Shown here piece after piece: positions 1-60,615 of a DNA stretch of 60,615 nucleotides. Source of the stretch: Prevotella sp. (GTDB lineage: Bacteria; Bacteroidota; Bacteroidia; Bacteroidales; Bacteroidaceae); NCBI GenBank assembly GCA_017847725.1, contig JAGAXW010000017.1, forward strand, positions 1 through 60,615, written 5' to 3'. Within the stretch, counting starts at the first letter, position 1, and the number at the start of each line of letters is the position of its first letter. Under the pieces are notes generated by a model. It had not been told where the DNA came from. It ran no database searches and saw only the letters and a list, made by a program, of their open reading frames with translations. A program made the position numbers and the translations under genes.

Positions 1-194
1 GCACAATATGACGCCACCGTTACAAAAAATGAAATAGGCTATAATGGGAGATGATGCAGACGTGACGAGACAAAAACATAGTTTCACACGTATCTCGCTA
101 AGTGTCAACGATATAAATCTACGTATGAAACTACATTTTTTTCATTAAACTCTTGTTATTTAAAGGCGGTTCGCGCATGCGGGGGTGCCCCGTG

Positions 195-2411
195 CTACCG
201 CCAGTCCACCGACAGGCGATGGAGCATCGTGGTGCTCTCGCCACACGAACCCGTGTGCTGGATATGCACACCACCCGCGGCCGACGGCTCGACCTCGGCA
301 GCCAGTTCCACCTCGTGGGCCAACGCAGAGCCCGCGGGGCGCGGCGTCTGCGTAGAGACACGAGCGGAGAGGGTTTTACCGTTGAAATCGACTGAAATGG
401 AGCAGCCCGTGCGATAGCAAGTGGCTGTGACGGGGGCCGTCAGCGGGGTAACCCGGCCGTGGTCGTAGCGCACCAGCAGGAAGTCGACGGCCTTGGCATG
501 CTTGGTGGTTCGGATGATGCGGAGCCCGTAGCCAGTCAGCGTCCTAGTATCGAACTTGAGGCAGACGTCCATGTACTGTCCCGTGGCAGAGCCGAAGCCC
601 TGGCCGGCGGTCTTCGTAGGATCGACCTCCAGCCGCACACTCATATCCCCATAGGCACGAGCCACGGGGGTATACATGAGACGGGCGCCACGCTGGGCCT
701 GCAGGAGTCCCCAGCCGACAGCACCATTGTAGCCTTCCTTGTACTCCCACATGGGGCGCGCAACATCAAAGCTCCACGGGAAGTCTGCGGTGTCAAGGGG
801 CTTGTAGCCGTCTACCGTCCAGAAGCCCTCGCGGACCTCGGGCTGCCACTGGCAGGGGAAATCGTGGAAATCGGTGGTCAGCACCCTGCTGACAGGGGCA
901 CGCCCGACCGTAAAGGCAGCGCGCTCGGCGGTGCCGTAGGTGCTGCGCTGGTGCTTGGGCTCCACCGTCACCGCGACTGTGCCATGGTCGGCGGCCGACA
1001 GATGATAGGTGCGCTCGGGAGCGCGATGGCTGACGGCCACGGGGATGCCGTTGCGATACCAAGTGATGCGCGACTCGTCGCGACGACCGTGCAAGTCGAG
1101 CTGATAGTCTACCGACAGGCTGTCAGCCCCCCGGCGGATGCGGGGCAGCCTCACGAAGGCCGGAGGCGGCAGCGGAACAGGCAGCGCCGTCAGCTGGCAG
1201 GCCGCCACACGCCCGTCGGCAGTATGGGCCTCGATGCAGAAACGGGCGGTTTCATCGGTATTGTTGGCGGGTATGACGATACACTCCTGAGCCGACGGGA
1301 CGAGGGTGACAAAAGACTCGTAGCCCTGCTCCACCACCCACTTGACAGGCTCTGCGACGGTCAGGCGGACGGTATCGCGCCCCGTGACGCCCTTCGCCTC
1401 GTAGCTACTGATGGCCAGGTAGGGCGGTCGGATGCTGTCGGGGGTGAGCACGGCGTAGCGCAGGGTATGCTGCGGCTGCCGGTGGCCCACGACATAGGGC
1501 CGACCGTTGAGGGTGAAGTCCTGCTGATAGCAGCGGAGCCACGGCTGCGGATAGGCCGTCCAACCGATGTAGATGCTGTCGGACGACGCATGGTAGCGGC
1601 AGTTGACGAGGGTCAGCGGGCCGCCCTGCTTGCAGAAATAGGTTTCCCGGTTATCGCTACGGGCATAGAAGTCGCAGTCGATGAGCAGGGCTCCGGCGCC
1701 ATGCGTGCTCCACCACGGCTTGGAACCGTAGAAGTCGAAGTCGCAGCGGCGATAGGTGGCGTTGCCGTTGAGGGCATCGTCGGTGCACTCGAAATGGCAC
1801 GCCTCATAATAAGAATGGCGGGCGCCGTTCAGGGGGTTCAGGTTCAGTCGGCTGACGAAGCGGACGCGGCGGGCCACGAGCGTGTCGGCATGCACGTAGC
1901 CGACATGTGCTTGCGTAATGGTTGCATTCCGTTTTGGCCGATTTAATCGGGGATTTCTGGGGTATACGAGGTCAACATTGCAGTAGTTGCCCATCGTGAG
2001 GTTCTCCACCTCCAGCGTGCCACAGCGGATGTCGAACATGGTGAAGTTGCCAATGGCTCCCTGCGTCTGACCGCGCTGCGAGGCGAGCACGACATCGTGC
2101 GGACTGTCGCCCAGTCCGACCAGGCGGAGGCGCGAGGCAGGAGGAGCCGCTATGACCATGCCAAAGGGCTCGCGCCCGTCTTTCCCCACCCGCACGGCAG
2201 GGTCGTCAGGGTCGTCTATCCAGTAGACGCCGGGCCGTACATAGACGGTCACGTCGCCTGCTGCCATCCGCGCTGCGGCATCTTGGAAACTGCGGTAGAC
2301 ATAGGGCACGCCGGCGGCAGCCTCCGCATCTATCAGAATGTGGCCGGCATCAAGTTGCTGGGCACTGACCCACACAGGGAGGAGTGCCCACAGCATCAAC
2401 AATATTCGCAT
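195..2411 (-). CDS. secreted pectinesterase-like beta-helix protein
   Basis: A 738-residue exported protein. Residues 1-17 form a signal peptide (hydrophobic stretch ending VSA, then QQ). Residues 40-65 (YVYRSFQDAAARM, then VYVRPGVYW) and 125-260 resemble a right-handed parallel beta-helix of the pectinesterase fold; the stretch TDDALNGNATYRRC near 210-223 aligns with the pectinesterase DFIFGNG region and keeps one Asp. The other usual catalytic Gln/Asp/Arg residues are not clear, so activity on pectin is unproven. Residues about 420-510 look Ig-like and the C-terminal 220 residues look like a jelly-roll or lectin-type domain. It lies 12 bp after glsB on the same strand, so it may be read through from the glycine-lipid genes. 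The 194 bp downstream to the window edge hold no gene I can support. Confidence 0.75.
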   Translation of the reverse strand: MRILLMLWALLPVWVSAQQLDAGHILIDAEAAAGVPYVYRSFQDAAARMAAGDVTVYVRPGVYWIDDPDDPAVRVGKDGREPFGMVIAAPPASRLRLVGLGDSPHDVVLASQRGQTQGAIGNFTMFDIRCGTLEVENLTMGNYCNVDLVYPRNPRLNRPKRNATITQAHVGYVHADTLVARRVRFVSRLNLNPLNGARHSYYEACHFECTDDALNGNATYRRCDFDFYGSKPWWSTHGAGALLIDCDFYARSDNRETYFCKQGGPLTLVNCRYHASSDSIYIGWTAYPQPWLRCYQQDFTLNGRPYVVGHRQPQHTLRYAVLTPDSIRPPYLAISSYEAKGVTGRDTVRLTVAEPVKWVVEQGYESFVTLVPSAQECIVIPANNTDETARFCIEAHTADGRVAACQLTALPVPLPPPAFVRLPRIRRGADSLSVDYQLDLHGRRDESRITWYRNGIPVAVSHRAPERTYHLSAADHGTVAVTVEPKHQRSTYGTAERAAFTVGRAPVSRVLTTDFHDFPCQWQPEVREGFWTVDGYKPLDTADFPWSFDVARPMWEYKEGYNGAVGWGLLQAQRGARLMYTPVARAYGDMSVRLEVDPTKTAGQGFGSATGQYMDVCLKFDTRTLTGYGLRIIRTTKHAKAVDFLLVRYDHGRVTPLTAPVTATCYRTGCSISVDFNGKTLSARVSTQTPRPAGSALAHEVELAAEVEPSAAGGVHIQHTGSCGESTTMLHRLSVDWR

Positions 2412-2423
2412 GTAGAAGTAAGT

Positions 2424-3416
2424 TTAGTTTTTTTCTTTATAGATGACGTTATTGGCACCCGAGGTGATTTTCAGCTCGTCGCGATGGGCCCGGATGAAGG
2501 TGTCGATGTGCCGTTTGCGCTTGTCTTCCAGTATCTCGTCGACTGCGATGAGAATGCCCGTCTCCTCGACATCGCCAAAACCGTAGTTGATGGCCGTACC
2601 GAAGAGCTTCATGGTGGGCGACAGCCCCATATAGGCATTGACCAGCGGCGGGATGTTGTAGCCCAGCTTGCGTATCTCGCCGTTCAGGATGCGGTAGTCC
2701 TCCTTGAAGCTGGCACCGCAGAAGAGTGCCTCCAGCTCGGTGGCGTCGGTCTCCAATTCGAGCGGTTTCATCGGGATAATGAGGCTCTCCTTGTCGTCGA
2801 AATACTTCTTCAGGAAGTAGAGAATCATGTCGCGCCCCTTGCGTATATAGCTGGGGTACATCGTCATCTTTCCGAAATAGTACCTCACATTGGGACGTAT
2901 CACCGTCAGCGCCCCCAGTCCGTCCCACAGGTTGTCCAAGGCAAAAAGGCTCTTGGCACCCATGCGCGACGACTGATAAGGCAGCGACACGAAGGAGCGC
3001 CCCAGCTCCACCGTGTAGGGAGCATATTCCTTCAAGAACCGCTCCGAAAAGTGGAACATGTGACTGGTGGCCAACTTGGGCTGTCCATGGTCGTCGTACT
3101 CCCAGTCGGTGCCCAGCAGGTAACGGTAGCCGCCGATGATTTCCTCCTCGTCCGGATTCCACACGATGAGCTGCTTATAGCAGTTCGGACAGGTGTCGAA
3201 CTCGTCGATATCCGCCGCCTTGCCCGTACCGCCGCCTGCCTCGCGGAAGGCTATTTCACGCAGGCGCCCAATTTCCTTCATCACGTTGGGCGCATTGTGC
3301 GCCGTGATGACATATATCTCGTTGTGGCTCTTATTTGTCAGGCGCAACTGCCTGTCGGGCGTCAGCTCACTCCTGAGGATTTGCTTGTCAATGGGCTGGA
3401 TAATCGGCTGTTCCAT
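2424..3416 (-). CDS. glsB: GlsB-like N-acyltransferase (GNAT/OlsB family, hemolysin-like annotation)
   Basis: A 330-residue GNAT-type acyl-ACP N-acyltransferase related to OlsB. In Bacteroides the homologue GlsB puts a 3-hydroxy fatty acid on the amino group of glycine, the first step to glycine lipids such as those related to lipid 654 and flavolipin. The family signature VELGRSFV lies near residue 140 and is followed by the conserved GLGALTVIRPN segment; no membrane segment or signal peptide is visible. It sits 30 bp downstream of the O-acyltransferase glsA on the same strand, which is the arrangement expected for the two-step pathway. The glycine-lipid assignment comes from family knowledge and pairing. 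An ornithine-lipid role would be the main alternative. Confidence 0.82.
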   Translation of the reverse strand: MEQPIIQPIDKQILRSELTPDRQLRLTNKSHNEIYVITAHNAPNVMKEIGRLREIAFREAGGGTGKAADIDEFDTCPNCYKQLIVWNPDEEEIIGGYRYLLGTDWEYDDHGQPKLATSHMFHFSERFLKEYAPYTVELGRSFVSLPYQSSRMGAKSLFALDNLWDGLGALTVIRPNVRYYFGKMTMYPSYIRKGRDMILYFLKKYFDDKESLIIPMKPLELETDATELEALFCGASFKEDYRILNGEIRKLGYNIPPLVNAYMGLSPTMKLFGTAINYGFGDVEETGILIAVDEILEDKRKRHIDTFIRAHRDELKITSGANNVIYKEKN

Positions 3417-3446
3417 GATATCTGTTTTATCGTAGTTTTTATGGTT

Positions 3447-4271
3447 TTACAGAGTATAGACGATGTCTTGGACGTACTGTGCCCACTGTGCCGGCGTGCG
3501 GCTGCGATCGAATGTCTGCCAGGGTATCGGCTTGCCAATAGCCACCCGGAAGGTCTTGCCCACATTCTTGTACATCTCGTCGACGAGGAAGAGCATGGCG
3601 AGGTTGAACGGCAGGTACTTGTCGGAGAAGTTGGCCAGGCGGTAGAAGAAATCGGAGTTCTGCCCCCCGAAGTGGATGGGCACCACGTCACGGTGGTACT
3701 CAACGCTCTTGGAGATAAACGTCTTCGTCCAGGGTATGTCGCGAATCACGCCGTTATGGCGGCGCGAACAGATGCCCGCCGGATACATCAGCATGTGGTT
3801 GTTGCTCTCGAAGCCGGCCTTGACCATCGCAGGGAAGTTGCGGCTCTGCTTGCCGGTCTTGTTGATGGGAATGCAGAGCGGTGCCAATCCGGGGAGATAC
3901 ATCAGCAGGTCGTTGACCAGGTAGCGGAAGCGGCTGTCGTAATGGCGGCCGATGATGGCCCCCAGGGCCACGCCGTCCTCACCGCCCAGCGGATGGTTGG
4001 AGACGAACGTATACAGCCGTCCGTCGTCGGGTGCCGGCAGGTTCTCCTTCCCCTCTATCTGCAAGGTCATCTGTAGATACTCCACACAGGCCTCCAGCCA
4101 CGGTGTGCCCACCTTGTCGCGTGACTCCCACAGGAAGGCATTCACTTGGTCCTGATGAGCGATGCGTTCAAGCCACGAGACCAGTACACGGGGCACCCAT
4201 TTTGCCTTGGCGCCCAACTTGTTGTTCAAAATACTGCCGATGTCTATCGTTTTTTCAGTAATCTGCTCCAT
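3447..4271 (-). CDS. glsA: GlsA-like O-acyltransferase (PlsC family)
   Basis: A PlsC/LPLAT-type acyltransferase of 274 residues. The block NHPLGGED at residues 92-99 is the HX4D acyltransferase motif, in the HPLGG form typical of the GlsA/OlsA-like Bacteroidetes subfamily. It is expected to acylate the hydroxyl of the N-acyl amino acid made by the next gene, completing a glycine lipid at the inner membrane. The frame stays open 69 nt further upstream, but the ATG at 4271 has a purine-rich AGAGAGA site just before it and a TATATTTG promoter box about 25 nt upstream, so this start is preferred. It is the first gene of a minus-strand unit with glsB, divergent from mraZ. Confidence 0.82.
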   Translation of the reverse strand: MEQITEKTIDIGSILNNKLGAKAKWVPRVLVSWLERIAHQDQVNAFLWESRDKVGTPWLEACVEYLQMTLQIEGKENLPAPDDGRLYTFVSNHPLGGEDGVALGAIIGRHYDSRFRYLVNDLLMYLPGLAPLCIPINKTGKQSRNFPAMVKAGFESNNHMLMYPAGICSRRHNGVIRDIPWTKTFISKSVEYHRDVVPIHFGGQNSDFFYRLANFSDKYLPFNLAMLFLVDEMYKNVGKTFRVAIGKPIPWQTFDRSRTPAQWAQYVQDIVYTL

Positions 4272-4295
4272 TTCTCTCTTATCACTAACGGCCTG

Positions 4296-4303
4296 CAAAT
4301 ATA
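4296..4303 (-). promoter_or_regulatory. Bacteroidetes -7 promoter box for glsA
   Basis: TATATTTG on the minus strand matches TAnnTTTG and lies 24 nt before the glsA ATG. Confidence 0.6.
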
Positions 4304-4535
4304 CGCAAATTTGTTTAAAGAAGCGACAAGAAAACTGCACTTTTTAGAAAATTTTGTGCAAAAAGTACGGATTCGGGCCGAATTTGCCGACGAAATGCTT
4401 TTCACTGGGCGGAAATGGTGCTAAGCCCGACTCCCCCGTCACAAAATCTCCCCCACCCGGCATCCGACAAATAGCCAACTGGTTTTCAAGTATTTAAATC
4501 CAAAACCCGCAGAATTTAATAATTATTCACTAAAA

Positions 4536-4565
4536 AAAGTGGAGAAACGTGGGGGAAAGTGGGGG
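4536..4565 (+). promoter_or_regulatory. putative MraZ operator: three GTGG direct repeats, 10-bp period
   Basis: The trinucleotide GTG followed by G recurs at 4539, 4549 and 4559, each preceded by an A-rich run (AAAGTGGAG, AAACGTGGGGG, AAAGTGGGGG). The period is exactly 10 bp, one helical turn, so all boxes face the same side. MraZ from E. coli and mycoplasmas is known to bind tandem G-rich boxes (TGGGN or AAAGTG type) in front of its own operon. The boxes lie 9-38 bp upstream of the -7 element, over the -33 region, which fits repression by occlusion. Binding is inferred. Confidence 0.72.
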
Positions 4566-4573
4566 AATTTACT

Positions 4574-4581
4574 TACCTTTG
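4574..4581 (+). promoter_or_regulatory. Bacteroidetes -7 promoter box for mraZ and the dcw cluster
   Basis: TACCTTTG matches TAnnTTTG and is followed by GCAC, 31 nt before the mraZ ATG at 4613. Confidence 0.75.
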
Positions 4582-4612
4582 CACCCAAGATAACATCTAT
4601 TATAAAGTACGC

Positions 4613-5062
4613 ATGCGTTTTTTAGGTAATATAGAGGCAAAAATCGACGCGAAAGGCAGGGCATTTCTTCCCGCAGCCTTCCGCAAGATACTGCAGGCCG
4701 GCAGCGAGGAACGCCTGGTGCTCCGCAAGGACGTGTTCCAGCCCTGTCTGGTGCTATATCCGGAGAGCGTATGGAACGAGCAGATGGACGCCATGCGCCA
4801 ACGGCTGAACCGGTGGAACAAGAAGCAGCAGCAAGTATTCCGCCAGTTCGTCTCGGATGTGGAGCTGATGACGCTCGACGGCAACGGGCGCTTTCTCATC
4901 CCCAAGCGCTACCAGCGAATGGCCGACATAGAACTGGACATCAAATTCGTCGGCATGGGCGACACCATTGAGATATGGAGCAACCGGAAAGCCGCCGAAG
5001 CACAGATGTCGCCCGAGGACTTTGAGTCGGCGCTCGAGGAATGGATGGGAGAAGACAACTGA
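4613..5062 (+). CDS. mraZ: MraZ, dcw-cluster transcriptional regulator
   Basis: A 149-residue protein, the usual MraZ length. It carries the two SpoVT/AbrB-like half-domains: DAKGR at residues 12-16 followed by AFLPAAFRK, and DGNGR at 89-93 followed by FLIPKRY. The family forms a ring that binds repeats in front of its own operon. An upstream in-frame start would begin inside the promoter box, so the ATG at 4613 is chosen; it opens with MRFLGNIEAKID, matching the family N-terminus. It is the first gene of the division cluster and 19 bp before rsmH. The three GTGG boxes just upstream are its likely binding site. Confidence 0.96.
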   Translation: MRFLGNIEAKIDAKGRAFLPAAFRKILQAGSEERLVLRKDVFQPCLVLYPESVWNEQMDAMRQRLNRWNKKQQQVFRQFVSDVELMTLDGNGRFLIPKRYQRMADIELDIKFVGMGDTIEIWSNRKAAEAQMSPEDFESALEEWMGEDN

Positions 5063-5081
5063 CCAGAAAACCGAATAGACA

Positions 5082-5996
5082 ATGACGACAACTGCTGAGA
5101 CATATCATGTACCAGTACTCCTAAAAGAGAGCGTCGACGGGCTGGACATCCAGCCCGACGGCATTTACGTAGACGTCACTTTCGGTGGCGGCGGCCACTC
5201 GAGGGAAATCCTGTCACGCCTGGGGAAGCGGGGCCACCTCTACAGCTTCGACCAGGACGCCGACGCCGAGAAGAACATCATCGACGACAGCAGGTTCACC
5301 TTCGTCAGGAGCAACTTCAGGTATATCCACAACTGGATGCGCTACTACGGCGTAGACCACATCGACGGACTGCTGGCAGACCTCGGCGTGTCGAGCCACC
5401 ACTTCGACGACGAGGCGCGGGGCTTCTCCTTTCGCTTTGACGACGCACCGCTCGACATGCGCATGAACAAGCGGGCAAGGACTACGGCGGCCGACCTGCT
5501 GAACAACGCCTCTGAGGAGCAACTGGCCGACCTGTTCTACCTGTACGGAGAACTGAAGAACGCGCGCCGCATCGCCAAAGCCGTCGCTGACTATCGCCGC
5601 AACGGCCGCATCGACACCGTGGCACAGCTCAGCAAGGCCATCGAGCCGCAGATTCGCAACGAGCGCGAGAAGAAGGACCTGGCGCGCATCTACCAGGCAC
5701 TGCGCATCGAGGTGAACCACGAGATGGACGCGCTGCGCGACATGCTGGCAGGAGCCACGGGACTGCTGCGCAAGGGGGGACGCCTCAGCGTCATCACCTA
5801 CCACTCGCTGGAAGACCGCATCGTGAAGAACGTCATGAAATCGGGCAATGCCGAAGGACGCGTCGAACAGGACTTCTACGGCCGCATCTCCCCGGCATTC
5901 AAGCCGCTGACCAAGGTCATCACGCCGACCGAGGAGGAGCAGCAGAGCAACCCCCGCAGCCGCAGCGCAAAACTGAGAATCGCAGAAAAGATATAA
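5082..5996 (+). CDS. rsmH: 16S rRNA (cytosine-1402-N4)-methyltransferase RsmH (MraW)
   Basis: A 304-residue SAM-dependent methyltransferase that modifies C1402 in the ribosomal P site. Visible motifs: TFGGGGHS at 33-40 (SAM-binding glycine loop), DQDAD at 57-61, DLGVSS at 100-105 and RFDDAPLDMRM at 118-128. The C-terminus ends in the expected NPRSRSAKLR. It is the conserved second gene of the dcw cluster, followed after 4 bp by the FtsL-like gene. Confidence 0.97.
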   Translation: MTTTAETYHVPVLLKESVDGLDIQPDGIYVDVTFGGGGHSREILSRLGKRGHLYSFDQDADAEKNIIDDSRFTFVRSNFRYIHNWMRYYGVDHIDGLLADLGVSSHHFDDEARGFSFRFDDAPLDMRMNKRARTTAADLLNNASEEQLADLFYLYGELKNARRIAKAVADYRRNGRIDTVAQLSKAIEPQIRNEREKKDLARIYQALRIEVNHEMDALRDMLAGATGLLRKGGRLSVITYHSLEDRIVKNVMKSGNAEGRVEQDFYGRISPAFKPLTKVITPTEEEQQSNPRSRSAKLRIAEKI

Positions 5997-6000
5997 TAGA

Positions 6001-6468
6001 ATGGCAGACGAGAAGGAACTGAAAGAGCAGACCCAAGAAGACACCGTGGCACAGGACCCTGAGAAGGAGCAGCAACAGGCCAACCTCAAGGAGACACTGC
6101 GGAAAATAAAGGAGTCGGTGGCAGAGGAGGACCCCAAGCCTTCCCAACAGCTGACCCTGCGCACCATCCTTGGCGGCGACCTGCTGACCACGGAGATGGT
6201 ACGCTCGCAAATCTGGCTCTTCGTCATGATTGTTGCCTTCTGCATCGCCTATGTGGCGTTCCGCTACCAGTGCCAGCAGGACATGCTGACCATCGACCGC
6301 ATGGAGAACGAACTGAAGGACGCCAAGTTCAAGGCGCTCAGCTCGTCAAGCACGCTGACGGAGAAGTGCCGCGAGAGCCACGTGCTCGACATACTGAAAC
6401 AAAACCAGGACTCGCTGCTGCACCAGGCAGACCAGCCGCCCTACATCATTGCCGTACCAGAAGAATAG
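6001..6468 (+). CDS. ftsL: FtsL-like division protein
   Basis: A 155-residue bitopic protein. Residues 1-65 are highly charged, residues 69-87 form one membrane segment, and 90-140 look like a short periplasmic coiled coil. This topology and its position between rsmH and ftsI identify it as the FtsL equivalent, which recruits and regulates the FtsW-FtsI synthase. The sequence itself is poorly conserved, as usual for FtsL, and the long acidic cytoplasmic tail is the Bacteroidetes form. It ends 16 nt before the ftsI ATG. Confidence 0.85.
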   Translation: MADEKELKEQTQEDTVAQDPEKEQQQANLKETLRKIKESVAEEDPKPSQQLTLRTILGGDLLTTEMVRSQIWLFVMIVAFCIAYVAFRYQCQQDMLTIDRMENELKDAKFKALSSSSTLTEKCRESHVLDILKQNQDSLLHQADQPPYIIAVPEE

Positions 6469-6484
6469 AGGAGAAAGAAGAGAA

Positions 6485-8671
6485 ATGAGCAAGTTTAACA
6501 GCGAAAAGGTTATGCCCCGCTACATGGCAATCGCCATCGTGCTGACCCTCATCGGCTTTGCCGTCATCGGCAGGGCGCTCTACATCATGACGGCAAAGAA
6601 GCAATACTGGACGGAAGTGGCCGACCGGCTGAAGCGCGACAGCGTCAGCGTGCCGCCCAACCGCGGCAACATTCTCAGCTGCGACGGACAGCTGATGGCC
6701 AGCAGCATTCCTGAGTACAGGATATTCATGGACTTCCGTGCCGCCGCCTTCGAGGAGGGCGACTCGCTCTGGCTGGCCAAGCTCGACTCTGTCTGCACGG
6801 GACTGAGCAAGATATTCCCGTCGAAGTCGGCGGCCGAATTCAAGGAGGACCTCGAGAGAGGGCGCCACAAGGTGTCGAAGCGCGACGGCAAGGAAGGCGC
6901 ACGCCACTGGCCCATCTGGCCCCGGCGCATCAGCTACAACACCTATACGGAGGTGAAGCAGCTGCCGTTCTTCAACATGCCCAAATACAAGAGCGGCTTC
7001 CATGAGGAGACATTCAATGCGCGCCGCCGCCCCTTCGGCTCACTGGCCATGCGCACCGTGGGCGGCATGTACGGCGCGAAAGACTCGGCCTACTTCGGTC
7101 TGGAACTGTCATACGACTCCATCCTGCGCGGCACGCCGGGCATCACCGGGCGCCGCAAGGTGCTGAACAAGTACATGAACATCCCCGTGACCATGCCCAT
7201 CGACGGCTGCGACATCGTGACGACCATCGACGTCAACATGCAGGACCTGGCAGAGCGGGCACTGGTCGACGAGCTTAAACTAATAAACGGAGAGATGGGC
7301 GTGGCCATCCTGATGGAGGTGGAGACCGGCGACGTCAAGGCCATCGTCAACATGATACGCACCTACGACCAACACGACAACCCCCACTACGTGGAGGCCG
7401 TCAACTCGGCCATCAGCTACCGCTGCGAGCCCGGTTCGGTATTCAAGGTTGCCTCGTTTCTCGTGGCCCTCGACGACGGGGTGGTCGACACCTCGTACGT
7501 CATCCACACCGGCAGCGGCGTACAACAGATGCACGGGCGCTGGATGAAGGACCACAACTGGCGGCGCGGCGGCTATCAGGACATCAATGTAGCCCGCACA
7601 CTGGAGGTGAGCTCGAACATCGGCGTCAGCCACGTCATCGACAAGTTCTACGGCAGCAGGCCGGAAACCTACGTGAAGGGACTCTACCGGGTCGGCATCG
7701 GCGAAGACCTGAAACTGCCGCTGGTAGGATACCAGAAACCCTACATCCGCATGCCGGACACCAAGACCAGCGACCGCTCCAAATACTGGAGCAAGACGAC
7801 ACTACCGTGGATGAGCATCGGCTACGAGACGCAGATTGCGCCCATCAATACCATCGCCTTCTATAACGCGATAGCCAACAACGGCAAGATGATGCAGCCG
7901 CGCTTCGTGAAGAAAATCATGAAGAACGGCGAGACCATAGCCGAGTTCGAGCCGAAAGTGCTCAAGCAACGCATTGCCAAGCCCGAGGCCCTGAAGACCA
8001 TGCAGACCATTCTGGAGCACGTGGTCAGTCAGGGACTGGGACGCAAGGCCGGGTCCAAGCTATTCAAGGTAGCGGGCAAGACCGGTACTGCCCAAGTGGC
8101 CGACCAGCACGGCAGTTACCACTCCGGCACCACCCGCTACTGGCTCTCGTTTGCCGGTTACTTCCCTGCCGACAACCCACGCTACTCCTGCATCGTGTGT
8201 ATCAAGAAGACCGGTTTGCCGGCTTCGGGTGGCGGCATGAGCGGTGTGGTATTCCACCATATTGCCGAGGGTGTGATGGCACGTAACCTGAAACTGAGCG
8301 TCGACGACGCCCACGACGAGGAGTCTGTCGTCATCCCCGACGTCAAGAACGGCAATATTGCCGCAGCCAGCCAGGTGCTCACCGAACTGGGCATCAATAC
8401 CAACTACCACTGGAGCGGCTCGTATGCCAACGACAACCCGATATGGGGCGAGGCCGAGCGCCGCACCAACGACGTGGCGCTGACCCAGCTGAAGACGCCC
8501 AAGAACATCATGCCTGACGTGAAGGGTATGGGGGCAAAGGATGCCGTATTCCTGCTGGAAAGCCGGGGCCTGCGCGTCAGGCTGTATGGGCGCGGCAAGG
8601 TAAAGAGCCAGAGCTATCCGGCCGGCAAGCAGATACTCAAGGGATACCAGTGCGTCCTCCATTTAGAATAA
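6485..8671 (+). CDS. ftsI: FtsI-type penicillin-binding protein (PBP3) with C-terminal PASTA domains
   Basis: A 728-residue septal class B transpeptidase. Residues 12-33 are a membrane anchor, followed by the dimerisation domain (PPNRGNILSCDG near 57-68). The penicillin-binding triad is intact: SVFK at 318-321 with the catalytic Ser, SSN at 376-378, and KTGT at 532-535. Residues about 610-728 form two PASTA repeats (VIPDVKNGNIAAAS and MPDVKGMGAKDAV), so the protein resembles SpoVD/PBP2x-type enzymes rather than E. coli FtsI. The ATG at 6485 is preferred over an earlier in-frame start that would overlap ftsL. It works with FtsW, encoded downstream. Confidence 0.96.
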   Translation: MSKFNSEKVMPRYMAIAIVLTLIGFAVIGRALYIMTAKKQYWTEVADRLKRDSVSVPPNRGNILSCDGQLMASSIPEYRIFMDFRAAAFEEGDSLWLAKLDSVCTGLSKIFPSKSAAEFKEDLERGRHKVSKRDGKEGARHWPIWPRRISYNTYTEVKQLPFFNMPKYKSGFHEETFNARRRPFGSLAMRTVGGMYGAKDSAYFGLELSYDSILRGTPGITGRRKVLNKYMNIPVTMPIDGCDIVTTIDVNMQDLAERALVDELKLINGEMGVAILMEVETGDVKAIVNMIRTYDQHDNPHYVEAVNSAISYRCEPGSVFKVASFLVALDDGVVDTSYVIHTGSGVQQMHGRWMKDHNWRRGGYQDINVARTLEVSSNIGVSHVIDKFYGSRPETYVKGLYRVGIGEDLKLPLVGYQKPYIRMPDTKTSDRSKYWSKTTLPWMSIGYETQIAPINTIAFYNAIANNGKMMQPRFVKKIMKNGETIAEFEPKVLKQRIAKPEALKTMQTILEHVVSQGLGRKAGSKLFKVAGKTGTAQVADQHGSYHSGTTRYWLSFAGYFPADNPRYSCIVCIKKTGLPASGGGMSGVVFHHIAEGVMARNLKLSVDDAHDEESVVIPDVKNGNIAAASQVLTELGINTNYHWSGSYANDNPIWGEAERRTNDVALTQLKTPKNIMPDVKGMGAKDAVFLLESRGLRVRLYGRGKVKSQSYPAGKQILKGYQCVLHLE

Positions 8672-8695
8672 TGTAACAAATATATATAAAGGTAT

Positions 8696-10150
8696 ATGAA
8701 ACTAAGCGAACTGCTGAAATACGTAAAACCACTTGCCATCACCGGCGACACGGAGAAGGACATCACGGAGGTTAACATCGACTCCCGCAAGATAGCGCAA
8801 GGACACTTGTTTGTTGCCATCAGAGGGACTCAAACCGACGGCCACAGGTTTATCCCCAAAGCCATCGAACTGGGAGCCACGGCCGTACTCTGCGAGTCGA
8901 CTCCCGAGACGCCGGCAGAAGGCGTCACCTATATTCAGGTCAGCTCGACGGAGGCCGCTGTGGGTCCGGTGGCAACCGTATTCTACGGCGAGCCCTCACT
9001 GAAGCTGCAGCTGGTAGGCGTGACCGGAACCAACGGCAAGACGACCATCGCCACCTTATTATATAATATGTTCCGCAAGATGGGGCACAAATGCGGACTG
9101 CTGTCCACCGTCTGCAACTATATCGAGGAGGAGGCTGTGCCGGCAGACCATACCACCCCCGACCCGATAGAGCTCAACAAACTGCTGGCCCAGATGGTCA
9201 GCGCGGGCTGCGAATACGCCTTCATGGAGTGCTCCAGCCACGCCATCGCCCAGCAGCGCATCGGCGGACTGAAGTTTGCCGGCGGAATCTTCACGAACCT
9301 GACCCGTGACCACCTGGACTACCACAAGACGTTCGAGAACTATCGCGACGCCAAGAAGGCCTTCTTCGACAGCCTGCCGAAAGATGCCTTCGCCATTACC
9401 AACGCTGACGACAAGAACGGAATGGTGATGGTCCAGAACACGAAAGCCAAGGTCAAGACCTACTCTACCCGACAGATGGCCGACTTCCGCGCACGCATCA
9501 TCGAGTGTCACTTCGAAGGCATGTACCTTGAGGTGGACGGACGCGAAGTCGGGGTGCAGTTCATCGGCAAATTCAACGTAAGCAACCTGCTGGCTGTCTA
9601 TGGCGCAGCCATCATGCTGGGGAAGAGGCCCGAGGACATCCTCGTGGTGCTGAGCACGCTGAAGAGCGTGGCCGGCCGCCTGGAGCCCATCCGCTCGAAG
9701 GACGGCATAACGGCCATCGTGGACTATGCGCATACGCCCGATGCCCTTGAGAACGTGCTCAAGGCCATCCACGAGGTGCTTGACGGCAAGGGCGGACAGA
9801 TCATCACCGTCTGCGGCGCCGGCGGCAACCGCGACAAGGGCAAGCGGCCGCTGATGGCCCAGGAGGCCGTAAAGCAGAGCGACCGTGTCATCATCACCAG
9901 CGACAATCCCCGTTTCGAGGAGCCGCAAGACATCATCAACGACATGCTGGCCGGCCTCAGTGCACAACAGTCGAAAAAGGTGGTCGCCATCGTAGACCGT
10001 CGCGAGGCCATCAAGACGGCTGTCATGCTGGCACAAAAGGGTGACGTCATCCTCATCGCCGGCAAAGGCCATGAGGACTACCAGGAAATAAAGGGCGTCA
10101 AGCATCACTTCGACGACCGCGAAATAGTGAGAGAGATATTCCAGTCGTAA
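8696..10150 (+). CDS. murE: UDP-MurNAc-tripeptide synthetase MurE, meso-diaminopimelate-adding type
   Basis: A 484-residue Mur ligase that adds the third residue of the peptidoglycan stem. The ATP loop TGTNGKTT is at 110-117 and HTTPDP at 152-157. The motif DNPR at 403-406 is the signature for meso-diaminopimelate rather than lysine, so the wall should be of the mDAP type. Cytoplasmic; 24 bp after ftsI and 23 bp before mraY in the same cluster. Confidence 0.97.
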
Positions 10151-10173
10151 CAACCTGCAAAATACATCGAAAT

Positions 10174-11445
10174 ATGCTATACTATATCTTCCGGTTCTTG
10201 GAACAATACGACATACCCGGGGCGCACATCTGGGCATACACTTCGTTCCGGTCGCTGTTGGCACTGATCATGTCGCTGCTGATCTCGGCATGGTTTGGCG
10301 AATATTTCATCAAATGGATGAAACGCCGCAACATCAGCGAGACAGCCCGCGACCCCAACATCGACCCCTTTGGCGTCGAGAAGAAGGGAGTGCCGACCAT
10401 GGGCGGCATCATCATCATCGTCTCCATCTTGATACCTGTCCTCCTGCTGGGACGCATGCGCAACATCTACCTCCTGCTGATGATCGGCACAACGATATGG
10501 CTGGGATTCCTCGGATTCATGGACGACTATATCAAGATTTTCCGCAAGAACAAGGAGGGACTGCGGGGCATCTACAAAATCATCGGCCAGATATCCATCG
10601 GATTCATCGTCGGGCTCACCCTGTGGCTAAGCCCCGACGCCGTCGTGCGTGAGAACGTCTCGGAAGCCAGGCAAAACCAGGAAATAGTAGTAAAGCACAA
10701 GCCCGTAGCCGTCAAGTCACTGCAGACCACCATCCCGTTCATCAAGAACAACAACCTGAACTATTCGGATGTGATGTCGTTCCTCGGCGAATATAAGGTG
10801 GCAGCAGGATGGGTGCTCTTCGTGCTGATGACCATCATCGTAGTAACCGCCGTATCAAACGGGGCCAACCTCAATGACGGCATGGACGGCATGTGTGCGG
10901 GCAACTCCGCCATCATCGGCGTGGCACTGCTGATATTTGCCTACGTGTCGTCGCACATCGGCTATGCCGCCTACTTCGACATCATGTACATCCCCGGCTC
11001 ACAAGAGCTGGTGGTGTTCCTCTCCGCATTCATCGGGGCCATGATAGGATTCCTCTGGTATAACGCATATCCAGCACAGGTATTCATGGGCGACACCGGT
11101 TCGCTGACCATCGGCGGCATCATCGGCGTATGCGCACTCATCATCCACAAGGAGCTGATGCTTCCCCTCCTGTGTGGCATCTTCTTCATCGAAAGCCTCA
11201 GCGTCATCATACAGACACAGTGGTTCAAGATACAGAAGCGCAAGGGGAAGCGCGTCCGCGTATTCCGTGCCACGCCCATCCACGACACCTTCCGCAGACT
11301 GGACTCCCAGCTCGATGCCACAAGCACCTACATCCTGAAGGGCTGGCCACACCGTCCGTTCCACGAGTCGAAGATTACAATCCGATTCTGGATTACCACC
11401 ATCATATTAGCAGCATTAACCATCATTACACTGAAAGTCAGATGA
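10174..11445 (+). CDS. mraY: phospho-N-acetylmuramoyl-pentapeptide transferase MraY
   Basis: A 423-residue polytopic enzyme that makes lipid I from UDP-MurNAc-pentapeptide and undecaprenyl phosphate. The catalytic Asp pair DDY is at 117-119 and NLNDGMDG at 232-239. Between residues 156 and 200 there is a long periplasmic loop absent from the E. coli enzyme and usual in this phylum. The HHH motif of the last cytoplasmic loop (PIHHHFE in E. coli) reads PIHDTF at 368-373. Its stop overlaps the murD start as ATGA. Confidence 0.97.
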   Translation: MLYYIFRFLEQYDIPGAHIWAYTSFRSLLALIMSLLISAWFGEYFIKWMKRRNISETARDPNIDPFGVEKKGVPTMGGIIIIVSILIPVLLLGRMRNIYLLLMIGTTIWLGFLGFMDDYIKIFRKNKEGLRGIYKIIGQISIGFIVGLTLWLSPDAVVRENVSEARQNQEIVVKHKPVAVKSLQTTIPFIKNNNLNYSDVMSFLGEYKVAAGWVLFVLMTIIVVTAVSNGANLNDGMDGMCAGNSAIIGVALLIFAYVSSHIGYAAYFDIMYIPGSQELVVFLSAFIGAMIGFLWYNAYPAQVFMGDTGSLTIGGIIGVCALIIHKELMLPLLCGIFFIESLSVIIQTQWFKIQKRKGKRVRVFRATPIHDTFRRLDSQLDATSTYILKGWPHRPFHESKITIRFWITTIILAALTIITLKVR

Positions 11446-12773
11446 AAAAGATAGCCATATTAGGAGCTGGCGAGAGCGGTGCCGGAGCTGCCGTGCTGGC
11501 CAAGAAGCAAAACTTCGAGGTATTCGTCAGCGACCTGTCGAAGATAAACGACAAATACAAGAAACTGATGGACGACCACCACATCGAGTGGGAGGAAGGC
11601 CACCATACCGAAGAGCGGATATTAGATGCCGACGAGGTCATCAAGAGTCCCGGCATCCCGGACACCGCACCCATGATTGTCAAAATCAAGGAGCGCGGCA
11701 TCCATATCATCAGCGAAATCGAGTTTGCCGGCCGCTACACCGACTCGAAAATGGTCTGCATTACGGGGTCGAACGGAAAGACGACGACGACAAGCCTCAT
11801 CTACCACATCTTCAAGGCTGCCGGATACGATGCCGGACTGGCCGGGAACATCGGGCACTCACTGGCACTACAGGTCGCCGAAGACCCGCACGAATACTAC
11901 ATTATCGAACTCAGCTCGTTCCAGCTGGACAATATGTATGACTTCCGTGCCAACATCGCCATCCTGCTGAACATCACGCCAGACCACCTGGACCGCTACG
12001 ACTTCAAGATGCAGAACTATGTGGACGCTAAAATGCGTATCATCCAGAACCAGACAGAGCAGGACGCCTTCATCTACTGGAACGACGACCCCATCATACG
12101 CCAGGAACTGGAGAAGTATAACATCCAGGCCATCCAGTATCCCTTCTCGGAACTGAAAGAGAAGGGCTCCATCGGCTACATCGAGGAGGGACAGTACAAG
12201 ATAGAGGAGCCGACTCCCTTCAACATGGAGCAGGAGTCTCTCAGCCTCACTGGCAAGCATAACATCTATAATTCACTGGCCGCCGGAATCGCCACCAACA
12301 TTGCCGGCATCAAGAAGGACGTCATTCGCCAGTCGCTAAGCGACTTCCCCGGTGTAGAGCACCGGCTGGAGAAGGTCTGCAAGGTGCGTGGCGTACAATA
12401 CGTCAACGACTCGAAAGCCACCAACGTGGATGCCTGCTGGTATGCCCTGGAGTCCATGAAGACCAAGACCATCCTGATTGTAGGCGGCAAGGACAAGGGC
12501 AACGACTACGACCCCATCAAACCCCTCATCAAGGAAAAATGTGCCGGACTGGTCTACCTGGGTGCAGACAACCAAAAGCTGCATGACAACTTCGACAGCC
12601 TGGGCATCCCCGTGCGCGACACGCACTCGATGAAGGAATGTGTGGAGGCCTGCTATGAAATGGCAGAACCCGGCATGACGGTGCTGCTCAGTCCGTGCTG
12701 TGCCAGCTTCGACCTCTTCAAGAACATGGAAGACCGCGGCGACCAATTCAAAGAGCTGGTCAGAAATCTGTAA
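11442..12773 (+). CDS. murD: UDP-MurNAc-L-alanine:D-glutamate ligase MurD
   Basis: A 443-residue Mur ligase adding D-Glu. It has an N-terminal Rossmann segment (LGAGESGAGAA at 7-17), the ATP loop TGSNGKTT at 108-115, and NDSKATNVDA near 325 as expected for MurD. A long in-frame extension upstream overlaps mraY and is not real; the ATG at 11442 overlaps the mraY stop by 4 nt, implying translational coupling. Confidence 0.97.
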   Translation: MKKIAILGAGESGAGAAVLAKKQNFEVFVSDLSKINDKYKKLMDDHHIEWEEGHHTEERILDADEVIKSPGIPDTAPMIVKIKERGIHIISEIEFAGRYTDSKMVCITGSNGKTTTTSLIYHIFKAAGYDAGLAGNIGHSLALQVAEDPHEYYIIELSSFQLDNMYDFRANIAILLNITPDHLDRYDFKMQNYVDAKMRIIQNQTEQDAFIYWNDDPIIRQELEKYNIQAIQYPFSELKEKGSIGYIEEGQYKIEEPTPFNMEQESLSLTGKHNIYNSLAAGIATNIAGIKKDVIRQSLSDFPGVEHRLEKVCKVRGVQYVNDSKATNVDACWYALESMKTKTILIVGGKDKGNDYDPIKPLIKEKCAGLVYLGADNQKLHDNFDSLGIPVRDTHSMKECVEACYEMAEPGMTVLLSPCCASFDLFKNMEDRGDQFKELVRNL

Positions 12774-12785
12774 AACGCTTAGACA

Positions 12786-14039
12786 ATGAACAAGAGAATC
12801 GGCAAAATATTCAAAGGCGACAGAGGCATCTGGATGGTGTTCTTCTTCCTCTGCATGATCAGTATCGTAGAAGTATTCTCTGCTTCCAGCGGACTGACCT
12901 ATAAGAGTCATAACTACATCGGCCCCATCGTATACCACGCCGGCACCATCGCTTTCGGGGTCGTCATCGCAGTTATCACGCTGAATATCCCATGCCGATA
13001 CTTTAAGTTGATGACGCCCTTCCTGCTGGCCATCTCCGGCCTGCTGCTGCTGATAGTCGCCCTTGGAGGCGGCAAGAGCGCCAATGACGCCTCTCGCTGG
13101 ATCAGCATCATGGGCTTCACTATCCAACCGTCGGAGATTGCCAAAGGGGCCATCGTGCTGGCGGTGGCACAAATTCTGAGTGCCATGCAACAGGAAAAAG
13201 GGGCCGACAAGAACGCATTCAAATGGATATTATGGATAACAGTACCCGCATGCCTGCTCATCGGCGCTGAGAATCTGTCCACAGCAGCGCTCCTGTTTGC
13301 CGTAGTATTCCTCATGATGTTCATTGGCCAGGTGCCCTTGCGACAACTGGGCAAACTTGCAGCGTATATCATCGTCTTTGCGGCGTTCGCCGTTTCAATG
13401 GTCCTGATTGTGGGCGACACCTCCAAGACGGAAGACCAGAAACTCACGAAAACGGAGCTGACAAACCAGCCCCCCAAAAAGAAGAACGCCCTGGAGAAGG
13501 TCATGCACCGCGCCAACACGTGGAAAGCACGAATTCTCAAATTCCAGCAGCCGGACCCGACGCCACAAGAATACGACCTTGACAAAGACGCCCAGGTGGC
13601 CCACGCGAACATTGCCATCGTATCAAGCGGCATCGTCGGCAAGGGTCCCGGACAGTCTGTCGAGCGCGACTTTCTCGCCCAGGCATTCTCAGACTTCATC
13701 TATGCCATCGTCATCGAGGAGCTGGGCATCCTTGGAGCCATTGCTGTCGCCTTCCTCTACATTGTTCTTCTGTACCGCTGCGCACGCATCGCCAGCCGCT
13801 GCGAGAACAACTTCCCGGCCCTGCTGGCCATGGGATTAGGACTGCTCCTGGTCATCCAGGCAACTTTCAACATGATGGTGGCCGTCGGACTGGCGCCTGT
13901 AACGGGCCAGCCCCTGCCCCTGATTTCCAAAGGTGGTACGTCGACCATCATCAACTGCGCCTACATCGGGGCCATTCTCAGTGTCAGCCGGTCTGCCAAG
14001 ACGAAGAAAGAAAAAGAAAATGAACCAAATGTAGCATAG
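12786..14039 (+). CDS. ftsW: FtsW, SEDS-family septal peptidoglycan polymerase
   Basis: A 417-residue SEDS protein with about ten membrane segments. Family blocks are SRWI at 103-106, QPSE at 114-117, ERDFLAQAFSDFIYAI from 293 and PVTGQPLPLISKGGTS at 371-386. It polymerises lipid II with FtsI. Residues 212-275 form a long basic extracytoplasmic loop (rich in K, with KKKNALEKVMHRANTWKAR), larger than in E. coli FtsW. The product ends in a charged cytoplasmic tail. A promoter box for murG begins 18 bp after its stop. Confidence 0.96.
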   Translation: MNKRIGKIFKGDRGIWMVFFFLCMISIVEVFSASSGLTYKSHNYIGPIVYHAGTIAFGVVIAVITLNIPCRYFKLMTPFLLAISGLLLLIVALGGGKSANDASRWISIMGFTIQPSEIAKGAIVLAVAQILSAMQQEKGADKNAFKWILWITVPACLLIGAENLSTAALLFAVVFLMMFIGQVPLRQLGKLAAYIIVFAAFAVSMVLIVGDTSKTEDQKLTKTELTNQPPKKKNALEKVMHRANTWKARILKFQQPDPTPQEYDLDKDAQVAHANIAIVSSGIVGKGPGQSVERDFLAQAFSDFIYAIVIEELGILGAIAVAFLYIVLLYRCARIASRCENNFPALLAMGLGLLLVIQATFNMMVAVGLAPVTGQPLPLISKGGTSTIINCAYIGAILSVSRSAKTKKEKENEPNVA

Positions 14040-14056
14040 ATTCACGGAAAAAAGAT

Positions 14057-14064
14057 TAACTTTG
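14057..14064 (+). promoter_or_regulatory. internal -7 promoter box before murG
   Basis: TAACTTTG followed by GCAAC, 25 nt before the murG ATG, in one of the few gaps of the cluster. It would let the distal half (murG to ftsZ) be transcribed independently of mraZ. Confidence 0.6.
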
Positions 14065-14088
14065 CAACATACAATATAACAGAGAGAT

Positions 14089-15204
14089 ATGAACAGTGAA
14101 CTTAGAGTAATCATCAGTGGTGGCGGAACTGGCGGGCACATCTTCCCGGCAGTATCCATTGCCAATGCCATCAAAGCGCAACGCCCGGACACTAAGATAC
14201 TGTTTGTCGGTGCGCTGGGGCGCATGGAGATGCAGCGGGTGCCTGCTGCGGGATACGAAATAAAGGGCCTGCCCATTCGCGGATTTCTACGTCCATTGTG
14301 GAAGCCGGGAAACATCGGGGTGGCTATCGATTATCTAAAGAGCAAGTGGATAGCCAAGAAGATACTACGCGAGTTCAAACCTGATGTTGCCGTAGGCGTG
14401 GGCGGCTATGCCAGCAGTGCCGCCTTGGGGGCTGCCAACAGTCTCGGAATCCCCACACTGCTGCAAGAGCAGAACAGCTATGCAGGACTGGCAAACAAGA
14501 CACTGGCACGCCAGGCTGCACGTATCTGTGTGGCCTACGAGGGTATGGAGCGCTTCTTCCCCGCTGACAAAATCATGCTGACAGGCAATCCTGTCCGCCA
14601 GCAGTTGCTCGACAACAAGGTAAGTCGCGAAGAGGCTTTACGCAGTTTCCACCTCGACGCTCAGAAAAAGACCGTGATGCTGGTGGGGGGAAGCCTGGGA
14701 GCCCGAACCATCAACGAGAGTGTCATCCAGCATCTCGACCTGATTCGCAGCCATACAAACGTCCAGTTTCTCTGGCAGACCGGTAAATACTATAGCAAGC
14801 AGATTGCCGACCGACTGACTGAAGCCGGAAAGCCGGACAATCTGGTGGTCACCGACTTCATCAGCGACATGGCGGCAGCCTATCAGGCTGCAGACCTCGT
14901 CATCAGCCGCGCCGGAGCAGGCAGTATCAGTGAATTCTGCCTATTGGGGAAGCCGGTAATACTGGTACCCAGCCCCAACGTGGCAGAAGACCATCAGACG
15001 AAGAATGCAATGGCACTTGTCAACAAGCAGGCCGCACTATACGTCAAGGATGCAGAAGCTCCACAGACCCTGCTTCAGCTGGCAATCGACACGGTCGGCA
15101 ACACCCAACAGCTGGCCCTCCTGAGTCAGAACATTCTGAAGATGGCCCTACCCGACTCGGCCGACATCATCGCAAAAGAAGTAATTAAGTTAGCAAAGAA
15201 ATGA
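14089..15204 (+). CDS. murG: UDP-GlcNAc:lipid I N-acetylglucosaminyltransferase MurG
   Basis: A 371-residue GT28 enzyme that turns lipid I into lipid II on the inner face of the membrane. The glycine loop GGGTGGHI at 11-18 and the UDP-GlcNAc-binding region SRAGAGSISE near 267-276 are present, as is the membrane-associating patch in the N-domain. It follows its own promoter box and overlaps murC by ATGA. Confidence 0.97.
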   Translation: MNSELRVIISGGGTGGHIFPAVSIANAIKAQRPDTKILFVGALGRMEMQRVPAAGYEIKGLPIRGFLRPLWKPGNIGVAIDYLKSKWIAKKILREFKPDVAVGVGGYASSAALGAANSLGIPTLLQEQNSYAGLANKTLARQAARICVAYEGMERFFPADKIMLTGNPVRQQLLDNKVSREEALRSFHLDAQKKTVMLVGGSLGARTINESVIQHLDLIRSHTNVQFLWQTGKYYSKQIADRLTEAGKPDNLVVTDFISDMAAAYQAADLVISRAGAGSISEFCLLGKPVILVPSPNVAEDHQTKNAMALVNKQAALYVKDAEAPQTLLQLAIDTVGNTQQLALLSQNILKMALPDSADIIAKEVIKLAKK

Positions 15205-16583
15205 ACATACAAGATATCAAAGCAGTCTACTTTGTAGGAGCTGGCGGCATCGGCATGAGCGCCATCGCCCGCTATTTCATCCACAGAGGCATCGTGGTGG
15301 CCGGTTACGACAAGACACCGAGCACGCTCACCCGACAACTGGAGAAGGAAGGCATGCTCATCCACTACGATGAGGATGTCGACAAGATTCCGGAGGCATG
15401 CAAGCAACCACAATCATGCCTGGTCATCTATACACCGGCTATTCCTGCCGAACACCAGGAGTTGCAGTATTTCCGCAACAATGGATTCGAGATACAGAAG
15501 CGTGCGCAGGTGTTAGGCACCCTGACCCGACAGCACAAAGGGCTCTGCGTGGCCGGCACGCACGGAAAGACGACCACGTCGACGATGTGTGCCCATATCA
15601 TGCACCAGAGCCATCTCGACTGTAACGCCTTCCTCGGCGGAATCTCCAAGAACTATGGCACCAACTACATCCTGAGCGATTCGGACTACGTAGTCATCGA
15701 AGCCGATGAGTTCGACCGCTCCTTCCACTGGCTGTCACCCTACATGACCGTCATTACATCTACCGACCCCGACCATCTGGACATCTATGGTACCAAAGAG
15801 GCTTACCTGGAGAGCTTCCGACACTACAGTGAGCTCATCCAGCCCGAGGGGGCCCTGATTATCCACCGCGGCCTGGAGATGAAAGAGCATTTAGCCGAAG
15901 GCGTGCGACGCTATGACTATGCACTGAACGAAGGAGACTTCCACGCCGAGAACATCAAGATAGACAATGGAGAAATCTCCTTCGACTTCATCTCGCCAAT
16001 AGCATCTGTCAAGGGCATCGAACTCGGACAGCCCGTACCCATCAATATTGAGAACGGCATTGCGGCCATGGCCATGGCTCAACTGGCAGGTTGCACACCG
16101 GAAGAACTCCGGCAGGGCATGAAGACCTATGGCGGTGTAGAGCGACGCTTCGATTTCAAGATAAAGACAGACCGGCTGGTGTTCCTCAGCGACTACGCAC
16201 ACCATCCGAAAGAAATCTACCAAAGTGCACGCAGCATACGCGAACTCTACAAGGACAGAAAGATTACGGCAATCTTTCAGCCACACCTGTACACACGCAC
16301 GCGTGACTTCTATACTGATTTCGCCGATGCACTAAGCCTGCTCGACGAGGTGATTCTTACAGAAATCTATCCTGCCCGGGAACAACCCATTGAGGGTGTT
16401 ACCTCGGCACTTATCTACGACCGGCTGCGCCCGGGCATCGAGAAACAGATTATCAACAAGTCTGACGTGATGGAACTGGTCAAGAACCACGACTTCGACG
16501 TACTCATTGTACTGGGTGCCGGTGACCTTGACAATCAGGTGCCTCAAATGGCTGAAGTGCTGAAAAAGAAAATGAATCTATAA
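15201..16583 (+). CDS. murC: UDP-MurNAc:L-alanine ligase MurC
   Basis: A 460-residue Mur ligase adding the first L-Ala. GAGGIGMSAIA at 13-23 is the N-terminal nucleotide-binding loop and GTHGKTT at 119-125 the ATP loop; the C-domain has the DYAHHPKEI motif. The start overlaps the murG stop (ATGA), and ftsQ begins 1 bp after its stop. Confidence 0.97.
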   Translation: MNIQDIKAVYFVGAGGIGMSAIARYFIHRGIVVAGYDKTPSTLTRQLEKEGMLIHYDEDVDKIPEACKQPQSCLVIYTPAIPAEHQELQYFRNNGFEIQKRAQVLGTLTRQHKGLCVAGTHGKTTTSTMCAHIMHQSHLDCNAFLGGISKNYGTNYILSDSDYVVIEADEFDRSFHWLSPYMTVITSTDPDHLDIYGTKEAYLESFRHYSELIQPEGALIIHRGLEMKEHLAEGVRRYDYALNEGDFHAENIKIDNGEISFDFISPIASVKGIELGQPVPINIENGIAAMAMAQLAGCTPEELRQGMKTYGGVERRFDFKIKTDRLVFLSDYAHHPKEIYQSARSIRELYKDRKITAIFQPHLYTRTRDFYTDFADALSLLDEVILTEIYPAREQPIEGVTSALIYDRLRPGIEKQIINKSDVMELVKNHDFDVLIVLGAGDLDNQVPQMAEVLKKKMNL

Positions 16584-16584
16584 C

Positions 16585-17352
16585 ATGAATTTGACGTTTA
16601 ACTGGAAAAAGACCGTAATCATACTGGTAGACTGCATCCTGGCTGTCTACCTGGTCTTGGCCATCACCGCATTCAACTGCCCTGACGAGCTGAGCGACGT
16701 ATGTACTGAAGTCAACATCCATATTGAAGACGGCAGGGCAAAAGGATTCCTAAACACAAATGAAATAGAACGGCAATTAAAAACTGCCCATCTATACCCA
16801 TTGGGAGACCTGATGAAACAAGTCGACGTGCGCAAGATAGAAGAGGCCTTACGGCAGAATCCTCTTGTCGACGGCGCCCAATGTTACAAGACTCAGACTG
16901 GCCGCGTAAACATCATCGTCAGCCAGCGAGTGCCTATCATCCGCATCAAGGCAGAAAATGGTGATGACTACTACATCGACGAGGGAGGCAACATCATGCC
17001 CAACATGCACTATGCCAACAATGTCGTCGTAGCCACCGGAGCCATCCAGCGCAAGTATGCCCAGAACACGCTGAAAGACATCGGGAGCTACCTGCTAAGC
17101 CATCAGCTGTGGCGCAGCCAGGTTGAACAGATTAACGTATTGGCTGACGGAAGTATTGAGATCATACCTCGCGTCGGCGACCACATTGTCTACTTTGGGC
17201 TCCCTACCAGTATAGACAAGAAATTCGACCGACTGGAGAAGTTCTACAAATACGGACTTTCCAAGGCCGGCTGGAACAAGTATTCCTACATCAGTCTGGA
17301 GTTCAGCAACCAGATTATCTGCAAGAAAAGGACAAGCACAAATAACATATAA
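16585..17352 (+). CDS. ftsQ: FtsQ/DivIB-like division protein
   Basis: A 255-residue bitopic protein: short basic cytoplasmic tail, one membrane segment at about 10-30, then a periplasmic part with a POTRA-like region (VNIHIEDGRAKGFLNTNEI) and the beta domain with the YYIDEGGNIMP block. It bridges early and late divisome proteins. Sequence conservation is low, and the call rests on topology and its place between murC and ftsA. Confidence 0.9.
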   Translation: MNLTFNWKKTVIILVDCILAVYLVLAITAFNCPDELSDVCTEVNIHIEDGRAKGFLNTNEIERQLKTAHLYPLGDLMKQVDVRKIEEALRQNPLVDGAQCYKTQTGRVNIIVSQRVPIIRIKAENGDDYYIDEGGNIMPNMHYANNVVVATGAIQRKYAQNTLKDIGSYLLSHQLWRSQVEQINVLADGSIEIIPRVGDHIVYFGLPTSIDKKFDRLEKFYKYGLSKAGWNKYSYISLEFSNQIICKKRTSTNNI

Positions 17353-17383
17353 GAATAGAGATAATAATAAAATAACAAATCAG

Positions 17384-18826
17384 ATGCCAAAGGATTTTAT
17401 TGTAGCTATCGAACTGGGGTCATCCAAGATGACCGGCATTGCCGGCCGAAAGAACCTCGATGGCAGCATTCAGGTGCTGGCCTGCGTCAAGGAAGACGCA
17501 TCCATGTGTATCCGTAAAGGGGTGGTCTATAACATCGAGAAGACTGCCCAGCGGCTTACAAACATTATCAACCGTATGGAAAAACAGCTCAAGACAACCA
17601 TCACACAGGTGTATGTGGGTGTTGGTGGCCAGTCCATACGTTCCGTTCGCAACGTCATCACCAAAGAGCTTCCCGCCGACACCTTTGTCACACAGGACAT
17701 GGTCATTGAGCTGATGGATGCCAACCGTAGCGTCAATTATCCCGAGCAGGAGATTCTTGATGCTGCTGTTCAAGAGTACAAGGTAGACTCTCAGTTCCAG
17801 TTTGAACCTGTTGGCATTCAATGTAGCCACATTGAGGGCAACTTCCTCAACATACTGCAGCGCAAGACGTTTTACAAGAACCTGAACAAGTGTTTCGAGG
17901 TTGCCGGCATTGCGGTGGCTGAAATGTACCTCGCACCACTGGCACTGGCCGACAGCGTTCTTACCGAGGCAGAGAAGCGCTCGGGCTGTACGCTCGTTGA
18001 CATGGGAGCCGACACGACCACCGTTAGCGTCTATTCAAAGAACATCCTGCGCCATCTTGCCGTCATACCCCTGGGCGGCAACAACATCACCAAGGATATT
18101 GCATCGCTCCAGATGGAAGAAGCCGATGCGGAAAAGATGAAACTCAAGTATGGCTCTGCATGGACCGAGAACAATGACATTGACAATAACATGAAATACT
18201 CTATCGACCCCGAGCGTCAGGTAGAGACACGCAAGTTCATTGAAATTGTCGAGGGACGACTTGAGGAGATTATTGCCAACGTATGGTATCAGGTTCCCGA
18301 GGAATATTGTGAAAAGCTGCTGGGCGGCATCATCCTGACTGGCGGCGGTTCCAACATGAAAGATATCGAGAAAGGCTTCCAGAACTACACACACATCGAC
18401 AAGATACGTGTTGCCAAGTTTGTCAATCAAACCATCGTCTCCAACATCAGCGATATCAACAGCCACGACGGCCAGATGAATACGGTCCTCGGACTCCTTG
18501 CCAAAGGAGAAATCAACTGTGCCGGTCAGGAGTACGACCCCACCGGCGACCTCTTCAAAACCAAGACCAACGATGCCACCACTCCCGAGCGCCGTCCCCG
18601 CTCTGCTGCCGAGACTCCTGCAGGGGTAGTACGTACAGCCGAGGAGATACGACGCGCCGAAGAGGAAGCCCGTATCAAGCGTGAGGAAGAAGAGCGCGTC
18701 GCCCGCGAAGAGGCTGAAGCAAAAGCTCGCGAAGAGGCACAACGTCGTAAGGAAAACAGCATCTGGCACAAAGCCATCAAGGGTCTTAAGGAATTCGGCA
18801 AGAAGATGGTCGAAGATGACGAATAA
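17384..18826 (+). CDS. ftsA: FtsA, actin-like FtsZ membrane anchor
   Basis: A 480-residue actin-fold ATPase. The phosphate-1 region IELGSSKMTGIAG is near 8-20, the phosphate-2 region TLVDMGADTTTVSVY near 204-218, and the adenosine region ILTGGGSNMKDI near 317-328. After about residue 385 there is a long charged linker, very rich in E, R and A (residues 420-460), ending in the amphipathic helix IWHKAIKGLKEFGKKM that should bind the membrane. The extended linker is longer than in E. coli FtsA. It is 42 bp upstream of ftsZ. Confidence 0.97.
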   Translation: MPKDFIVAIELGSSKMTGIAGRKNLDGSIQVLACVKEDASMCIRKGVVYNIEKTAQRLTNIINRMEKQLKTTITQVYVGVGGQSIRSVRNVITKELPADTFVTQDMVIELMDANRSVNYPEQEILDAAVQEYKVDSQFQFEPVGIQCSHIEGNFLNILQRKTFYKNLNKCFEVAGIAVAEMYLAPLALADSVLTEAEKRSGCTLVDMGADTTTVSVYSKNILRHLAVIPLGGNNITKDIASLQMEEADAEKMKLKYGSAWTENNDIDNNMKYSIDPERQVETRKFIEIVEGRLEEIIANVWYQVPEEYCEKLLGGIILTGGGSNMKDIEKGFQNYTHIDKIRVAKFVNQTIVSNISDINSHDGQMNTVLGLLAKGEINCAGQEYDPTGDLFKTKTNDATTPERRPRSAAETPAGVVRTAEEIRRAEEEARIKREEEERVAREEAEAKAREEAQRRKENSIWHKAIKGLKEFGKKMVEDDE

Positions 18827-18868
18827 GAGAGAAAGAAAGCATAAAGACAAAATTAAAGACTAAGGAAT

Positions 18869-20194
18869 ATGACAGAAAACAATATACTGCTCGATTTCGG
18901 CGAGCCAGAAAAGGAGAATAGCATCATTAAGGTCATCGGTGTCGGTGGCGGAGGTGGCAATGCAGTCAACCACATGTATCGTGAAGGCATCCACGATGTC
19001 ACCTTTGTACTTTGCAATACTGATAACCAAGCGCTCAATGACTCGCCGGTTCCGGTTCATCTGCAGCTGGGGCGCGAGGGCCTCGGCGCCGGCAACCGTC
19101 CCGAGAAGGCCCGTGCCGCTGCAGAGGAGAGCATTGAGGATATTAAGCAGATGCTGAACGACGGTACCCGTATGGCATTCATCACCGCAGGTATGGGTGG
19201 CGGCACCGGCACCGGCGCAGCCCCTGTCGTTGCACGTGTGTCCAAGGAACTCGGCATTCTTACCGTAGGTATCGTTACCATCCCGTTCCGCTTCGAGGGA
19301 GACCGCAAGATTGACCAGGCGCTCGATGGCGTTGAGGAGATGAACAAGCACGTTGACGCCCTGTTGGTCATCAACAACGAGCGACTTCGTGAAATCTATC
19401 CTGAGCTGACCGTTCTGGATGCATTCGGAAAGGCAGACGATACCCTCTCTATTGCAGCCAAGTCTATTGCAGAGATTATCACGGTGCATGGCCTGATCAA
19501 TCTTGACTTCAACGATGTGAAGACTGTACTGAAAGACGGTGGTGTCGCCATCATGTCGACAGGCTATGGCGAAGGCGAAGGACGTGTCAAGAAAGCCATC
19601 GAAGATGCCCTGACCTCTCCGCTGCTCAACGAAAATGACGTCTTCAACTCTAAGAAGATTCTACTCTCCATTTCGTTTGCCGGCAATAAAGACGGGTCGG
19701 GCTCGCTGATGATGGAAGAGATGAACGACGTCAACGACTTTATGGCAAAATTCGGCAACGACTTTGAAATAAAGTGGGGCTTGGCCGTTGACCCTGAACT
19801 GGGAAAGAAGGTCAAGGTCACCATTCTCGCTACAGGATTCGGTATCGACCGAGTCGATGGCATGGCCAGTCACCGTCAGCGTCTCAACACGCAGGAGGAG
19901 GCCACCCGTATTGCGGAACAGCAGGAGGAAGAGGCTAAGCGTATCGACCGTCGCAACCGCTTCTATGGCAACAACGGACAAACCCGCAAATACAAACGCC
20001 GTCCTCATATATACCTCTTCCGTCCGGAGGACCTCGACAACGACGATGTCATCTCTGCCGTTGAGCAGACGCCCACCTACAAGCGCACTCGTGAAATCCT
20101 CGACAGCATCTACAATCAATCCAACGGTGAAGAGGCTCACCAAAAGAATGACGAGTCGCAGGAGCCTGTACAGGGAACCATAAGATTCGCTTAA
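18869..20194 (+). CDS. ftsZ: FtsZ, tubulin-like division GTPase
   Basis: A 441-residue tubulin homologue that forms the Z ring. The tubulin signature GGGTGTGAAP is at 110-119, with GVGGGGGNAVNHM at 24-36. After the GTPase core (ends near 330) a linker rich in E and R leads to a conserved segment with DLDNDDVISAVEQTPTYKR and a short tail. It closes the division cluster; the next gene is convergent, 18 bp away, with no clear hairpin terminator between them. Confidence 0.98.
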   Translation: MTENNILLDFGEPEKENSIIKVIGVGGGGGNAVNHMYREGIHDVTFVLCNTDNQALNDSPVPVHLQLGREGLGAGNRPEKARAAAEESIEDIKQMLNDGTRMAFITAGMGGGTGTGAAPVVARVSKELGILTVGIVTIPFRFEGDRKIDQALDGVEEMNKHVDALLVINNERLREIYPELTVLDAFGKADDTLSIAAKSIAEIITVHGLINLDFNDVKTVLKDGGVAIMSTGYGEGEGRVKKAIEDALTSPLLNENDVFNSKKILLSISFAGNKDGSGSLMMEEMNDVNDFMAKFGNDFEIKWGLAVDPELGKKVKVTILATGFGIDRVDGMASHRQRLNTQEEATRIAEQQEEEAKRIDRRNRFYGNNGQTRKYKRRPHIYLFRPEDLDNDDVISAVEQTPTYKRTREILDSIYNQSNGEEAHQKNDESQEPVQGTIRFA

Positions 20195-20212
20195 GACAAA
20201 GCAAGCAACAGC

Positions 20213-20887
20213 CTACTTGATTCGAAACGCCTTTTCGACAATACCATCATAGGTATTGACGGAGAGGCGTATGCTGTCAGGACGCTCGTCCGTATCAGGC
20301 AGAGAAATGCTGACATAACGCCTGTTGGTGTAATACTCAGGTGCACTGCCTTGGCTATGAATCAGTCGATAACAGGCCGTTTGTGTCAGGTCATCATTCT
20401 GGCGGATCTCGTCGCAGACCAACGCCAGCGAATGTGTCCCCTCGTCCCCGTTTTCATCTCGACCGTTCTTCAGCAACAAGCCGAGATTGATATATTTACC
20501 GCTTTTTACCAGCCAGGCGCTCTCCAACCCGACAGGATCTTGCGGCTGACTGGTAAAGTGTTCTGCACCATGAGGGCGAAGGGTTGGCACAGCGGTAAGA
20601 GAAACCATCTCCGCCTGCTGATCTGACACCTTATTATAATAAGCCAACACGCGATAGAGCGTATCACCTTTTTGCATCCATGACGCAGTAACCGTCTTGG
20701 TAAGAATCAGACTGACGCCCTCATCAGTAGTCATAGAGATGCCCTGTTTCTGGCTGTTTGTCGACAGTTCCACAAAGTCTGTAAGCATCAGCGAATACTT
20801 ACCCTCACCCTTGTCATAGCTGTCTGTCTGACAAGAGAAGAACGTCAGCATGACTGGGAAGCATACGTATGGTAAGACCTTTCTCAT
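20213..20887 (-). CDS. NigD-like lipoprotein, function unknown
   Basis: A 224-residue exported lipoprotein. Residues 1-18 are a signal peptide and LTFFSC gives a lipobox with Cys19. The rest is a beta-rich protein with a segment WLVKSGKYINLGLLL that resembles the C-terminal half of the Bacteroidetes NigD-like family; this match is tentative. Its ATG overlaps the stop of the upstream acyltransferase by ATGA, so the two are probably co-expressed. No catalytic residues are apparent. Confidence 0.7.
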   Translation of the reverse strand: MRKVLPYVCFPVMLTFFSCQTDSYDKGEGKYSLMLTDFVELSTNSQKQGISMTTDEGVSLILTKTVTASWMQKGDTLYRVLAYYNKVSDQQAEMVSLTAVPTLRPHGAEHFTSQPQDPVGLESAWLVKSGKYINLGLLLKNGRDENGDEGTHSLALVCDEIRQNDDLTQTACYRLIHSQGSAPEYYTNRRYVSISLPDTDERPDSIRLSVNTYDGIVEKAFRIK

Positions 20888-22029
20888 TGGGCTGCCATAT
20901 AATTGCGAACAGGATTGGCATACATGGTCAGCATACGCTCGCGTAGAAAGCCCTCATCCTTGGAAGGAATAGCTATCTTTGCCAGCTGGCCGGCCAGATA
21001 GCTTTCGAAACGCTCCTTGTCCTGCTGTGTGTAATGGTCGGCATAAGATGCCTGCCCGTTCAGTTTGTCATAGGCAATATAGTTGCACGGGTACAGCCTA
21101 TAGCCCCGATGCAGTTCACGATCCATGCGCTTGCTAAGCGTCTGGAAGAACTCATTTCGCGGCAACCCATTCAATTCGTCAAGCCACTGGTTGACAGGTG
21201 TACCACAATGGTAGTGCACGCGCCCCTTATAGCCCAGGATTCCAGTGCGCATATTATCCAAGTCGTCCTGACGGCTCTTTTTGTAACCAGGGTCGTCACG
21301 CTTCAGTTGGAACTCCTGTGCTTTCAGGTAGTCACACGGGTCAAACTCATAACTGATGGTGAGCGGCACAATGTTCAGCTCGCTGAGCTGTCCGCCCATG
21401 GCCAGCATCTTCAGTACCGACTCCTGCGTCTGGTCACTGGAGTCCTTGGCACGCCCCTCACGCTGTGCAATCCAGATATTTTCCTTTTTTTGTGTGACAG
21501 CATAATGTATGTAACTGCTCATCAGCTGACTTGACCGCATCATCTCATGGGCTGTCAGGCCCCGACGCACGGTAAAGGCCTTATTCATTCGCACCAACTG
21601 CTTAATCCACGGGTAGATTAACAAGTTGTCACCGATGCCTATCTCTACCGTCGTAGGATAGCCGTTGTCTACAAGCATCACATCGAGAAAAGCAGAGTCG
21701 AGCACAATGTCGCGATGATTGCTCACAAAGGTATAGCGCTGTTCTTTTCCTGTATCTTCCGGTAGCATGCGGTCGTCGAAATCACAACCGTCAGTATGGC
21801 GGCGGATGATATAGCGGACAACCGGTTTCATGAAACGTTGCTGGAAGTCAAGCGGTGTCTTTACACCCTTGAAGGCCAGTCGCAGCAAACCGTTACGGAT
21901 ACCCTTGGGCAGCCAGGGAGCAAAACCCTTCAGCATGGCAGAGAACTGCCTGTCGCCAAGCAGTTCATCAAAAGCCTGCTGCATCTCTTCCGGCTCATAG
22001 GGCCGTATCTCGTCAAACTCTTCTCTCAT
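20884..22029 (-). CDS. PlsC-family 1-acyl-glycerol-3-phosphate-type acyltransferase
   Basis: A 381-residue acyltransferase. The HX4D catalytic motif is HRDIVLD near residues 105-111 and is preceded by TFVSN. The protein is longer than typical PlsC and has a charged N-terminal region plus a C-terminal extension, a form common in Bacteroidales. Substrate unknown; phospholipid or lipid-A-linked acylation are both possible. A GTG codon lies directly before the chosen ATG. It is 21 bp after ddl and overlaps the lipoprotein gene. Confidence 0.85.
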   Translation of the reverse strand: MREEFDEIRPYEPEEMQQAFDELLGDRQFSAMLKGFAPWLPKGIRNGLLRLAFKGVKTPLDFQQRFMKPVVRYIIRRHTDGCDFDDRMLPEDTGKEQRYTFVSNHRDIVLDSAFLDVMLVDNGYPTTVEIGIGDNLLIYPWIKQLVRMNKAFTVRRGLTAHEMMRSSQLMSSYIHYAVTQKKENIWIAQREGRAKDSSDQTQESVLKMLAMGGQLSELNIVPLTISYEFDPCDYLKAQEFQLKRDDPGYKKSRQDDLDNMRTGILGYKGRVHYHCGTPVNQWLDELNGLPRNEFFQTLSKRMDRELHRGYRLYPCNYIAYDKLNGQASYADHYTQQDKERFESYLAGQLAKIAIPSKDEGFLRERMLTMYANPVRNYMAAQ

Positions 22030-22050
22030 CACTTGACCCCTTCGTTATTT

Positions 22051-23040
22051 TCAGAACTGGTTTTCAACGATATCAGTAAGCACGTCTGTCATCGACAGAC
22101 CGGCGGCACGCACCTGCTGCGGAATGAAGCTGGTGGGAGTCATTCCCGGCGTTGTATTAACCTCCAGCATATTGATCTTGCCCTCCTTCGAGATAATGTA
22201 GTCGATACGGATGATGCCGTTGCAGTGCAGAATGTCGTAGATGTAGCTGGTGATTTCGCGCACACGACGGGTCACATCCTCAGAGAGGCGTGCCGGGGTA
22301 ATCTCCTTGACCTGACCATTATACTTGGCGTCATAGTCGAAGAATTCGTTGGTTGTGACCACCTCTGTTGCCGGTAAAACCACAGATTTCTCATGGGTTT
22401 TATAGACACCAATGCTGATTTCAGTACCATCGAGGAACTGCTCTACCATAATTTCCGGGCTCTCCAACATCGCCTTACGGATGGCGGGAGCCAACTGGTC
22501 CTTATTCTTCACCTTTGACACGCCGAACGAAGAACCATCGGCAGCAGGCTTGACAAAGCAAGGCATACCGATGCGGCGCTCTATCTCATCGTCACTTACC
22601 AACTGTTCGTAGCCCGCACGGATGAGCAGCGAGTCGGCAACGGCCACGCCATAGCCACGCAGATACTGGTTGAGCACGAACTTGTTGAATGTCATCGCCT
22701 CTACCAACACCCCGCTTGTGGAATAAGGGATGTCAACCAAGTCGAAATAACCCTGCAGGATACCGTTTTCGCCAGGAGTGCCATGAATGGTGATATAGGC
22801 ATAGTCGAACAGTTTTGCCTTTCCGTCCTCTATAAATGAGAAGTCGTTGCGGTCGATGCGAGCCGTCGTTCCGTCAGGCAGTTCCACATGCCAGTCCTGT
22901 CCCTTGATATCAACAATATAGACATTGTACCTCTCTCTGTCGAAGAAAGAATAGAGGCCTTGTGCAGAGCGCAGCGATACGTCGTGCTCAGAAGAGTCAC
23001 CGCCACAGACGATGGCAACGTTACGTTTTAATTGTTTCAT
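22051..23040 (-). CDS. ddl: D-alanine-D-alanine ligase
   Basis: A 329-residue ATP-grasp enzyme that makes the D-Ala-D-Ala dipeptide used by MurF. It shows SSEHDVSLRSA near 16-26, KPAADGSSFGVSKV near 178-191 and EVNTTPGMTPTS near 295-306, the expected substrate and metal-binding blocks. It follows rluD by 9 bp on the minus strand and complements the Mur ligases encoded in the division cluster. Confidence 0.96.
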   Translation of the reverse strand: MKQLKRNVAIVCGGDSSEHDVSLRSAQGLYSFFDRERYNVYIVDIKGQDWHVELPDGTTARIDRNDFSFIEDGKAKLFDYAYITIHGTPGENGILQGYFDLVDIPYSTSGVLVEAMTFNKFVLNQYLRGYGVAVADSLLIRAGYEQLVSDDEIERRIGMPCFVKPAADGSSFGVSKVKNKDQLAPAIRKAMLESPEIMVEQFLDGTEISIGVYKTHEKSVVLPATEVVTTNEFFDYDAKYNGQVKEITPARLSEDVTRRVREITSYIYDILHCNGIIRIDYIISKEGKINMLEVNTTPGMTPTSFIPQQVRAAGLSMTDVLTDIVENQF

Positions 23041-23049
23041 AGTGTATGA

Positions 23050-24096
23050 TTATCTTTTATATTTTCTCCATTTGTCTATCAGTGCTTCCATGTCGCCGGC
23101 CAGCTCACTTGTGAAATCCATCTGCTCATGACTGACAGGGTGGACAAACCCCAGTGTACGGGCGTGCAAGGCCTGCCGTCCACAAAGTTTAAAGCAGTTC
23201 TGGACGAAAGCCTTGTAGGAGGCAGTCCGCTCGCCACGCAGGATCTCCATGCCACCATACCGCTCGTCGGCAAAGAGCGGATGACCGATATGCTTCATGT
23301 GTGCACGTATCTGATGAGTACGGCCTGTCTCCAGGCGACATTCCACCAGCGTGGTATAACCATAGCGCTCCAGCACGTGGTAGTGGGTAACAGCCGACTT
23401 GCCGATGTCGGAGCCCGGCGGGAATACAGCCATACGCTGGCGATCCCTGGGGTCACGCCCTATGTTGCCCTCTATTCGTCCATTGTCTTCTGTGAAGTTG
23501 CCCCATACCAGAGCCACATACGAACGATGGGTATCATGATTGAAGAACTGGGCCCCCAACTCCGTCTTGGCCTCTGGCGTCTTGGCCACGACCAACAAGC
23601 CACTTGTATCCTTGTCTATGCGGTGTACCAGTCCGACACTCGGGTCGTTTGGATCGTAAGTGGGCAAGGCTTTCAGATGCCAGGCAACGGCATTGACCAG
23701 CGTACCGTGGAAGTTGCCCACTCCTGGATGTACCACCATGCCGGCCGGTTTATTGACCACCATCAGCTGGTCGTCCTCGTACACCACGTCCAGCGGTATA
23801 TCCTCAGGTTCAATTGTAGTATCGTAGTGTGGACGATCGAGCATCAACGTGACGATGTCACCAGGACGCACTTTGTAGTTGCTCTTAACGGGGCGTCCGT
23901 TCACCTGTATGAAGCCCGCGTCGGCAGCTTTTTGTATGCGGTTGCGCGAGGAGTGCTGTACATGTTCCGACATATACTTGTCGATGCGCACAGGTTCCTG
24001 GCCGCGGTCCACCTCCATACGCAGATGCTCGTAGAGCCCGCCATCAGCAGCGCCTTCGTCCATCAGGTCGATATCGTCCAGTTCTTCCGTCATCAT
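23050..24096 (-). CDS. rluD: RluD-type 23S rRNA pseudouridine synthase
   Basis: A 348-residue RluA/RluD-family enzyme. An acidic N-terminus (DDIDLMDEG) is followed by an S4 RNA-binding domain (RIDKYMSEHVQHSSRNRI, about residues 37-54 onward) and the catalytic block HRIDKDTSGLLVVAK with the active Asp. It probably modifies the helix 69 region of 23S rRNA. The start overlaps the stop of the PASTA gene (ATGATGA). Confidence 0.95.
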   Translation of the reverse strand: MMTEELDDIDLMDEGAADGGLYEHLRMEVDRGQEPVRIDKYMSEHVQHSSRNRIQKAADAGFIQVNGRPVKSNYKVRPGDIVTLMLDRPHYDTTIEPEDIPLDVVYEDDQLMVVNKPAGMVVHPGVGNFHGTLVNAVAWHLKALPTYDPNDPSVGLVHRIDKDTSGLLVVAKTPEAKTELGAQFFNHDTHRSYVALVWGNFTEDNGRIEGNIGRDPRDRQRMAVFPPGSDIGKSAVTHYHVLERYGYTTLVECRLETGRTHQIRAHMKHIGHPLFADERYGGMEILRGERTASYKAFVQNCFKLCGRQALHARTLGFVHPVSHEQMDFTSELAGDMEALIDKWRKYKR

Positions 24097-24752
24097 TCCC
24101 TCGTACCAGTTTCCTTTATCTCCACGAATTCGTCCGTTTCGCTCCCCTGTAGCATCATCGTCGAATCGGTAGCGTATGACATCTCGTCGACGTCATCGCT
24201 GCTGCCCTGTCCCACCATCAGCGTAAGGGGATAGTCAATAGATACACGGTCGCCATTCGACACGCGACGCCCACGGCAGAGGATACCATAGACCCAGTCT
24301 TTCTCGCCCTCCACCTGTAGCGGTTCCGTCAATTGGAACCCGATGGCCATGAGCTTTGCCTCCGCCTCCCTGAGGCTGGAGTTGTCGACAATGTCGGGGA
24401 TGGCAAATGTTGGCGACGAAGGAGAGTTGACCGTCACATATATGATATGCCCCTGCTTTACCTTCAGCCCGTAACTGGGAGTCTGCATCAAGATGCTGTT
24501 GGCGGGCATCTTCTTGTTGTAGCCAGAGTCACTGACCACAATGCACAGACCTTTTCCCTCCAGCAGTCGGTAGGCTTTCTCATAATCCATGCCTTTGATG
24601 TCGGGCACCTCAATGCTCTCGCCATGGTGTGTATACCAGTTGAGTCCGATACCCACGCCCCCACACAGCAGCACGACGACAACAGCCATTGCCAGCAGGT
24701 TGAGCGCCAGATACCGGCCGATAACCTTCTCAAACAAATCCTTCGCGTTCAT
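24093..24752 (-). CDS. membrane-anchored PASTA-domain protein
   Basis: A 219-residue bitopic protein. A short cytoplasmic tail and one membrane segment (15-37) are followed by PASTA repeats (VPDIKGMDYEKAYRLL from about 49 and IPDIVDNSSLREAEAKL from about 119) and an acidic C-terminal tail. PASTA domains bind peptidoglycan or lipid II, but no kinase or transpeptidase domain is attached here. Its conserved place before rluD and ddl suggests a cell-wall role. An upstream in-frame ATG at 24833 would start before the promoter box at 24770-24777, so the ATG at 24752 is chosen. Confidence 0.88.
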   Translation of the reverse strand: MNAKDLFEKVIGRYLALNLLAMAVVVVLLCGGVGIGLNWYTHHGESIEVPDIKGMDYEKAYRLLEGKGLCIVVSDSGYNKKMPANSILMQTPSYGLKVKQGHIIYVTVNSPSSPTFAIPDIVDNSSLREAEAKLMAIGFQLTEPLQVEGEKDWVYGILCRGRRVSNGDRVSIDYPLTLMVGQGSSDDVDEMSYATDSTMMLQGSETDEFVEIKETGTRE

Positions 24753-24769
24753 TATTATATAATATTTGG

Positions 24770-24777
24770 CAAAATTA
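24770..24777 (-). promoter_or_regulatory. -7 promoter box for the PASTA-rluD-ddl unit
   Basis: TAATTTTG on the minus strand, 17 nt before the ATG at 24752. Confidence 0.6.
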
Positions 24778-24796
24778 CAAAGAATAATTGATACAA

Positions 24797-24835
24797 CAAA
24801 AAAATTGGGTATATTTCTTGAAAACATACCCAATT
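24797..24835 (-). terminator. rho-independent terminator after rpmH
   Basis: A perfect 10-bp stem (AATTGGGTAT at 24803-24812 with ATACCCAATT at 24826-24835) with a 13-nt loop is followed on the minus strand by a run of seven T. A second small palindrome (CTGACctGTCAG, 24843-24854) lies between the rpmH stop and this stem. Confidence 0.88.
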
Positions 24836-24857
24836 CTTATCGCTGACCTGTCAGGAC

Positions 24858-25013
24858 TTACTTTCCGTGGTGCTCGTCAGATACTGTTAACTTCTTACGG
24901 CCCTTAGCGCGGCGAGAAGCCAGTACGCGACGACCATTCTTAGTTGCCATGCGCTCGCGGAATCCATGCTTGTTCACGCGGCGGCGGTTGTGCGGCTGAA
25001 ATGTTCTTTTCAT
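24858..25013 (-). CDS. rpmH: 50S ribosomal protein L34
   Basis: A 51-residue, very basic protein: it starts [20 protein letters not shown], continues [20 protein letters not shown] and ends [11 protein letters not shown]. This is full-length L34 of the large ribosomal subunit. It is transcribed alone, with its own promoter box at 25058-25065 and a strong terminator downstream, and is divergent from efp. Confidence 0.97.
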
Positions 25014-25057
25014 TGTTTTATCTTGTTTTTATTATTATAATTCGTCAAATCGGGGTG

Positions 25058-25065
25058 CAAAATTA
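25058..25065 (-). promoter_or_regulatory. -7 promoter box for rpmH
   Basis: TAATTTTG followed by CACC on the minus strand, 44 nt before the rpmH ATG. Confidence 0.6.
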
Positions 25066-25139
25066 CGTAATTATTTCGAATTACGCAAGTTTTACCTCAA
25101 TTTTTCATTTTTAATTTTTAATTTTTAATTTATTTGTTG

Positions 25140-25147
25140 TACCTTTG
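25140..25147 (+). promoter_or_regulatory. -7 promoter box for efp
   Basis: TACCTTTG followed by CACC, 46 nt before the efp ATG, downstream of an A/T-rich tract of repeated TTTTTAAT units at 25100-25130 that may act as an UP-like element. Confidence 0.7.
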
Positions 25148-25193
25148 CACCCGCAAAACAACAATAATTGCATACATAATTACATTTTTTTAT

Positions 25194-25760
25194 ATGATCA
25201 ACTCACAAGACATCAAGAAAGGAACCGCCATCCGTATGGACGGTGCCATCTGGGTTTGCATTGACTTCCAGCACCGCAAGCCCGGCAAGGGAAACACCAT
25301 CATGAACATCAAGATGAAGAACGTCACTGACGGCCGTGTGTTGGAGCGTCGCTACAACATTGGTGAGAAGTTGGAGGATGTTGTCATCGAGCACCGCGAT
25401 TATCAGTATCTCTATGAGGACCAGGAGGGTCGCATCTTCATGAATCAGGAGACCTTTGAGCAGATCCCCATCGCCAACGACCTGGTTATCGGCCACGAGT
25501 ACATGAAGGAAGGCGACATTCTGTCTGTAGTCAGCGACACCACCGACGGTACCATTCTCTACGCTGAGATGCCCGTGAAGACCATCCTGCGCGTCACCCA
25601 CTCAGAGCCCGGCATCAAGGGCGACACCGCCACCAACACCCTGAAGCCCGCCACGCTGGAGACTGGTGTAGAGGTACGTGTTCCTCTGTTCATCAACGAG
25701 GGCGACCTCATCCAGGTCGACACCCGCGACGGTTCTTATCTGGCCCGCGCCAAGGAGTAA
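25194..25760 (+). CDS. efp: translation elongation factor P
   Basis: A 188-residue EF-P with three beta-barrel domains. The loop that enters the peptidyl-transferase centre reads RKPGKGN with Lys32 at the tip, the residue modified in many bacteria; no modification enzyme is encoded nearby. EF-P relieves stalling at polyproline. An in-frame start 60 nt upstream lies within the promoter box and is rejected. It is 2 bp before the following glycosyltransferase. Confidence 0.97.
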   Translation: MINSQDIKKGTAIRMDGAIWVCIDFQHRKPGKGNTIMNIKMKNVTDGRVLERRYNIGEKLEDVVIEHRDYQYLYEDQEGRIFMNQETFEQIPIANDLVIGHEYMKEGDILSVVSDTTDGTILYAEMPVKTILRVTHSEPGIKGDTATNTLKPATLETGVEVRVPLFINEGDLIQVDTRDGSYLARAKE

Positions 25761-25762
25761 GG

Positions 25763-26749
25763 ATGAAATATTCTATTGTCGTCCCAGTCTACAATCGTCC
25801 CGGCGAGTTAGACGATTTGCTGCTCAGCCTTTGCCATCAGTCCGTAAAGGGTTTTGAGGTAGTTATTGTAGACGACGGCAGCACTATTGCCAGCAAGGAT
25901 GTCTGTGACGAATACGCAGACATCCTTGATTTGCATTACTACTACAAGCCCAACAGCGGTCCTGGGCAGAGCCGCAACTACGGCGTGGAGCGTGCCACAG
26001 GCGACTGGGTCATCATACTCGACTCCGATGTCGTCCTGCCCGACCACTATATGGAGCATGTGCAGAAGGCGACAGCCTCGATTGTCGCATGGGGAGGCCC
26101 CGACGCTTCACATCCCTCGTTCACACCCGTGCAGAAGGCCATTTCCTACTCTATGACCTCTTTCTTCACCACCGGAGGCATCCGTGGCGGCAAGAAGAAG
26201 CTCGACAAGTTCTACCCCCGCTCCTTCAACATGGGCATCCGGCGCGACGTCTACCTACAGCTGGGCGGCTTCTCCAAGATGCGCTTTGGAGAGGATATCG
26301 ACTTCAGCTACCGCATCGTCGAAGCAGGCTATGAGCCCCAGTTGCTCTCCGATGCCTGGGTGTGGCATAAGCGGCGTACCGACCTGCGCAAATTCTACCG
26401 TCAGGTGTATAACAGCGGCATCGCCCGCATCAACCTTGAGAAGCGCCACCCCGGCACCCTCAAGTTGGTTCACCTGTTGCCCACCGTCTTCACCCTCGGC
26501 GTTATTCTCCTGGTTCTGCTGGCTCCTTTCACATACGGGCTCTCCCTGCTTCCGCTGCTGGCCTACGCCCTCATCATCTGCACAGACTCATCCATCCGGC
26601 ACAAGAGCCTCAAGGTAGGCCTCATCAGCATCCCCGCAGCCTTTACCCAGCTGATGGGCTATGGACTGGGATTCATCGAGTCGTGGTGGAAGCGCTGCGT
26701 ATTGGGCAAAGACGAATTCCAGGCCTTCGAGAAAAACTTCTATAAATGA
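25763..26749 (+). CDS. family 2 glycosyltransferase
   Basis: A 328-residue GT2 enzyme: nucleotide-sugar-binding start SIVVPVYNRP with VDDGS near 37-41, DXD-type LDSDVVLPD near 91-99, the acceptor-side block GEDIDFSYRI, and two C-terminal hydrophobic segments (about 235-285) that should hold it at the membrane. Sugar and acceptor cannot be told. It lies in a row with efp and radC (ATGA overlap with radC). Confidence 0.9.
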   Translation: MKYSIVVPVYNRPGELDDLLLSLCHQSVKGFEVVIVDDGSTIASKDVCDEYADILDLHYYYKPNSGPGQSRNYGVERATGDWVIILDSDVVLPDHYMEHVQKATASIVAWGGPDASHPSFTPVQKAISYSMTSFFTTGGIRGGKKKLDKFYPRSFNMGIRRDVYLQLGGFSKMRFGEDIDFSYRIVEAGYEPQLLSDAWVWHKRRTDLRKFYRQVYNSGIARINLEKRHPGTLKLVHLLPTVFTLGVILLVLLAPFTYGLSLLPLLAYALIICTDSSIRHKSLKVGLISIPAAFTQLMGYGLGFIESWWKRCVLGKDEFQAFEKNFYK

Positions 26750-27435
26750 CGGACAAGCTCAACATCAACCAATGGGCTGCCGAAGACCGTCCGCGAGAGA
26801 AGCTCATGCGTCTGGGCGCTCAGTCGCTCAGCGATGCCGAGCTGCTGGCCATCCTCGTAGGTAGCGGCAGTCCCAAGGAAGATGCCGTCACCCTGATGAA
26901 GCGCCTGCTATCCGACTGCCGCAACAGCCTCAACACCTTAGGCAAGATGACCATCAGCCAGCTCTGCCAGTACAATGGTATTGGCGAGGCCAAGGCCATC
27001 ACCATCCTTGCCGCCTGCGAACTCGGCAAGCGCCGCCAGATGGAGTCGCCCGAGGAGCGTCCGGACTTAGGCACCGCAACCCGCCTCTACAACCACATGC
27101 ACCCCCTGCTGCAAGACTGTGACGTCGAGGAGTTCTGGCTACTACTCATGAACCACAACTACCGCCTCATCAAGCAGCAGCGCATCTCGCATGGCGGCAT
27201 CACCGAGGTAGCCGTCGACATCCGCATCATCATGCGCGAGGCCGTGCTGAACAACGCCACCATCATCGCCGTATGCCACAACCACCCGTCGGGCAACCTG
27301 CGTCCCAGTCAGGCCGACAACGACCTCACCGCACAACTCAAGAAAGCGTGCGACGTGATGCGCATCCACCTGCTCGACCACATCATCGTCACCGACGGAG
27401 CTTATTTCAGCTACCACGAGTCGGGACGCCTGTGA
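26746..27435 (+). CDS. radC: RadC-family JAMM-domain protein
   Basis: A 229-residue UPF0758 protein. A helix-hairpin-helix region (residues about 25-95) precedes a JAMM metalloprotease-like domain with HNHPSGNLRPSQADND near 182-197, keeping the two His and the Asp metal ligands. Once linked to DNA repair, but its biochemical role is unclear. The start overlaps the stop of the upstream glycosyltransferase. Confidence 0.94.
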   Translation: MTDKLNINQWAAEDRPREKLMRLGAQSLSDAELLAILVGSGSPKEDAVTLMKRLLSDCRNSLNTLGKMTISQLCQYNGIGEAKAITILAACELGKRRQMESPEERPDLGTATRLYNHMHPLLQDCDVEEFWLLLMNHNYRLIKQQRISHGGITEVAVDIRIIMREAVLNNATIIAVCHNHPSGNLRPSQADNDLTAQLKKACDVMRIHLLDHIIVTDGAYFSYHESGRL

Positions 27436-27462
27436 TTCCCCATTACCATTAGAATATAGAAT

Positions 27463-27888
27463 TTACTGCTGCCTGCTGCACTGCGGGCAGACACCCTTGA
27501 CCACATATTCAGCCTCTTCCAGCAGAAACCCTGCGGGAAGCGGGACAGGAGGAATATGCACGTTGGTAAGACAGTAGGTACGGTGGCACCGACGACAGGT
27601 AAGATGCACATGGCCATGACACTGGCGGGTATCGTCGAAGTGGCAGACACAGTATTTCTGCGAGCCAGAGCCGTCGTCAATCTCGTGCAGCAGATGGGCC
27701 TCCGTCAGGAGTGTCAGCGTGCGAAACAGCGTGGAGCGGTCGACGGTAGGCAGCCTGCCCTCCAGGTCGGCCAGGCTGAAAGCATCCGTAAAGCCATGGC
27801 GCACGGTGCGCCAGATAAGCAGTCGCACAGCCGTCAGACGGATGCCCGCATTGTCCAGTACCTGTTCGTCGGAGATGTCCAGATGCAT
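27463..27888 (-). CDS. Fur-family metal-responsive transcriptional regulator
   Basis: A 141-residue protein with an N-terminal winged helix (LPTVDRSTLFRTLTLL is the recognition region) and a C-terminal metal domain with CRRC and CPQC, the two CxxC pairs of the structural zinc site, plus the His-rich HGHVH stretch. Fur, Zur or PerR type cannot be assigned from sequence alone. It lies 13 bp after the inositol-phosphate synthase gene on the same strand, as the last gene of the inositol-lipid unit. Confidence 0.9.
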   Translation of the reverse strand: MHLDISDEQVLDNAGIRLTAVRLLIWRTVRHGFTDAFSLADLEGRLPTVDRSTLFRTLTLLTEAHLLHEIDDGSGSQKYCVCHFDDTRQCHGHVHLTCRRCHRTYCLTNVHIPPVPLPAGFLLEEAEYVVKGVCPQCSRQQ

Positions 27889-27901
27889 TGGGCCGTCAGC
27901 G

Positions 27902-29209
27902 TTAGTCTATCTCCTCGTCAGCCTCATAGCCCCCCATCTCGCGAAGCGCATTCTTCAGCATGGTATACTGCTGATAGAGATGGTTGACAGGTTCCTCGCC
28001 CTGTGTATAGTCGTGCATGGGCGACTTCAGGAAGAAGGAGAGGAAGCGTTGGATGCCATAGCGGCCAGCCCTTGCAGCCAGGTCGCTCAGCAGACAAAGA
28101 TCGAGGGCCACCGGGGCCGCAAGTATGGAGTCACGGCAGAGGAAGTTAATCTTGACCTGCATGGGATAGCCCATCCAGCCTCGGATATCAATATTGTCCC
28201 ACGACTCCTTGTTGTCGTTGCGCGGCGGATAATAGTTGATGCGCACCTTGTGGTAATAGTCGCCATAGAGCTCGGGCTGTCTGTCACCTCGCAGGATGGT
28301 TTCAAGCGTAGACAACTTGCTGACCTCCTTGGTGTGGAAGTTCTGCGGCTCGTCGAGCACCAGTCCGTCGCGGTTGCCCAGTATGTTGGTGGAGAACCAC
28401 CCGTCGAGGGCCAGGCACCGAGTGCCGATGATAGGAGCGAAGCCACTCTTGACGAGCGTCTGTCCCGTCTTGAAGTCCTTGCCGCAGATAGGCATGTGCG
28501 TCTGCTCTGCCAGCTGCCACATGGCCGGTATGTCGACCGTCGTGTTCGGGGCGCCCATGATGAAGGGGCATCCCTCAGCCAAGGCAGCATAGGCATAGCA
28601 CATAGAGGGAGCCACGTGCACACGGTCGTCGGCCTTCATGGCCGCTTCGAGCGCCTGCAGCGAGCCGTGCACCTTCTCGTCGACAGGCACATAGATTTCC
28701 GTTGACGCGGCCCACAGCACGACGATGCGGTCGCAGCCCTTCTCGCTCCTGAACCGCCGGATATCGTCACGCAGTTGCTCCACCATGTCCCAGCGGTTCT
28801 TGCACGCCTTCACGTGGTCACCGTTGAGTCGCTTGGCATAGTTGTTGTCAAAGGCCGCAGGCATCGGCACAATCTGCTCCAGTTCCTCCCGCACCGGGAC
28901 GATGTCCTTCTCCTGCAACACCTGTGCATACATGGCAGCCTGGTAGGCATTCTGGGGATACACGTCCCACGTGCCGAATACGATATCGTCAAGACCGGCC
29001 AGCGGTACGATGTCGCCATACTTCAGGTACACTTTCTCGCTACCGCGACCCACGCGTATCTTGTCCATCTGTGTCATCGAGCCGATGAGGGAGGTCAGTC
29101 CCTTACGGGCCATCAGCACACCCGTCATCATCGTTGTGGCCACGGCTCCGCAACCCACAACCAATATGCCCAGCCTGCCGTCGGCAGGCTTCACGTCAGT
29201 CTTTGTCAT
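27902..29209 (-). CDS. myo-inositol-1-phosphate synthase
   Basis: A 435-residue enzyme of the inositol-3-phosphate synthase family (NAD-dependent, glucose-6-phosphate to inositol phosphate). The NAD loop GCGAVATTMMTG is at about 19-30; the catalytic-domain segment GKDFKTGQTLVKS is present near 259-271. In gut Bacteroidetes this enzyme feeds inositol phospholipid and inositol sphingolipid synthesis. Its first 14 nt overlap the upstream phosphatidyltransferase gene, so the two are coupled. Confidence 0.93.
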   Translation of the reverse strand: MTKTDVKPADGRLGILVVGCGAVATTMMTGVLMARKGLTSLIGSMTQMDKIRVGRGSEKVYLKYGDIVPLAGLDDIVFGTWDVYPQNAYQAAMYAQVLQEKDIVPVREELEQIVPMPAAFDNNYAKRLNGDHVKACKNRWDMVEQLRDDIRRFRSEKGCDRIVVLWAASTEIYVPVDEKVHGSLQALEAAMKADDRVHVAPSMCYAYAALAEGCPFIMGAPNTTVDIPAMWQLAEQTHMPICGKDFKTGQTLVKSGFAPIIGTRCLALDGWFSTNILGNRDGLVLDEPQNFHTKEVSKLSTLETILRGDRQPELYGDYYHKVRINYYPPRNDNKESWDNIDIRGWMGYPMQVKINFLCRDSILAAPVALDLCLLSDLAARAGRYGIQRFLSFFLKSPMHDYTQGEEPVNHLYQQYTMLKNALREMGGYEADEEID

Positions 29210-30134
29210 TCTGTTTATTCATTAGTGTCACACATAAATGTTCGTGTCTGTCCCGCATATAGAGATAGAGTGGATGCAGCACGACTATTTCAAATAACGG
29301 ATAAAGCCACGGAATATTGATTAGCGCAGCCACAAAAAGTGCAAAAGCACGCGTATTGTGCGTCAGGATGTTCGTGAAGGGCATCAGCGGACGGCTGCCA
29401 GCCAGGAAGCGCGGTGCCACGTTTGCAGCATGGCCGCCCAGTGCGCCGAAGAATGTCTGGAAGCAGGGCGTCAGCCGTTCCTGTTTCTTGCAGTACCCCT
29501 TATAGAAAAAATGGTACACCCGCTCAAACGACCACCCCTTGCGGCTCAGTTCGTCGTAGATTCGCTGTTCTTTGGCATAGCTGTCGAGCTCGCTGCCGGC
29601 ATCGCCCTTCAGGAACCACAGGTGGATGTTACGGTAGTAGTCGGCCAGCGCACACTGGGTGGCATGACAGCGAAAACCCGCCACCGCACAAAGCAGGAAG
29701 CCCCACGCTTTCCACTCGACGCCCACCAGCGGCATAGGCTCGTTCCACAGGCGCCACACCAGCGACACGTAGATGCAGAAGAACCACACATCGCTGGCAA
29801 ATCCGTCGAGCAGGCGCCCCAACACCGTCTTCTGATTGGTGAGGCGTGCCAGCTGCCCGTCGGCCGAGTCACAGAAGTTAGCCACCATAAGCAGTACCAC
29901 AGCCAGGGCGTTGTGCCACAGGTCGCTGTAGTGGAACAGCCAGCCAGCCACGGCACCTATGACGATGCCTGCCAGCGTGATGGCGTTGGGCGTGATGCCC
30001 AGTCTGCCGCACACCATAGCCATAGCCAGTCCTATGGGACGGGTAAACCAGATGTCGAGCCACTCCTCCGTATCGCCAGATTTGAAAGAACCGCGCAGCA
30101 GTTCCCGGTAACTACCGTACATCGTGTGTTTCAT
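29196..30134 (-). CDS. CDP-alcohol phosphatidyltransferase, probably making phosphatidylinositol-phosphate
   Basis: A 312-residue membrane enzyme of the CDP-alcohol phosphatidyltransferase family with about six membrane helices. The signature DSADGQLAR and GRLLDGFASD is present, giving D-x2-DG-x2-AR-x8-G-x3-D; the last Asp lies five residues after the third instead of four. Pairing with inositol-phosphate synthase suggests it joins CDP-diacylglycerol and inositol phosphate. A GTG at 30143 falls inside the promoter box, so the ATG at 30134 is chosen; the ATG at 30122 is an alternative. No phosphatase gene is adjacent, unlike the described Bacteroides thetaiotaomicron cluster. Confidence 0.85.
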   Translation of the reverse strand: MKHTMYGSYRELLRGSFKSGDTEEWLDIWFTRPIGLAMAMVCGRLGITPNAITLAGIVIGAVAGWLFHYSDLWHNALAVVLLMVANFCDSADGQLARLTNQKTVLGRLLDGFASDVWFFCIYVSLVWRLWNEPMPLVGVEWKAWGFLLCAVAGFRCHATQCALADYYRNIHLWFLKGDAGSELDSYAKEQRIYDELSRKGWSFERVYHFFYKGYCKKQERLTPCFQTFFGALGGHAANVAPRFLAGSRPLMPFTNILTHNTRAFALFVAALINIPWLYPLFEIVVLHPLYLYMRDRHEHLCVTLMNKQNDKD

Positions 30135-30142
30135 TTCACGCA

Positions 30143-30150
30143 CAAAAGTA
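30143..30150 (-). promoter_or_regulatory. -7 promoter box for the inositol-lipid unit
   Basis: TACTTTTG on the minus strand, 8 nt before the ATG at 30134, implying a very short or absent leader unless translation starts at 30122. Confidence 0.6.
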
Positions 30151-30282
30151 CGAAAAAATTTCCGAACCGACCCTCTTCACACACAAAATATTTCCATTTC
30201 CCCGGCAAAGAAGATGACTTTTCACGCGTTCGTGCGTCTACCTTATATCATAGAATCCAAAAAACTAATCCTACTAAAACGT

Positions 30283-31179
30283 ATGAACAACAGCAAATAT
30301 CGCGGTGTGGTGGTGCCCATGGTAACCCCTGTCACCCAAGACGGACGGCTCGACACTGAGGCCGTCGAGCGTATCATCAACTTCTTCGTCCAAGCCGGCG
30401 TCTCCCCGCTGCTGATGGGAACCACCGGCGAGGGCAACTCCGTGTCGCAGACCGACGGGCAGCTCTTTGTCGAGACTGCCGTGAAGGCTGCCGACGGCCG
30501 CATCCTCATCTATGCCGGACTGACGGGCAACTGCTTCAGCGAGCAGGTGCGCCAGGCAGAGGTATACACCGCCCTCGGCGCCGACGTCATCGTGGCCACA
30601 CTGCCCACGTACTATGCCCTGACCGAGGAGCAGATGTACGAGTATTACAAGACGCTGGCCGACTGCATCACAGGTCCGCTGATGCTCTACAACATCCTGG
30701 CGACGACGCACATGTCAATACCCGTCGAGGTCATCCGCCGACTGGCCGACCACCCGAACATCGTAGGCCTGAAGGACTCGGAGCGCGACCTGGAGCGCAT
30801 GGCGCAGTGCATTGAGATTACCAAGACGCACGACGACTTCGCCTACTTCTGCGGCTGGGCCGCCCAGAGTGCCCACTCGCTCGAACTGGGCGGCAACGGC
30901 ATTGTGCCCTCCACGGGCAACTACGTGCCCGAGATGTTCCGGCAGCTGTTCGACGCCGCGGTGGCCGGCGACCTGGCCACGGCCAACCGCCTGCAGGACG
31001 AGACCAACGAGATTGCCAAGATCTACCAGAAGGACCGCACACTGGGCCAGAGCCTCACCGCCCTCAAGGTGATGATGCAGACCAAGGGTCTGTGCGAGCC
31101 GTGGATGCTGATGCCGCTGACGCGTCTTTCAAACGAAGAAGAACAACAAATCAAGGAGAAAGTAAATGCACTGGATTGA
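30283..31179 (+). CDS. DapA/NanA-superfamily aldolase or synthase
   Basis: A 298-residue (beta/alpha)8 class I aldolase of the DHDPS/N-acetylneuraminate lyase family. GTTGEGNS at 46-53, Tyr136 and the Schiff-base Lys164 (VGLKDS) are intact. It is annotated as dihydrodipicolinate synthase in many relatives, but here it heads an operon with a symporter, an alcohol dehydrogenase, a PdxA-like dehydrogenase and an acid-sugar kinase, so a catabolic aldolase acting on a 2-keto-3-deoxy acid sugar is more likely than lysine synthesis. Start chosen at MNNSKYRG; an upstream in-frame start would run into the divergent promoter. Confidence 0.85.
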   Translation: MNNSKYRGVVVPMVTPVTQDGRLDTEAVERIINFFVQAGVSPLLMGTTGEGNSVSQTDGQLFVETAVKAADGRILIYAGLTGNCFSEQVRQAEVYTALGADVIVATLPTYYALTEEQMYEYYKTLADCITGPLMLYNILATTHMSIPVEVIRRLADHPNIVGLKDSERDLERMAQCIEITKTHDDFAYFCGWAAQSAHSLELGGNGIVPSTGNYVPEMFRQLFDAAVAGDLATANRLQDETNEIAKIYQKDRTLGQSLTALKVMMQTKGLCEPWMLMPLTRLSNEEEQQIKEKVNALD

Positions 31180-32716
31180 TTATCTTATCGTCATACTGTC
31201 GATTGCCGCAGCCATCGGCGTTGGCGTCTGGTTTGCCCACAAGCAGAAAGACACATCGCAGTATTTTGCCGGCGGGGGCAAGATTCCCGCCTGGGCCGTG
31301 GGTATCAGCATCTTTGCCACCCTCATCTCGAGTGTCACTTTCCTGGCTTATCCGGGAGCCGCCTACGCCGGCAACTGGATACTGCTGGTGCAGGGCCTGA
31401 TGGTGCCCATCGTGCTGGTGGCGCTCATCGGAGTCATCGTGCCCCTGTTCCGCAAGGTCATCCGCCTGTCCACCTACGAATACTTCGAGCGCCGCTTCGG
31501 GCTCTTCGCGCGGCTCTACTCGTCGTTCGCCTTCACGCTGGGCCATTTCTCCAAGGCTGGCACGGTGTTCTTTCTCGTATCAATGGCACTGTCCACGTTT
31601 CTGGACATCAACATCTACAGCATCGTCCTCGTGCTGGGCGTCACGATTATCATCCTGACGCTGTTCGGCGGCATGGAGGCCATCGTGTGGATGGACGTGG
31701 CGCAGGGCTTCCTGCTCATCGGAGGCGGCATCATCTGCATCCTCATCCTGATGTTCGGCATTGAGGGCGGCCCGGCAGAGACGTTCCGCATCGCCTCGGA
31801 GTTCGACAAGATTTCGTTCGGTCCCTACGACTGGAACCTGACGGAGCTGACGTTCATCGTGATGGTGCTGAACGGCATCTTCTACGCCCTGCAGAAATAC
31901 GGCACCGACCAGACCATCGTGCAGCGCTATCTGGCTGCCAAGAACGACCATGAGGCCAAGAAGGCCGCCTATATCGGTGTGCTGATGTCGGTACCCATCT
32001 GGGCGCTCTTCATGTTCATCGGCACCGCCCTCTTCGCCTACTACCATGCCCAGGGTGCGCCCCTGCTGCCCGAAGGCATCAAGGCCGACGAGGTGTTCCC
32101 CTACTTCATCGCCCACGAGCTGCCCGTCGGCATCCGTGGACTCATCATCGCCGCCCTGGCGGCTGCCGCCATCTCGTCGCTGGACAGCGACCTGAACTGT
32201 CTGTCGGCCATCGCCGTACAGGACTACTACCTGCGGATGCGGCCCCAGGCCACCGACCGCCAGCAGCTCCGCGTGGGCCGCTGGATGGTAGTTGCCTCGG
32301 GCATCGGAGCCATCGGCGTGGCCTGCCTGTACATCTCGTGGGGCGGCGAGGGCATCCTGGGAGCCCTGTTCTCGCTCTACGCCATCTTCTCGGCCGGCAT
32401 CGTAGGCATCTTCATCCTGGGACTGTTCTCGCGCCGCGCCAACAAGCAAGGCCTCTACATCGGCATTGCCGCCGCCGTATTGTACACGGCCTACGCCGTG
32501 CTGACCTCCACGAAGGTCGACATCGACGGCGACGGCGTGAAGCAGACGCTGCTCGACCTGGGCGACTGGAACTTTGCCCACCACAAATATATGCTGGGCG
32601 TCTACAGCCACCTTATCGTCCTCGTCGTAGGCTATCTGGCCTCGTTCCTGTTCAAGACGCCCTTGGCCGACAAGGAACTGACCATCTGGGGATACCTGGA
32701 GGAACGGAAGAAATAA
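31166..32716 (+). CDS. sodium:solute symporter (SSS family)
   Basis: A 516-residue carrier with about 13 membrane helices, starting directly with a helix (MHWIDYLIVILSIAAAIG). SSS features include the FAGGGKIPAWAVG stretch near 34-46 and the SSLDSDLNCLSAI region near 331-343, which corresponds to the sodium-site helix. It overlaps the aldolase gene by 14 bp, so it probably imports the operon substrate (a sugar acid or sialic-acid-like anion). Substrate unproven. Confidence 0.92.
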   Translation: MHWIDYLIVILSIAAAIGVGVWFAHKQKDTSQYFAGGGKIPAWAVGISIFATLISSVTFLAYPGAAYAGNWILLVQGLMVPIVLVALIGVIVPLFRKVIRLSTYEYFERRFGLFARLYSSFAFTLGHFSKAGTVFFLVSMALSTFLDINIYSIVLVLGVTIIILTLFGGMEAIVWMDVAQGFLLIGGGIICILILMFGIEGGPAETFRIASEFDKISFGPYDWNLTELTFIVMVLNGIFYALQKYGTDQTIVQRYLAAKNDHEAKKAAYIGVLMSVPIWALFMFIGTALFAYYHAQGAPLLPEGIKADEVFPYFIAHELPVGIRGLIIAALAAAAISSLDSDLNCLSAIAVQDYYLRMRPQATDRQQLRVGRWMVVASGIGAIGVACLYISWGGEGILGALFSLYAIFSAGIVGIFILGLFSRRANKQGLYIGIAAAVLYTAYAVLTSTKVDIDGDGVKQTLLDLGDWNFAHHKYMLGVYSHLIVLVVGYLASFLFKTPLADKELTIWGYLEERKK

Positions 32717-32764
32717 AACCCCGCGGCCAAACGTCATTACGCAAACAACAATATATATAAGGAT

Positions 32765-33910
32765 ATGAAAGCTATCACACTCTTGCAGCCGCAGAAAATC
32801 GTGTTCGGCACGGGCTGCATCCAGAACTTAGTAGACGACTATAAGCAGACGGGGCTGCGCCGCCTCTTCGTGCTGACGGCACCCCCCATCCGCCCGCTTA
32901 TCGACGAGACACTCAGCCTGCTGCAGGCAGCAGGCACCAACGTCGAGGTGTACCAGGACATCACGGCCGAGCCCACGCTCAACGACTTCAACAGCATCGT
33001 GGAGCAGGCACGCCGCTTCGGCGCCGACAGCGTCGCCGGCATCGGTGGCGGCAGCGTGCTCGACGTGGCCAAACTGGTGGCAGCCTTCGCACAGAGCGAC
33101 CAGCAGGCCGCCGACTGCTTCGGCACGGGCCTCATTCGCCAGAAGGGCCTCTGGCTGGCCTGCCTGCCCACCACGGCGGGCACGGGCTCCGAGGTGTCGC
33201 CCAATGCCATCCTGCTCGACGAGCGCGACCACCTGAAGAAGGGCATCGTGTCGCCCTTCCTCCTGGCCGACGCAGCCTACGTAGACCCCAAGCTGACGTG
33301 GACCGTACCCGCCAAGGTGACAGCCGACACGGGCATGGACGCGCTGACCCACTGCATCGAGGCCTACACCAACAAGTTTGCCCACCCTGCCGTCGACATC
33401 TACGCCCTGCAGGGCATCCGCCTCATCGCTGCCCACCTGGAACGCGCCGTCAGCGACGGCCGCGACGTGGAGGCCCGCGAGGCGCTGGCCTTCGGCTCAC
33501 TCTACGGTGGTCTCTGCCTGGGCCCGGTCAATACGGCCGCCGTCCACGCACTGAGCTATCCCCTGGGAGGCGAGTTCCACATCCCCCACGGACTGAGCAA
33601 CGCCATCCTGCTGCCCTCCGTCATGAAGTTCAACACGCCGGCCAGCCCCAAGCGCTATGCCGAGGTGGCCGTCGCCATGGGCTGCCAGCCGGGACAGACC
33701 GACGAGGAGACGGCCCAGCGCGGCGTCGACTTCATCTACCGGCTCGCCGCCGCCGTCGGCATTCCCGACAAGCTGACCGCACTGGGCATCCCCCAGACGG
33801 CCGTCGACGGCATGGCACGCGCCGCCATGCAGGTGCAGCGACTGCTGAAGAACAACCCGAGAGAAGTAACTGAGCAAGACGCTCGCGATATTTACAACAG
33901 CCTTTATTAA
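32765..33910 (+). CDS. iron-containing (group III) alcohol dehydrogenase
   Basis: A 381-residue NAD(P)-dependent dehydrogenase. The dinucleotide loop GIGGGSVLDVAK is near 92-103, TAGTGSEVSP near 139-148, and the metal ligands are in MDALTHCIEAYT and in HALSYPLGGEFHIPHG (three His plus Asp). In this operon it could oxidise or reduce a hydroxy acid or aldehyde intermediate. It follows the symporter by 48 bp and precedes the pdxA-like gene by 3 bp. Confidence 0.93.
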   Translation: MKAITLLQPQKIVFGTGCIQNLVDDYKQTGLRRLFVLTAPPIRPLIDETLSLLQAAGTNVEVYQDITAEPTLNDFNSIVEQARRFGADSVAGIGGGSVLDVAKLVAAFAQSDQQAADCFGTGLIRQKGLWLACLPTTAGTGSEVSPNAILLDERDHLKKGIVSPFLLADAAYVDPKLTWTVPAKVTADTGMDALTHCIEAYTNKFAHPAVDIYALQGIRLIAAHLERAVSDGRDVEAREALAFGSLYGGLCLGPVNTAAVHALSYPLGGEFHIPHGLSNAILLPSVMKFNTPASPKRYAEVAVAMGCQPGQTDEETAQRGVDFIYRLAAAVGIPDKLTALGIPQTAVDGMARAAMQVQRLLKNNPREVTEQDARDIYNSLY

Positions 33911-33913
33911 GAT

Positions 33914-34957
33914 ATGAAACCAATATTAGCCATCACCATGGGCGACCCCGCAGGCATCGGACCTGAAATCACCGTGCGCGCCCTCAACCGAAAGGAAACT
34001 TACGAGAAGTGCCGCCCCCTCGTGACGGGCGACGCCGCCATCATGCGACAGGCCGTCAGCCTGCTGGGCTACGACCTGCAGGTGAACGCCATCCACAGCG
34101 TCGCCGACGCCAAGTTCGAGCACGGCACCATCGACGTCTACGACCTGCAGTGTGTCGACCCCTCCACCTTCGAGTTCGGCAAGGTGCAGGCCCAATGCGG
34201 CAATGCCGCCTTCCAGTACATCAAAAAGGCCATCGAGCTGGCCATGGCCGACGAGGTGGACGGCACCGTCACCGCACCGCTCAACAAGGAGGCGCTCAAC
34301 CTGGCCGGCCACCACTTTGACGGACACACCGAGATATACGCCACCTTCACCCACACCAAGAAGTACGCCATGATGCTGGCCGACGAGAACATCCGCGTCA
34401 TCCACGTGTCGACACATGTTCCCCTGCGCAAGGCCTGCGACCTGGTGAAGAAGGCCCGCGTCATCGAGTGCGTCGAACTCATCGACGATGCCTGCCGCCA
34501 GTTCGGCATCGAGCAGCCCCACATCGGCGTAGCCGGACTGAACCCCCACTCAAGCGAGAACGGCATGTTCGGCTGGGAGGAGGCTCAGGAGATTATCCCC
34601 GCCATCGAGGAGCTCCAGGGGCGCGGCTTCCACGTCGACGGACCCGTGCCGCCCGACAGCGTCTTCGCCAAGGCCAAGTGCGGCCAGTTCGACGGTGTCG
34701 TCGCCATGTACCACGACCAGGGGCATATCCCCCTCAAGGTGTGCGCCTTCAACTGGAACAAGGAGACAGGCAAGATGGAGTCGGCCAGCGGTGTCAACAT
34801 CACGCTCGGACTGCCCATCATCCGCGTATCCGTCGACCACGGCACGGCTTTCGACGTGGCCGGCAAGGGCATTGCCAGCGACTCAGCCATGACGCTCTCC
34901 ATCGACTACGCCACGCGCATGGCCATCTATCGGAAGAACAAGAAGACGAACCAGTAA
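33914..34957 (+). CDS. PdxA2-type 4-phospho-acid-sugar dehydrogenase
   Basis: A 347-residue protein of the PdxA family. GDPAGIGPEI at 10-19, the substrate Thr/His region GHHFDGHTEIYATF near 134-147, and metal-binding His residues in HVSTHVPLRKAC and MYHDQGHIPLK are present. PdxA acts in pyridoxal phosphate synthesis, but paralogues (PdxA2) next to DUF1537 kinases oxidise and decarboxylate D-threonate- or D-erythronate-4-phosphate to dihydroxyacetone phosphate. The adjacent kinase gene favours the PdxA2 role; PLP synthesis remains possible. Confidence 0.87.
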   Translation: MKPILAITMGDPAGIGPEITVRALNRKETYEKCRPLVTGDAAIMRQAVSLLGYDLQVNAIHSVADAKFEHGTIDVYDLQCVDPSTFEFGKVQAQCGNAAFQYIKKAIELAMADEVDGTVTAPLNKEALNLAGHHFDGHTEIYATFTHTKKYAMMLADENIRVIHVSTHVPLRKACDLVKKARVIECVELIDDACRQFGIEQPHIGVAGLNPHSSENGMFGWEEAQEIIPAIEELQGRGFHVDGPVPPDSVFAKAKCGQFDGVVAMYHDQGHIPLKVCAFNWNKETGKMESASGVNITLGLPIIRVSVDHGTAFDVAGKGIASDSAMTLSIDYATRMAIYRKNKKTNQ

Positions 34958-34967
34958 AGACACTACG

Positions 34968-36050
34968 ATGGGCATGATAGTCATTGCAGACGATATCACG
35001 GGCGCAGCCGAGATGGCTGGCATCGCCCTCGAAGCGGGCCTGACGGTACGGCTGGCGTGTGGCACACCAGCCGCCGCCACCGACCAGGCCACCGTCATCG
35101 CCACCGACACGCGCTCGATGAGCGAGACCGAGGCCGCCGACGAGGTGCGCCGCCTGGCCGCCGACCTGCCCGCCGGCATCCGCCTCTTCAAGAAGACCGA
35201 CTCGGCCCTGCGCGGGCACGTCGTAGCCGAGCTGAAGGCCCTCATGCAGGCCACGGGCTATCGGCGCGCCGTCTACCTGCCCGCCAACCCCTCGAAAGGG
35301 CGCATCATCCGCGACGGCGTCTACTACATCGACGGCACGCCCATTGCCGACACCGCTTTCAGCTACGACCCCGAGTTTCCGGCCCGCACGTCGTCGCTGC
35401 GCGAGCGCTTCCCCGACGCCGCCATCCGCGGCATCATCATGCCCGACGCGGAGTCGGCCGACGACATCCGCCACATCCTGTCCACCTACGACAACGGCCA
35501 CACCCTCTTTGCCGGTGCAGCCGATTTGTTTTCTCTGGCTATTGACTATTGGCAGTTAGCTGTTAGCCCCAACAGCCAACAGCCAACAGCTAAAAGCCAA
35601 CAGCCAAAAACCACCCTCATCCTCTGCGGCAGCACCCAGAGCCGCCCCCTCGACCTCGGCATCCCCGTAGCCCCCATGCCCCGCGAGGTCTACGATGGCC
35701 AGCAGGGCGCCGACTACTGGTTCTCCCGGCTCCCCGCATCCCCCACCCACTCGCTCATTCTCACCATCCCCTTCACCCACCGCACGGGCAAGGCCGTCGC
35801 CATCCACCTGCGCACCGTCATGGCCGAGATGGCACGCCGCCTGGTCGGACAACACCGCCCCGACAGCCTCATCATCGAGGGGGGCGCCACGGCGTGGGCC
35901 ACGCTCGGTGCCCTCGGCTGGCACGACTTCCAGACCGAGCGCCAGGTAGCCCCGGGCGTAGTACAAATGAGTGCCACCAACGGAACGCTGGTGACACTCA
36001 AACCTGGCAGCTACCCGTGGGGCAGTCTGTTTCAGTCCTTCAGCGAGTAG
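34968..36050 (+). CDS. four-carbon acid sugar kinase (DUF1537 family)
   Basis: A 360-residue member of the DUF1537 kinase family (D-threonate, D-erythronate or 3-oxo-tetronate kinases). [13 protein letters not shown] at 6-18 and [11 protein letters not shown] near 78-88 are N-domain signatures; [15 protein letters not shown] near 305-319 is the ATP-side C-domain. It is shorter than the usual 400 or so residues. The linker between domains (about 195-213) is encoded by a heptanucleotide repeat and reads [14 protein letters not shown]. It should phosphorylate the acid sugar before the PdxA2-type enzyme acts. Its 3' end overlaps the convergent SIMPL gene by 19 bp. Confidence 0.87.
35549..35609 (+). 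repeat. heptanucleotide repeat CAGC(C/T)AA inside the kinase gene
   Basis: Tandem 7-bp units (CAGCCAA, CAGCCAA, CAGCTAA, AAGCCAA, CAGCCAA) follow an inverted copy, so TTGGCAGTTAGCTGTT (35549-35564) can pair with AACAGCTAAAAGCCAA (35585-35600), 14 of 16 matched. The insert is read in frame as Q/S-rich linker between the two kinase domains. The same unit occurs at 40551-40590 in an unrelated gene. Confidence 0.85.
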
Positions 36051-36736
36051 GTGACCGTCGTCACCACACGCACCTTCTTAATATAAGGCGTATTCTCGTC
36101 GCGATTGTCGATGCTGAACTGTCCCTGGTCGGCACTGACAATCTTGTCCAGCTGCGAGTGTGAGTTCTCGGCAAACTGCTGCGCCGTCTTCTCGGCATTC
36201 TCGATGGCCTCCTGCATCATCTTGGGCTTCATCTCCTTGAACGACACGAACTCGTACTTCACGGGGTTCTCGTAGCCGCCGTCCACGATGGCCACGCCCT
36301 CCTTTAGCAGGTCGCCCTGACGGGCAATAATCTTGCGCACCTGCTTCACCTGCTGCGAGGTGACGGTGATGACCGATGTCACGATGTAGCGGTACGGCTT
36401 GTTGCCGTCGTTATACTCGCGGGCCTGCAGGTCGATTACCTGCGGCGCATTCTCCGTCAGTTCCTCCTGCTTGATGCCGTTGCGCAGCAGGAAAGCCTTG
36501 ATTTTCTGCTGGGTCGTGCCAATCTTGTTGTACAGGTCTGGCAGGTCGTTGCCCACTTCCTTCGACACGATGGGCCACGTCACCTTGTCGGCCTCCACCT
36601 CCTGCTCGGCCAGTCCCTTCACGTTCACCTTGCGGTCCTTGCTGGCAAAATCGTCGATGCCGGCCTTGACAAACCATCCCAGGCAGACCAGTCCCAATGC
36701 GATGAGGGCTGCTGCAATCGTTCTGTTTTCTTTCAT
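36032..36736 (-). CDS. SIMPL-domain (DUF541) protein
   Basis: A 234-residue protein with an N-terminal membrane or signal segment (residues 6-26) followed by a SIMPL domain ([18 protein letters not shown] marks its start; the C-terminus ends with the beta strand [15 protein letters not shown]). The family (E. coli YggE is a relative) is periplasmic or membrane-attached and of uncertain function. It has its own promoter box at 36768-36775. Confidence 0.88.
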
Positions 36737-36767
36737 AGCTACAATGGGTTATTAATGATTCACGCTG

Positions 36768-36775
36768 CAAAGATA
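36768..36775 (-). promoter_or_regulatory. -7 promoter box for the SIMPL gene
   Basis: TATCTTTG followed by CAGC on the minus strand, 31 nt before the ATG at 36736. Confidence 0.6.
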
Positions 36776-36829
36776 CAAAAACTATCCGACATCCGTGCAG
36801 GAATTTCCCTACTTTTTCGGATTTTTTCC

Positions 36830-37783
36830 CTATCGGTTCCTCACGACGCACCGCAGGTTTGCGGCCAGCTGCCGCGTAGAGCTGGCACCGACCAGGACGC
36901 TGGTGACGGCGGGCTGGCGGAGAATCCAGCGCAGGGCCAACTCGGCAAGGGTCTGGCCCTGCGCCTCGGCCTCGCCGTTCCACTGGCGCAGCTGCGCGAG
37001 CAGCTCGTCGGTCAGCATGTCGGGGCGCAGGAAGTGGGCCTTGGCCATGCGCGAATCGGCCGGGATGCCGCGCAGGTAGCGGTCGGTGAGCAGTCCCTGG
37101 GCCAGCGGCGAGAAGGAGATGAAGCCTACGCCCTCGTCGTGGCAGAGCTGCAGGATGCCCTCGTCGGCGGGTTTGCGGTCGAGCATGTTGAGACGTCCCT
37201 GATAGATGAGCAGGGGGGTGTCGTGGCGGCGCAGGTAGTTGACAGCGGTGCGCGTGGCCTCCAGCGGCCAGCGGGAGATGCCGACGTAGAGCGCCTTGCC
37301 GCTGCGCACGATGTCGACCAGCGCCTGCAGGGTTTCTTCGAGGGGGGTGAGCGGGTCGTAGCGGTGACTATAGAAGAGGTCTACGTAGTCGAGGTGCATG
37401 CGGCGCAGCGACTGGTCGAGCGAGGCCATGAGGTACTTGCGCGAGCCCCAGTTGCCGTAGGGACCGGGCCACATGTCGTAGCCAGCCTTGGTGGCGATGA
37501 ACAGCTCGTCGCGGTAGGGGCGCAGGTCGTCGTCCATCAGCCGGCCCAGCGTCTCCTCGGCACTGCCGTAGGGCGGTCCGTAGTTGTTGGCCAGGTCGAG
37601 GTGGGTGATGCCGTGGTCGAAGGCGTAGCGCACGATGGCGCGGCTACGGTCGTAGGGATCGGCGCCACCGAAGTTGTGCCACATGCCCAGCGATACGCGG
37701 GGCAGCAGCACACCGCTGCGCCCGCATCGTTCATACTGCATGCCGCTGTCGTAGCGGCTGGGGTCTGCCTGATAGTTTGTCAT
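36830..37783 (-). CDS. aldo/keto reductase, YghZ/GpR-like
   Basis: A 317-residue (beta/alpha)8 NADPH-dependent reductase. The catalytic tetrad is visible as Asp in HLDLANNYG, Tyr in the same block, Lys in ATKAGYDMWPG and His in FYSHRYDP. The ANNYGPPYGSAEE and MWPGPYG stretches match the L-glyceraldehyde-3-phosphate reductase subfamily. It starts 15 bp after rnr on the same strand. Confidence 0.92.
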   Translation of the reverse strand: MTNYQADPSRYDSGMQYERCGRSGVLLPRVSLGMWHNFGGADPYDRSRAIVRYAFDHGITHLDLANNYGPPYGSAEETLGRLMDDDLRPYRDELFIATKAGYDMWPGPYGNWGSRKYLMASLDQSLRRMHLDYVDLFYSHRYDPLTPLEETLQALVDIVRSGKALYVGISRWPLEATRTAVNYLRRHDTPLLIYQGRLNMLDRKPADEGILQLCHDEGVGFISFSPLAQGLLTDRYLRGIPADSRMAKAHFLRPDMLTDELLAQLRQWNGEAEAQGQTLAELALRWILRQPAVTSVLVGASSTRQLAANLRCVVRNR

Positions 37784-37798
37784 CGTTCTGTTCCTTTC

Positions 37799-40000
37799 TT
37801 ATTTATCCAGTGCAAAGTCCAGCTGTCGCTTCTCGATGTTGGCGCGGGCCACACGGATGCGGATGGCGTCGCCCAACTGGTACTTGTGGTGGTGGCGGCG
37901 ACCCACGAGGCAGTAGTTGCGCTCGTCGAACTCGTAGTAGTCGTCGTCGAGGTCGCGCATGGGCACCATGCCCTCGCAGTGGTTCTCGTCAATCTCGCAG
38001 TAGATGCCATACGACTGGATGCCGCTGATGTGGGCGTCGTAGGTCTCGCCGAGTTTGTCGGCCATGAACTCCACCATCTTGTACTTGATGCTGTCGCGCT
38101 CGGCCTGCTGGGCCACCTGCTCCATGTCGGAACAGTGCTCGCTCAGCTCCTCGTACTTGTCCTGGTTGGCCGAGCGGCCGCCGCCCTGATAGCGGGTGAG
38201 CAGGCGGTGCACCATGGTGTCGGGATAGCGGCGGATGGGCGACGTGAAGTGGGTGTAGTAGTCGAAGGCCAGTCCGTAGTGACCGATGTTGTGGGTGGAG
38301 TATTTGGCCTTCATCATGGCGCGCAGGGCAACGGTCTCGATGAGCTTCTGCTCCTTCTTGCCCTGGCAGCCGTCCATCAGCGCGTTGAGCGAGCGCGAGA
38401 TGGCGCCCTTGGTGCCGCTTGTCTTCATCTTGTAGCCGAACTTGACGACAAACTCTCGCAGCGTCTCCAGCTTGATGGGGTCGGGCTGGTCGTGGACGCG
38501 GTAGACCATGGTCTTGGCCTTAGACTGCTGACCGTTGGCCTTGGGCTTCTTCACCTTGCCGACGCTCTCGGCGACGTACTTGTTGGCCAGCAGCATGAAC
38601 TCCTCGATGAGCTGGGTGGCATCGTTCGACTTCTTGAAGTAGGCGCGCGTGGGCTTGCCACTCTCGTCGATGTCGAAGTGCAGTTCCTCGCGGTCGAACT
38701 TGACGGCACCGCCCTTGAAACGGCGCTCGCGCAGACATTTTGCCAATTTATCCAGCGTGCGCAATTCCTCAGCATAGTCGCCATCTTTCCCCATCAGAAT
38801 CTCCTGCACCTCCTCGTACGCATACCTTCTGTTACTCTTGATGACGGTATGGGCGATGTGATAATCCTTCACGTTGGCATCGTCGTCGAGTGTGAAGATG
38901 ACGCTATAGGTCAGTTTCTCCTCGTCGGGGCGCAGCGAACAGATGAAGTTGCACAGGCGTTCGGGCAACATCGGGATGGTGCGGTCGACGAGATAGACGC
39001 TGGTGGCGCGCTTGAAGGCTTCCTTGTCGATGATGGAGCCTTCCTTGACGTAATGTGACACGTCGGCAATATGTACGCCGACTTCATATAAAGCAGCCCT
39101 CTCCAGACCTCTCTGAATTCCCCCTCTACGGGAGGGGGTTAGGGGGAGGCTCCTTATCGACAAGGCGTCGTCGAAATCCTTGGCGTCCTTGGGGTCTATG
39201 GTGCAGGTGAAGACGTCGCGGAAGTCCTCGCGGCGGGCAATCTCCTCGGGCGTGATGCCCGGATCAATCTTCTCGGCGGCCTCCTCGACATGCTTGGGGT
39301 ATTTGTAGGGCAGACCGTACTGCGCCAGAATGGCATGCATCTCGACGTTGTTGTCGCCTTCCTGGCCCAGCACGTCGATTACCTCGCCGACGATGTTCTT
39401 CGAGTCTTTCGACGGCCACTGGGTAATCTTGACGACGGCTTTCTCGCCGGTCTTGCCGCCCTTGAGCTTCTTCTTGGGAATCAGGATGTCGTGGACAAAG
39501 ATGTTACCCTCCGTCACGAGGAAGGCGAAGTCGCGCTCCACCTTCAGGCGGCCGACGGCCTGGTCAACCTTATGCGACAGGATTTCGACCACCATGGCCT
39601 CCTTGATGTGCTTCTCGCGGCGCGCCATAAGGGCCACACGCACGCGGTCGCCGTTCATGGCAAACAGCGAATTGCGCTCGGAGACGAAGATGGGCTTGCC
39701 GCCATCGTCGGGCTGGAACGAGTTCTTGCCGTTGGCCTTGCGGATGAAGACGCCCTCCTGCACCTGCGTCTTCAGGTTCAGGCGGTAGGTGTTGTTGCTG
39801 TCTCGGGAGAGGTAGTCGTCCCAGGCCATCTCCTCCATCACGTCGACGGCCAGCATCTTGGCGGGATGGGTGTCGAGCTTGAGGGCCTTGAACACTTGTT
39901 TGTAGGTGAAAGTCGCGTTGGGATTCTGCTGAAACAGGGTCTGTAGCATCTCAGCCACCTGTTTCTTATTAAGGCGTTTGCCACTTTTCTTCTTGCTCAT
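37799..40000 (-). CDS. rnr: ribonuclease R
   Basis: A 733-residue 3'-5' exoribonuclease of the RNase II/R family: helical N-terminus, cold-shock domains (about 75-240), RNB catalytic domain from about 260 and C-terminal S1 domain (EGMVPMRDLDDDYYE onward). The active-site Asp cluster is DPKDAKDFDDALS at 269-281. Right after it, residues 284-304 (SLPLTPSRRGGIQRG and a short tail) are an extra segment encoded by a palindromic repeat element, interrupting the usual link to YEVGVHIADVSHYV. The frame is kept. Start chosen at MSKKKSG; an upstream start would lie beyond the promoter-proximal region. Confidence 0.94.
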   Translation of the reverse strand: MSKKKSGKRLNKKQVAEMLQTLFQQNPNATFTYKQVFKALKLDTHPAKMLAVDVMEEMAWDDYLSRDSNNTYRLNLKTQVQEGVFIRKANGKNSFQPDDGGKPIFVSERNSLFAMNGDRVRVALMARREKHIKEAMVVEILSHKVDQAVGRLKVERDFAFLVTEGNIFVHDILIPKKKLKGGKTGEKAVVKITQWPSKDSKNIVGEVIDVLGQEGDNNVEMHAILAQYGLPYKYPKHVEEAAEKIDPGITPEEIARREDFRDVFTCTIDPKDAKDFDDALSIRSLPLTPSRRGGIQRGLERAALYEVGVHIADVSHYVKEGSIIDKEAFKRATSVYLVDRTIPMLPERLCNFICSLRPDEEKLTYSVIFTLDDDANVKDYHIAHTVIKSNRRYAYEEVQEILMGKDGDYAEELRTLDKLAKCLRERRFKGGAVKFDREELHFDIDESGKPTRAYFKKSNDATQLIEEFMLLANKYVAESVGKVKKPKANGQQSKAKTMVYRVHDQPDPIKLETLREFVVKFGYKMKTSGTKGAISRSLNALMDGCQGKKEQKLIETVALRAMMKAKYSTHNIGHYGLAFDYYTHFTSPIRRYPDTMVHRLLTRYQGGGRSANQDKYEELSEHCSDMEQVAQQAERDSIKYKMVEFMADKLGETYDAHISGIQSYGIYCEIDENHCEGMVPMRDLDDDYYEFDERNYCLVGRRHHHKYQLGDAIRIRVARANIEKRQLDFALDK
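39089..39151 (-). repeat. in-frame GC-rich palindromic element inside rnr
   Basis: About 63 bp of sequence unlike RNase R. The core is a 7-bp stem CCCCCTC (39120-39126) with GAGGGGG (39132-39138), loop TACGG, followed by TTAGGGGGAGG. This kind of hairpin repeat is familiar from intergenic DNA in Bacteroidetes genomes; here it adds 21 codons without a frameshift. Confidence 0.8.
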
Positions 40001-40027
40001 AGTAATATGTGTTTGGGTTTCTTTGGG

Positions 40028-40035
40028 CAAAGATA
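40028..40035 (-). promoter_or_regulatory. -7 promoter box for rnr
   Basis: TATCTTTG on the minus strand, 27 nt before the ATG at 40000. Its -33 region lies in the right half of the palindrome at 40042-40061. Confidence 0.7.
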
Positions 40036-40041
40036 CAAAAT

Positions 40042-40061
40042 TTTTTGGCACGTGCCAAAAA
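40042..40061. promoter_or_regulatory. 20-bp perfect palindrome shared by two divergent promoters
   Basis: TTTTTGGCACGTGCCAAAAA is perfectly self-complementary. Each arm supplies a T-rich TTTTTGG at -33 distance (about 20 bp) from one of the two flanking -7 boxes (40028-40035 minus, 40068-40075 plus). Confidence 0.75.
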
Positions 40062-40067
40062 TATTCG

Positions 40068-40075
40068 TAACTTTG
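40068..40075 (+). promoter_or_regulatory. -7 promoter box for the epimerase gene
   Basis: TAACTTTG, with only 5 nt between its last G and the ATG at 40081, so the transcript should have almost no leader. Confidence 0.7.
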
Positions 40076-40080
40076 CAGCC

Positions 40081-41106
40081 ATGAACGGAAAGATACTCAT
40101 CACAGGGGCCAGCGGCTTCATTGGCTCCTTCATCGTGGAGGAGGCCCTGCGCCGCGGCCTCGACACATGGGCGGCCATGAGAAAAAGCAGTTCGAAGGCC
40201 TTTCTGCAGGACGAGCGCATCCACTTCATCGAGCTCAACCTCTCGTCGGAGGAGCAGCTCAGGGAGCAGCTGAAAGACCTGCAGTTCGACTACGTGGTGC
40301 ATGCCGCCGGCGTCACCAAATGCTTGGACAAGGAAGACTTCTTCCGCATCAACACCGAGGGCACGAAGCACCTGGTCCGTGCACTGGTGGCCACACAGGC
40401 CGACCTGAAGCGCTTCGTCTACATCAGCAGTCTCAGCATCATGGGGGCCATCCGCGAACAGCAGCCCTATCAGGAGATTCGCGAGGACGACGAAGCCAAG
40501 CCCAACACGGCCTACGGCCAAAGCAAGCTGAAGGCAGAAGAGTGGCTGACAGCCTACAGCCAACAGCTAACAGCTAACAGCCAACAGCCCTTCCCCTACG
40601 TCATCCTGCGCCCCACGGGGGTCTACGGCCCGCGCGAGCGCGATTATTATATGATGTTCAAGAGCATCAAGGCGCACAGCGACTTTGCCGTGGGCTTCAA
40701 GCAGCAGGACATCACGTTCGTCTACGTCACCGACGTGGTGCAGGCCGTCTTCCTGGCCCTGGAGAAGGGCGTCACCGGACGCCGCTACTTCCTGAGCGAC
40801 GGCGAGGTCTACCAGTCATCGACTTTCAGCGACCTGATTCGCCGCGAACTGGGCAACCCCTGGTGGATACGCATCACGGCACCGCTGTGGCTGCTGCGCA
40901 TCATCACCTTCTGCGGCGAGTATGCGGGCCGGCTGACTGGCACGGTGACAGCACTCAACAACGACAAGTATAACATCATGCGCCAGCGCAACTGGCGCTG
41001 CGACATCGAACCGGCATGCCGCGAACTGGGCTATCGGCCGCAAGTGAAACTGGAGGAGGGCGTCAGGCGCGCCGTCAAATGGTATAAGGAGAACAAATGG
41101 CTGTGA
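40081..41106 (+). CDS. NAD-dependent epimerase/dehydratase (SDR family)
   Basis: A 341-residue extended short-chain dehydrogenase. The Rossmann loop TGASGFIGSF is at 8-17 and the catalytic Tyr-Lys pair is in AYGQSKLKAEEW (YxxxK). Close relatives act on nucleotide sugars or sterol-like substrates; substrate unknown. Between the YxxxK helix and PYVILRPTGVYG a heptanucleotide-repeat insert encodes SQQLTANSQQP. The ATG at 40081 follows its promoter box almost directly. The stop overlaps the PAP2 start. Confidence 0.9.
   Translation: MNGKILITGASGFIGSFIVEEALRRGLDTWAAMRKSSSKAFLQDERIHFIELNLSSEEQLREQLKDLQFDYVVHAAGVTKCLDKEDFFRINTEGTKHLVRALVATQADLKRFVYISSLSIMGAIREQQPYQEIREDDEAKPNTAYGQSKLKAEEWLTAYSQQLTANSQQPFPYVILRPTGVYGPRERDYYMMFKSIKAHSDFAVGFKQQDITFVYVTDVVQAVFLALEKGVTGRRYFLSDGEVYQSSTFSDLIRRELGNPWWIRITAPLWLLRIITFCGEYAGRLTGTVTALNNDKYNIMRQRNWRCDIEPACRELGYRPQVKLEEGVRRAVKWYKENKWL
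40551..40590 (+). repeat. heptanucleotide repeat CAGC(C/T)AA inside the epimerase gene
   Basis: Units CAGCCAA, CAGCTAA, CAGCTAA, CAGCCAA, CAGCC run in tandem and are read in frame as SQQLTANSQQP. They are the same unit as at 35549-35609, 5 kb upstream. Confidence 0.85.
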
Positions 41107-42065
41107 GGATAACAGAACTATTCCGACGGGAAAAGAAAACACACGAGGGACTGCTGAACATCGAGTGGGTGGCACTGGGCTATATCGCCTTCACGCTGCT
41201 GATGATGGGCTTGCTATGGGACAAACTGCCCAACACAACAACCATGCTGGGCGGACGAATACGCTTTGTGCTGGTGACGCTGGCCATGTGGGCCGTCTAC
41301 CGCCTGTGGCCGTGCCGACTGACCTACCTGGGGCGCATTGCCGTGCAGATGCTGTTCCTCTCGTGGTCGTACCCCGACACATACGAGCTGAACAGGGCAT
41401 TGCCCAATCTCGACCATGTCTTTGCCGGCATGGAGCAGCACCTCTTCGGATGCCAGCCGGCACTGCTGTTCTCGCAGCACGTGGCATGGCCCTGGTTCTC
41501 CGAACTGATGTGCCTTGGCTACGTGTCGTACTTCCCCCTGATGGTGCTCGTCGTCATCTACTACTTCTGGCAGCGCTACGCAGAGACCGGACTGGCCACC
41601 TTTGTACTGCTCGGCTCGTTCTATGCCTACTACGTCATCTTCGTACTGCTGCCCGTCACAGGACCGCAGTTCTACTACCTGGCGGCCGGAACGGAAAACA
41701 TCGCGGCAGGCATCTTCCCCAACCTGGGCGACTGGTTCCTGACACACAGCGAGCGCATGGCCCCGCCCGGATGGACCGACGGGTTCTTCTACCACCTGCT
41801 CGAGTCAGCCCACGAGGCCGGCGAGCGACCCACGGCGGCATTCCCCAGCAGTCATGTGGGCATCACCACCGTACTGATGCTGCTGGCACTGCGCACCCGC
41901 AGCAAGCGGCTGTGCCTCACCGTCTTACCTTTCTACGTTACTATGTGTTTTGCCACCGTCTATATCCGTGCCCACTACGCCGTCGACGTGGCCGCCGGCC
42001 TCCTCACGGGCATCGTCTTCTACTACGCACTATGCGGTATATACAAAAAAATGGGACTCCGCTGA
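41097..42065 (+). CDS. PAP2-family membrane phosphatase or inositolphosphotransferase-like protein
   Basis: A 322-residue polytopic protein with about six to seven membrane helices. The PAP2 motifs are ERPTAAFPSSHVGITT (PSSH, with the catalytic-loop His) and IRAHYAVDVAAG (R and H-x3-D). The arrangement resembles the PAP2_3/AUR1-like branch, whose members include phosphatidate phosphatases and inositol-phosphorylceramide synthases. Given inositol-lipid genes in the same window the second role deserves thought, but nothing in the sequence decides. It overlaps the epimerase gene by 10 bp. Confidence 0.85.
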   Translation: MAVRITELFRREKKTHEGLLNIEWVALGYIAFTLLMMGLLWDKLPNTTTMLGGRIRFVLVTLAMWAVYRLWPCRLTYLGRIAVQMLFLSWSYPDTYELNRALPNLDHVFAGMEQHLFGCQPALLFSQHVAWPWFSELMCLGYVSYFPLMVLVVIYYFWQRYAETGLATFVLLGSFYAYYVIFVLLPVTGPQFYYLAAGTENIAAGIFPNLGDWFLTHSERMAPPGWTDGFFYHLLESAHEAGERPTAAFPSSHVGITTVLMLLALRTRSKRLCLTVLPFYVTMCFATVYIRAHYAVDVAAGLLTGIVFYYALCGIYKKMGLR

Positions 42066-42248
42066 GCCCCTAACCTTTGTTAACCTTAAATCTAATACTA
42101 TGAAAAACACGATGCAAAGATACAACGATTTCGGTATCATCCAAAAAACGACCTCAAAAAATAGTGTCAATACGACACTTTCTTGACATAAATCAATCAA
42201 AACTGAAAGATTTTGGCCCAAAAATTTGGCGAAATGAGAATTATTTCC

Positions 42249-42256
42249 TAACTTTG
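42249..42256 (+). promoter_or_regulatory. -7 promoter box for greA
   Basis: TAACTTTG followed by CAGG; a TTTGG at 42225-42229 gives the -33 element about 20 bp upstream. Confidence 0.7.
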
Positions 42257-42291
42257 CAGGCGTTAACAATACAAGACATGGCTAAAACAGG

Positions 42292-42329
42292 GATTCCGAC
42301 AGCGAGATGAGTCGGGATTCTTTATTTTA
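42292..42329 (+). promoter_or_regulatory. hairpin plus T-rich tract in the greA leader (possible attenuator)
   Basis: GATTCCGAC (42292-42300) pairs with GTCGGGATT (42311-42319) as a 9-bp stem with two G-U pairs and a 10-nt loop, followed by CTTTATTTTA. It lies about 50 nt before the greA ATG and overlaps a 10-codon frame (ATG 42278, stop just after the left arm). It looks like an intrinsic terminator inside the leader. Confidence 0.6.
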
Positions 42330-42376
42330 TGCATGAAAAACCGACAAGAGAGTAGAACTTAAAAACAAGAATTACT

Positions 42377-42844
42377 ATGGCATACATGTCACAAGAAGGC
42401 TACGACAACCTCATAGCCGAACTGCACCGCTTAGAAGCGGTAGAACGCCCCAAGGCATCGGCAGCCATCGCCGAAGCCAGGGAGAAGGGCGACCTGAGCG
42501 AGAATAGTGAATACGACGCCGCCAAAGAGGCCCAGGCCCATCTGGAAGACAAGATTAACCGTCTGAAGACCACCATCGCCGAGGCCAAGGTAGTGGACAC
42601 CTCAAGACTGAGCACCGACTCGGTGCAGATTCTGACCAAGGTGGAGATGACCAACCTGACCACCAAGACTAAGATGTCGTACACCATCGTCAGCGAGAAC
42701 GAGGCCGACCTGCGAGCCGGCAAGATTTCTATCAAGACGCCCATTGCACAAGGTCTGCTGGGCAAGAAGGTGGGCGACGAGGTGGAGATACAGATTCCAC
42801 GCGGCACCATCAAACTGCGCATCGAAAACATCAGCATTGCATAA
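42377..42844 (+). CDS. greA: transcription elongation factor GreA
   Basis: A 155-residue Gre factor: N-terminal coiled coil with the tip motif LSENSEYDAAKE (residues about 38-49, the acidic residues that enter the polymerase channel) and a C-terminal FKBP-like domain with the GKKVGDEVEIQIP block. It rescues backtracked RNA polymerase. Followed after 4 bp by the HIT gene. Confidence 0.97.
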   Translation: MAYMSQEGYDNLIAELHRLEAVERPKASAAIAEAREKGDLSENSEYDAAKEAQAHLEDKINRLKTTIAEAKVVDTSRLSTDSVQILTKVEMTNLTTKTKMSYTIVSENEADLRAGKISIKTPIAQGLLGKKVGDEVEIQIPRGTIKLRIENISIA

Positions 42845-42848
42845 GACT

Positions 42849-43244
42849 ATGGATATCTTCAGTAAGATTGCCGCTGGCGAGATTCCCAGCTACAAATGTG
42901 CAGAGAACGACGAGTTCTATGCCTTTCTTGACATCAACCCGCTGGTAAAGGGACACACACTGGTGATTCCCCGCCGCGAGGTAGACTACTTCTTCGACAT
43001 GGACGACGACGAGCTGGCCCGCTACCAGCAGTTTGCCAAGCGCGTGGCCCAGGCCATCAAGAAGGCCTTCCCCTGCCGCAAGGTGGCCCAGGTGGTGCTC
43101 GGACTGGAAGTGGCTCACGCCCACATCCACCTCATCCCCATGCAGAGCGAGGCCGACGCCGACTTCCGCCGCGAGAAGCTGAAGCTCTCGGAGGAGGAGT
43201 TCAAGGAGATTGCCGCTAAGATTCAGGCTGCTTTCGCTCAGTAA
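42849..43244 (+). CDS. HIT-family nucleotide-binding hydrolase
   Basis: A 131-residue HIT protein. It opens with MDIFSKIAAGEIP and has the histidine triad HAHIHLIPM near 97-105 (His-x-His-x-His). Such proteins hydrolyse nucleoside phosphoramidates or related compounds. An in-frame extension into greA is rejected. Its 3' end overlaps the convergent gtrA-like gene by 29 bp. Confidence 0.95.
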   Translation: MDIFSKIAAGEIPSYKCAENDEFYAFLDINPLVKGHTLVIPRREVDYFFDMDDDELARYQQFAKRVAQAIKKAFPCRKVAQVVLGLEVAHAHIHLIPMQSEADADFRREKLKLSEEEFKEIAAKIQAAFAQ

Positions 43245-43635
43245 ACACCCAACGAAGGATTGTAAACTGAACCATCACTGATATCCCCATCACAAAGATG
43301 GGGATTATTAGTTGGTGGACGCCCAGCCAGAGGAACAGGCTGAACAGCACCATGTGGAGACAGAAATTGACGGCATGGCTGCCGGCAAAGCCCAGGAAAT
43401 GGCGCCATGACGGACGGGTGTGGAAGGTATAGTAGTTGGTAAAGAAATAATTGCCCACAAAGCTGACGACATAGCCGATGGTGTAGGCTATGGTGGCGGC
43501 AAACACCAGCAGGAACAGACAGTAGACGGCATAATGGGCTGCCGACGAGGCCACACCGACCACGCCGAAGCGCACGAACTGGCGGAAACGCTCGTCGGCC
43601 AGCAGGCTGTCCAACATATTCTTCACTCGACTCAT
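43216..43635 (-). CDS. GtrA-family membrane protein
   Basis: A 139-residue protein with four membrane helices and the GtrA/DPMS3 pattern (FVRFGVVGVASSAAHY near the start, FVGNYFFTNYYTF in the middle). GtrA proteins help flip or present polyprenyl-linked sugars. It is divergent from a DPM1/GtrB-like glycosyltransferase, the usual partner, with promoter boxes for both in the 90-bp gap. Confidence 0.9.
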   Translation of the reverse strand: MSRVKNMLDSLLADERFRQFVRFGVVGVASSAAHYAVYCLFLLVFAATIAYTIGYVVSFVGNYFFTNYYTFHTRPSWRHFLGFAGSHAVNFCLHMVLFSLFLWLGVHQLIIPIFVMGISVMVQFTILRWVFTERKQPES

Positions 43636-43643
43636 ATCGCATG

Positions 43644-43651
43644 CAAAATTA
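43644..43651 (-). promoter_or_regulatory. -7 promoter box for the gtrA-like gene
   Basis: TAATTTTG on the minus strand, 8 nt before the ATG at 43635. Confidence 0.55.
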
Positions 43652-43693
43652 TAAAAAATCCATCAAATCGGCATTTATGTAGAGAGATTTTTG

Positions 43694-43701
43694 TACTTTT
43701 G
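43694..43701 (+). promoter_or_regulatory. -7 promoter box for the GtrB-like glycosyltransferase unit
   Basis: TACTTTTG followed by CAG, 23 nt before the ATG at 43725. Confidence 0.65.
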
Positions 43702-43724
43702 CAGTGAAATAATACTAAGTGCTC

Positions 43725-44645
43725 ATGAAACTATCTATTGTATCACCCGTCTACCGAGGCGAGAAGATGCTGGAAGAACTGGTGCAGCGCATCCACGCCG
43801 CCATCCGTCCCATCACCGACGACTATGACATCGTGCTGGTGAACGACTGTTCGCCCGACGCTTCGTGGGATAAAATCAGTGAGATATGCCAGCGCGACAA
43901 ACAGGTGAAGGGCATCAACCTAAGCCGCAACTTCGGACAGCCATACGCCATCACGGCAGGACTGACCTATGCCAAGGGCGACTATGTGGCCGTCATCGAC
44001 TGCGACCTACAGAACAAGCCCGAAGACCTGCCCGCCATGTACCGGAAGGCACTGGAGGGATACGACGTCGTGAGTGCCCGCAGGGTGGTGCGCGAGGACA
44101 CGTTCTTGAAGCGCATGTCATCGCTGGTGTTCCACAAGGTATACGACTTCCTGAGCGGCTTCGAGACGGACAAGGCCGTGGCCGAATTCGGCATTTACAG
44201 TCAGAAGATAGTGAAGGTATACTGCAGCATTCCCGAATACTCCCGTTCGTTCGTGGAACTGATTCACACGCTGGGTTTCAAGAAAACCACCGTCGACGTG
44301 CTGCACGACCACCGGCTGGAGGGCGAGAGCTCGTATGACCTGCGGCGCCTGCTGGTGCTGTCGTACAACTCCATCATCTCAAACAGCAACCGCCCGCTGT
44401 ACCTGGCCGTCACCATAGGACTCATCATGGCCGTGGTGTCGTTCCTGATGGCCATCTACAACATCTTTGCCAAATTCTACGGCCTCAACGAGGTGGTGGG
44501 CTACACGTCGACCATCTTCTCCATTTGGTTTGTGGGCGGACTGCTCCTGCTGATGATGGGCATCCTGGGCCTGTACATCGGCAAGATATTCGACCAGGTA
44601 AAGGGCCGCCCCGTCTTCATCGTCAGCGATACTTTGAACATATAA
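43725..44645 (+). CDS. GtrB/DPM1-like polyprenyl-phosphate glycosyltransferase (GT2)
   Basis: A 306-residue GT2 enzyme. The start KLSIVSPVYRGEKM, VNDCSPD near 40-46 and the DXD block DCDLQNKPEDLP near 94-105 are followed by two C-terminal membrane helices (about 228-290). This is the form that charges undecaprenyl phosphate with a sugar, working with the divergent GtrA. The ATG at 43725 is preferred over a GTG 6 nt earlier. WecE-type aminotransferase follows after 6 bp. Confidence 0.92.
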   Translation: MKLSIVSPVYRGEKMLEELVQRIHAAIRPITDDYDIVLVNDCSPDASWDKISEICQRDKQVKGINLSRNFGQPYAITAGLTYAKGDYVAVIDCDLQNKPEDLPAMYRKALEGYDVVSARRVVREDTFLKRMSSLVFHKVYDFLSGFETDKAVAEFGIYSQKIVKVYCSIPEYSRSFVELIHTLGFKKTTVDVLHDHRLEGESSYDLRRLLVLSYNSIISNSNRPLYLAVTIGLIMAVVSFLMAIYNIFAKFYGLNEVVGYTSTIFSIWFVGGLLLLMMGILGLYIGKIFDQVKGRPVFIVSDTLNI

Positions 44646-44651
44646 AACACT

Positions 44652-45773
44652 ATGATACCATTCAACAAGCCTTACTGTTCCGGACGTGAGCTCAGCTACA
44701 TCAAGGAAGTATGCCACTCGACAACCATGTCGGGCAACGGAGAGTTCACCAAGCTATGCCACGGTTTCTTCGAGAAACGCTACGGATTCAAGAAATGCCT
44801 GCTGTGCACGTCGGGCACCGACGCCCTGGAGATGTGCGCCATGCTCTGCGAACTGCAACCCGGCGACGAGGTCATCGTACCGTCGTACACCTTTGTGTCG
44901 TCGGCCATCGCCTTCCTGCGCGAAGGAGCGTATGTGCGCTTTGCCGACAGTGGCAGCGACGACCCGAACATCACCGTCGAGAACATCGAACCGCTCATCA
45001 CGCCGAAAACCAAGGCCATCGTGGTTGTCCACTATGCCGGAGTGGCCTGCGACATGGATGCCATCATGGCACTGGCCGAAAAGCACGGACTGCTGGTCGT
45101 AGAGGACGCCGCCCACTCCATCGATTCCTACTACAAGGGGCGCCCGTTGGGCAGCATCGGGCACATGGCAGCCTTCTCGTTCCATGAGACGAAGAACATC
45201 AACTGTGGTGAGGGCGGTATGTTCGTGGCCAACGACGAGCGCTTCATCCGACGGGCCGAAATCCTGTGGGAGAAGGGTACCAACCGCGCAGAGTTCTATC
45301 GCGGCATGGTCAACAAGTACGGCTGGTGCGACATGGGCTCCTCATTCCTGCCGTCAGAGTTCAACGCCGCCTATCTGTGGGCACAACTGGAGCAGCTGGA
45401 GGACATCCAAGGCAAGCGCCGCCACATCTGGGAGCGCTACGACCAGGCACTGAGAGGGCACCTCGGTCAGGAGTTCCGCCTGCCCGTGCTGCCCGACTAC
45501 GCCACCAACAACTACCACATGTACTACCTGCTGTGCCCGTCGCTGGAGGTACGGACAAGCCTGATGAACTACCTAAAGAACCACGGGGTGCAGACGACAT
45601 TCCACTACCTGCCCCTACACTCCAGCAAATACTACGAGAACAAGCACGACGGCAGGGCGCTGCCCAACTGCGACCGCTATGCAGACACGCTGGTACGCCT
45701 GCCCCTGTTCTACGAGCTGACCGACGACGAGATAGACCACATCACCAAACTGATTCTCACCTTTAAACCCTGA
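44652..45773 (+). CDS. WecE-type dTDP-4-amino-4,6-dideoxy-sugar transaminase (DegT family)
   Basis: A 373-residue PLP-dependent sugar aminotransferase. CTSGTDALEMC near 53-63, VVEDAAHSIDSYYKGRPLG near 150-168 and SFHETKNINCGEGG near 177-190 with the PLP Lys are present. The overall pattern is that of WecE, which makes dTDP-4-amino-4,6-dideoxygalactose; the exact sugar is inferred. It should supply an amino sugar for the glycan assembled by neighbours. Confidence 0.92.
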   Translation: MIPFNKPYCSGRELSYIKEVCHSTTMSGNGEFTKLCHGFFEKRYGFKKCLLCTSGTDALEMCAMLCELQPGDEVIVPSYTFVSSAIAFLREGAYVRFADSGSDDPNITVENIEPLITPKTKAIVVVHYAGVACDMDAIMALAEKHGLLVVEDAAHSIDSYYKGRPLGSIGHMAAFSFHETKNINCGEGGMFVANDERFIRRAEILWEKGTNRAEFYRGMVNKYGWCDMGSSFLPSEFNAAYLWAQLEQLEDIQGKRRHIWERYDQALRGHLGQEFRLPVLPDYATNNYHMYYLLCPSLEVRTSLMNYLKNHGVQTTFHYLPLHSSKYYENKHDGRALPNCDRYADTLVRLPLFYELTDDEIDHITKLILTFKP

Positions 45774-45779
45774 ACAGAC

Positions 45780-46949
45780 ATGATGAGGAAAATAGGCTCC
45801 GGGGTGAAGTGGTTCTTCAGCAATCCCACCTGCGTCTTCTGCCTGGGTATGGTCATCGTACTGCTGGCCACCTCGCTGGAGGTCTTTCGCGGCCGCAACA
45901 CCAACTACTTTGACTACCAGGACTCCACGCGCATGTTCTGGGAGGGTCTGAGCCCCTACAACATGGAGTATGCCCAGGCACACAGCATCTACTTCCTCTA
46001 TTCGCCCGTGTTCAGTGTCATCTTCGCACCTATCTTCTTCCTGCCGTGGTGGTTGGGGCCCTACGTGTGGAACGTGGGCAACTACTGTCTGTTCACCCTG
46101 GCCATCAAGTCACTGCCACAGCAGTTGGACAGGTACAAGCACTGGATATTCCTCTTCCTGCTGTCTGTCGTGCTGCAGACCATCTTCTGCTACCAGCACA
46201 ACATCATCGTTGCCTATATCTACATATTCTCCTTCATCCTGCTGGAGCGCAACAAGCCTTTCTGGGCCGTACTGCTCATCATGGTCTCTGCAACGACAAA
46301 GGTCTACGGGGCTGCCGAACTGGCCATCCTGTTCTGCTACCCCAAGGTGTGGAGGAACCTTGGCTACGCCGCCTTGTGCGGTGCCGTCCTGCTACTGCTG
46401 CCTGCACTCAACACCGCCTTCGACAATGTGTTTGTGCTCTACCAGGAGATGTTCGACATGATAGCCAGCCACCACAGCGACTCCGACTTCATCGGCATCC
46501 TCTTTGCACGCGGGCTGAAGCCGTTCCTGCTGCCCAACTACCGCATCGTGCAGATGGTTGTCTTCGCACTGCTCGGCATCGCCTTCTTTGCCCGCTATAA
46601 GCGATGGAAGGAACTGAACTTCCGCATACAGGCGCTGGCCGTCCTAACTGGTTTCATGATTCTGTTCAGCGACTGTCCCGAGACTCATACCTACATCATC
46701 GCCCTCCCCTTCTATGCCATGGCTTTCTGGCTGCAGCCACGCCGCACATGGCTCGACTGGACACTGTTCTGGTCGCTGGTGGTCAACTTCTGCATCCTGC
46801 CGACAGACATTCTCTGCCCGGCATGGCTGCACGACTATATCCACCAAACCTTCTGGATTGATGTTTACACCTATTTCTTCTGCTGGCTGCGCATCATCTG
46901 GTGGGCCGTAGGGCCGGACAGAAGACCGAAAGTTGAAAGTTATGAATAG
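45780..46949 (+). CDS. GT87/DUF2029-type membrane glycosyltransferase
   Basis: A 389-residue protein with roughly ten membrane helices of the DUF2029/GT-C class, which use polyprenyl-linked sugar donors. Features include an early Asp in DYQDSTRMFWEGLSPYN (periplasmic loop, about 41-57) and YSPVFSVIFAP. A second related gene lies at 49483. Donor and acceptor unknown. It overlaps the next gene by 8 bp. Confidence 0.83.
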   Translation: MMRKIGSGVKWFFSNPTCVFCLGMVIVLLATSLEVFRGRNTNYFDYQDSTRMFWEGLSPYNMEYAQAHSIYFLYSPVFSVIFAPIFFLPWWLGPYVWNVGNYCLFTLAIKSLPQQLDRYKHWIFLFLLSVVLQTIFCYQHNIIVAYIYIFSFILLERNKPFWAVLLIMVSATTKVYGAAELAILFCYPKVWRNLGYAALCGAVLLLLPALNTAFDNVFVLYQEMFDMIASHHSDSDFIGILFARGLKPFLLPNYRIVQMVVFALLGIAFFARYKRWKELNFRIQALAVLTGFMILFSDCPETHTYIIALPFYAMAFWLQPRRTWLDWTLFWSLVVNFCILPTDILCPAWLHDYIHQTFWIDVYTYFFCWLRIIWWAVGPDRRPKVESYE

Positions 46950-47673
46950 ATTCACGATACTCAGCTTAATACTGGCACTCACGTCCTTAGCAACGTGGGG
47001 ACAGGCGGTGCGTACCTTTAAAGTAAAGGGTGTGCCGTTCAACATGATACAAGTGAAGGGAGGAACGTTTATGATGGGGGCCTTGCCCGACGACCCTAAT
47101 GCCGATGCCGACGAGGTGCGCCACAAGGCGACCGTCAAGACCTTCTACATCGGTGAGACTGAGGTAACACAGGAACTCTGGGAGGCAGTGATGCCCAAAA
47201 ACCGGTCCAAGCAGAAAGGGCCTCAACAGCCAGTGGAATATGTCACCTACGACATGTGCCAGGAATTCATCACGAAGCTCAACGCCCTCACCGGCCAGCA
47301 CTTCCGTCTGCCCACTGAGGCCGAATGGGAATATGCGGCAAAGGGCGGCAACAAGTCGAAGGGCTACCTCTATGCCGGCAGCAACCAGTCTGACGAGGTG
47401 GCTTACACGCTTTCCAACATCCAGTATTACGGTCACTATCCTGTGGCCCAGCTGAAGCCCAACGAACTGGGACTGTACGACATGTCCGGCAACGTGTGGG
47501 AATGGTGTGAAGACTGGTACAGGAAGACGCCCGCCGGCAAGCCCTCTTCCAATTTTCACGTCATCCGCGGCGGCAGCTTCAAGAGCTCACCGCAATACTG
47601 TCGCACCAGCAACCGCTTTCTCTACGACCAGCGCCGGCGGCAAGACCAGGTAGGCTTCCGCCTGGCCCTTTAG
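46942..47673 (+). CDS. secreted SUMF1/FGE-fold protein, probably not a sulfatase activator
   Basis: A 243-residue exported protein with a signal peptide (residues 1-20) and one formylglycine-generating-enzyme fold: VKGGTFMMG, LPTEAEWEYAAKGG, MSGNVWEWCEDW and IRGGSF. In true FGE enzymes two Cys follow RGGS; here the segment reads KSSPQYCRTSNRF and keeps only the second. So it is more likely a structural or binding protein of this fold. A TTG codon 9 nt upstream is less likely than the ATG at 46942. Confidence 0.88.
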   Translation: MNRFTILSLILALTSLATWGQAVRTFKVKGVPFNMIQVKGGTFMMGALPDDPNADADEVRHKATVKTFYIGETEVTQELWEAVMPKNRSKQKGPQQPVEYVTYDMCQEFITKLNALTGQHFRLPTEAEWEYAAKGGNKSKGYLYAGSNQSDEVAYTLSNIQYYGHYPVAQLKPNELGLYDMSGNVWEWCEDWYRKTPAGKPSSNFHVIRGGSFKSSPQYCRTSNRFLYDQRRRQDQVGFRLAL

Positions 47674-47679
47674 CCATCT

Positions 47680-48513
47680 CTATCTGTTGATATAATCTGG
47701 AAAGGTAAGCGACCAACGGGAGCCTTTCCACCGCTTCTGCAAGGATGAATAGTCGGCAAGTTTCTTATAGGACAGGCGCTTCTGCAACCAGGGGCGGAGA
47801 ATCTTGTCCTTGACAAAATTACCATAGAGTTCGAACTCCGAGAAGCCGGCAAAGCACTGACGATCGTAACTGTTGAGAATGGCATCCGTCCAGGAACCGC
47901 CGGCCTGTCGGCCGAGTGCTTTATGCAAGCGGGCGAGCTGCTCCTTGTCGAACAGCATCTTGTGGTCGACATAGGACAACGACGCCAAGGGCAGTCCCGG
48001 CATCAGACGCTCGATATTGGCATAGTACGGCAGGTGCTCCTCATAGCTCATATAGAACACCTGGGTCATGTCCTCCGTGAGGAACACGTGTGGACGAATC
48101 AGCACGTGGTCGGCATCTATACAGAGATAGTAGCGGCAGGTGCCCACCCGTCCGCTCAGTTTGATCAGCTGCTGGAAGAGCCACCCGCTACGGTTCCACA
48201 CACCGCCATTGGCATCAGGAATCTGCAGGTTCAGTTCCCGAGGGCCAAATCCCAGCACCGTCTGCTCGTCGACAAACAGCAGACCATTGGACTGGCAGAA
48301 ATGCACAATCTCATCCTGACGGGGGGCGACGATATAGATATTCTGAATAGGATGTTCCACACAGTGGCGTACGCCCTCCAGGCAGAGGGGCAGGATAGCC
48401 AAGTCCTTGGCGACAATAGGAATCACCACATCGATGGGGCACGAGGCCGGCACCAGCTTGGGAAACCTGCGCCAGGCAAATAGCCGATATCTTATCTTCC
48501 GTAATTGGGACAT
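47680..48513 (-). CDS. DUF6492-type putative glycosyltransferase
   Basis: A 277-residue cytoplasmic protein without membrane segments. PIDVVIPIVAKDL near 26-38 resembles a nucleotide-sugar-binding start and YLCIDADHVLIRP near 129-141 contains a DXD-like motif. The family is annotated as unknown but looks like a GT-A-fold transferase. It follows the GT11-like gene by 2 bp. Confidence 0.72.
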   Translation of the reverse strand: MSQLRKIRYRLFAWRRFPKLVPASCPIDVVIPIVAKDLAILPLCLEGVRHCVEHPIQNIYIVAPRQDEIVHFCQSNGLLFVDEQTVLGFGPRELNLQIPDANGGVWNRSGWLFQQLIKLSGRVGTCRYYLCIDADHVLIRPHVFLTEDMTQVFYMSYEEHLPYYANIERLMPGLPLASLSYVDHKMLFDKEQLARLHKALGRQAGGSWTDAILNSYDRQCFAGFSEFELYGNFVKDKILRPWLQKRLSYKKLADYSSLQKRWKGSRWSLTFPDYINR

Positions 48514-48515
48514 GT

Positions 48516-49328
48516 CTATACGATTCTTCTAAACCAATAGTCAAACAAGCGGAAAGCCTCCGGCGACATCGCATTCTCGTCGGGGGTGTCCATGCGATAC
48601 AAGGGGATGTCACGATACATCGCAGCCACCAAAGAGAACGTGCTGGGAGGCCCTATAATATAGTCGCACTCGGAAAGCATAAAAAGGTCTTGAGGGGCAT
48701 TGCCCTGCAAGTGGTGTATGTGGACATGCGGACACTTCGCCTGATAATTCCCGACCGTGACACTTGGGTCATTCGTCGACAGAAAGACGTGGACCTCCTC
48801 ACCATCGTGCAAGGCCGCAAAGCGATTGATGTGGCGGGCATAGGTGTCGTCATCGTAACAATAGATACCATCTTTCCACTGCGCATAGTCGCCACGACGG
48901 ACGTGGACCCCCAGACGGACGCCCTTCACGTCGCACATCTGCCGCCTGACAGGCTCCGTATACTGAGCATCCAACGTAAAGAGATCGCAAATCTCCGAAC
49001 GGTACTTCAGAAAGAGGTCATAGAAGCGAACATTCCACCCGCTGACGACGATGTGCCGGTGGCGCAGCATCTTGCGCTCCAGGGCTTCATGGTCGCACTC
49101 TGCATGCTTAAAACTGGCCGTCGGCAACAAATGCAACGCCGACATATACTTGGCGAAGAGATACCAGCCAAAGCCCGTCAGCTCTGTATGGCAGATTCGG
49201 AAATACTGATATTTGTAACTGAAGCGCATCGAGATAACCCTCCGCCCATGCTCACGCCCCCAGGCATAGACATGGGCATACTGCAGCAGGTTGTTACACA
49301 TCTGGCTTTTATCTCGGGCAAATATCAT
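48516..49328 (-). CDS. GT11-like alpha-1,2-fucosyltransferase family protein
   Basis: A 270-residue protein. The hallmark VHVRRGDY near 144-151 (HxRRGDY, the GDP-fucose-binding motif) and the N-terminal NNLLQYAHVYAWG match GT11. C-terminal CDYIIGPPSTFSLVAAMY is the conserved second motif. It probably adds fucose or a related 6-deoxyhexose to the surface glycan. Promoter box TACCTTTG at 49347-49354 lies 18 nt before its start. Confidence 0.85.
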   Translation of the reverse strand: MIFARDKSQMCNNLLQYAHVYAWGREHGRRVISMRFSYKYQYFRICHTELTGFGWYLFAKYMSALHLLPTASFKHAECDHEALERKMLRHRHIVVSGWNVRFYDLFLKYRSEICDLFTLDAQYTEPVRRQMCDVKGVRLGVHVRRGDYAQWKDGIYCYDDDTYARHINRFAALHDGEEVHVFLSTNDPSVTVGNYQAKCPHVHIHHLQGNAPQDLFMLSECDYIIGPPSTFSLVAAMYRDIPLYRMDTPDENAMSPEAFRLFDYWFRRIV

Positions 49329-49346
49329 ATACGTCTGTTACGTCTG

Positions 49347-49354
49347 CAAAGGTA
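49347..49354 (-). promoter_or_regulatory. -7 promoter box for the GT11-like unit
   Basis: TACCTTTG followed by CAGA on the minus strand, 18 nt before the ATG at 49328. Confidence 0.65.
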
Positions 49355-49447
49355 CGAAAAGTTGGGCGCAAAACAAAAAAACTCGATTCTTTTCTTCCTT
49401 CCGCTAAAAAAGAAAAGGGAAAACGATGGTATAAGCGAAAAAAAACG

Positions 49448-49455
49448 TACCTTTG
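49448..49455 (+). promoter_or_regulatory. -7 promoter box for the second GT87 gene
   Basis: TACCTTTG followed by CAAA, 27 nt before the GTG start at 49483; it is divergent from the box at 49347 across a 93-bp A/T-rich spacer. Confidence 0.65.
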
Positions 49456-49482
49456 CAAAAGTATTACACATATCATCCCATC

Positions 49483-50727
49483 GTGAAAACTTTAAGTACC
49501 GTTCTACGCCACCCTTTCTGGCAGCGCACAAGCACCCTTTTGACACTATGGCTACTGATGGTGGTCGTCTCCGTTGGGCTGCACATGCACAATTTCAACA
49601 ACTTCCTCATTTATAAATATACCTTCTGGCATGCCCTCGACCAGAAAAGTCTCTATGCCGCTTATCCGGCAGACCATTACGACGTCAACCACTACGGCCC
49701 CATCTTCAGCCTCATCATGGCACCTTTTGCCATCGTGCCCTCCCTATGGGCGGGCGTAGCCCTGTGGCATCTGGCACTGGCCCTGTTCCTGTGGTGGGCC
49801 ATCCAGAAGAGCACACTAACGAGCGAGCAGATAGTAGTGGTCATCTGGCTGACGGCCCACGAGATGCTCAACGCACTGGGAATGTCACAATTCAACGTAG
49901 CTACGGCAGCCATGATCCTGCTCACCTATGCTGCCGTGCGACAGGGCAAAGACATGTGGGCCGCCTTCTGGATTGTACTGGGCGTGCTGGTAAAAGTATA
50001 CGGCATCGTAGGCCTGGTTTTCTTTTTCTTTGTACGCAACAAGGTGAAGTTCTCGCTATGGCTGGTTGCATGGACTGTCATACTGGTAGCACTGCCCATG
50101 CCTTTCTTTGGCGCCGAATATGTGTGGAGCCAATACGGGGAATGGATAACCTGCCTGGGCGAAAAGGGACAGGAGAACCTGCTCTCCGACTTCCAGAACA
50201 TCAGCCTGCTTGGCATGATTCGCAAAATTGGCTACGCCGTATCCGTGGGCGTGCCCGCCTATTATCAGGTATTTGACCGATTAGCAGCGCCTGACACCAC
50301 CAACTGGTGGATGTCGACGTGGAGCGACTTGTGGATTATCATCCCCGCCCTCCTTTACAGTGCACTGCCTTGGCTACGCATCGGGCAATACAAGTCATAC
50401 TCTTTCCAGCTGATGTGCCTGGCATTAGTCCTGATGCTGGTCAACATCCTCAGTACAGGAGCAGAAAACAGCAGCTACATCATCTCCATGCTGGGAGTCG
50501 CCATCTGGTACATCGCCGTGCCCTGGAAGCGCACCAAGCTCGACTTGGCACTACTCATCTTCTGCTTTGTGCTGACAAGTCTGTCGCCTACCGACCTGTT
50601 TCCCTCACACATACGAACCTATTGGATACGAGCCTTCGCCCTAAAGTCGCTGCCCGTTGTCTTTATCTGGCTCAAACTCGTGTGGGAAATGTGTACGAAA
50701 GACTACCGTCCGTCTATGTCGTCGTAA
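49483..50727 (+). CDS. GT87/DUF2029-type membrane glycosyltransferase
   Basis: A 414-residue polytopic protein with about ten membrane helices, similar in layout to the protein at 45780. After the first helix it has the loop LHMHNFNNFLIYKYTFWHAL and then YGPIFSLIMAPF, typical of this GT-C class. The GTG at 49483 is chosen because the only upstream start (TTG at 49453) lies inside the promoter box. Its last 25 bp overlap the convergent sulfatase-fold gene. Confidence 0.8.
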   Translation: MKTLSTVLRHPFWQRTSTLLTLWLLMVVVSVGLHMHNFNNFLIYKYTFWHALDQKSLYAAYPADHYDVNHYGPIFSLIMAPFAIVPSLWAGVALWHLALALFLWWAIQKSTLTSEQIVVVIWLTAHEMLNALGMSQFNVATAAMILLTYAAVRQGKDMWAAFWIVLGVLVKVYGIVGLVFFFFVRNKVKFSLWLVAWTVILVALPMPFFGAEYVWSQYGEWITCLGEKGQENLLSDFQNISLLGMIRKIGYAVSVGVPAYYQVFDRLAAPDTTNWWMSTWSDLWIIIPALLYSALPWLRIGQYKSYSFQLMCLALVLMLVNILSTGAENSSYIISMLGVAIWYIAVPWKRTKLDLALLIFCFVLTSLSPTDLFPSHIRTYWIRAFALKSLPVVFIWLKLVWEMCTKDYRPSMSS

Positions 50728-52517
50728 AGTTTCTGCAGATAAGCTTTCGACTTTAGCAACAAGGAGTCGGCACCGGCTCCTTCTGTCAGATGCACCCTCT
50801 CTGAGGTCATGTCGTAAACAACCGTGCACGTATCTGTCACCATCCCCATAGCCTCCGGGAATGTGAAGAACGCGAAATGGGGCGCCTTGGCGTCGAGCAG
50901 ATCCTTAGAATACGAGAAGTTGGCATGGTCGATGCCCAACAGGCCCAACAGGGTGGCAGCAATGTCAATCTGCGAACCAATGGCACGGCACTGGACTCCC
51001 GAAGGCACAGCGCCACCTATTATAACAAAGGGCGTATGATAGCGCCAAGGCTGATAGTTGTCTGCATTATCCGGATAGGCGCCCAGGTGGTCGGGCACGA
51101 TGGCTACCAACGTATTCTCCCAACAGGGCAACTGCTTCAGCGCCTTGACAAACCTGCCCAGGCAGTCGTCGGCATACGAGAAGGCGTTGAGCACCTCGTT
51201 ATCCTTTATCTTATGATAGTCTGGGACGTCGAACGGCTCATGACTGCTGGCCGTCATGATGCTGACAAAGAAAGGCTCGTCCGCCTCTCCCTCCTTGATG
51301 TCTGTCAACATACGCTCGTAGACGGGCCCGTCAGGCACGCCCCACTTACCGGTGCGCAGGCGAGACGGGAAGTCGCTGTCAGACACGATGCGCTGGAATC
51401 CGGTACCCATAAAATAGGAGCGCATATTGCTGTAGTTGATGTCTCCGCCATAATAGAAGGTCGTATGATAGCCGTTCTTGGCCAACGCCCCGGCTATGGA
51501 GGGCAGCGAGGTGCTCTTACGAGGCATGTCCATCACGCTCATTGTCGGCTGGGCAGGCAGACCACTGTGTATGGACACCAACGCCCTGTCAGTACGGAAG
51601 CTATTAGCATAGAACCGGGGGAAATAAAGACCTTCTGCCGTCAGGCGCTGCAAGTTGGGGGCAACATCCCTGACGTGCATAATCGTATCTGAAAAGCTCT
51701 CCAAGACAATCAGTACGACATTGGGGCGCCGGGTGGAGAACGACGACCCCTTCTGCAGCTTTGTATAAGTCAGTTCACTGAGCAACGCCGTCGCTTCGCC
51801 GTCACTCATATAACGATATTTCGTACCTATCTCCTCTTGGTGGACAACAGCCTCCACAAAACTGAAAATCGGATTGACGGCGGCATGGTTAAGGCGGATA
51901 TCATCCGAGAAATAGACGCTGCCTGTATGGTTGGTTCCGGTGCCCACTCCCCCACGTATGGGCAGAATCAGGAAAGCGTCCAGCAACAACAGGCCCACAG
52001 TGGAAAGTGCCCCGACCCAGATGCGACGAACCTTGCGGTCCGAAGGATAGCAACGGGCCCCTGCCCTGTATATGACCACCGCCACTGCAAGGACACAAAG
52101 GGGAGCAACGACAAGTTGCCACCATGTCATACTGGCAAATGCGTCGGCAGGCGAAGTCTTCAGATACAACAAGGAAGTATTGTCAAGCGGAAATCCCCAA
52201 TAGCCATACAATCCTACGTTGGCCACATAGGCCAATGCCGCGAGAAGACCGGTCACGGCAAAATAACCTTTCCACAGCCATCGCTGCAGTCTGGTGCGCC
52301 ACCACAGGGTAGTAGTAATCAACAAACCAGGAATCAGAGTCAGATAGCCGGCTATGGCTATGTCGAGACGCAGCCCATTCCACAGCACGCCCAGCAAGTG
52401 TGTGGCACTGGCATCACGCAACAACGGGAAATAGACTGAGAGGAATACGACCTTACTGACGACGCCAACAAGGGTCCAAAGCAAGAAAACCTGCAGGAAG
52501 GAACGGACACGTCTCAT
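50703..52517 (-). CDS. LtaS/OpgB-like sulfatase-fold phosphotransferase
   Basis: A 604-residue membrane protein: about five N-terminal helices (to residue 195) and a large extracytoplasmic domain of the alkaline-phosphatase/sulfatase superfamily. VLIVLESFSD near 273-282, NSFRTDRALVSIHSGLPAQP, SHEPFDVPDYHK and IVPDHLGAYP carry the metal-binding Glu, Asp and His. In Gram-negatives, relatives add phosphoglycerol or phosphoethanolamine to glycans or lipids. It is the last gene after GT32 and LpxL-like genes with stop-start overlap (TGATG), so it may decorate the same lipid-linked glycan. Confidence 0.88.
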   Translation of the reverse strand: MRRVRSFLQVFLLWTLVGVVSKVVFLSVYFPLLRDASATHLLGVLWNGLRLDIAIAGYLTLIPGLLITTTLWWRTRLQRWLWKGYFAVTGLLAALAYVANVGLYGYWGFPLDNTSLLYLKTSPADAFASMTWWQLVVAPLCVLAVAVVIYRAGARCYPSDRKVRRIWVGALSTVGLLLLDAFLILPIRGGVGTGTNHTGSVYFSDDIRLNHAAVNPIFSFVEAVVHQEEIGTKYRYMSDGEATALLSELTYTKLQKGSSFSTRRPNVVLIVLESFSDTIMHVRDVAPNLQRLTAEGLYFPRFYANSFRTDRALVSIHSGLPAQPTMSVMDMPRKSTSLPSIAGALAKNGYHTTFYYGGDINYSNMRSYFMGTGFQRIVSDSDFPSRLRTGKWGVPDGPVYERMLTDIKEGEADEPFFVSIMTASSHEPFDVPDYHKIKDNEVLNAFSYADDCLGRFVKALKQLPCWENTLVAIVPDHLGAYPDNADNYQPWRYHTPFVIIGGAVPSGVQCRAIGSQIDIAATLLGLLGIDHANFSYSKDLLDAKAPHFAFFTFPEAMGMVTDTCTVVYDMTSERVHLTEGAGADSLLLKSKAYLQKLYDDIDGR

Positions 52518-53470
52518 CAACTCTTTGGTTTAATGCCACCATGGGTTATCCGCAGCCACTCTTCCTTGGTACGCTTCCAACGACGGTGACTCCACAGCCA
52601 ATAAGAAGGTCCACGCCGGATTGTTGCCTCCAGCATGTCGGCATATTGCTGAGTCAGCCAGAACTGCTCCTGTTTCTTCGGCTCCGTCGTGATGCGCTTA
52701 TATTCTGCCACGTAATAGCCGCGTCTGACTCGGCGCACATCCAAATAATAGACATCCATATCAAGTTTCTGCATGATGCGCTCGGCACCTGTAAACCAAG
52801 GAGTCTCGTGGTGCAGGAAGTCAGACCAGTAGTAGATGTTATCCCAAAAAGGTGCCTGGTCGGAGATGAAGCCTACCAGGATTGGCTTGCCTTCATTACG
52901 GTACTTCACCATGTACTTGAGCGACTTGTCCATCGTGATATTCACGCCTCCGAAGCGGCGGCGCGTGTAGAGTATCAGCTGGTCGGTGACATAATTCTCC
53001 AGCGAATGGTACAACTGGCAGCAGAGGCACAGTTTGGGATCAATCCACAACGGCATGCTGCTAATCCACTCCCAGTTGCCGTAGTGACCGAGGTACACGC
53101 CGCAGGAGCGCCCCTTGCGGAAAGACTCTTCTATCAGCTCGACGCCCTTGAAGCGCATGCGCCGCTTCAGGTTCCACTTGGATATCGAGAAATACTTGAC
53201 GCTCTCCATCATCAGGTCGCAAAAGTGAGTGTAGAAGCGACGCTCTATCATCCAACGCTTGCGCGGCGACAAGTCAGGGAAGGAAGTCTTGATATTCTCA
53301 TGAACCACGTGTCGCCTGTAACGCACCACATGGAACAGGATAACGGACAAGATGCTGGAGAGTGCGTGCAAGAACCACATAGGTAGCAACGACACAACCC
53401 ACCACACCCCAAAAAAGAAGTAGTAGGCAATATTCTTCAGCGTTCTGTATCTTTCCTTATTATAACTCAT
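52517..53470 (-). CDS. LpxL/HtrB-family lipid A acyltransferase
   Basis: A 317-residue membrane acyltransferase with an N-terminal anchor (residues about 12-38). The HX4E motif HYGNWEW near 129-135 is the catalytic site of the LpxL family, which adds secondary acyl chains to lipid A. It overlaps both neighbours, starting within the stop of the GT32 gene (ATGA). Confidence 0.92.
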   Translation of the reverse strand: MSYNKERYRTLKNIAYYFFFGVWWVVSLLPMWFLHALSSILSVILFHVVRYRRHVVHENIKTSFPDLSPRKRWMIERRFYTHFCDLMMESVKYFSISKWNLKRRMRFKGVELIEESFRKGRSCGVYLGHYGNWEWISSMPLWIDPKLCLCCQLYHSLENYVTDQLILYTRRRFGGVNITMDKSLKYMVKYRNEGKPILVGFISDQAPFWDNIYYWSDFLHHETPWFTGAERIMQKLDMDVYYLDVRRVRRGYYVAEYKRITTEPKKQEQFWLTQQYADMLEATIRRGPSYWLWSHRRWKRTKEEWLRITHGGIKPKS

Positions 53471-54225
53471 GTTGTCTGCCTGTAGTTCTTCTTAATGCCC
53501 AGAAAGCGGCGGATCTTCTCCCATGGAGAGAGATGCCAACTGTGGGCACACATGTGAATCGCATAACTCTGCGGTGTTACCTCGTGCTTATTGCCCGCGA
53601 AAATCTCTGAGGGATAGATGTGCACGCCTCCGGGCAACTGCTGCTCTACATCCTTGTAGACGAAGCCCAGTTCCTCAGCCACACGGGCATAGATATAAGG
53701 CGACAGCACATCAGTGCGGAGCGTGCCGTCGTCTTTCACGAAATGCTTGTCCTGATACCAGTCGAGCACCCTCTTGACAAAGGGGCTGCCCGCCTCTGCT
53801 CCCATGACAGCTGCCTGTATCTGAATCCCCTCTATAAAAGCATCGTCGATACGATGTCCCTCTGCGTCCAGATGGGTCAGGGAGTTGCACTTCTCAATCT
53901 GCACCGGATGGTACTCCATGCTGGAGAAAAAAGAATGTTGAAGAAAACGATCCATCTTTTTCAGCAGCACGACATCAGAGTCCAGGTAGATGCCGCCTTC
54001 TGTATAGAGCGCATACATGCGAATATAGTCTGCAGCGAAAGCCCACTTACGGGCCTCGAAGGCCTCCTTCACATAGGGCACACTGCCGATGTCGAAATTC
54101 TCAGTGCTCCAGCGCTTGATCTCATACTCCGGATGCGTCGCCTGCCATGTAGCCATGCACTTGCGGATTTTCCTGGGAAAGGGTTCATTGCTTAACCAAC
54201 AATAATGTATTTTCTTTGGAATCAT
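53467..54225 (-). CDS. GT32-type glycosyltransferase (OCH1/capsule family)
   Basis: A 252-residue cytoplasmic transferase. IPKKIHYCWLSNEPFP at 2-17 is the typical start; the DXD motif is in GGIYLDSDVVLLKKMD near 92-107, preceded by FAADYIRMYALYTEGG. Family members add mannose or other hexoses to capsule or LPS. It heads the three-gene overlapping unit with the LpxL-like and LtaS-like genes. Confidence 0.9.
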   Translation of the reverse strand: MIPKKIHYCWLSNEPFPRKIRKCMATWQATHPEYEIKRWSTENFDIGSVPYVKEAFEARKWAFAADYIRMYALYTEGGIYLDSDVVLLKKMDRFLQHSFFSSMEYHPVQIEKCNSLTHLDAEGHRIDDAFIEGIQIQAAVMGAEAGSPFVKRVLDWYQDKHFVKDDGTLRTDVLSPYIYARVAEELGFVYKDVEQQLPGGVHIYPSEIFAGNKHEVTPQSYAIHMCAHSWHLSPWEKIRRFLGIKKNYRQTT

Positions 54226-54254
54226 GACAACTCTCTAATTCACATTAGTCTCGA

Positions 54255-54262
54255 CAAAGGTA
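54255..54262 (-). promoter_or_regulatory. -7 promoter box for the GT32-LpxL-LtaS unit
   Basis: TACCTTTG on the minus strand, 29 nt before the ATG at 54225. Confidence 0.65.
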
Positions 54263-54324
54263 GTAATAACATCGTAAACTACCAAATTCGTGCATATTTT
54301 TTTTGCCATTACAAGGTTTTTTTG

Positions 54325-54332
54325 TACTTTTG
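54325..54332 (+). promoter_or_regulatory. -7 promoter box for the GT25 unit
   Basis: TACTTTTG with only 4 nt before the ATG at 54337, predicting a nearly leaderless transcript. Confidence 0.65.
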
Positions 54333-54336
54333 CCCC

Positions 54337-55059
54337 ATGATAGACAACGTTTTAGTGATACATGTCAAAGGCCAGGAGGAACGTCGCCGGTTTATTGAAA
54401 AGCAACTGGAAAGCTTAAGCGGCAGCCTGAATCCCAGTATTCATTACATTCTGGAAGGTAATGTAGAGGACCTGACGCCTGAAATCCTGGATCACTATTT
54501 TACCGGCGAGATGCATGGAGCGTATCCCAGAACCAGTTGTGCGTACAAGGAGTTCCTTGCGTATCAGTATATTCTGGACCACCAGTTGGAGGGTGCCTTG
54601 ATCCTTGAAGACGACATTCGTTTATTCCGCAATTTTCCTGCTTTATTCATTAAGAGCATTGAAGAATACAATCTTTATTATACCAGTCAACCCTTTATTG
54701 CAAACTACGAAGAAAGCAGTCTGTTGTTTGTTCCCCGCAGCAAGCGCAAGAAGGGAACCATACTCTATCCCGCTACCCGCGACCGTTTCACCGGTTGCTA
54801 CTATGTCAGCCGGATGGCGGCACAGAACATGATGGATTTTCTGGAGAAAAACAAATGTGGAGTACCTTTGGATCGATTTCACTCAAAACTGATTGAAGCA
54901 GGAGTGCTCAAATATTATTGGAGCCATCCCTGTCTGGCCTGTCAGTGCAGCTGTGACGGTTCCATGCCTACGATGATTCCCACAAGGCCCCGTCCGCTAA
55001 AGCGCCTGAAGTGGTTCTACAAACGTTTCTACAAGCACCTGCTTTATTACTTCCGTTGA
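54337..55059 (+). CDS. GT25-family glycosyltransferase
   Basis: A 240-residue enzyme of the LPS GT25 family. It starts MIDNVLVIHVKGQEERRRF, with the conserved RTSCAYKEFLAY region and the acidic LEDDIRLF motif near 92-99. It probably adds a hexose to LPS or capsule. The gene is visibly A/T-richer than its neighbours, suggesting acquisition. An in-frame extension upstream would run through the promoter box and the divergent gene's promoter and is rejected. Confidence 0.88.
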   Translation: MIDNVLVIHVKGQEERRRFIEKQLESLSGSLNPSIHYILEGNVEDLTPEILDHYFTGEMHGAYPRTSCAYKEFLAYQYILDHQLEGALILEDDIRLFRNFPALFIKSIEEYNLYYTSQPFIANYEESSLLFVPRSKRKKGTILYPATRDRFTGCYYVSRMAAQNMMDFLEKNKCGVPLDRFHSKLIEAGVLKYYWSHPCLACQCSCDGSMPTMIPTRPRPLKRLKWFYKRFYKHLLYYFR

Positions 55060-55062
55060 ATT

Positions 55063-57120
55063 ATGGAGAATACGAAACTTGCCTCTCTGCGCCGCTTCTG
55101 GTACGTCGTTTTCCGTGGCACTCACAAGAACAATCACCTGCTGTTCTTCGTGAAGAGTTATATACGATACATCACGCCGAAGTGTATCACCCGTCATTTG
55201 CTGAAATCGCAACTGAACCAGTTCCACAAGCTGAGTGTCAAGGAACAGCAATACATCCAACAGCGGGTAGAATACTACTGTAAGTTTACCGACAACATCC
55301 TGCTACCGGCTGACGCCCCGAAACTAAAGGACTTCACCTACCGCAAGAAGACATCGTACGTTCACGACTATGTAAACAGCACGTATTTCTTCGACGCATA
55401 CGAATACATCCGATACTTTTCCGACGACCTGCGCTGGGCCTACAACCCTGGCGACGTCAACTATATATTCCCTGTCCCCGAGATTACCAAGAGCCGCCCC
55501 CTCCATCCGCAAGACGGAAACAAGAACAACATCCTGCTCAACCTCGACAAGGTCCGCCACTTCACATGGGTGTGCGACCCCTTCAGCTGGGAGGAGAAGG
55601 AGTGTCGTATCATCTTCCGCGGCGACATCAAGGGCAAGCCTCACCGCCAGCGATTCATTGAAATGTGGCAAGGGCACCCGCTATGCGACCTTGCCGGAAC
55701 CGGCCACATGCCACTCTACGACCACCTCTACTCACGCTACATCATGGCCATCGAGGGCAACGACGTCGCATCGAATCTCAAATGGGTGATGTCCAGCAAC
55801 TCTGTCGCCGTCATGCCACGCCCGACATGCGAGACATGGTACATGGAAGGGAAGCTCATACCCAACTATCACTACATCGAGATAGCCGCAGACTATCACG
55901 ACCTCATCGAACGCATCAACTACTACGAGGCTCACCCCGAAGAGGCCAAAGCCATCGTGGAGCATGCCCACGAATGGGTCAGACAGTTCCAAGACAAGAA
56001 GCGCGAACGCCTGATTTCGCTCATGGTACTCGACAAATATTTCAGGCTGACGGGGCAATACGCCACGCATAAGCCTCCCAAGAAATACTTCGTCAACGAG
56101 ATTGTCAAGCTCAGTTCGCAACAAAGGGTCAACGCCCAAGGCAAGGCACGTGAAGACGTGCTGCGGACTGCCACCGACCTCGGCTATGAGGTGTATAACA
56201 TCACCAACTACAAATACTCTTACGGTGAAGACCTGCGCCCCCACCACTATCCGGTCTTCTCCCATTGGCTCGCCAATCGTCAAGGCAAAGTCTTCTCCAA
56301 GCAGGTGAATACGGGTGACACCATCCTTATCCAAGACTTCTATCTCGACTACATGCAGAACATAGCCTCCGAGAGCCTCCACAAGGGTGCGAAGGTGATT
56401 TTCCTGGTTCACGACATCCAGTGCATCAGGTTCAACAAGAAGACTGGCGAGATAAAGAAACTGAACAATGCCTCCCTGCTGCTGGTTCACACGCAGGCCA
56501 TGAAGCAGAAGCTCACCGAATTGGGCGTCACTACCCCCATGAAAGTGCTGCAGCTCTTCGACTATTATTCCTCTTCCGCCATCGTCGACATCAAAGAGAC
56601 CCTACAGCATAAGGCCGACATCGTTTTTGCAGGCAACCTTTCCAAGAGCGAGTTCCTGAAGAATCTCATAAAGGACAAGACCAATGAGCACATCCGCTTT
56701 ATCCTCTACGGCATTCTGGGTGACCTCAACCTTGAGAATCACGGCAATATCGTCTACAAGGGAGTCTTCAATCCCGACGACACCAGTAGCATCATAGGCG
56801 GCTGGGGACTGGTATGGGACGGATACGACATCTACTCATGCACCGGCGACTACGGCAACTACCTGCGCTACAACGCCTCCCACAAGGCTTCGCTGTACCT
56901 GGTCTGCGGCATTCCGCTTATCGTGTGGACAGAGTCATCGCTGGCCAGTTGGGTAGTGCAGGAAGGCATCGGCATCGTCGTGCCCACCCTCAAGCATATT
57001 GACGACATCATTCAGAACCTATCCAACCAGCAATACGAAGAGATGGTTCTGAACGCACGCCGCATTGGTATGCAACTTCGTAAAGGAGAATACTTAAGAC
57101 AGTCACTGAAAAATACATAA
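55063..57120 (+). CDS. two-domain glycosyltransferase: GT90-like plus galactofuranosyltransferase-like
   Basis: A 685-residue fusion. Residues about 1-335 resemble the GT90/CAP10 LPS-modifying family (IIFRGDIKGKPHRQRFIE near 186-203, then SSNSVAVMPRPTCETWYMEG near 244-263). Residues about 345-685 resemble beta-1,6-galactofuranosyltransferases of the WbbI type (VFLVHDIQCIRF-like region, ADIVFAGNLSKSEFL, YGNYLRYNASHKASLYLVCG). Both parts seem complete, so one polypeptide may add two sugars. No signal or membrane segment. A broken glf gene, whose product would supply UDP-galactofuranose, follows three genes later. Confidence 0.82.
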   Translation: MENTKLASLRRFWYVVFRGTHKNNHLLFFVKSYIRYITPKCITRHLLKSQLNQFHKLSVKEQQYIQQRVEYYCKFTDNILLPADAPKLKDFTYRKKTSYVHDYVNSTYFFDAYEYIRYFSDDLRWAYNPGDVNYIFPVPEITKSRPLHPQDGNKNNILLNLDKVRHFTWVCDPFSWEEKECRIIFRGDIKGKPHRQRFIEMWQGHPLCDLAGTGHMPLYDHLYSRYIMAIEGNDVASNLKWVMSSNSVAVMPRPTCETWYMEGKLIPNYHYIEIAADYHDLIERINYYEAHPEEAKAIVEHAHEWVRQFQDKKRERLISLMVLDKYFRLTGQYATHKPPKKYFVNEIVKLSSQQRVNAQGKAREDVLRTATDLGYEVYNITNYKYSYGEDLRPHHYPVFSHWLANRQGKVFSKQVNTGDTILIQDFYLDYMQNIASESLHKGAKVIFLVHDIQCIRFNKKTGEIKKLNNASLLLVHTQAMKQKLTELGVTTPMKVLQLFDYYSSSAIVDIKETLQHKADIVFAGNLSKSEFLKNLIKDKTNEHIRFILYGILGDLNLENHGNIVYKGVFNPDDTSSIIGGWGLVWDGYDIYSCTGDYGNYLRYNASHKASLYLVCGIPLIVWTESSLASWVVQEGIGIVVPTLKHIDDIIQNLSNQQYEEMVLNARRIGMQLRKGEYLRQSLKNT

Positions 57121-57121
57121 G

Positions 57122-58081
57122 ATGCCGACCCTTTCCATCATCATCCCCGTATACAATGCAGAGCAGTATCTGGAGCAATGCCTTCAAAGCATCGTCAGCC
57201 AGGATTGTGACGATATGGAGTTACTCCTCATTGACGACGGGAGTACCGACCAAAGTGCCGTTATTTGCCGACAGTATGCAGAACGGTATGGGTATATCCG
57301 CTACTACCATCAGCAGAACGGTGGGGTCAGCAGTGCCCGTAACCTTGGATTGGAACAGGCCACTGGACACTACATCAGTTTTGTCGACGCCGACGACTGG
57401 GTGGAGCCCATTTATGCGGCAACGCTTATCAAGCACATCACGTCTGGCCCTGCCCGTGACATCATATTCTTTGGGGAACATCTGGTCAACAAGAATCAGT
57501 GCGAGACGCTGACTCCCCAGACCGTCGACTGCCAAGGACGCGAAGCCGTCGAACAGTGCATCTACACGCTACGCTATGGTGGCAGCCGCGATATCTTTGG
57601 ATGGACATGGGACAAGGTCTTCCGTGCCGACATCATCCGCCAGCACCGTATCAAGTTTCACGAAGAAGTGACATTCAGAGAAGACGAGCTGTTCACCTTT
57701 GAGTTCTGTCGCTATATCTCAACACTTCTGGTAATCTCCATCCCACTCTACAACTACCGCATCACAGAGACAGGACTGACCAGCAAGAATATGGGAGCCA
57801 GCGACTTCCTGCCATCCTCCATCGCTCTCGAAGAGAGTCTTGCCTTCTATCAGCACGAGGGCATCAGGGAGCACATGCTACACAGCATTACGAGCTACCG
57901 CGCACTACATCTCTTTAAGAAAGCGAAGCTCGGCAGACTCAAGCAGGAACTGAGAGCCTACCAGCAACTTACCGAGCGCCAGCCTCAACCTGGCAAAGAC
58001 TGCCCTATCCAGCACCTGACCCAATACCTGCACAAAGGATTCTGGGCGGCCTACCTCTATTGCCTCATCAGAAAACTATAA
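57122..58081 (+). CDS. family 2 glycosyltransferase
   Basis: A 319-residue GT2 enzyme: LSIIIPVYNAEQYLEQCL near 4-21, IDDGSTD near 38-44, and the DXD block FVDADDWVEP near 90-99. The C-terminal part has no clear membrane helices. One base separates it from the upstream fusion gene and 12 bp from the next transferase, so the three are in one unit. Confidence 0.92.
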   Translation: MPTLSIIIPVYNAEQYLEQCLQSIVSQDCDDMELLLIDDGSTDQSAVICRQYAERYGYIRYYHQQNGGVSSARNLGLEQATGHYISFVDADDWVEPIYAATLIKHITSGPARDIIFFGEHLVNKNQCETLTPQTVDCQGREAVEQCIYTLRYGGSRDIFGWTWDKVFRADIIRQHRIKFHEEVTFREDELFTFEFCRYISTLLVISIPLYNYRITETGLTSKNMGASDFLPSSIALEESLAFYQHEGIREHMLHSITSYRALHLFKKAKLGRLKQELRAYQQLTERQPQPGKDCPIQHLTQYLHKGFWAAYLYCLIRKL

Positions 58082-58093
58082 CACCTGCAACTC

Positions 58094-58903
58094 ATGCCAA
58101 AATTCTCCATCATCACGGTCTGCTTCAACGAGGCTGCCAATATCAGAAAGACATTAGACTCCATTGTCAACCAGACATTCACGGACTATGAGCTCATCGT
58201 CGTTGACGGTGGCTCGACTGACGGTTCCAAGGAAGTCATAGCCCAATACGAAAGACACATCAAATGGTGGTGCTCAGAACCTGACAGTGGCACATACAAC
58301 GCCATGAACAAAGGGGTAATGCATGCTACCGGGGAGTATGTCAACTTCATGAATGCCGGCGACCGTTTTTATGACCTCAAGGTATTGGAGGCTGTCTCTC
58401 AGAGCCAGTTGGATGCCGACGTAATTGAAGGCTACGTGGTAGACAGCAGAAAGCATGTCCATATCCGCGAAAAGAGCGACGACCTCTGCTTCCATCTCTT
58501 CGCAGATACGCTTAGCCACCAAGGGTCTTTCATCCGCCGCGAGCTCCTGCTATCCCACCCCTACGACGAGCGGTACAGCATCGTAGCCGACTGGAAGTTC
58601 TGGCTGGAGACCTTGTTCGTAGCGCGTCATACCTACGCCTTTATCGACCTCGACATAGCCTACTACGACACGACGGGCATCAGTGGCAATCCCGAAACGG
58701 TATGGAAGGAACGCGAGCGAGTTGTCCAGGAGATGTTTCCTCCCCATATCGTCCAGCTGATCCATTCTTATCAAGACGCATACCGGCTGGCTGCCGTCCA
58801 GTATACCGTCTGGCTGGACAAGCACAGTCCCAAGGGCTATCAGCTGATACGCAAGATTGCCAAAAGAGTTGTAAAAGCGGTAAAAAAGTTTCATTCAAAA
58901 TAA
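58094..58903 (+). CDS. family 2 glycosyltransferase, WcaA/WcaE-like
   Basis: A 269-residue GT2 enzyme. It opens KFSIITVCFNEAANIRKTL, has VDGGSTDGS near 39-47, SEPDSGTYNAMNKG near 62-75 and the acidic NAGDRF motif, typical of colanic-acid-type transferases. It ends in a basic amphipathic tail that may touch the membrane. The glf remnant starts 9 bp after its stop. Confidence 0.92.
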   Translation: MPKFSIITVCFNEAANIRKTLDSIVNQTFTDYELIVVDGGSTDGSKEVIAQYERHIKWWCSEPDSGTYNAMNKGVMHATGEYVNFMNAGDRFYDLKVLEAVSQSQLDADVIEGYVVDSRKHVHIREKSDDLCFHLFADTLSHQGSFIRRELLLSHPYDERYSIVADWKFWLETLFVARHTYAFIDLDIAYYDTTGISGNPETVWKERERVVQEMFPPHIVQLIHSYQDAYRLAAVQYTVWLDKHSPKGYQLIRKIAKRVVKAVKKFHSK

Positions 58904-58912
58904 GAAATACCG

Positions 58913-59018
58913 ATGTACGATTGCCTGATTGTAGGCGCAGGCTTGTTCGGAGCAACTCTTGCCTGACGTGTCTGTCAGGTAGAACGCTCGTCTTTCGTCA
59001 TTGACATCCCTCAAACGG
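58913..59018 (+). pseudogene. remnant of glf (UDP-galactopyranose mutase), N-terminus only
   Basis: The ATG at 58913 begins MYDCLIVGAGLFGATLA, the FAD-binding start of UDP-galactopyranose mutase, then hits TGA at codon 18. In the same frame the sequence continues RVCQVERSSFVID, still resembling the end of the first beta-alpha-beta unit. Similarity fades by about 59000, where the convergent DUF5672 gene ends. So a nonsense mutation and loss of over 90 percent of the gene have left a fossil. It sits directly after glycosyltransferase genes that include a galactofuranosyltransferase-like domain. Confidence 0.85.
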
Positions 59019-59837
59019 TTACTGCTCAAGAACCATCTTGTCCGACCAAAAAGTATCGAAGTCAAATTTACGCCAAGCATGGCATCCAAATGGCAACTGT
59101 CCTTTGGTAACATTATTATATAGAAAGCAAGGTGAACGTTCAAAGGAAAAGAATGCCGCTTCTTCCGGTACTGGTACACGTAGTTCATATTTTGTGCCAT
59201 GCAGAACGACACAGAAGAACTCATCTTCCCAATAGCCTCGTTTCCTGATATGCCGTAAGCTATTTGTTCCTATCCATGGGCCACAACAGCGAACCAAACA
59301 ACGTAACAAATCCTTCAACGAGCGATATTCATCGCGGAAAACCTGCCTACAACTTTTAACCCTCGTATAACCTCCCAAACTCGTCAGCTGACGGAAGCAG
59401 GCTATCCTGCGCAACGAAAAGCCACCATTTCCGACACGCCATAGCTGATGACCACTTTCATAGCTCTTATAATCTTCAAACCATGGAGCCCCTACGTAGT
59501 CATAGCCTTTCTGGCACCATGCCACCAACTGGTCGCTGAAGACCCAGGCATCCAACTGATATAGTAGCATATAGTCATAGTCAGCTAACGCATCATAGAA
59601 GTCACATCCTGTCATCAGTCTGTTGTAGCCGTCAATACCATCAAAATAGTTTGTGTCAAAACGTAATTCGTTGTACCTGCTACCAAGCACCTGTCGATAT
59701 GCTGTTGTATCCATCCCTTGTGGACATACCAGAAAAGTATCATAGTGTCCCAGTATGGTTACACACTGTCTCAATGAACTTTTTTCGTCGGCTGTCATAA
59801 CAGGTTTGTAGACAGGAATGACTATGGCTATATGCAT
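59019..59837 (-). CDS. DUF5672-family protein, putative glycosyltransferase
   Basis: A 272-residue protein with IAIVIPVYKP near the start and the block YDYMLLYQLDAWVF followed by WCQKGYDYVGAPWFEDY, which defines the DUF5672 family found in bacterial and fungal glycan loci. It probably has a glycosyltransferase A fold, but activity is unknown. It is A/T-richer than the upstream glycan genes and its 3' end replaces the missing part of glf, suggesting it arrived by recombination. Promoter box TATTTTTG at 59873-59880. Confidence 0.78.
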   Translation of the reverse strand: MHIAIVIPVYKPVMTADEKSSLRQCVTILGHYDTFLVCPQGMDTTAYRQVLGSRYNELRFDTNYFDGIDGYNRLMTGCDFYDALADYDYMLLYQLDAWVFSDQLVAWCQKGYDYVGAPWFEDYKSYESGHQLWRVGNGGFSLRRIACFRQLTSLGGYTRVKSCRQVFRDEYRSLKDLLRCLVRCCGPWIGTNSLRHIRKRGYWEDEFFCVVLHGTKYELRVPVPEEAAFFSFERSPCFLYNNVTKGQLPFGCHAWRKFDFDTFWSDKMVLEQ

Positions 59838-59872
59838 GGTTATGTTTCTCCGGATTTCTACAATTATCTGTG

Positions 59873-59880
59873 CAAAAATA
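59873..59880 (-). promoter_or_regulatory. -7 promoter box for the DUF5672 gene
   Basis: TATTTTTG followed by CACA on the minus strand, 35 nt before the ATG at 59837. Confidence 0.6.
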
Positions 59881-60074
59881 CAACTTTTTTCGGCTATCTA
59901 CAACTTTTACAGGAGTTTTTTTCGTACCCCTGCAGCCTTTAGTGCTCCTTAGGTGTTCCTCCGCTTACACACCTTATCGGTAATTTGCACCTTTATTTGA
60001 GTCCGAACATAGAAAAATACGGTAAAATGATCATTTATCAGCCTGTGACCAATGGGCACACAGAAAATTCACTT

Positions 60075-60475
60075 TGACATTTTCGCAAAAAAAATGGCCA
60101 AAGCCTACACTAATAGAGTTAACACCTTGTTTTACAATCAATTAGACCGTGTAGGCTTTCTTAAAACCCTACACTAAGCCTACACAAGCCTACACTGCGA
60201 GAAAAAGGAGCGGAAAAAGGATTTCCCCGACGTGGAAATTTAATTTCCCGGTAATGGAAATACGATTTCCATAAGGCGGAAATACGATTTCCAAGTCATG
60301 TAAATTTGTTTTCCACGCTGTGGAAATCCTGACTCCCGTCGTGTGTAGGCTTGTGTAGGGTTAGTGTAGGGTTAGTGTAGGCTTTGGGAAAAGCCTACAC
60401 GGGTTAAACGATTATATTTCAGGTTGTTAACTTGTTTAGTGTAGGCTTTGGCCATTTTTTCCCCGAAAAATGTCA
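60075..60475. repeat. about 400-bp nested inverted-repeat element
   Basis: The outer arms match in inverse orientation: TGACATTTT...AATGGCCAAAGCCTACACTAA (60075-60112) against TTAGTGTAGGCTTTGGCCATT...AAAATGTCA (60436-60475), continuing into GTTAAC on both sides. Inner arms are runs of GTGTAGG units: on the right GTGTAGGCTT, GTGTAGGGTTA twice, GTGTAGGCTTT (60342-60386); on the left the complementary series (60150-60196) with one unit fewer. The core 60212-60336 is a palindrome array described separately. Confidence 0.85.
60212..60336. repeat. array of six 15-bp palindromes with exact 22-bp period
   Basis: Units start at 60212, 60234, 60256, 60278, 60300 and 60322. They read GGAAAAAGGATTTCC, GGAAATTTAATTTCC, GGAAATACGATTTCC (twice), GTAAATTTGTTTTCC and GGAAATCCTGACTCC; the last is decayed. 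The 7-bp spacers differ: CCGACGT, CGGTAAT, ATAAGGC, AAGTCAT, ACGCTGT. Each good unit is a 6-bp inverted repeat around a 3-bp centre. Confidence 0.9.
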
Positions 60476-60481
60476 ATGTAG

Positions 60482-60615
60482 TGTACTGAATAAGTTGACA
60501 AAAATTGAGTTCAACTTATGGGAAGAAATGTAAAGAAATCGAAAGAAGAAAGTTTAGAGATTCTTCGTGAGTATCTGACCACCTATCAGTCTAAACGTTC
60601 CATATGCCGAAAATA
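60482..60615 (+). mobile_element. left end of an insertion sequence (IS3-like), cut by the window edge
   Basis: TGTACTGAATAAGTTGACA at 60482-60500 looks like a terminal repeat beginning with TG. Just inside, AAGTTGA (60492-60498) and TCAACTT (60511-60517) form a hairpin directly before the transposase ATG, a common feature that limits outside transcription. The other end is outside the window, so family and target duplication cannot be checked. Confidence 0.6.
60518..60615 (+). CDS. transposase N-terminal fragment (partial)
   Basis: The ATG at 60518 opens a frame that runs off the window: it begins MGRNVKKSKEESLEILREYL and continues TTYQSKRSICRK. The charged start and helix-turn-helix-like pattern resemble OrfA of IS3-type elements. 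Only 32 codons are visible, so the family is tentative. Confidence 0.6.
   Translation, partial: MGRNVKKSKEESLEILREYLTTYQSKRSICRK

Follow-up and report, generated by a model that had tools for sequence, protein, structure and literature searches.

The window, i.e. the whole stretch of 60,615 nucleotides of Prevotella sp. DNA analysed here, carries close to its right end a MITE-like inverted-repeat element of around 410 bp (60070..60476, delimited by comparing its ends with those of other copies in the same genome), which is located upstream of a DUF5672 gene, about 230 bp from its start. No ORF of at least 60 aa overlaps 60070-60476, and the core of the element is an array of palindromes. Direct reading of 60212-60336 confirmed what an earlier note on this DNA had described, i.e. 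six palindromic 15-mers at an exact 22-bp step, with unit starts at 60212, 60234, 60256, 60278, 60300 and 60322. The consensus proposed there, GGAAAT-N3-ATTTCC, is exact in three of the six units, namely units 2, 3 and 4 (60234..60248, 60256..60270 and 60278..60292; direct reading and pattern match), while units 1, 5 and 6 (60212..60226, 60300..60314 and 60322..60336; direct reading and alignment of the copies) are degenerate, the three degenerate units being GGAAAAAGGATTTCC, GTAAATTTGTTTTCC and GGAAATCCTGACTCC. Likewise, the five 7-bp spacers (in order CCGACGT, CGGTAAT, ATAAGGC, AAGTCAT and ACGCTGT) are unrelated within the window as had been stated, but across the family described below the spacers share the consensus ACGCCGT (commonest letters of 35 spacers, the fifth letter being weak with C in 14/35). 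Therefore, GGAAA and TTTCC half-sites follow each other at alternating distances of 10 and 12 bp, which would correspond to about one half-site per helical turn.

A sequence-agnostic scan for at least three dyads at an exact period, covering periods 14-60, returned for the whole window one array of period 22 with five phased dyads, and at most two arrays for each of the 46 other periods. The two-unit pattern GGAAA-N5-TTTCC-N7-GGAAA-N5-TTTCC, which is its own reverse complement, was found at 18 places in the own genome and its reversed-order control at none. Since the whole-window scan holds a single period-22 array and the backwards pattern is absent from the own genome, the window array is not a product of chance.

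The array is bordered by two inverted-repeat arms of 111 nt each (left, 60080..60190, plus strand; right, 60359..60469, minus strand), which are 78 % complementary to each other. Blocks of 10-11-bp repeats containing TGTAGG stand on both sides of the palindromes, the left one on the minus strand (60165..60195) and the right one on the plus strand (60343..60384; direct reading and inverted-repeat search), together forming an inverted-repeat pair with 97 % complementarity. The left terminal inverted repeat, CACTTTGACATTTTC (60070..60084, plus strand), has similar counterparts in other copies; the right one, read directly as GAAAAATGTCAA (60465..60476, minus strand), is truncated where another sequence starts, at the point where the copies on contigs C38 and C54 run on with AAGTGAATTTTC. 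The sequence at this cut right end, 60477-60615, is perhaps an insertion sequence and contains an ORF start (60518; MGRNVKKSKEESLEILREYL...) followed by the end of the contig; 60479-60615 had no plasmid match and the 32-aa start of the ORF no Pfam match. When 59000-60615 was compared with Rfam, no family reached its gathering score, the best three (up to E 5) having 20.8, 13.2 and 13.2 bits against gathering scores of 119, 45 and 37.

The element belongs to a dispersed family in its own genome (G000; 2.39 Mb in 56 contigs, 80.6 % complete). Seven copies carry the array, i.e. the window copy (C21) and those on C24, C29, C33, C36, C38 and C54, and all seven have six units at an exact 22-bp pitch, with pairwise identities of 70-87 % among the copies. 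Their common anatomy consists of inverted-repeat ends, an arm with the ~11-bp TGTAGG repeat, six dyads and a mirror arm, and no gene lies between the arms in any of the seven. In addition, a short copy of ~190 bp without array is present on C17, similar ends occur in most copies and a solo end remains as a relic on C6. As expected of a MITE, the element is thus short (~410 bp), non-coding, bounded by inverted arms and ends, and present in multiple copies (seven with array, one short and one solo end). A recent tandem duplication existing only here, the counter-case named in the earlier note, does not agree with seven diverged copies of a common layout.

Judged from mechanically called ORFs, the copies sit between genes or at gene ends. 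Six of the eight (C29, C33, C36, C38, C54 and C17) are at the end of a long ORF or up to 96 bp beyond it, the distances being 36 bp (C29), 3 bp (C33), 96 bp (C36), 25 bp (C38) and 10 bp (C17); on C54, the copy and the 3' end of a Stealth-domain ORF share ~39 bp, which looks as it would after an insertion. Short ORFs touch the far side of two copies (C36 at 8 bp, C38 with a 33-bp overlap), and the C24 copy lies 172 bp before an ORF. No target-site duplication was evident in the flanks, which were inspected by eye and in which the exact ends are uncertain, and no clean empty site was found; for the thioesterase beside the C29 copy, used as an empty-site test, synteny was lost in G008, its best match outside the own genome. 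Each of the eight CTYTGACATTTTY sites in G000 belongs to an element end or to the solo relic, and no transposase was seen with these ends in this assembly (80.6 % complete). Concerted evolution of the arms was considered and set aside as too weak, the mean match of 0.795 within copies versus 0.747 between copies being due to three of the seven copies.

The genus search for the array pattern that the earlier note had proposed was run on 398 genomes including the own one, a sample of a larger group. Among the 397 others, the pattern was found in one (G354), where it is a different repeat, and the backwards control pattern was also found in one (G288). A BLAST search of 60 genomes with the C33 copy returned the own genome plus G018 at E 3.5e-5, the latter match being a 34-base stretch of ~11-bp tandem repeats. 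Whole-element blastn against plasmids and phages gave nothing at E 1e-5, and the array pattern had no match in a viral collection. Three stretches with AAGCCTACAC repeats were found on contigs of this collection, i.e. L152 and L153, in which the repeats stand in another context, and L154, which has inverted TGTAGG-type arms. So far, the window family appears to be known from one genome only.

Clustered TTCCA-N5-TGGAA palindromes were also observed, at least 412 of them in at least 102 loci (of L047-L151), mostly in MAGs of Kiritimatiellae, Verrucomicrobia and Lentisphaerae. Among the matches listed, neighbours lie 22 bp apart, 129 of 131 being the searched pairs themselves, and outside the searched pairs the distance is 30-31 bp in 144 of 169 pairs of up to 90 bp. 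These are apparently a separate palindrome family with two- and three-turn spacing, intergenic where inspected.

Within the genus, 44 of 217 genomes, own included, contain three TGTAGG spaced 10-12 bp apart; some of these triplets form inverted pairs, while others look coding or are single (40 places retrieved, 37 inspected). Different palindromes are found at 22 bp between inverted arms, i.e. AAAACT-N3-AGTTTT at L234, L235 and L249 (three copies in G363), AAAAGCATTGCTTTT at L185 (G014), AAAGCATnGCTTT in G015 and GTTAC/GTAAC dyads in G450. TTCCCA-N3-TGGGAA at 22 bp is present at L129 and L302, the former being an uncultured Prevotella record with its array near repeated GTGCAGA motifs. The constancy of the 22 bp claimed in the earlier note holds in the window family, but some related elements have a 21-bp pitch (L231 from G450 and L237 from G403). 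In a further TGTAGG-armed type, 14 of 15 loci picked by eye contain a pair of TTCTCnnGAGAA-like palindromes at a distance of 65-66 bp; the 14 loci with this pair (palindromes AAATTCTCTAGAGAATTT-like) are L154, L223, L224, L228-L230, L233, L236, L238-L240, L245, L250 and L252.

In the sequence-agnostic scan, period 22 was found at 10 of 42 TGTAGG loci (mean of non-multiples of 11: 0.30), with a blind count of 8/40, as L185 and L187 were known as arrays beforehand, and at 2 of 20 random loci (mean of non-multiples of 11: 0.35). Six period-22 arrays lie between arms (L185, L187, L223, L234, L235 and L249, three of them from G363); at L227, L243, L251 and the flagged site of L248 the flagged array is not between arms, and between the arms of L248 there is a real GTTAC/GTAAC array of 22-bp pitch that the scan missed. 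A larger random control (40 loci, 534 kb) contained 14 period-22 arrays, nine of them from G108, and without G108 there were five arrays of period 22, eight of period 41 and seven of period 44. Therefore, period 22 is in clear excess among the selected loci and within G108, but not in random DNA of other genomes. The occurrence of different palindromes on the same spacing suggests that in this genus the spacing matters more than the sequence.

G108 harbours a high-copy family with 246 matches to a 29-base pattern at up to three mismatches, the backwards control giving 0. Its element measures ~190 bp (by eye, from the consensus of 30 loci) with units at 22 bp, and the window element differs from it in length and palindrome. 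Between the G108 copies (e.g. L381-L410), spacer order and orientation vary, as though individual units had undergone inversion or exchange, and on its contig C1, from ~410 to 1739 kb, the perfect-match copies are all on the plus strand among the 100 places listed.

The seven arrays of the window family align over 125 columns (21 pairs) free of gaps. Not a single indel event was counted in 2625 pairwise-aligned array bp versus 55 in 5794 arm bp, with the reservations that pairwise indel counts are not independent in related copies and that part of the arm indels are whole 11-bp repeats gained or lost; mismatches, in turn, amounted to 645 (24.6 %) in the array versus 1383 (23.9 %) in the arms. 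The array is hence indel-free at a level of substitution equal to that of the arms, and the palindromes of other genomes keep the pitch, in agreement with the earlier proposal that the spacing is selected and not just copied; it looks constrained rather than merely copied. Regarding base pairing, the alignment contains 252 unit-arm pair cells, of which 194 show the consensus, 58 a change on one side and none a change on both sides; in units 2-5 alone, there were 19 one-side and 0 both-side changes in 168 cells. In these seven copies, the half-sites are kept as sequence and not as base pairs.

Our best reading is a new family, MITE-like and with a dyad array that is unusual and constrained in its spacing, for which protein binding would be the best explanation. 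Put more specifically, we lean slightly towards a non-coding element that is MITE-like and dispersed, and whose palindromes would serve as protein-binding dyads in helical phase. The protein, either a dimer or one that oligomerises on DNA, would sit on the GGAAA/TTTCC half-sites, about once per turn and on one face of the helix, and with a protein seated on such phased half-sites, insertions and deletions would be selected against. The copies would spread by a transposition-like process with the enzyme supplied in trans, and the related elements of other species would carry other palindromes while keeping the pitch.

Alternatively, the array may be selected as a structure, i.e. in RNA or single-stranded DNA as hairpins or as a single long hairpin or cruciform, serving for example as 3' stabiliser, terminator or transposition intermediate, which we regard as rather improbable. 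The array can fold: the RNA of 60205-60345 is predicted to form a nested hairpin of -49.2 kcal/mol (z -4.76) in which unit 1 pairs with unit 6, and the element as a whole is one large inverted repeat, the arms of which match best within some copies (C33 0.92, C54 0.93, C38 0.83 versus a mean of 0.75 between copies). The position of six of the eight copies just past a stop codon would also fit a role at the 3' end of an RNA. Compensatory change, however, is missing from the hairpins, as no cell is changed on both sides in either the local or the spacer-centred ones, and long-range pairing shows nine both-side changes versus 6.2 (sd 1.9) in shuffles; moreover, hairpins would not require an exact 22-bp pitch. 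Because changes in the units are never compensatory, there is little support for base-paired hairpins, and dyads bound by protein are the better fit. Of the two options raised in the earlier note, the hairpins were thus not borne out as the target of selection, even if folding of the array is possible, and the phased array of dimer-binding sites is preferred.

A doubtful proposal concerns the arms, which may serve a VapE-like AAA+ protein as sites of replication or transposition, the window element then being a gene-less derivative of an inverted-repeat VapE element. In G331, a VapE-like gene (429 aa, PF05272 at 9e-38) has TGTAGG arms on both sides with an inverted match of 43 bp at 95 %, and 98 bp of its left arm recur at 85 % in a gene-less element of G331; in G104, matches of 57-103 bp at 77-88 % link the VapE arms to gene-less elements of that genome. 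At E<=1e-4, 11/66 VapE loci have inverted repeats on their flanks versus 8/327 mismatched pairs, a count in which one place stands twice, L243 is included for its arms and five further loci have too short a flank; repeats of at least 60 bp are found at nine of these 11 loci versus 7/327 mismatched pairs. Nine of the 11 proteins have 401-430 aa, four of these nine showing VapE-like plus DUF3874 domains when scanned (one DUF3874 match below cut-off), and by eye the VapE arms have a similar layout with different short repeats. Such repeats are, however, absent from 55 of the 66 VapE loci and from the only VapE gene found in G000 (C28). The window arm matches the TGTAGG VapE arms over 28-35 bp only; for three further VapE arms the match is 7 bp long or absent, and the window element has no VapE gene between its arms, 0/7 copies having a gene there. 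Nor are the arrays clearly enriched beside VapE, since intergenic period-22 arrays number five in 28.9 kb beside VapE, nine in 76.5 kb of random DNA and one in 26.9 kb elsewhere in the same windows.

Such an enrichment had been indicated by a first test, in which period 22 was found at 13/69 VapE loci (one place counted twice; mean of non-multiples of 11: 1.35). The array was beside the gene in 11 of the 13, an adjacency that is partly built in because five of the 13 windows are short, and inverted repeats were present at 6/6 loci, a count based on too strict a motif and on six loci only. L282 and L339 represent one and the same place. A larger control removed this enrichment, and dropping G108 from the control would favour it, but post hoc. 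As a lead, the VapE-like genes with inverted repeats of similar layout hint at a possible mover of such elements. Among the papers listed for VapE with Bacteroidetes mobile elements or DUF4248, with most subscription journals outside the literature searched, no description of inverted-repeat VapE elements was found.

Several palindromes were observed around VapE genes. The same TGCGACAGCCGTCGCA-type palindrome stands at 22 bp beside VapE genes in two genomes (L259 2030-2081, on G000:C28, and L301 2416-2467), and at L277 and L285, also beside VapE genes, GGTGACA/TGTCACC takes the place that TGTAGG has elsewhere and adjoins 22-bp arrays (by eye). Just outside VapE inverted repeats, two CTGTCAC...TGACAG palindromes lie 22 bp apart in two genomes (L339 4136-4158 and L313 4145-4167).

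Unlikelier still is a passive minisatellite, i.e. a 22-bp unit multiplied in tandem within a MITE and left to drift without function, as, even though Bacteroidales are known to have MITEs that contain minisatellites (BrickBuilt with 23 nt; PMC4596501, available part), the number of units is six in 7/7 copies, the arrays are indel-free at ~25 % divergence, different palindromes recur at the same pitch and the repeat number of BrickBuilt, according to the same part of that source, varies from 1 to 22.8.

Going beyond the preferred reading of protein-bound dyads, one may speculate, with low confidence, that a genus-wide class of elements keeps an 11/22-bp lattice of DNA sites, the site sequence being replaced between lineages. 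Here, 11 bp refers to the direct repeats in the inverted arms and 22 bp to the alternating half-sites of the dyad array. An oligomerising protein would load onto this lattice, possibly one of the VapE-like AAA+ proteins encoded between such arms in some genomes, and would drive the element type without a classical transposase, and the window element would be a gene-less derivative. If true, keeping the pitch while the palindrome turns over would mean that the geometry of the DNA is read, and each lineage would be expected to have its own reader. Poorly explained intergenic repeats of a major gut and oral genus would then be tied to one testable binding mechanism, which might also account for the spread of gene-less elements without evident transposase.

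Several known systems share single traits with the window element. Iteron origins, found in plasmids and in SaPI-type satellites, contain short direct repeats about one helical turn apart, as do the arms of the window element; unlike iteron origins, the latter has no replication gene and the half-sites of its array alternate in orientation. CRISPR arrays consist of near-identical repeats with unique spacers of ~26 bp or more, and were rejected as the spacers of the window array have 7 bp and its units are degenerate. With REP/BIME elements, the REPs being units of 20-40 bp (PMC3733652, available part), the window family shares dispersed extragenic palindromes, but six units at a fixed pitch in a ~410-bp element set it apart by description.

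The statement of the earlier note that no named element has this layout stands in so far as no description of a 22-bp palindrome array was found among the papers listed in the literature searched on Prevotella MITEs and on intergenic or palindromic repeats, most subscription journals lying outside it; on the other hand, the array sits in a MITE-like element, and PINSR, going by the available part of its description (PMC4755523), may be another carrier. The BrickBuilt MITE of Porphyromonas gingivalis, as described in the available part of PMC4596501, is likewise non-coding, dispersed and intergenic, with terminal inverted repeats and an internal tandem array (23 nt). In contrast to the window element with its six dyads, fixed pitch and other ends, its repeat AGAYCATARTATCCTCTCRTRTG has no spacers and a variable number (1-22.8), and its ends are IS5-like. 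Membership of BrickBuilt was therefore rejected by direct reading, as unit and ends of the window element differ from the 23-nt AGAYCATARTATCCTCTCRTRTG and the GAGACC-type ends. PINSR is a 188-bp intergenic non-coding repeat of P. intermedia and relatives, with 177 and 184 copies, for which the authors report no terminal inverted repeats (PMC4755523, available part). The available part of that text names no 22-bp palindrome array for PINSR, 'palindrom' appearing there only for CRISPR. By description, the G108 family may be PINSR or a relative: both are high-copy, intergenic, non-coding and from the same genus, with 188 versus ~190 bp. Compared with PINSR as described in that part of the source, the window element is longer and has inverted arms and other palindromes.
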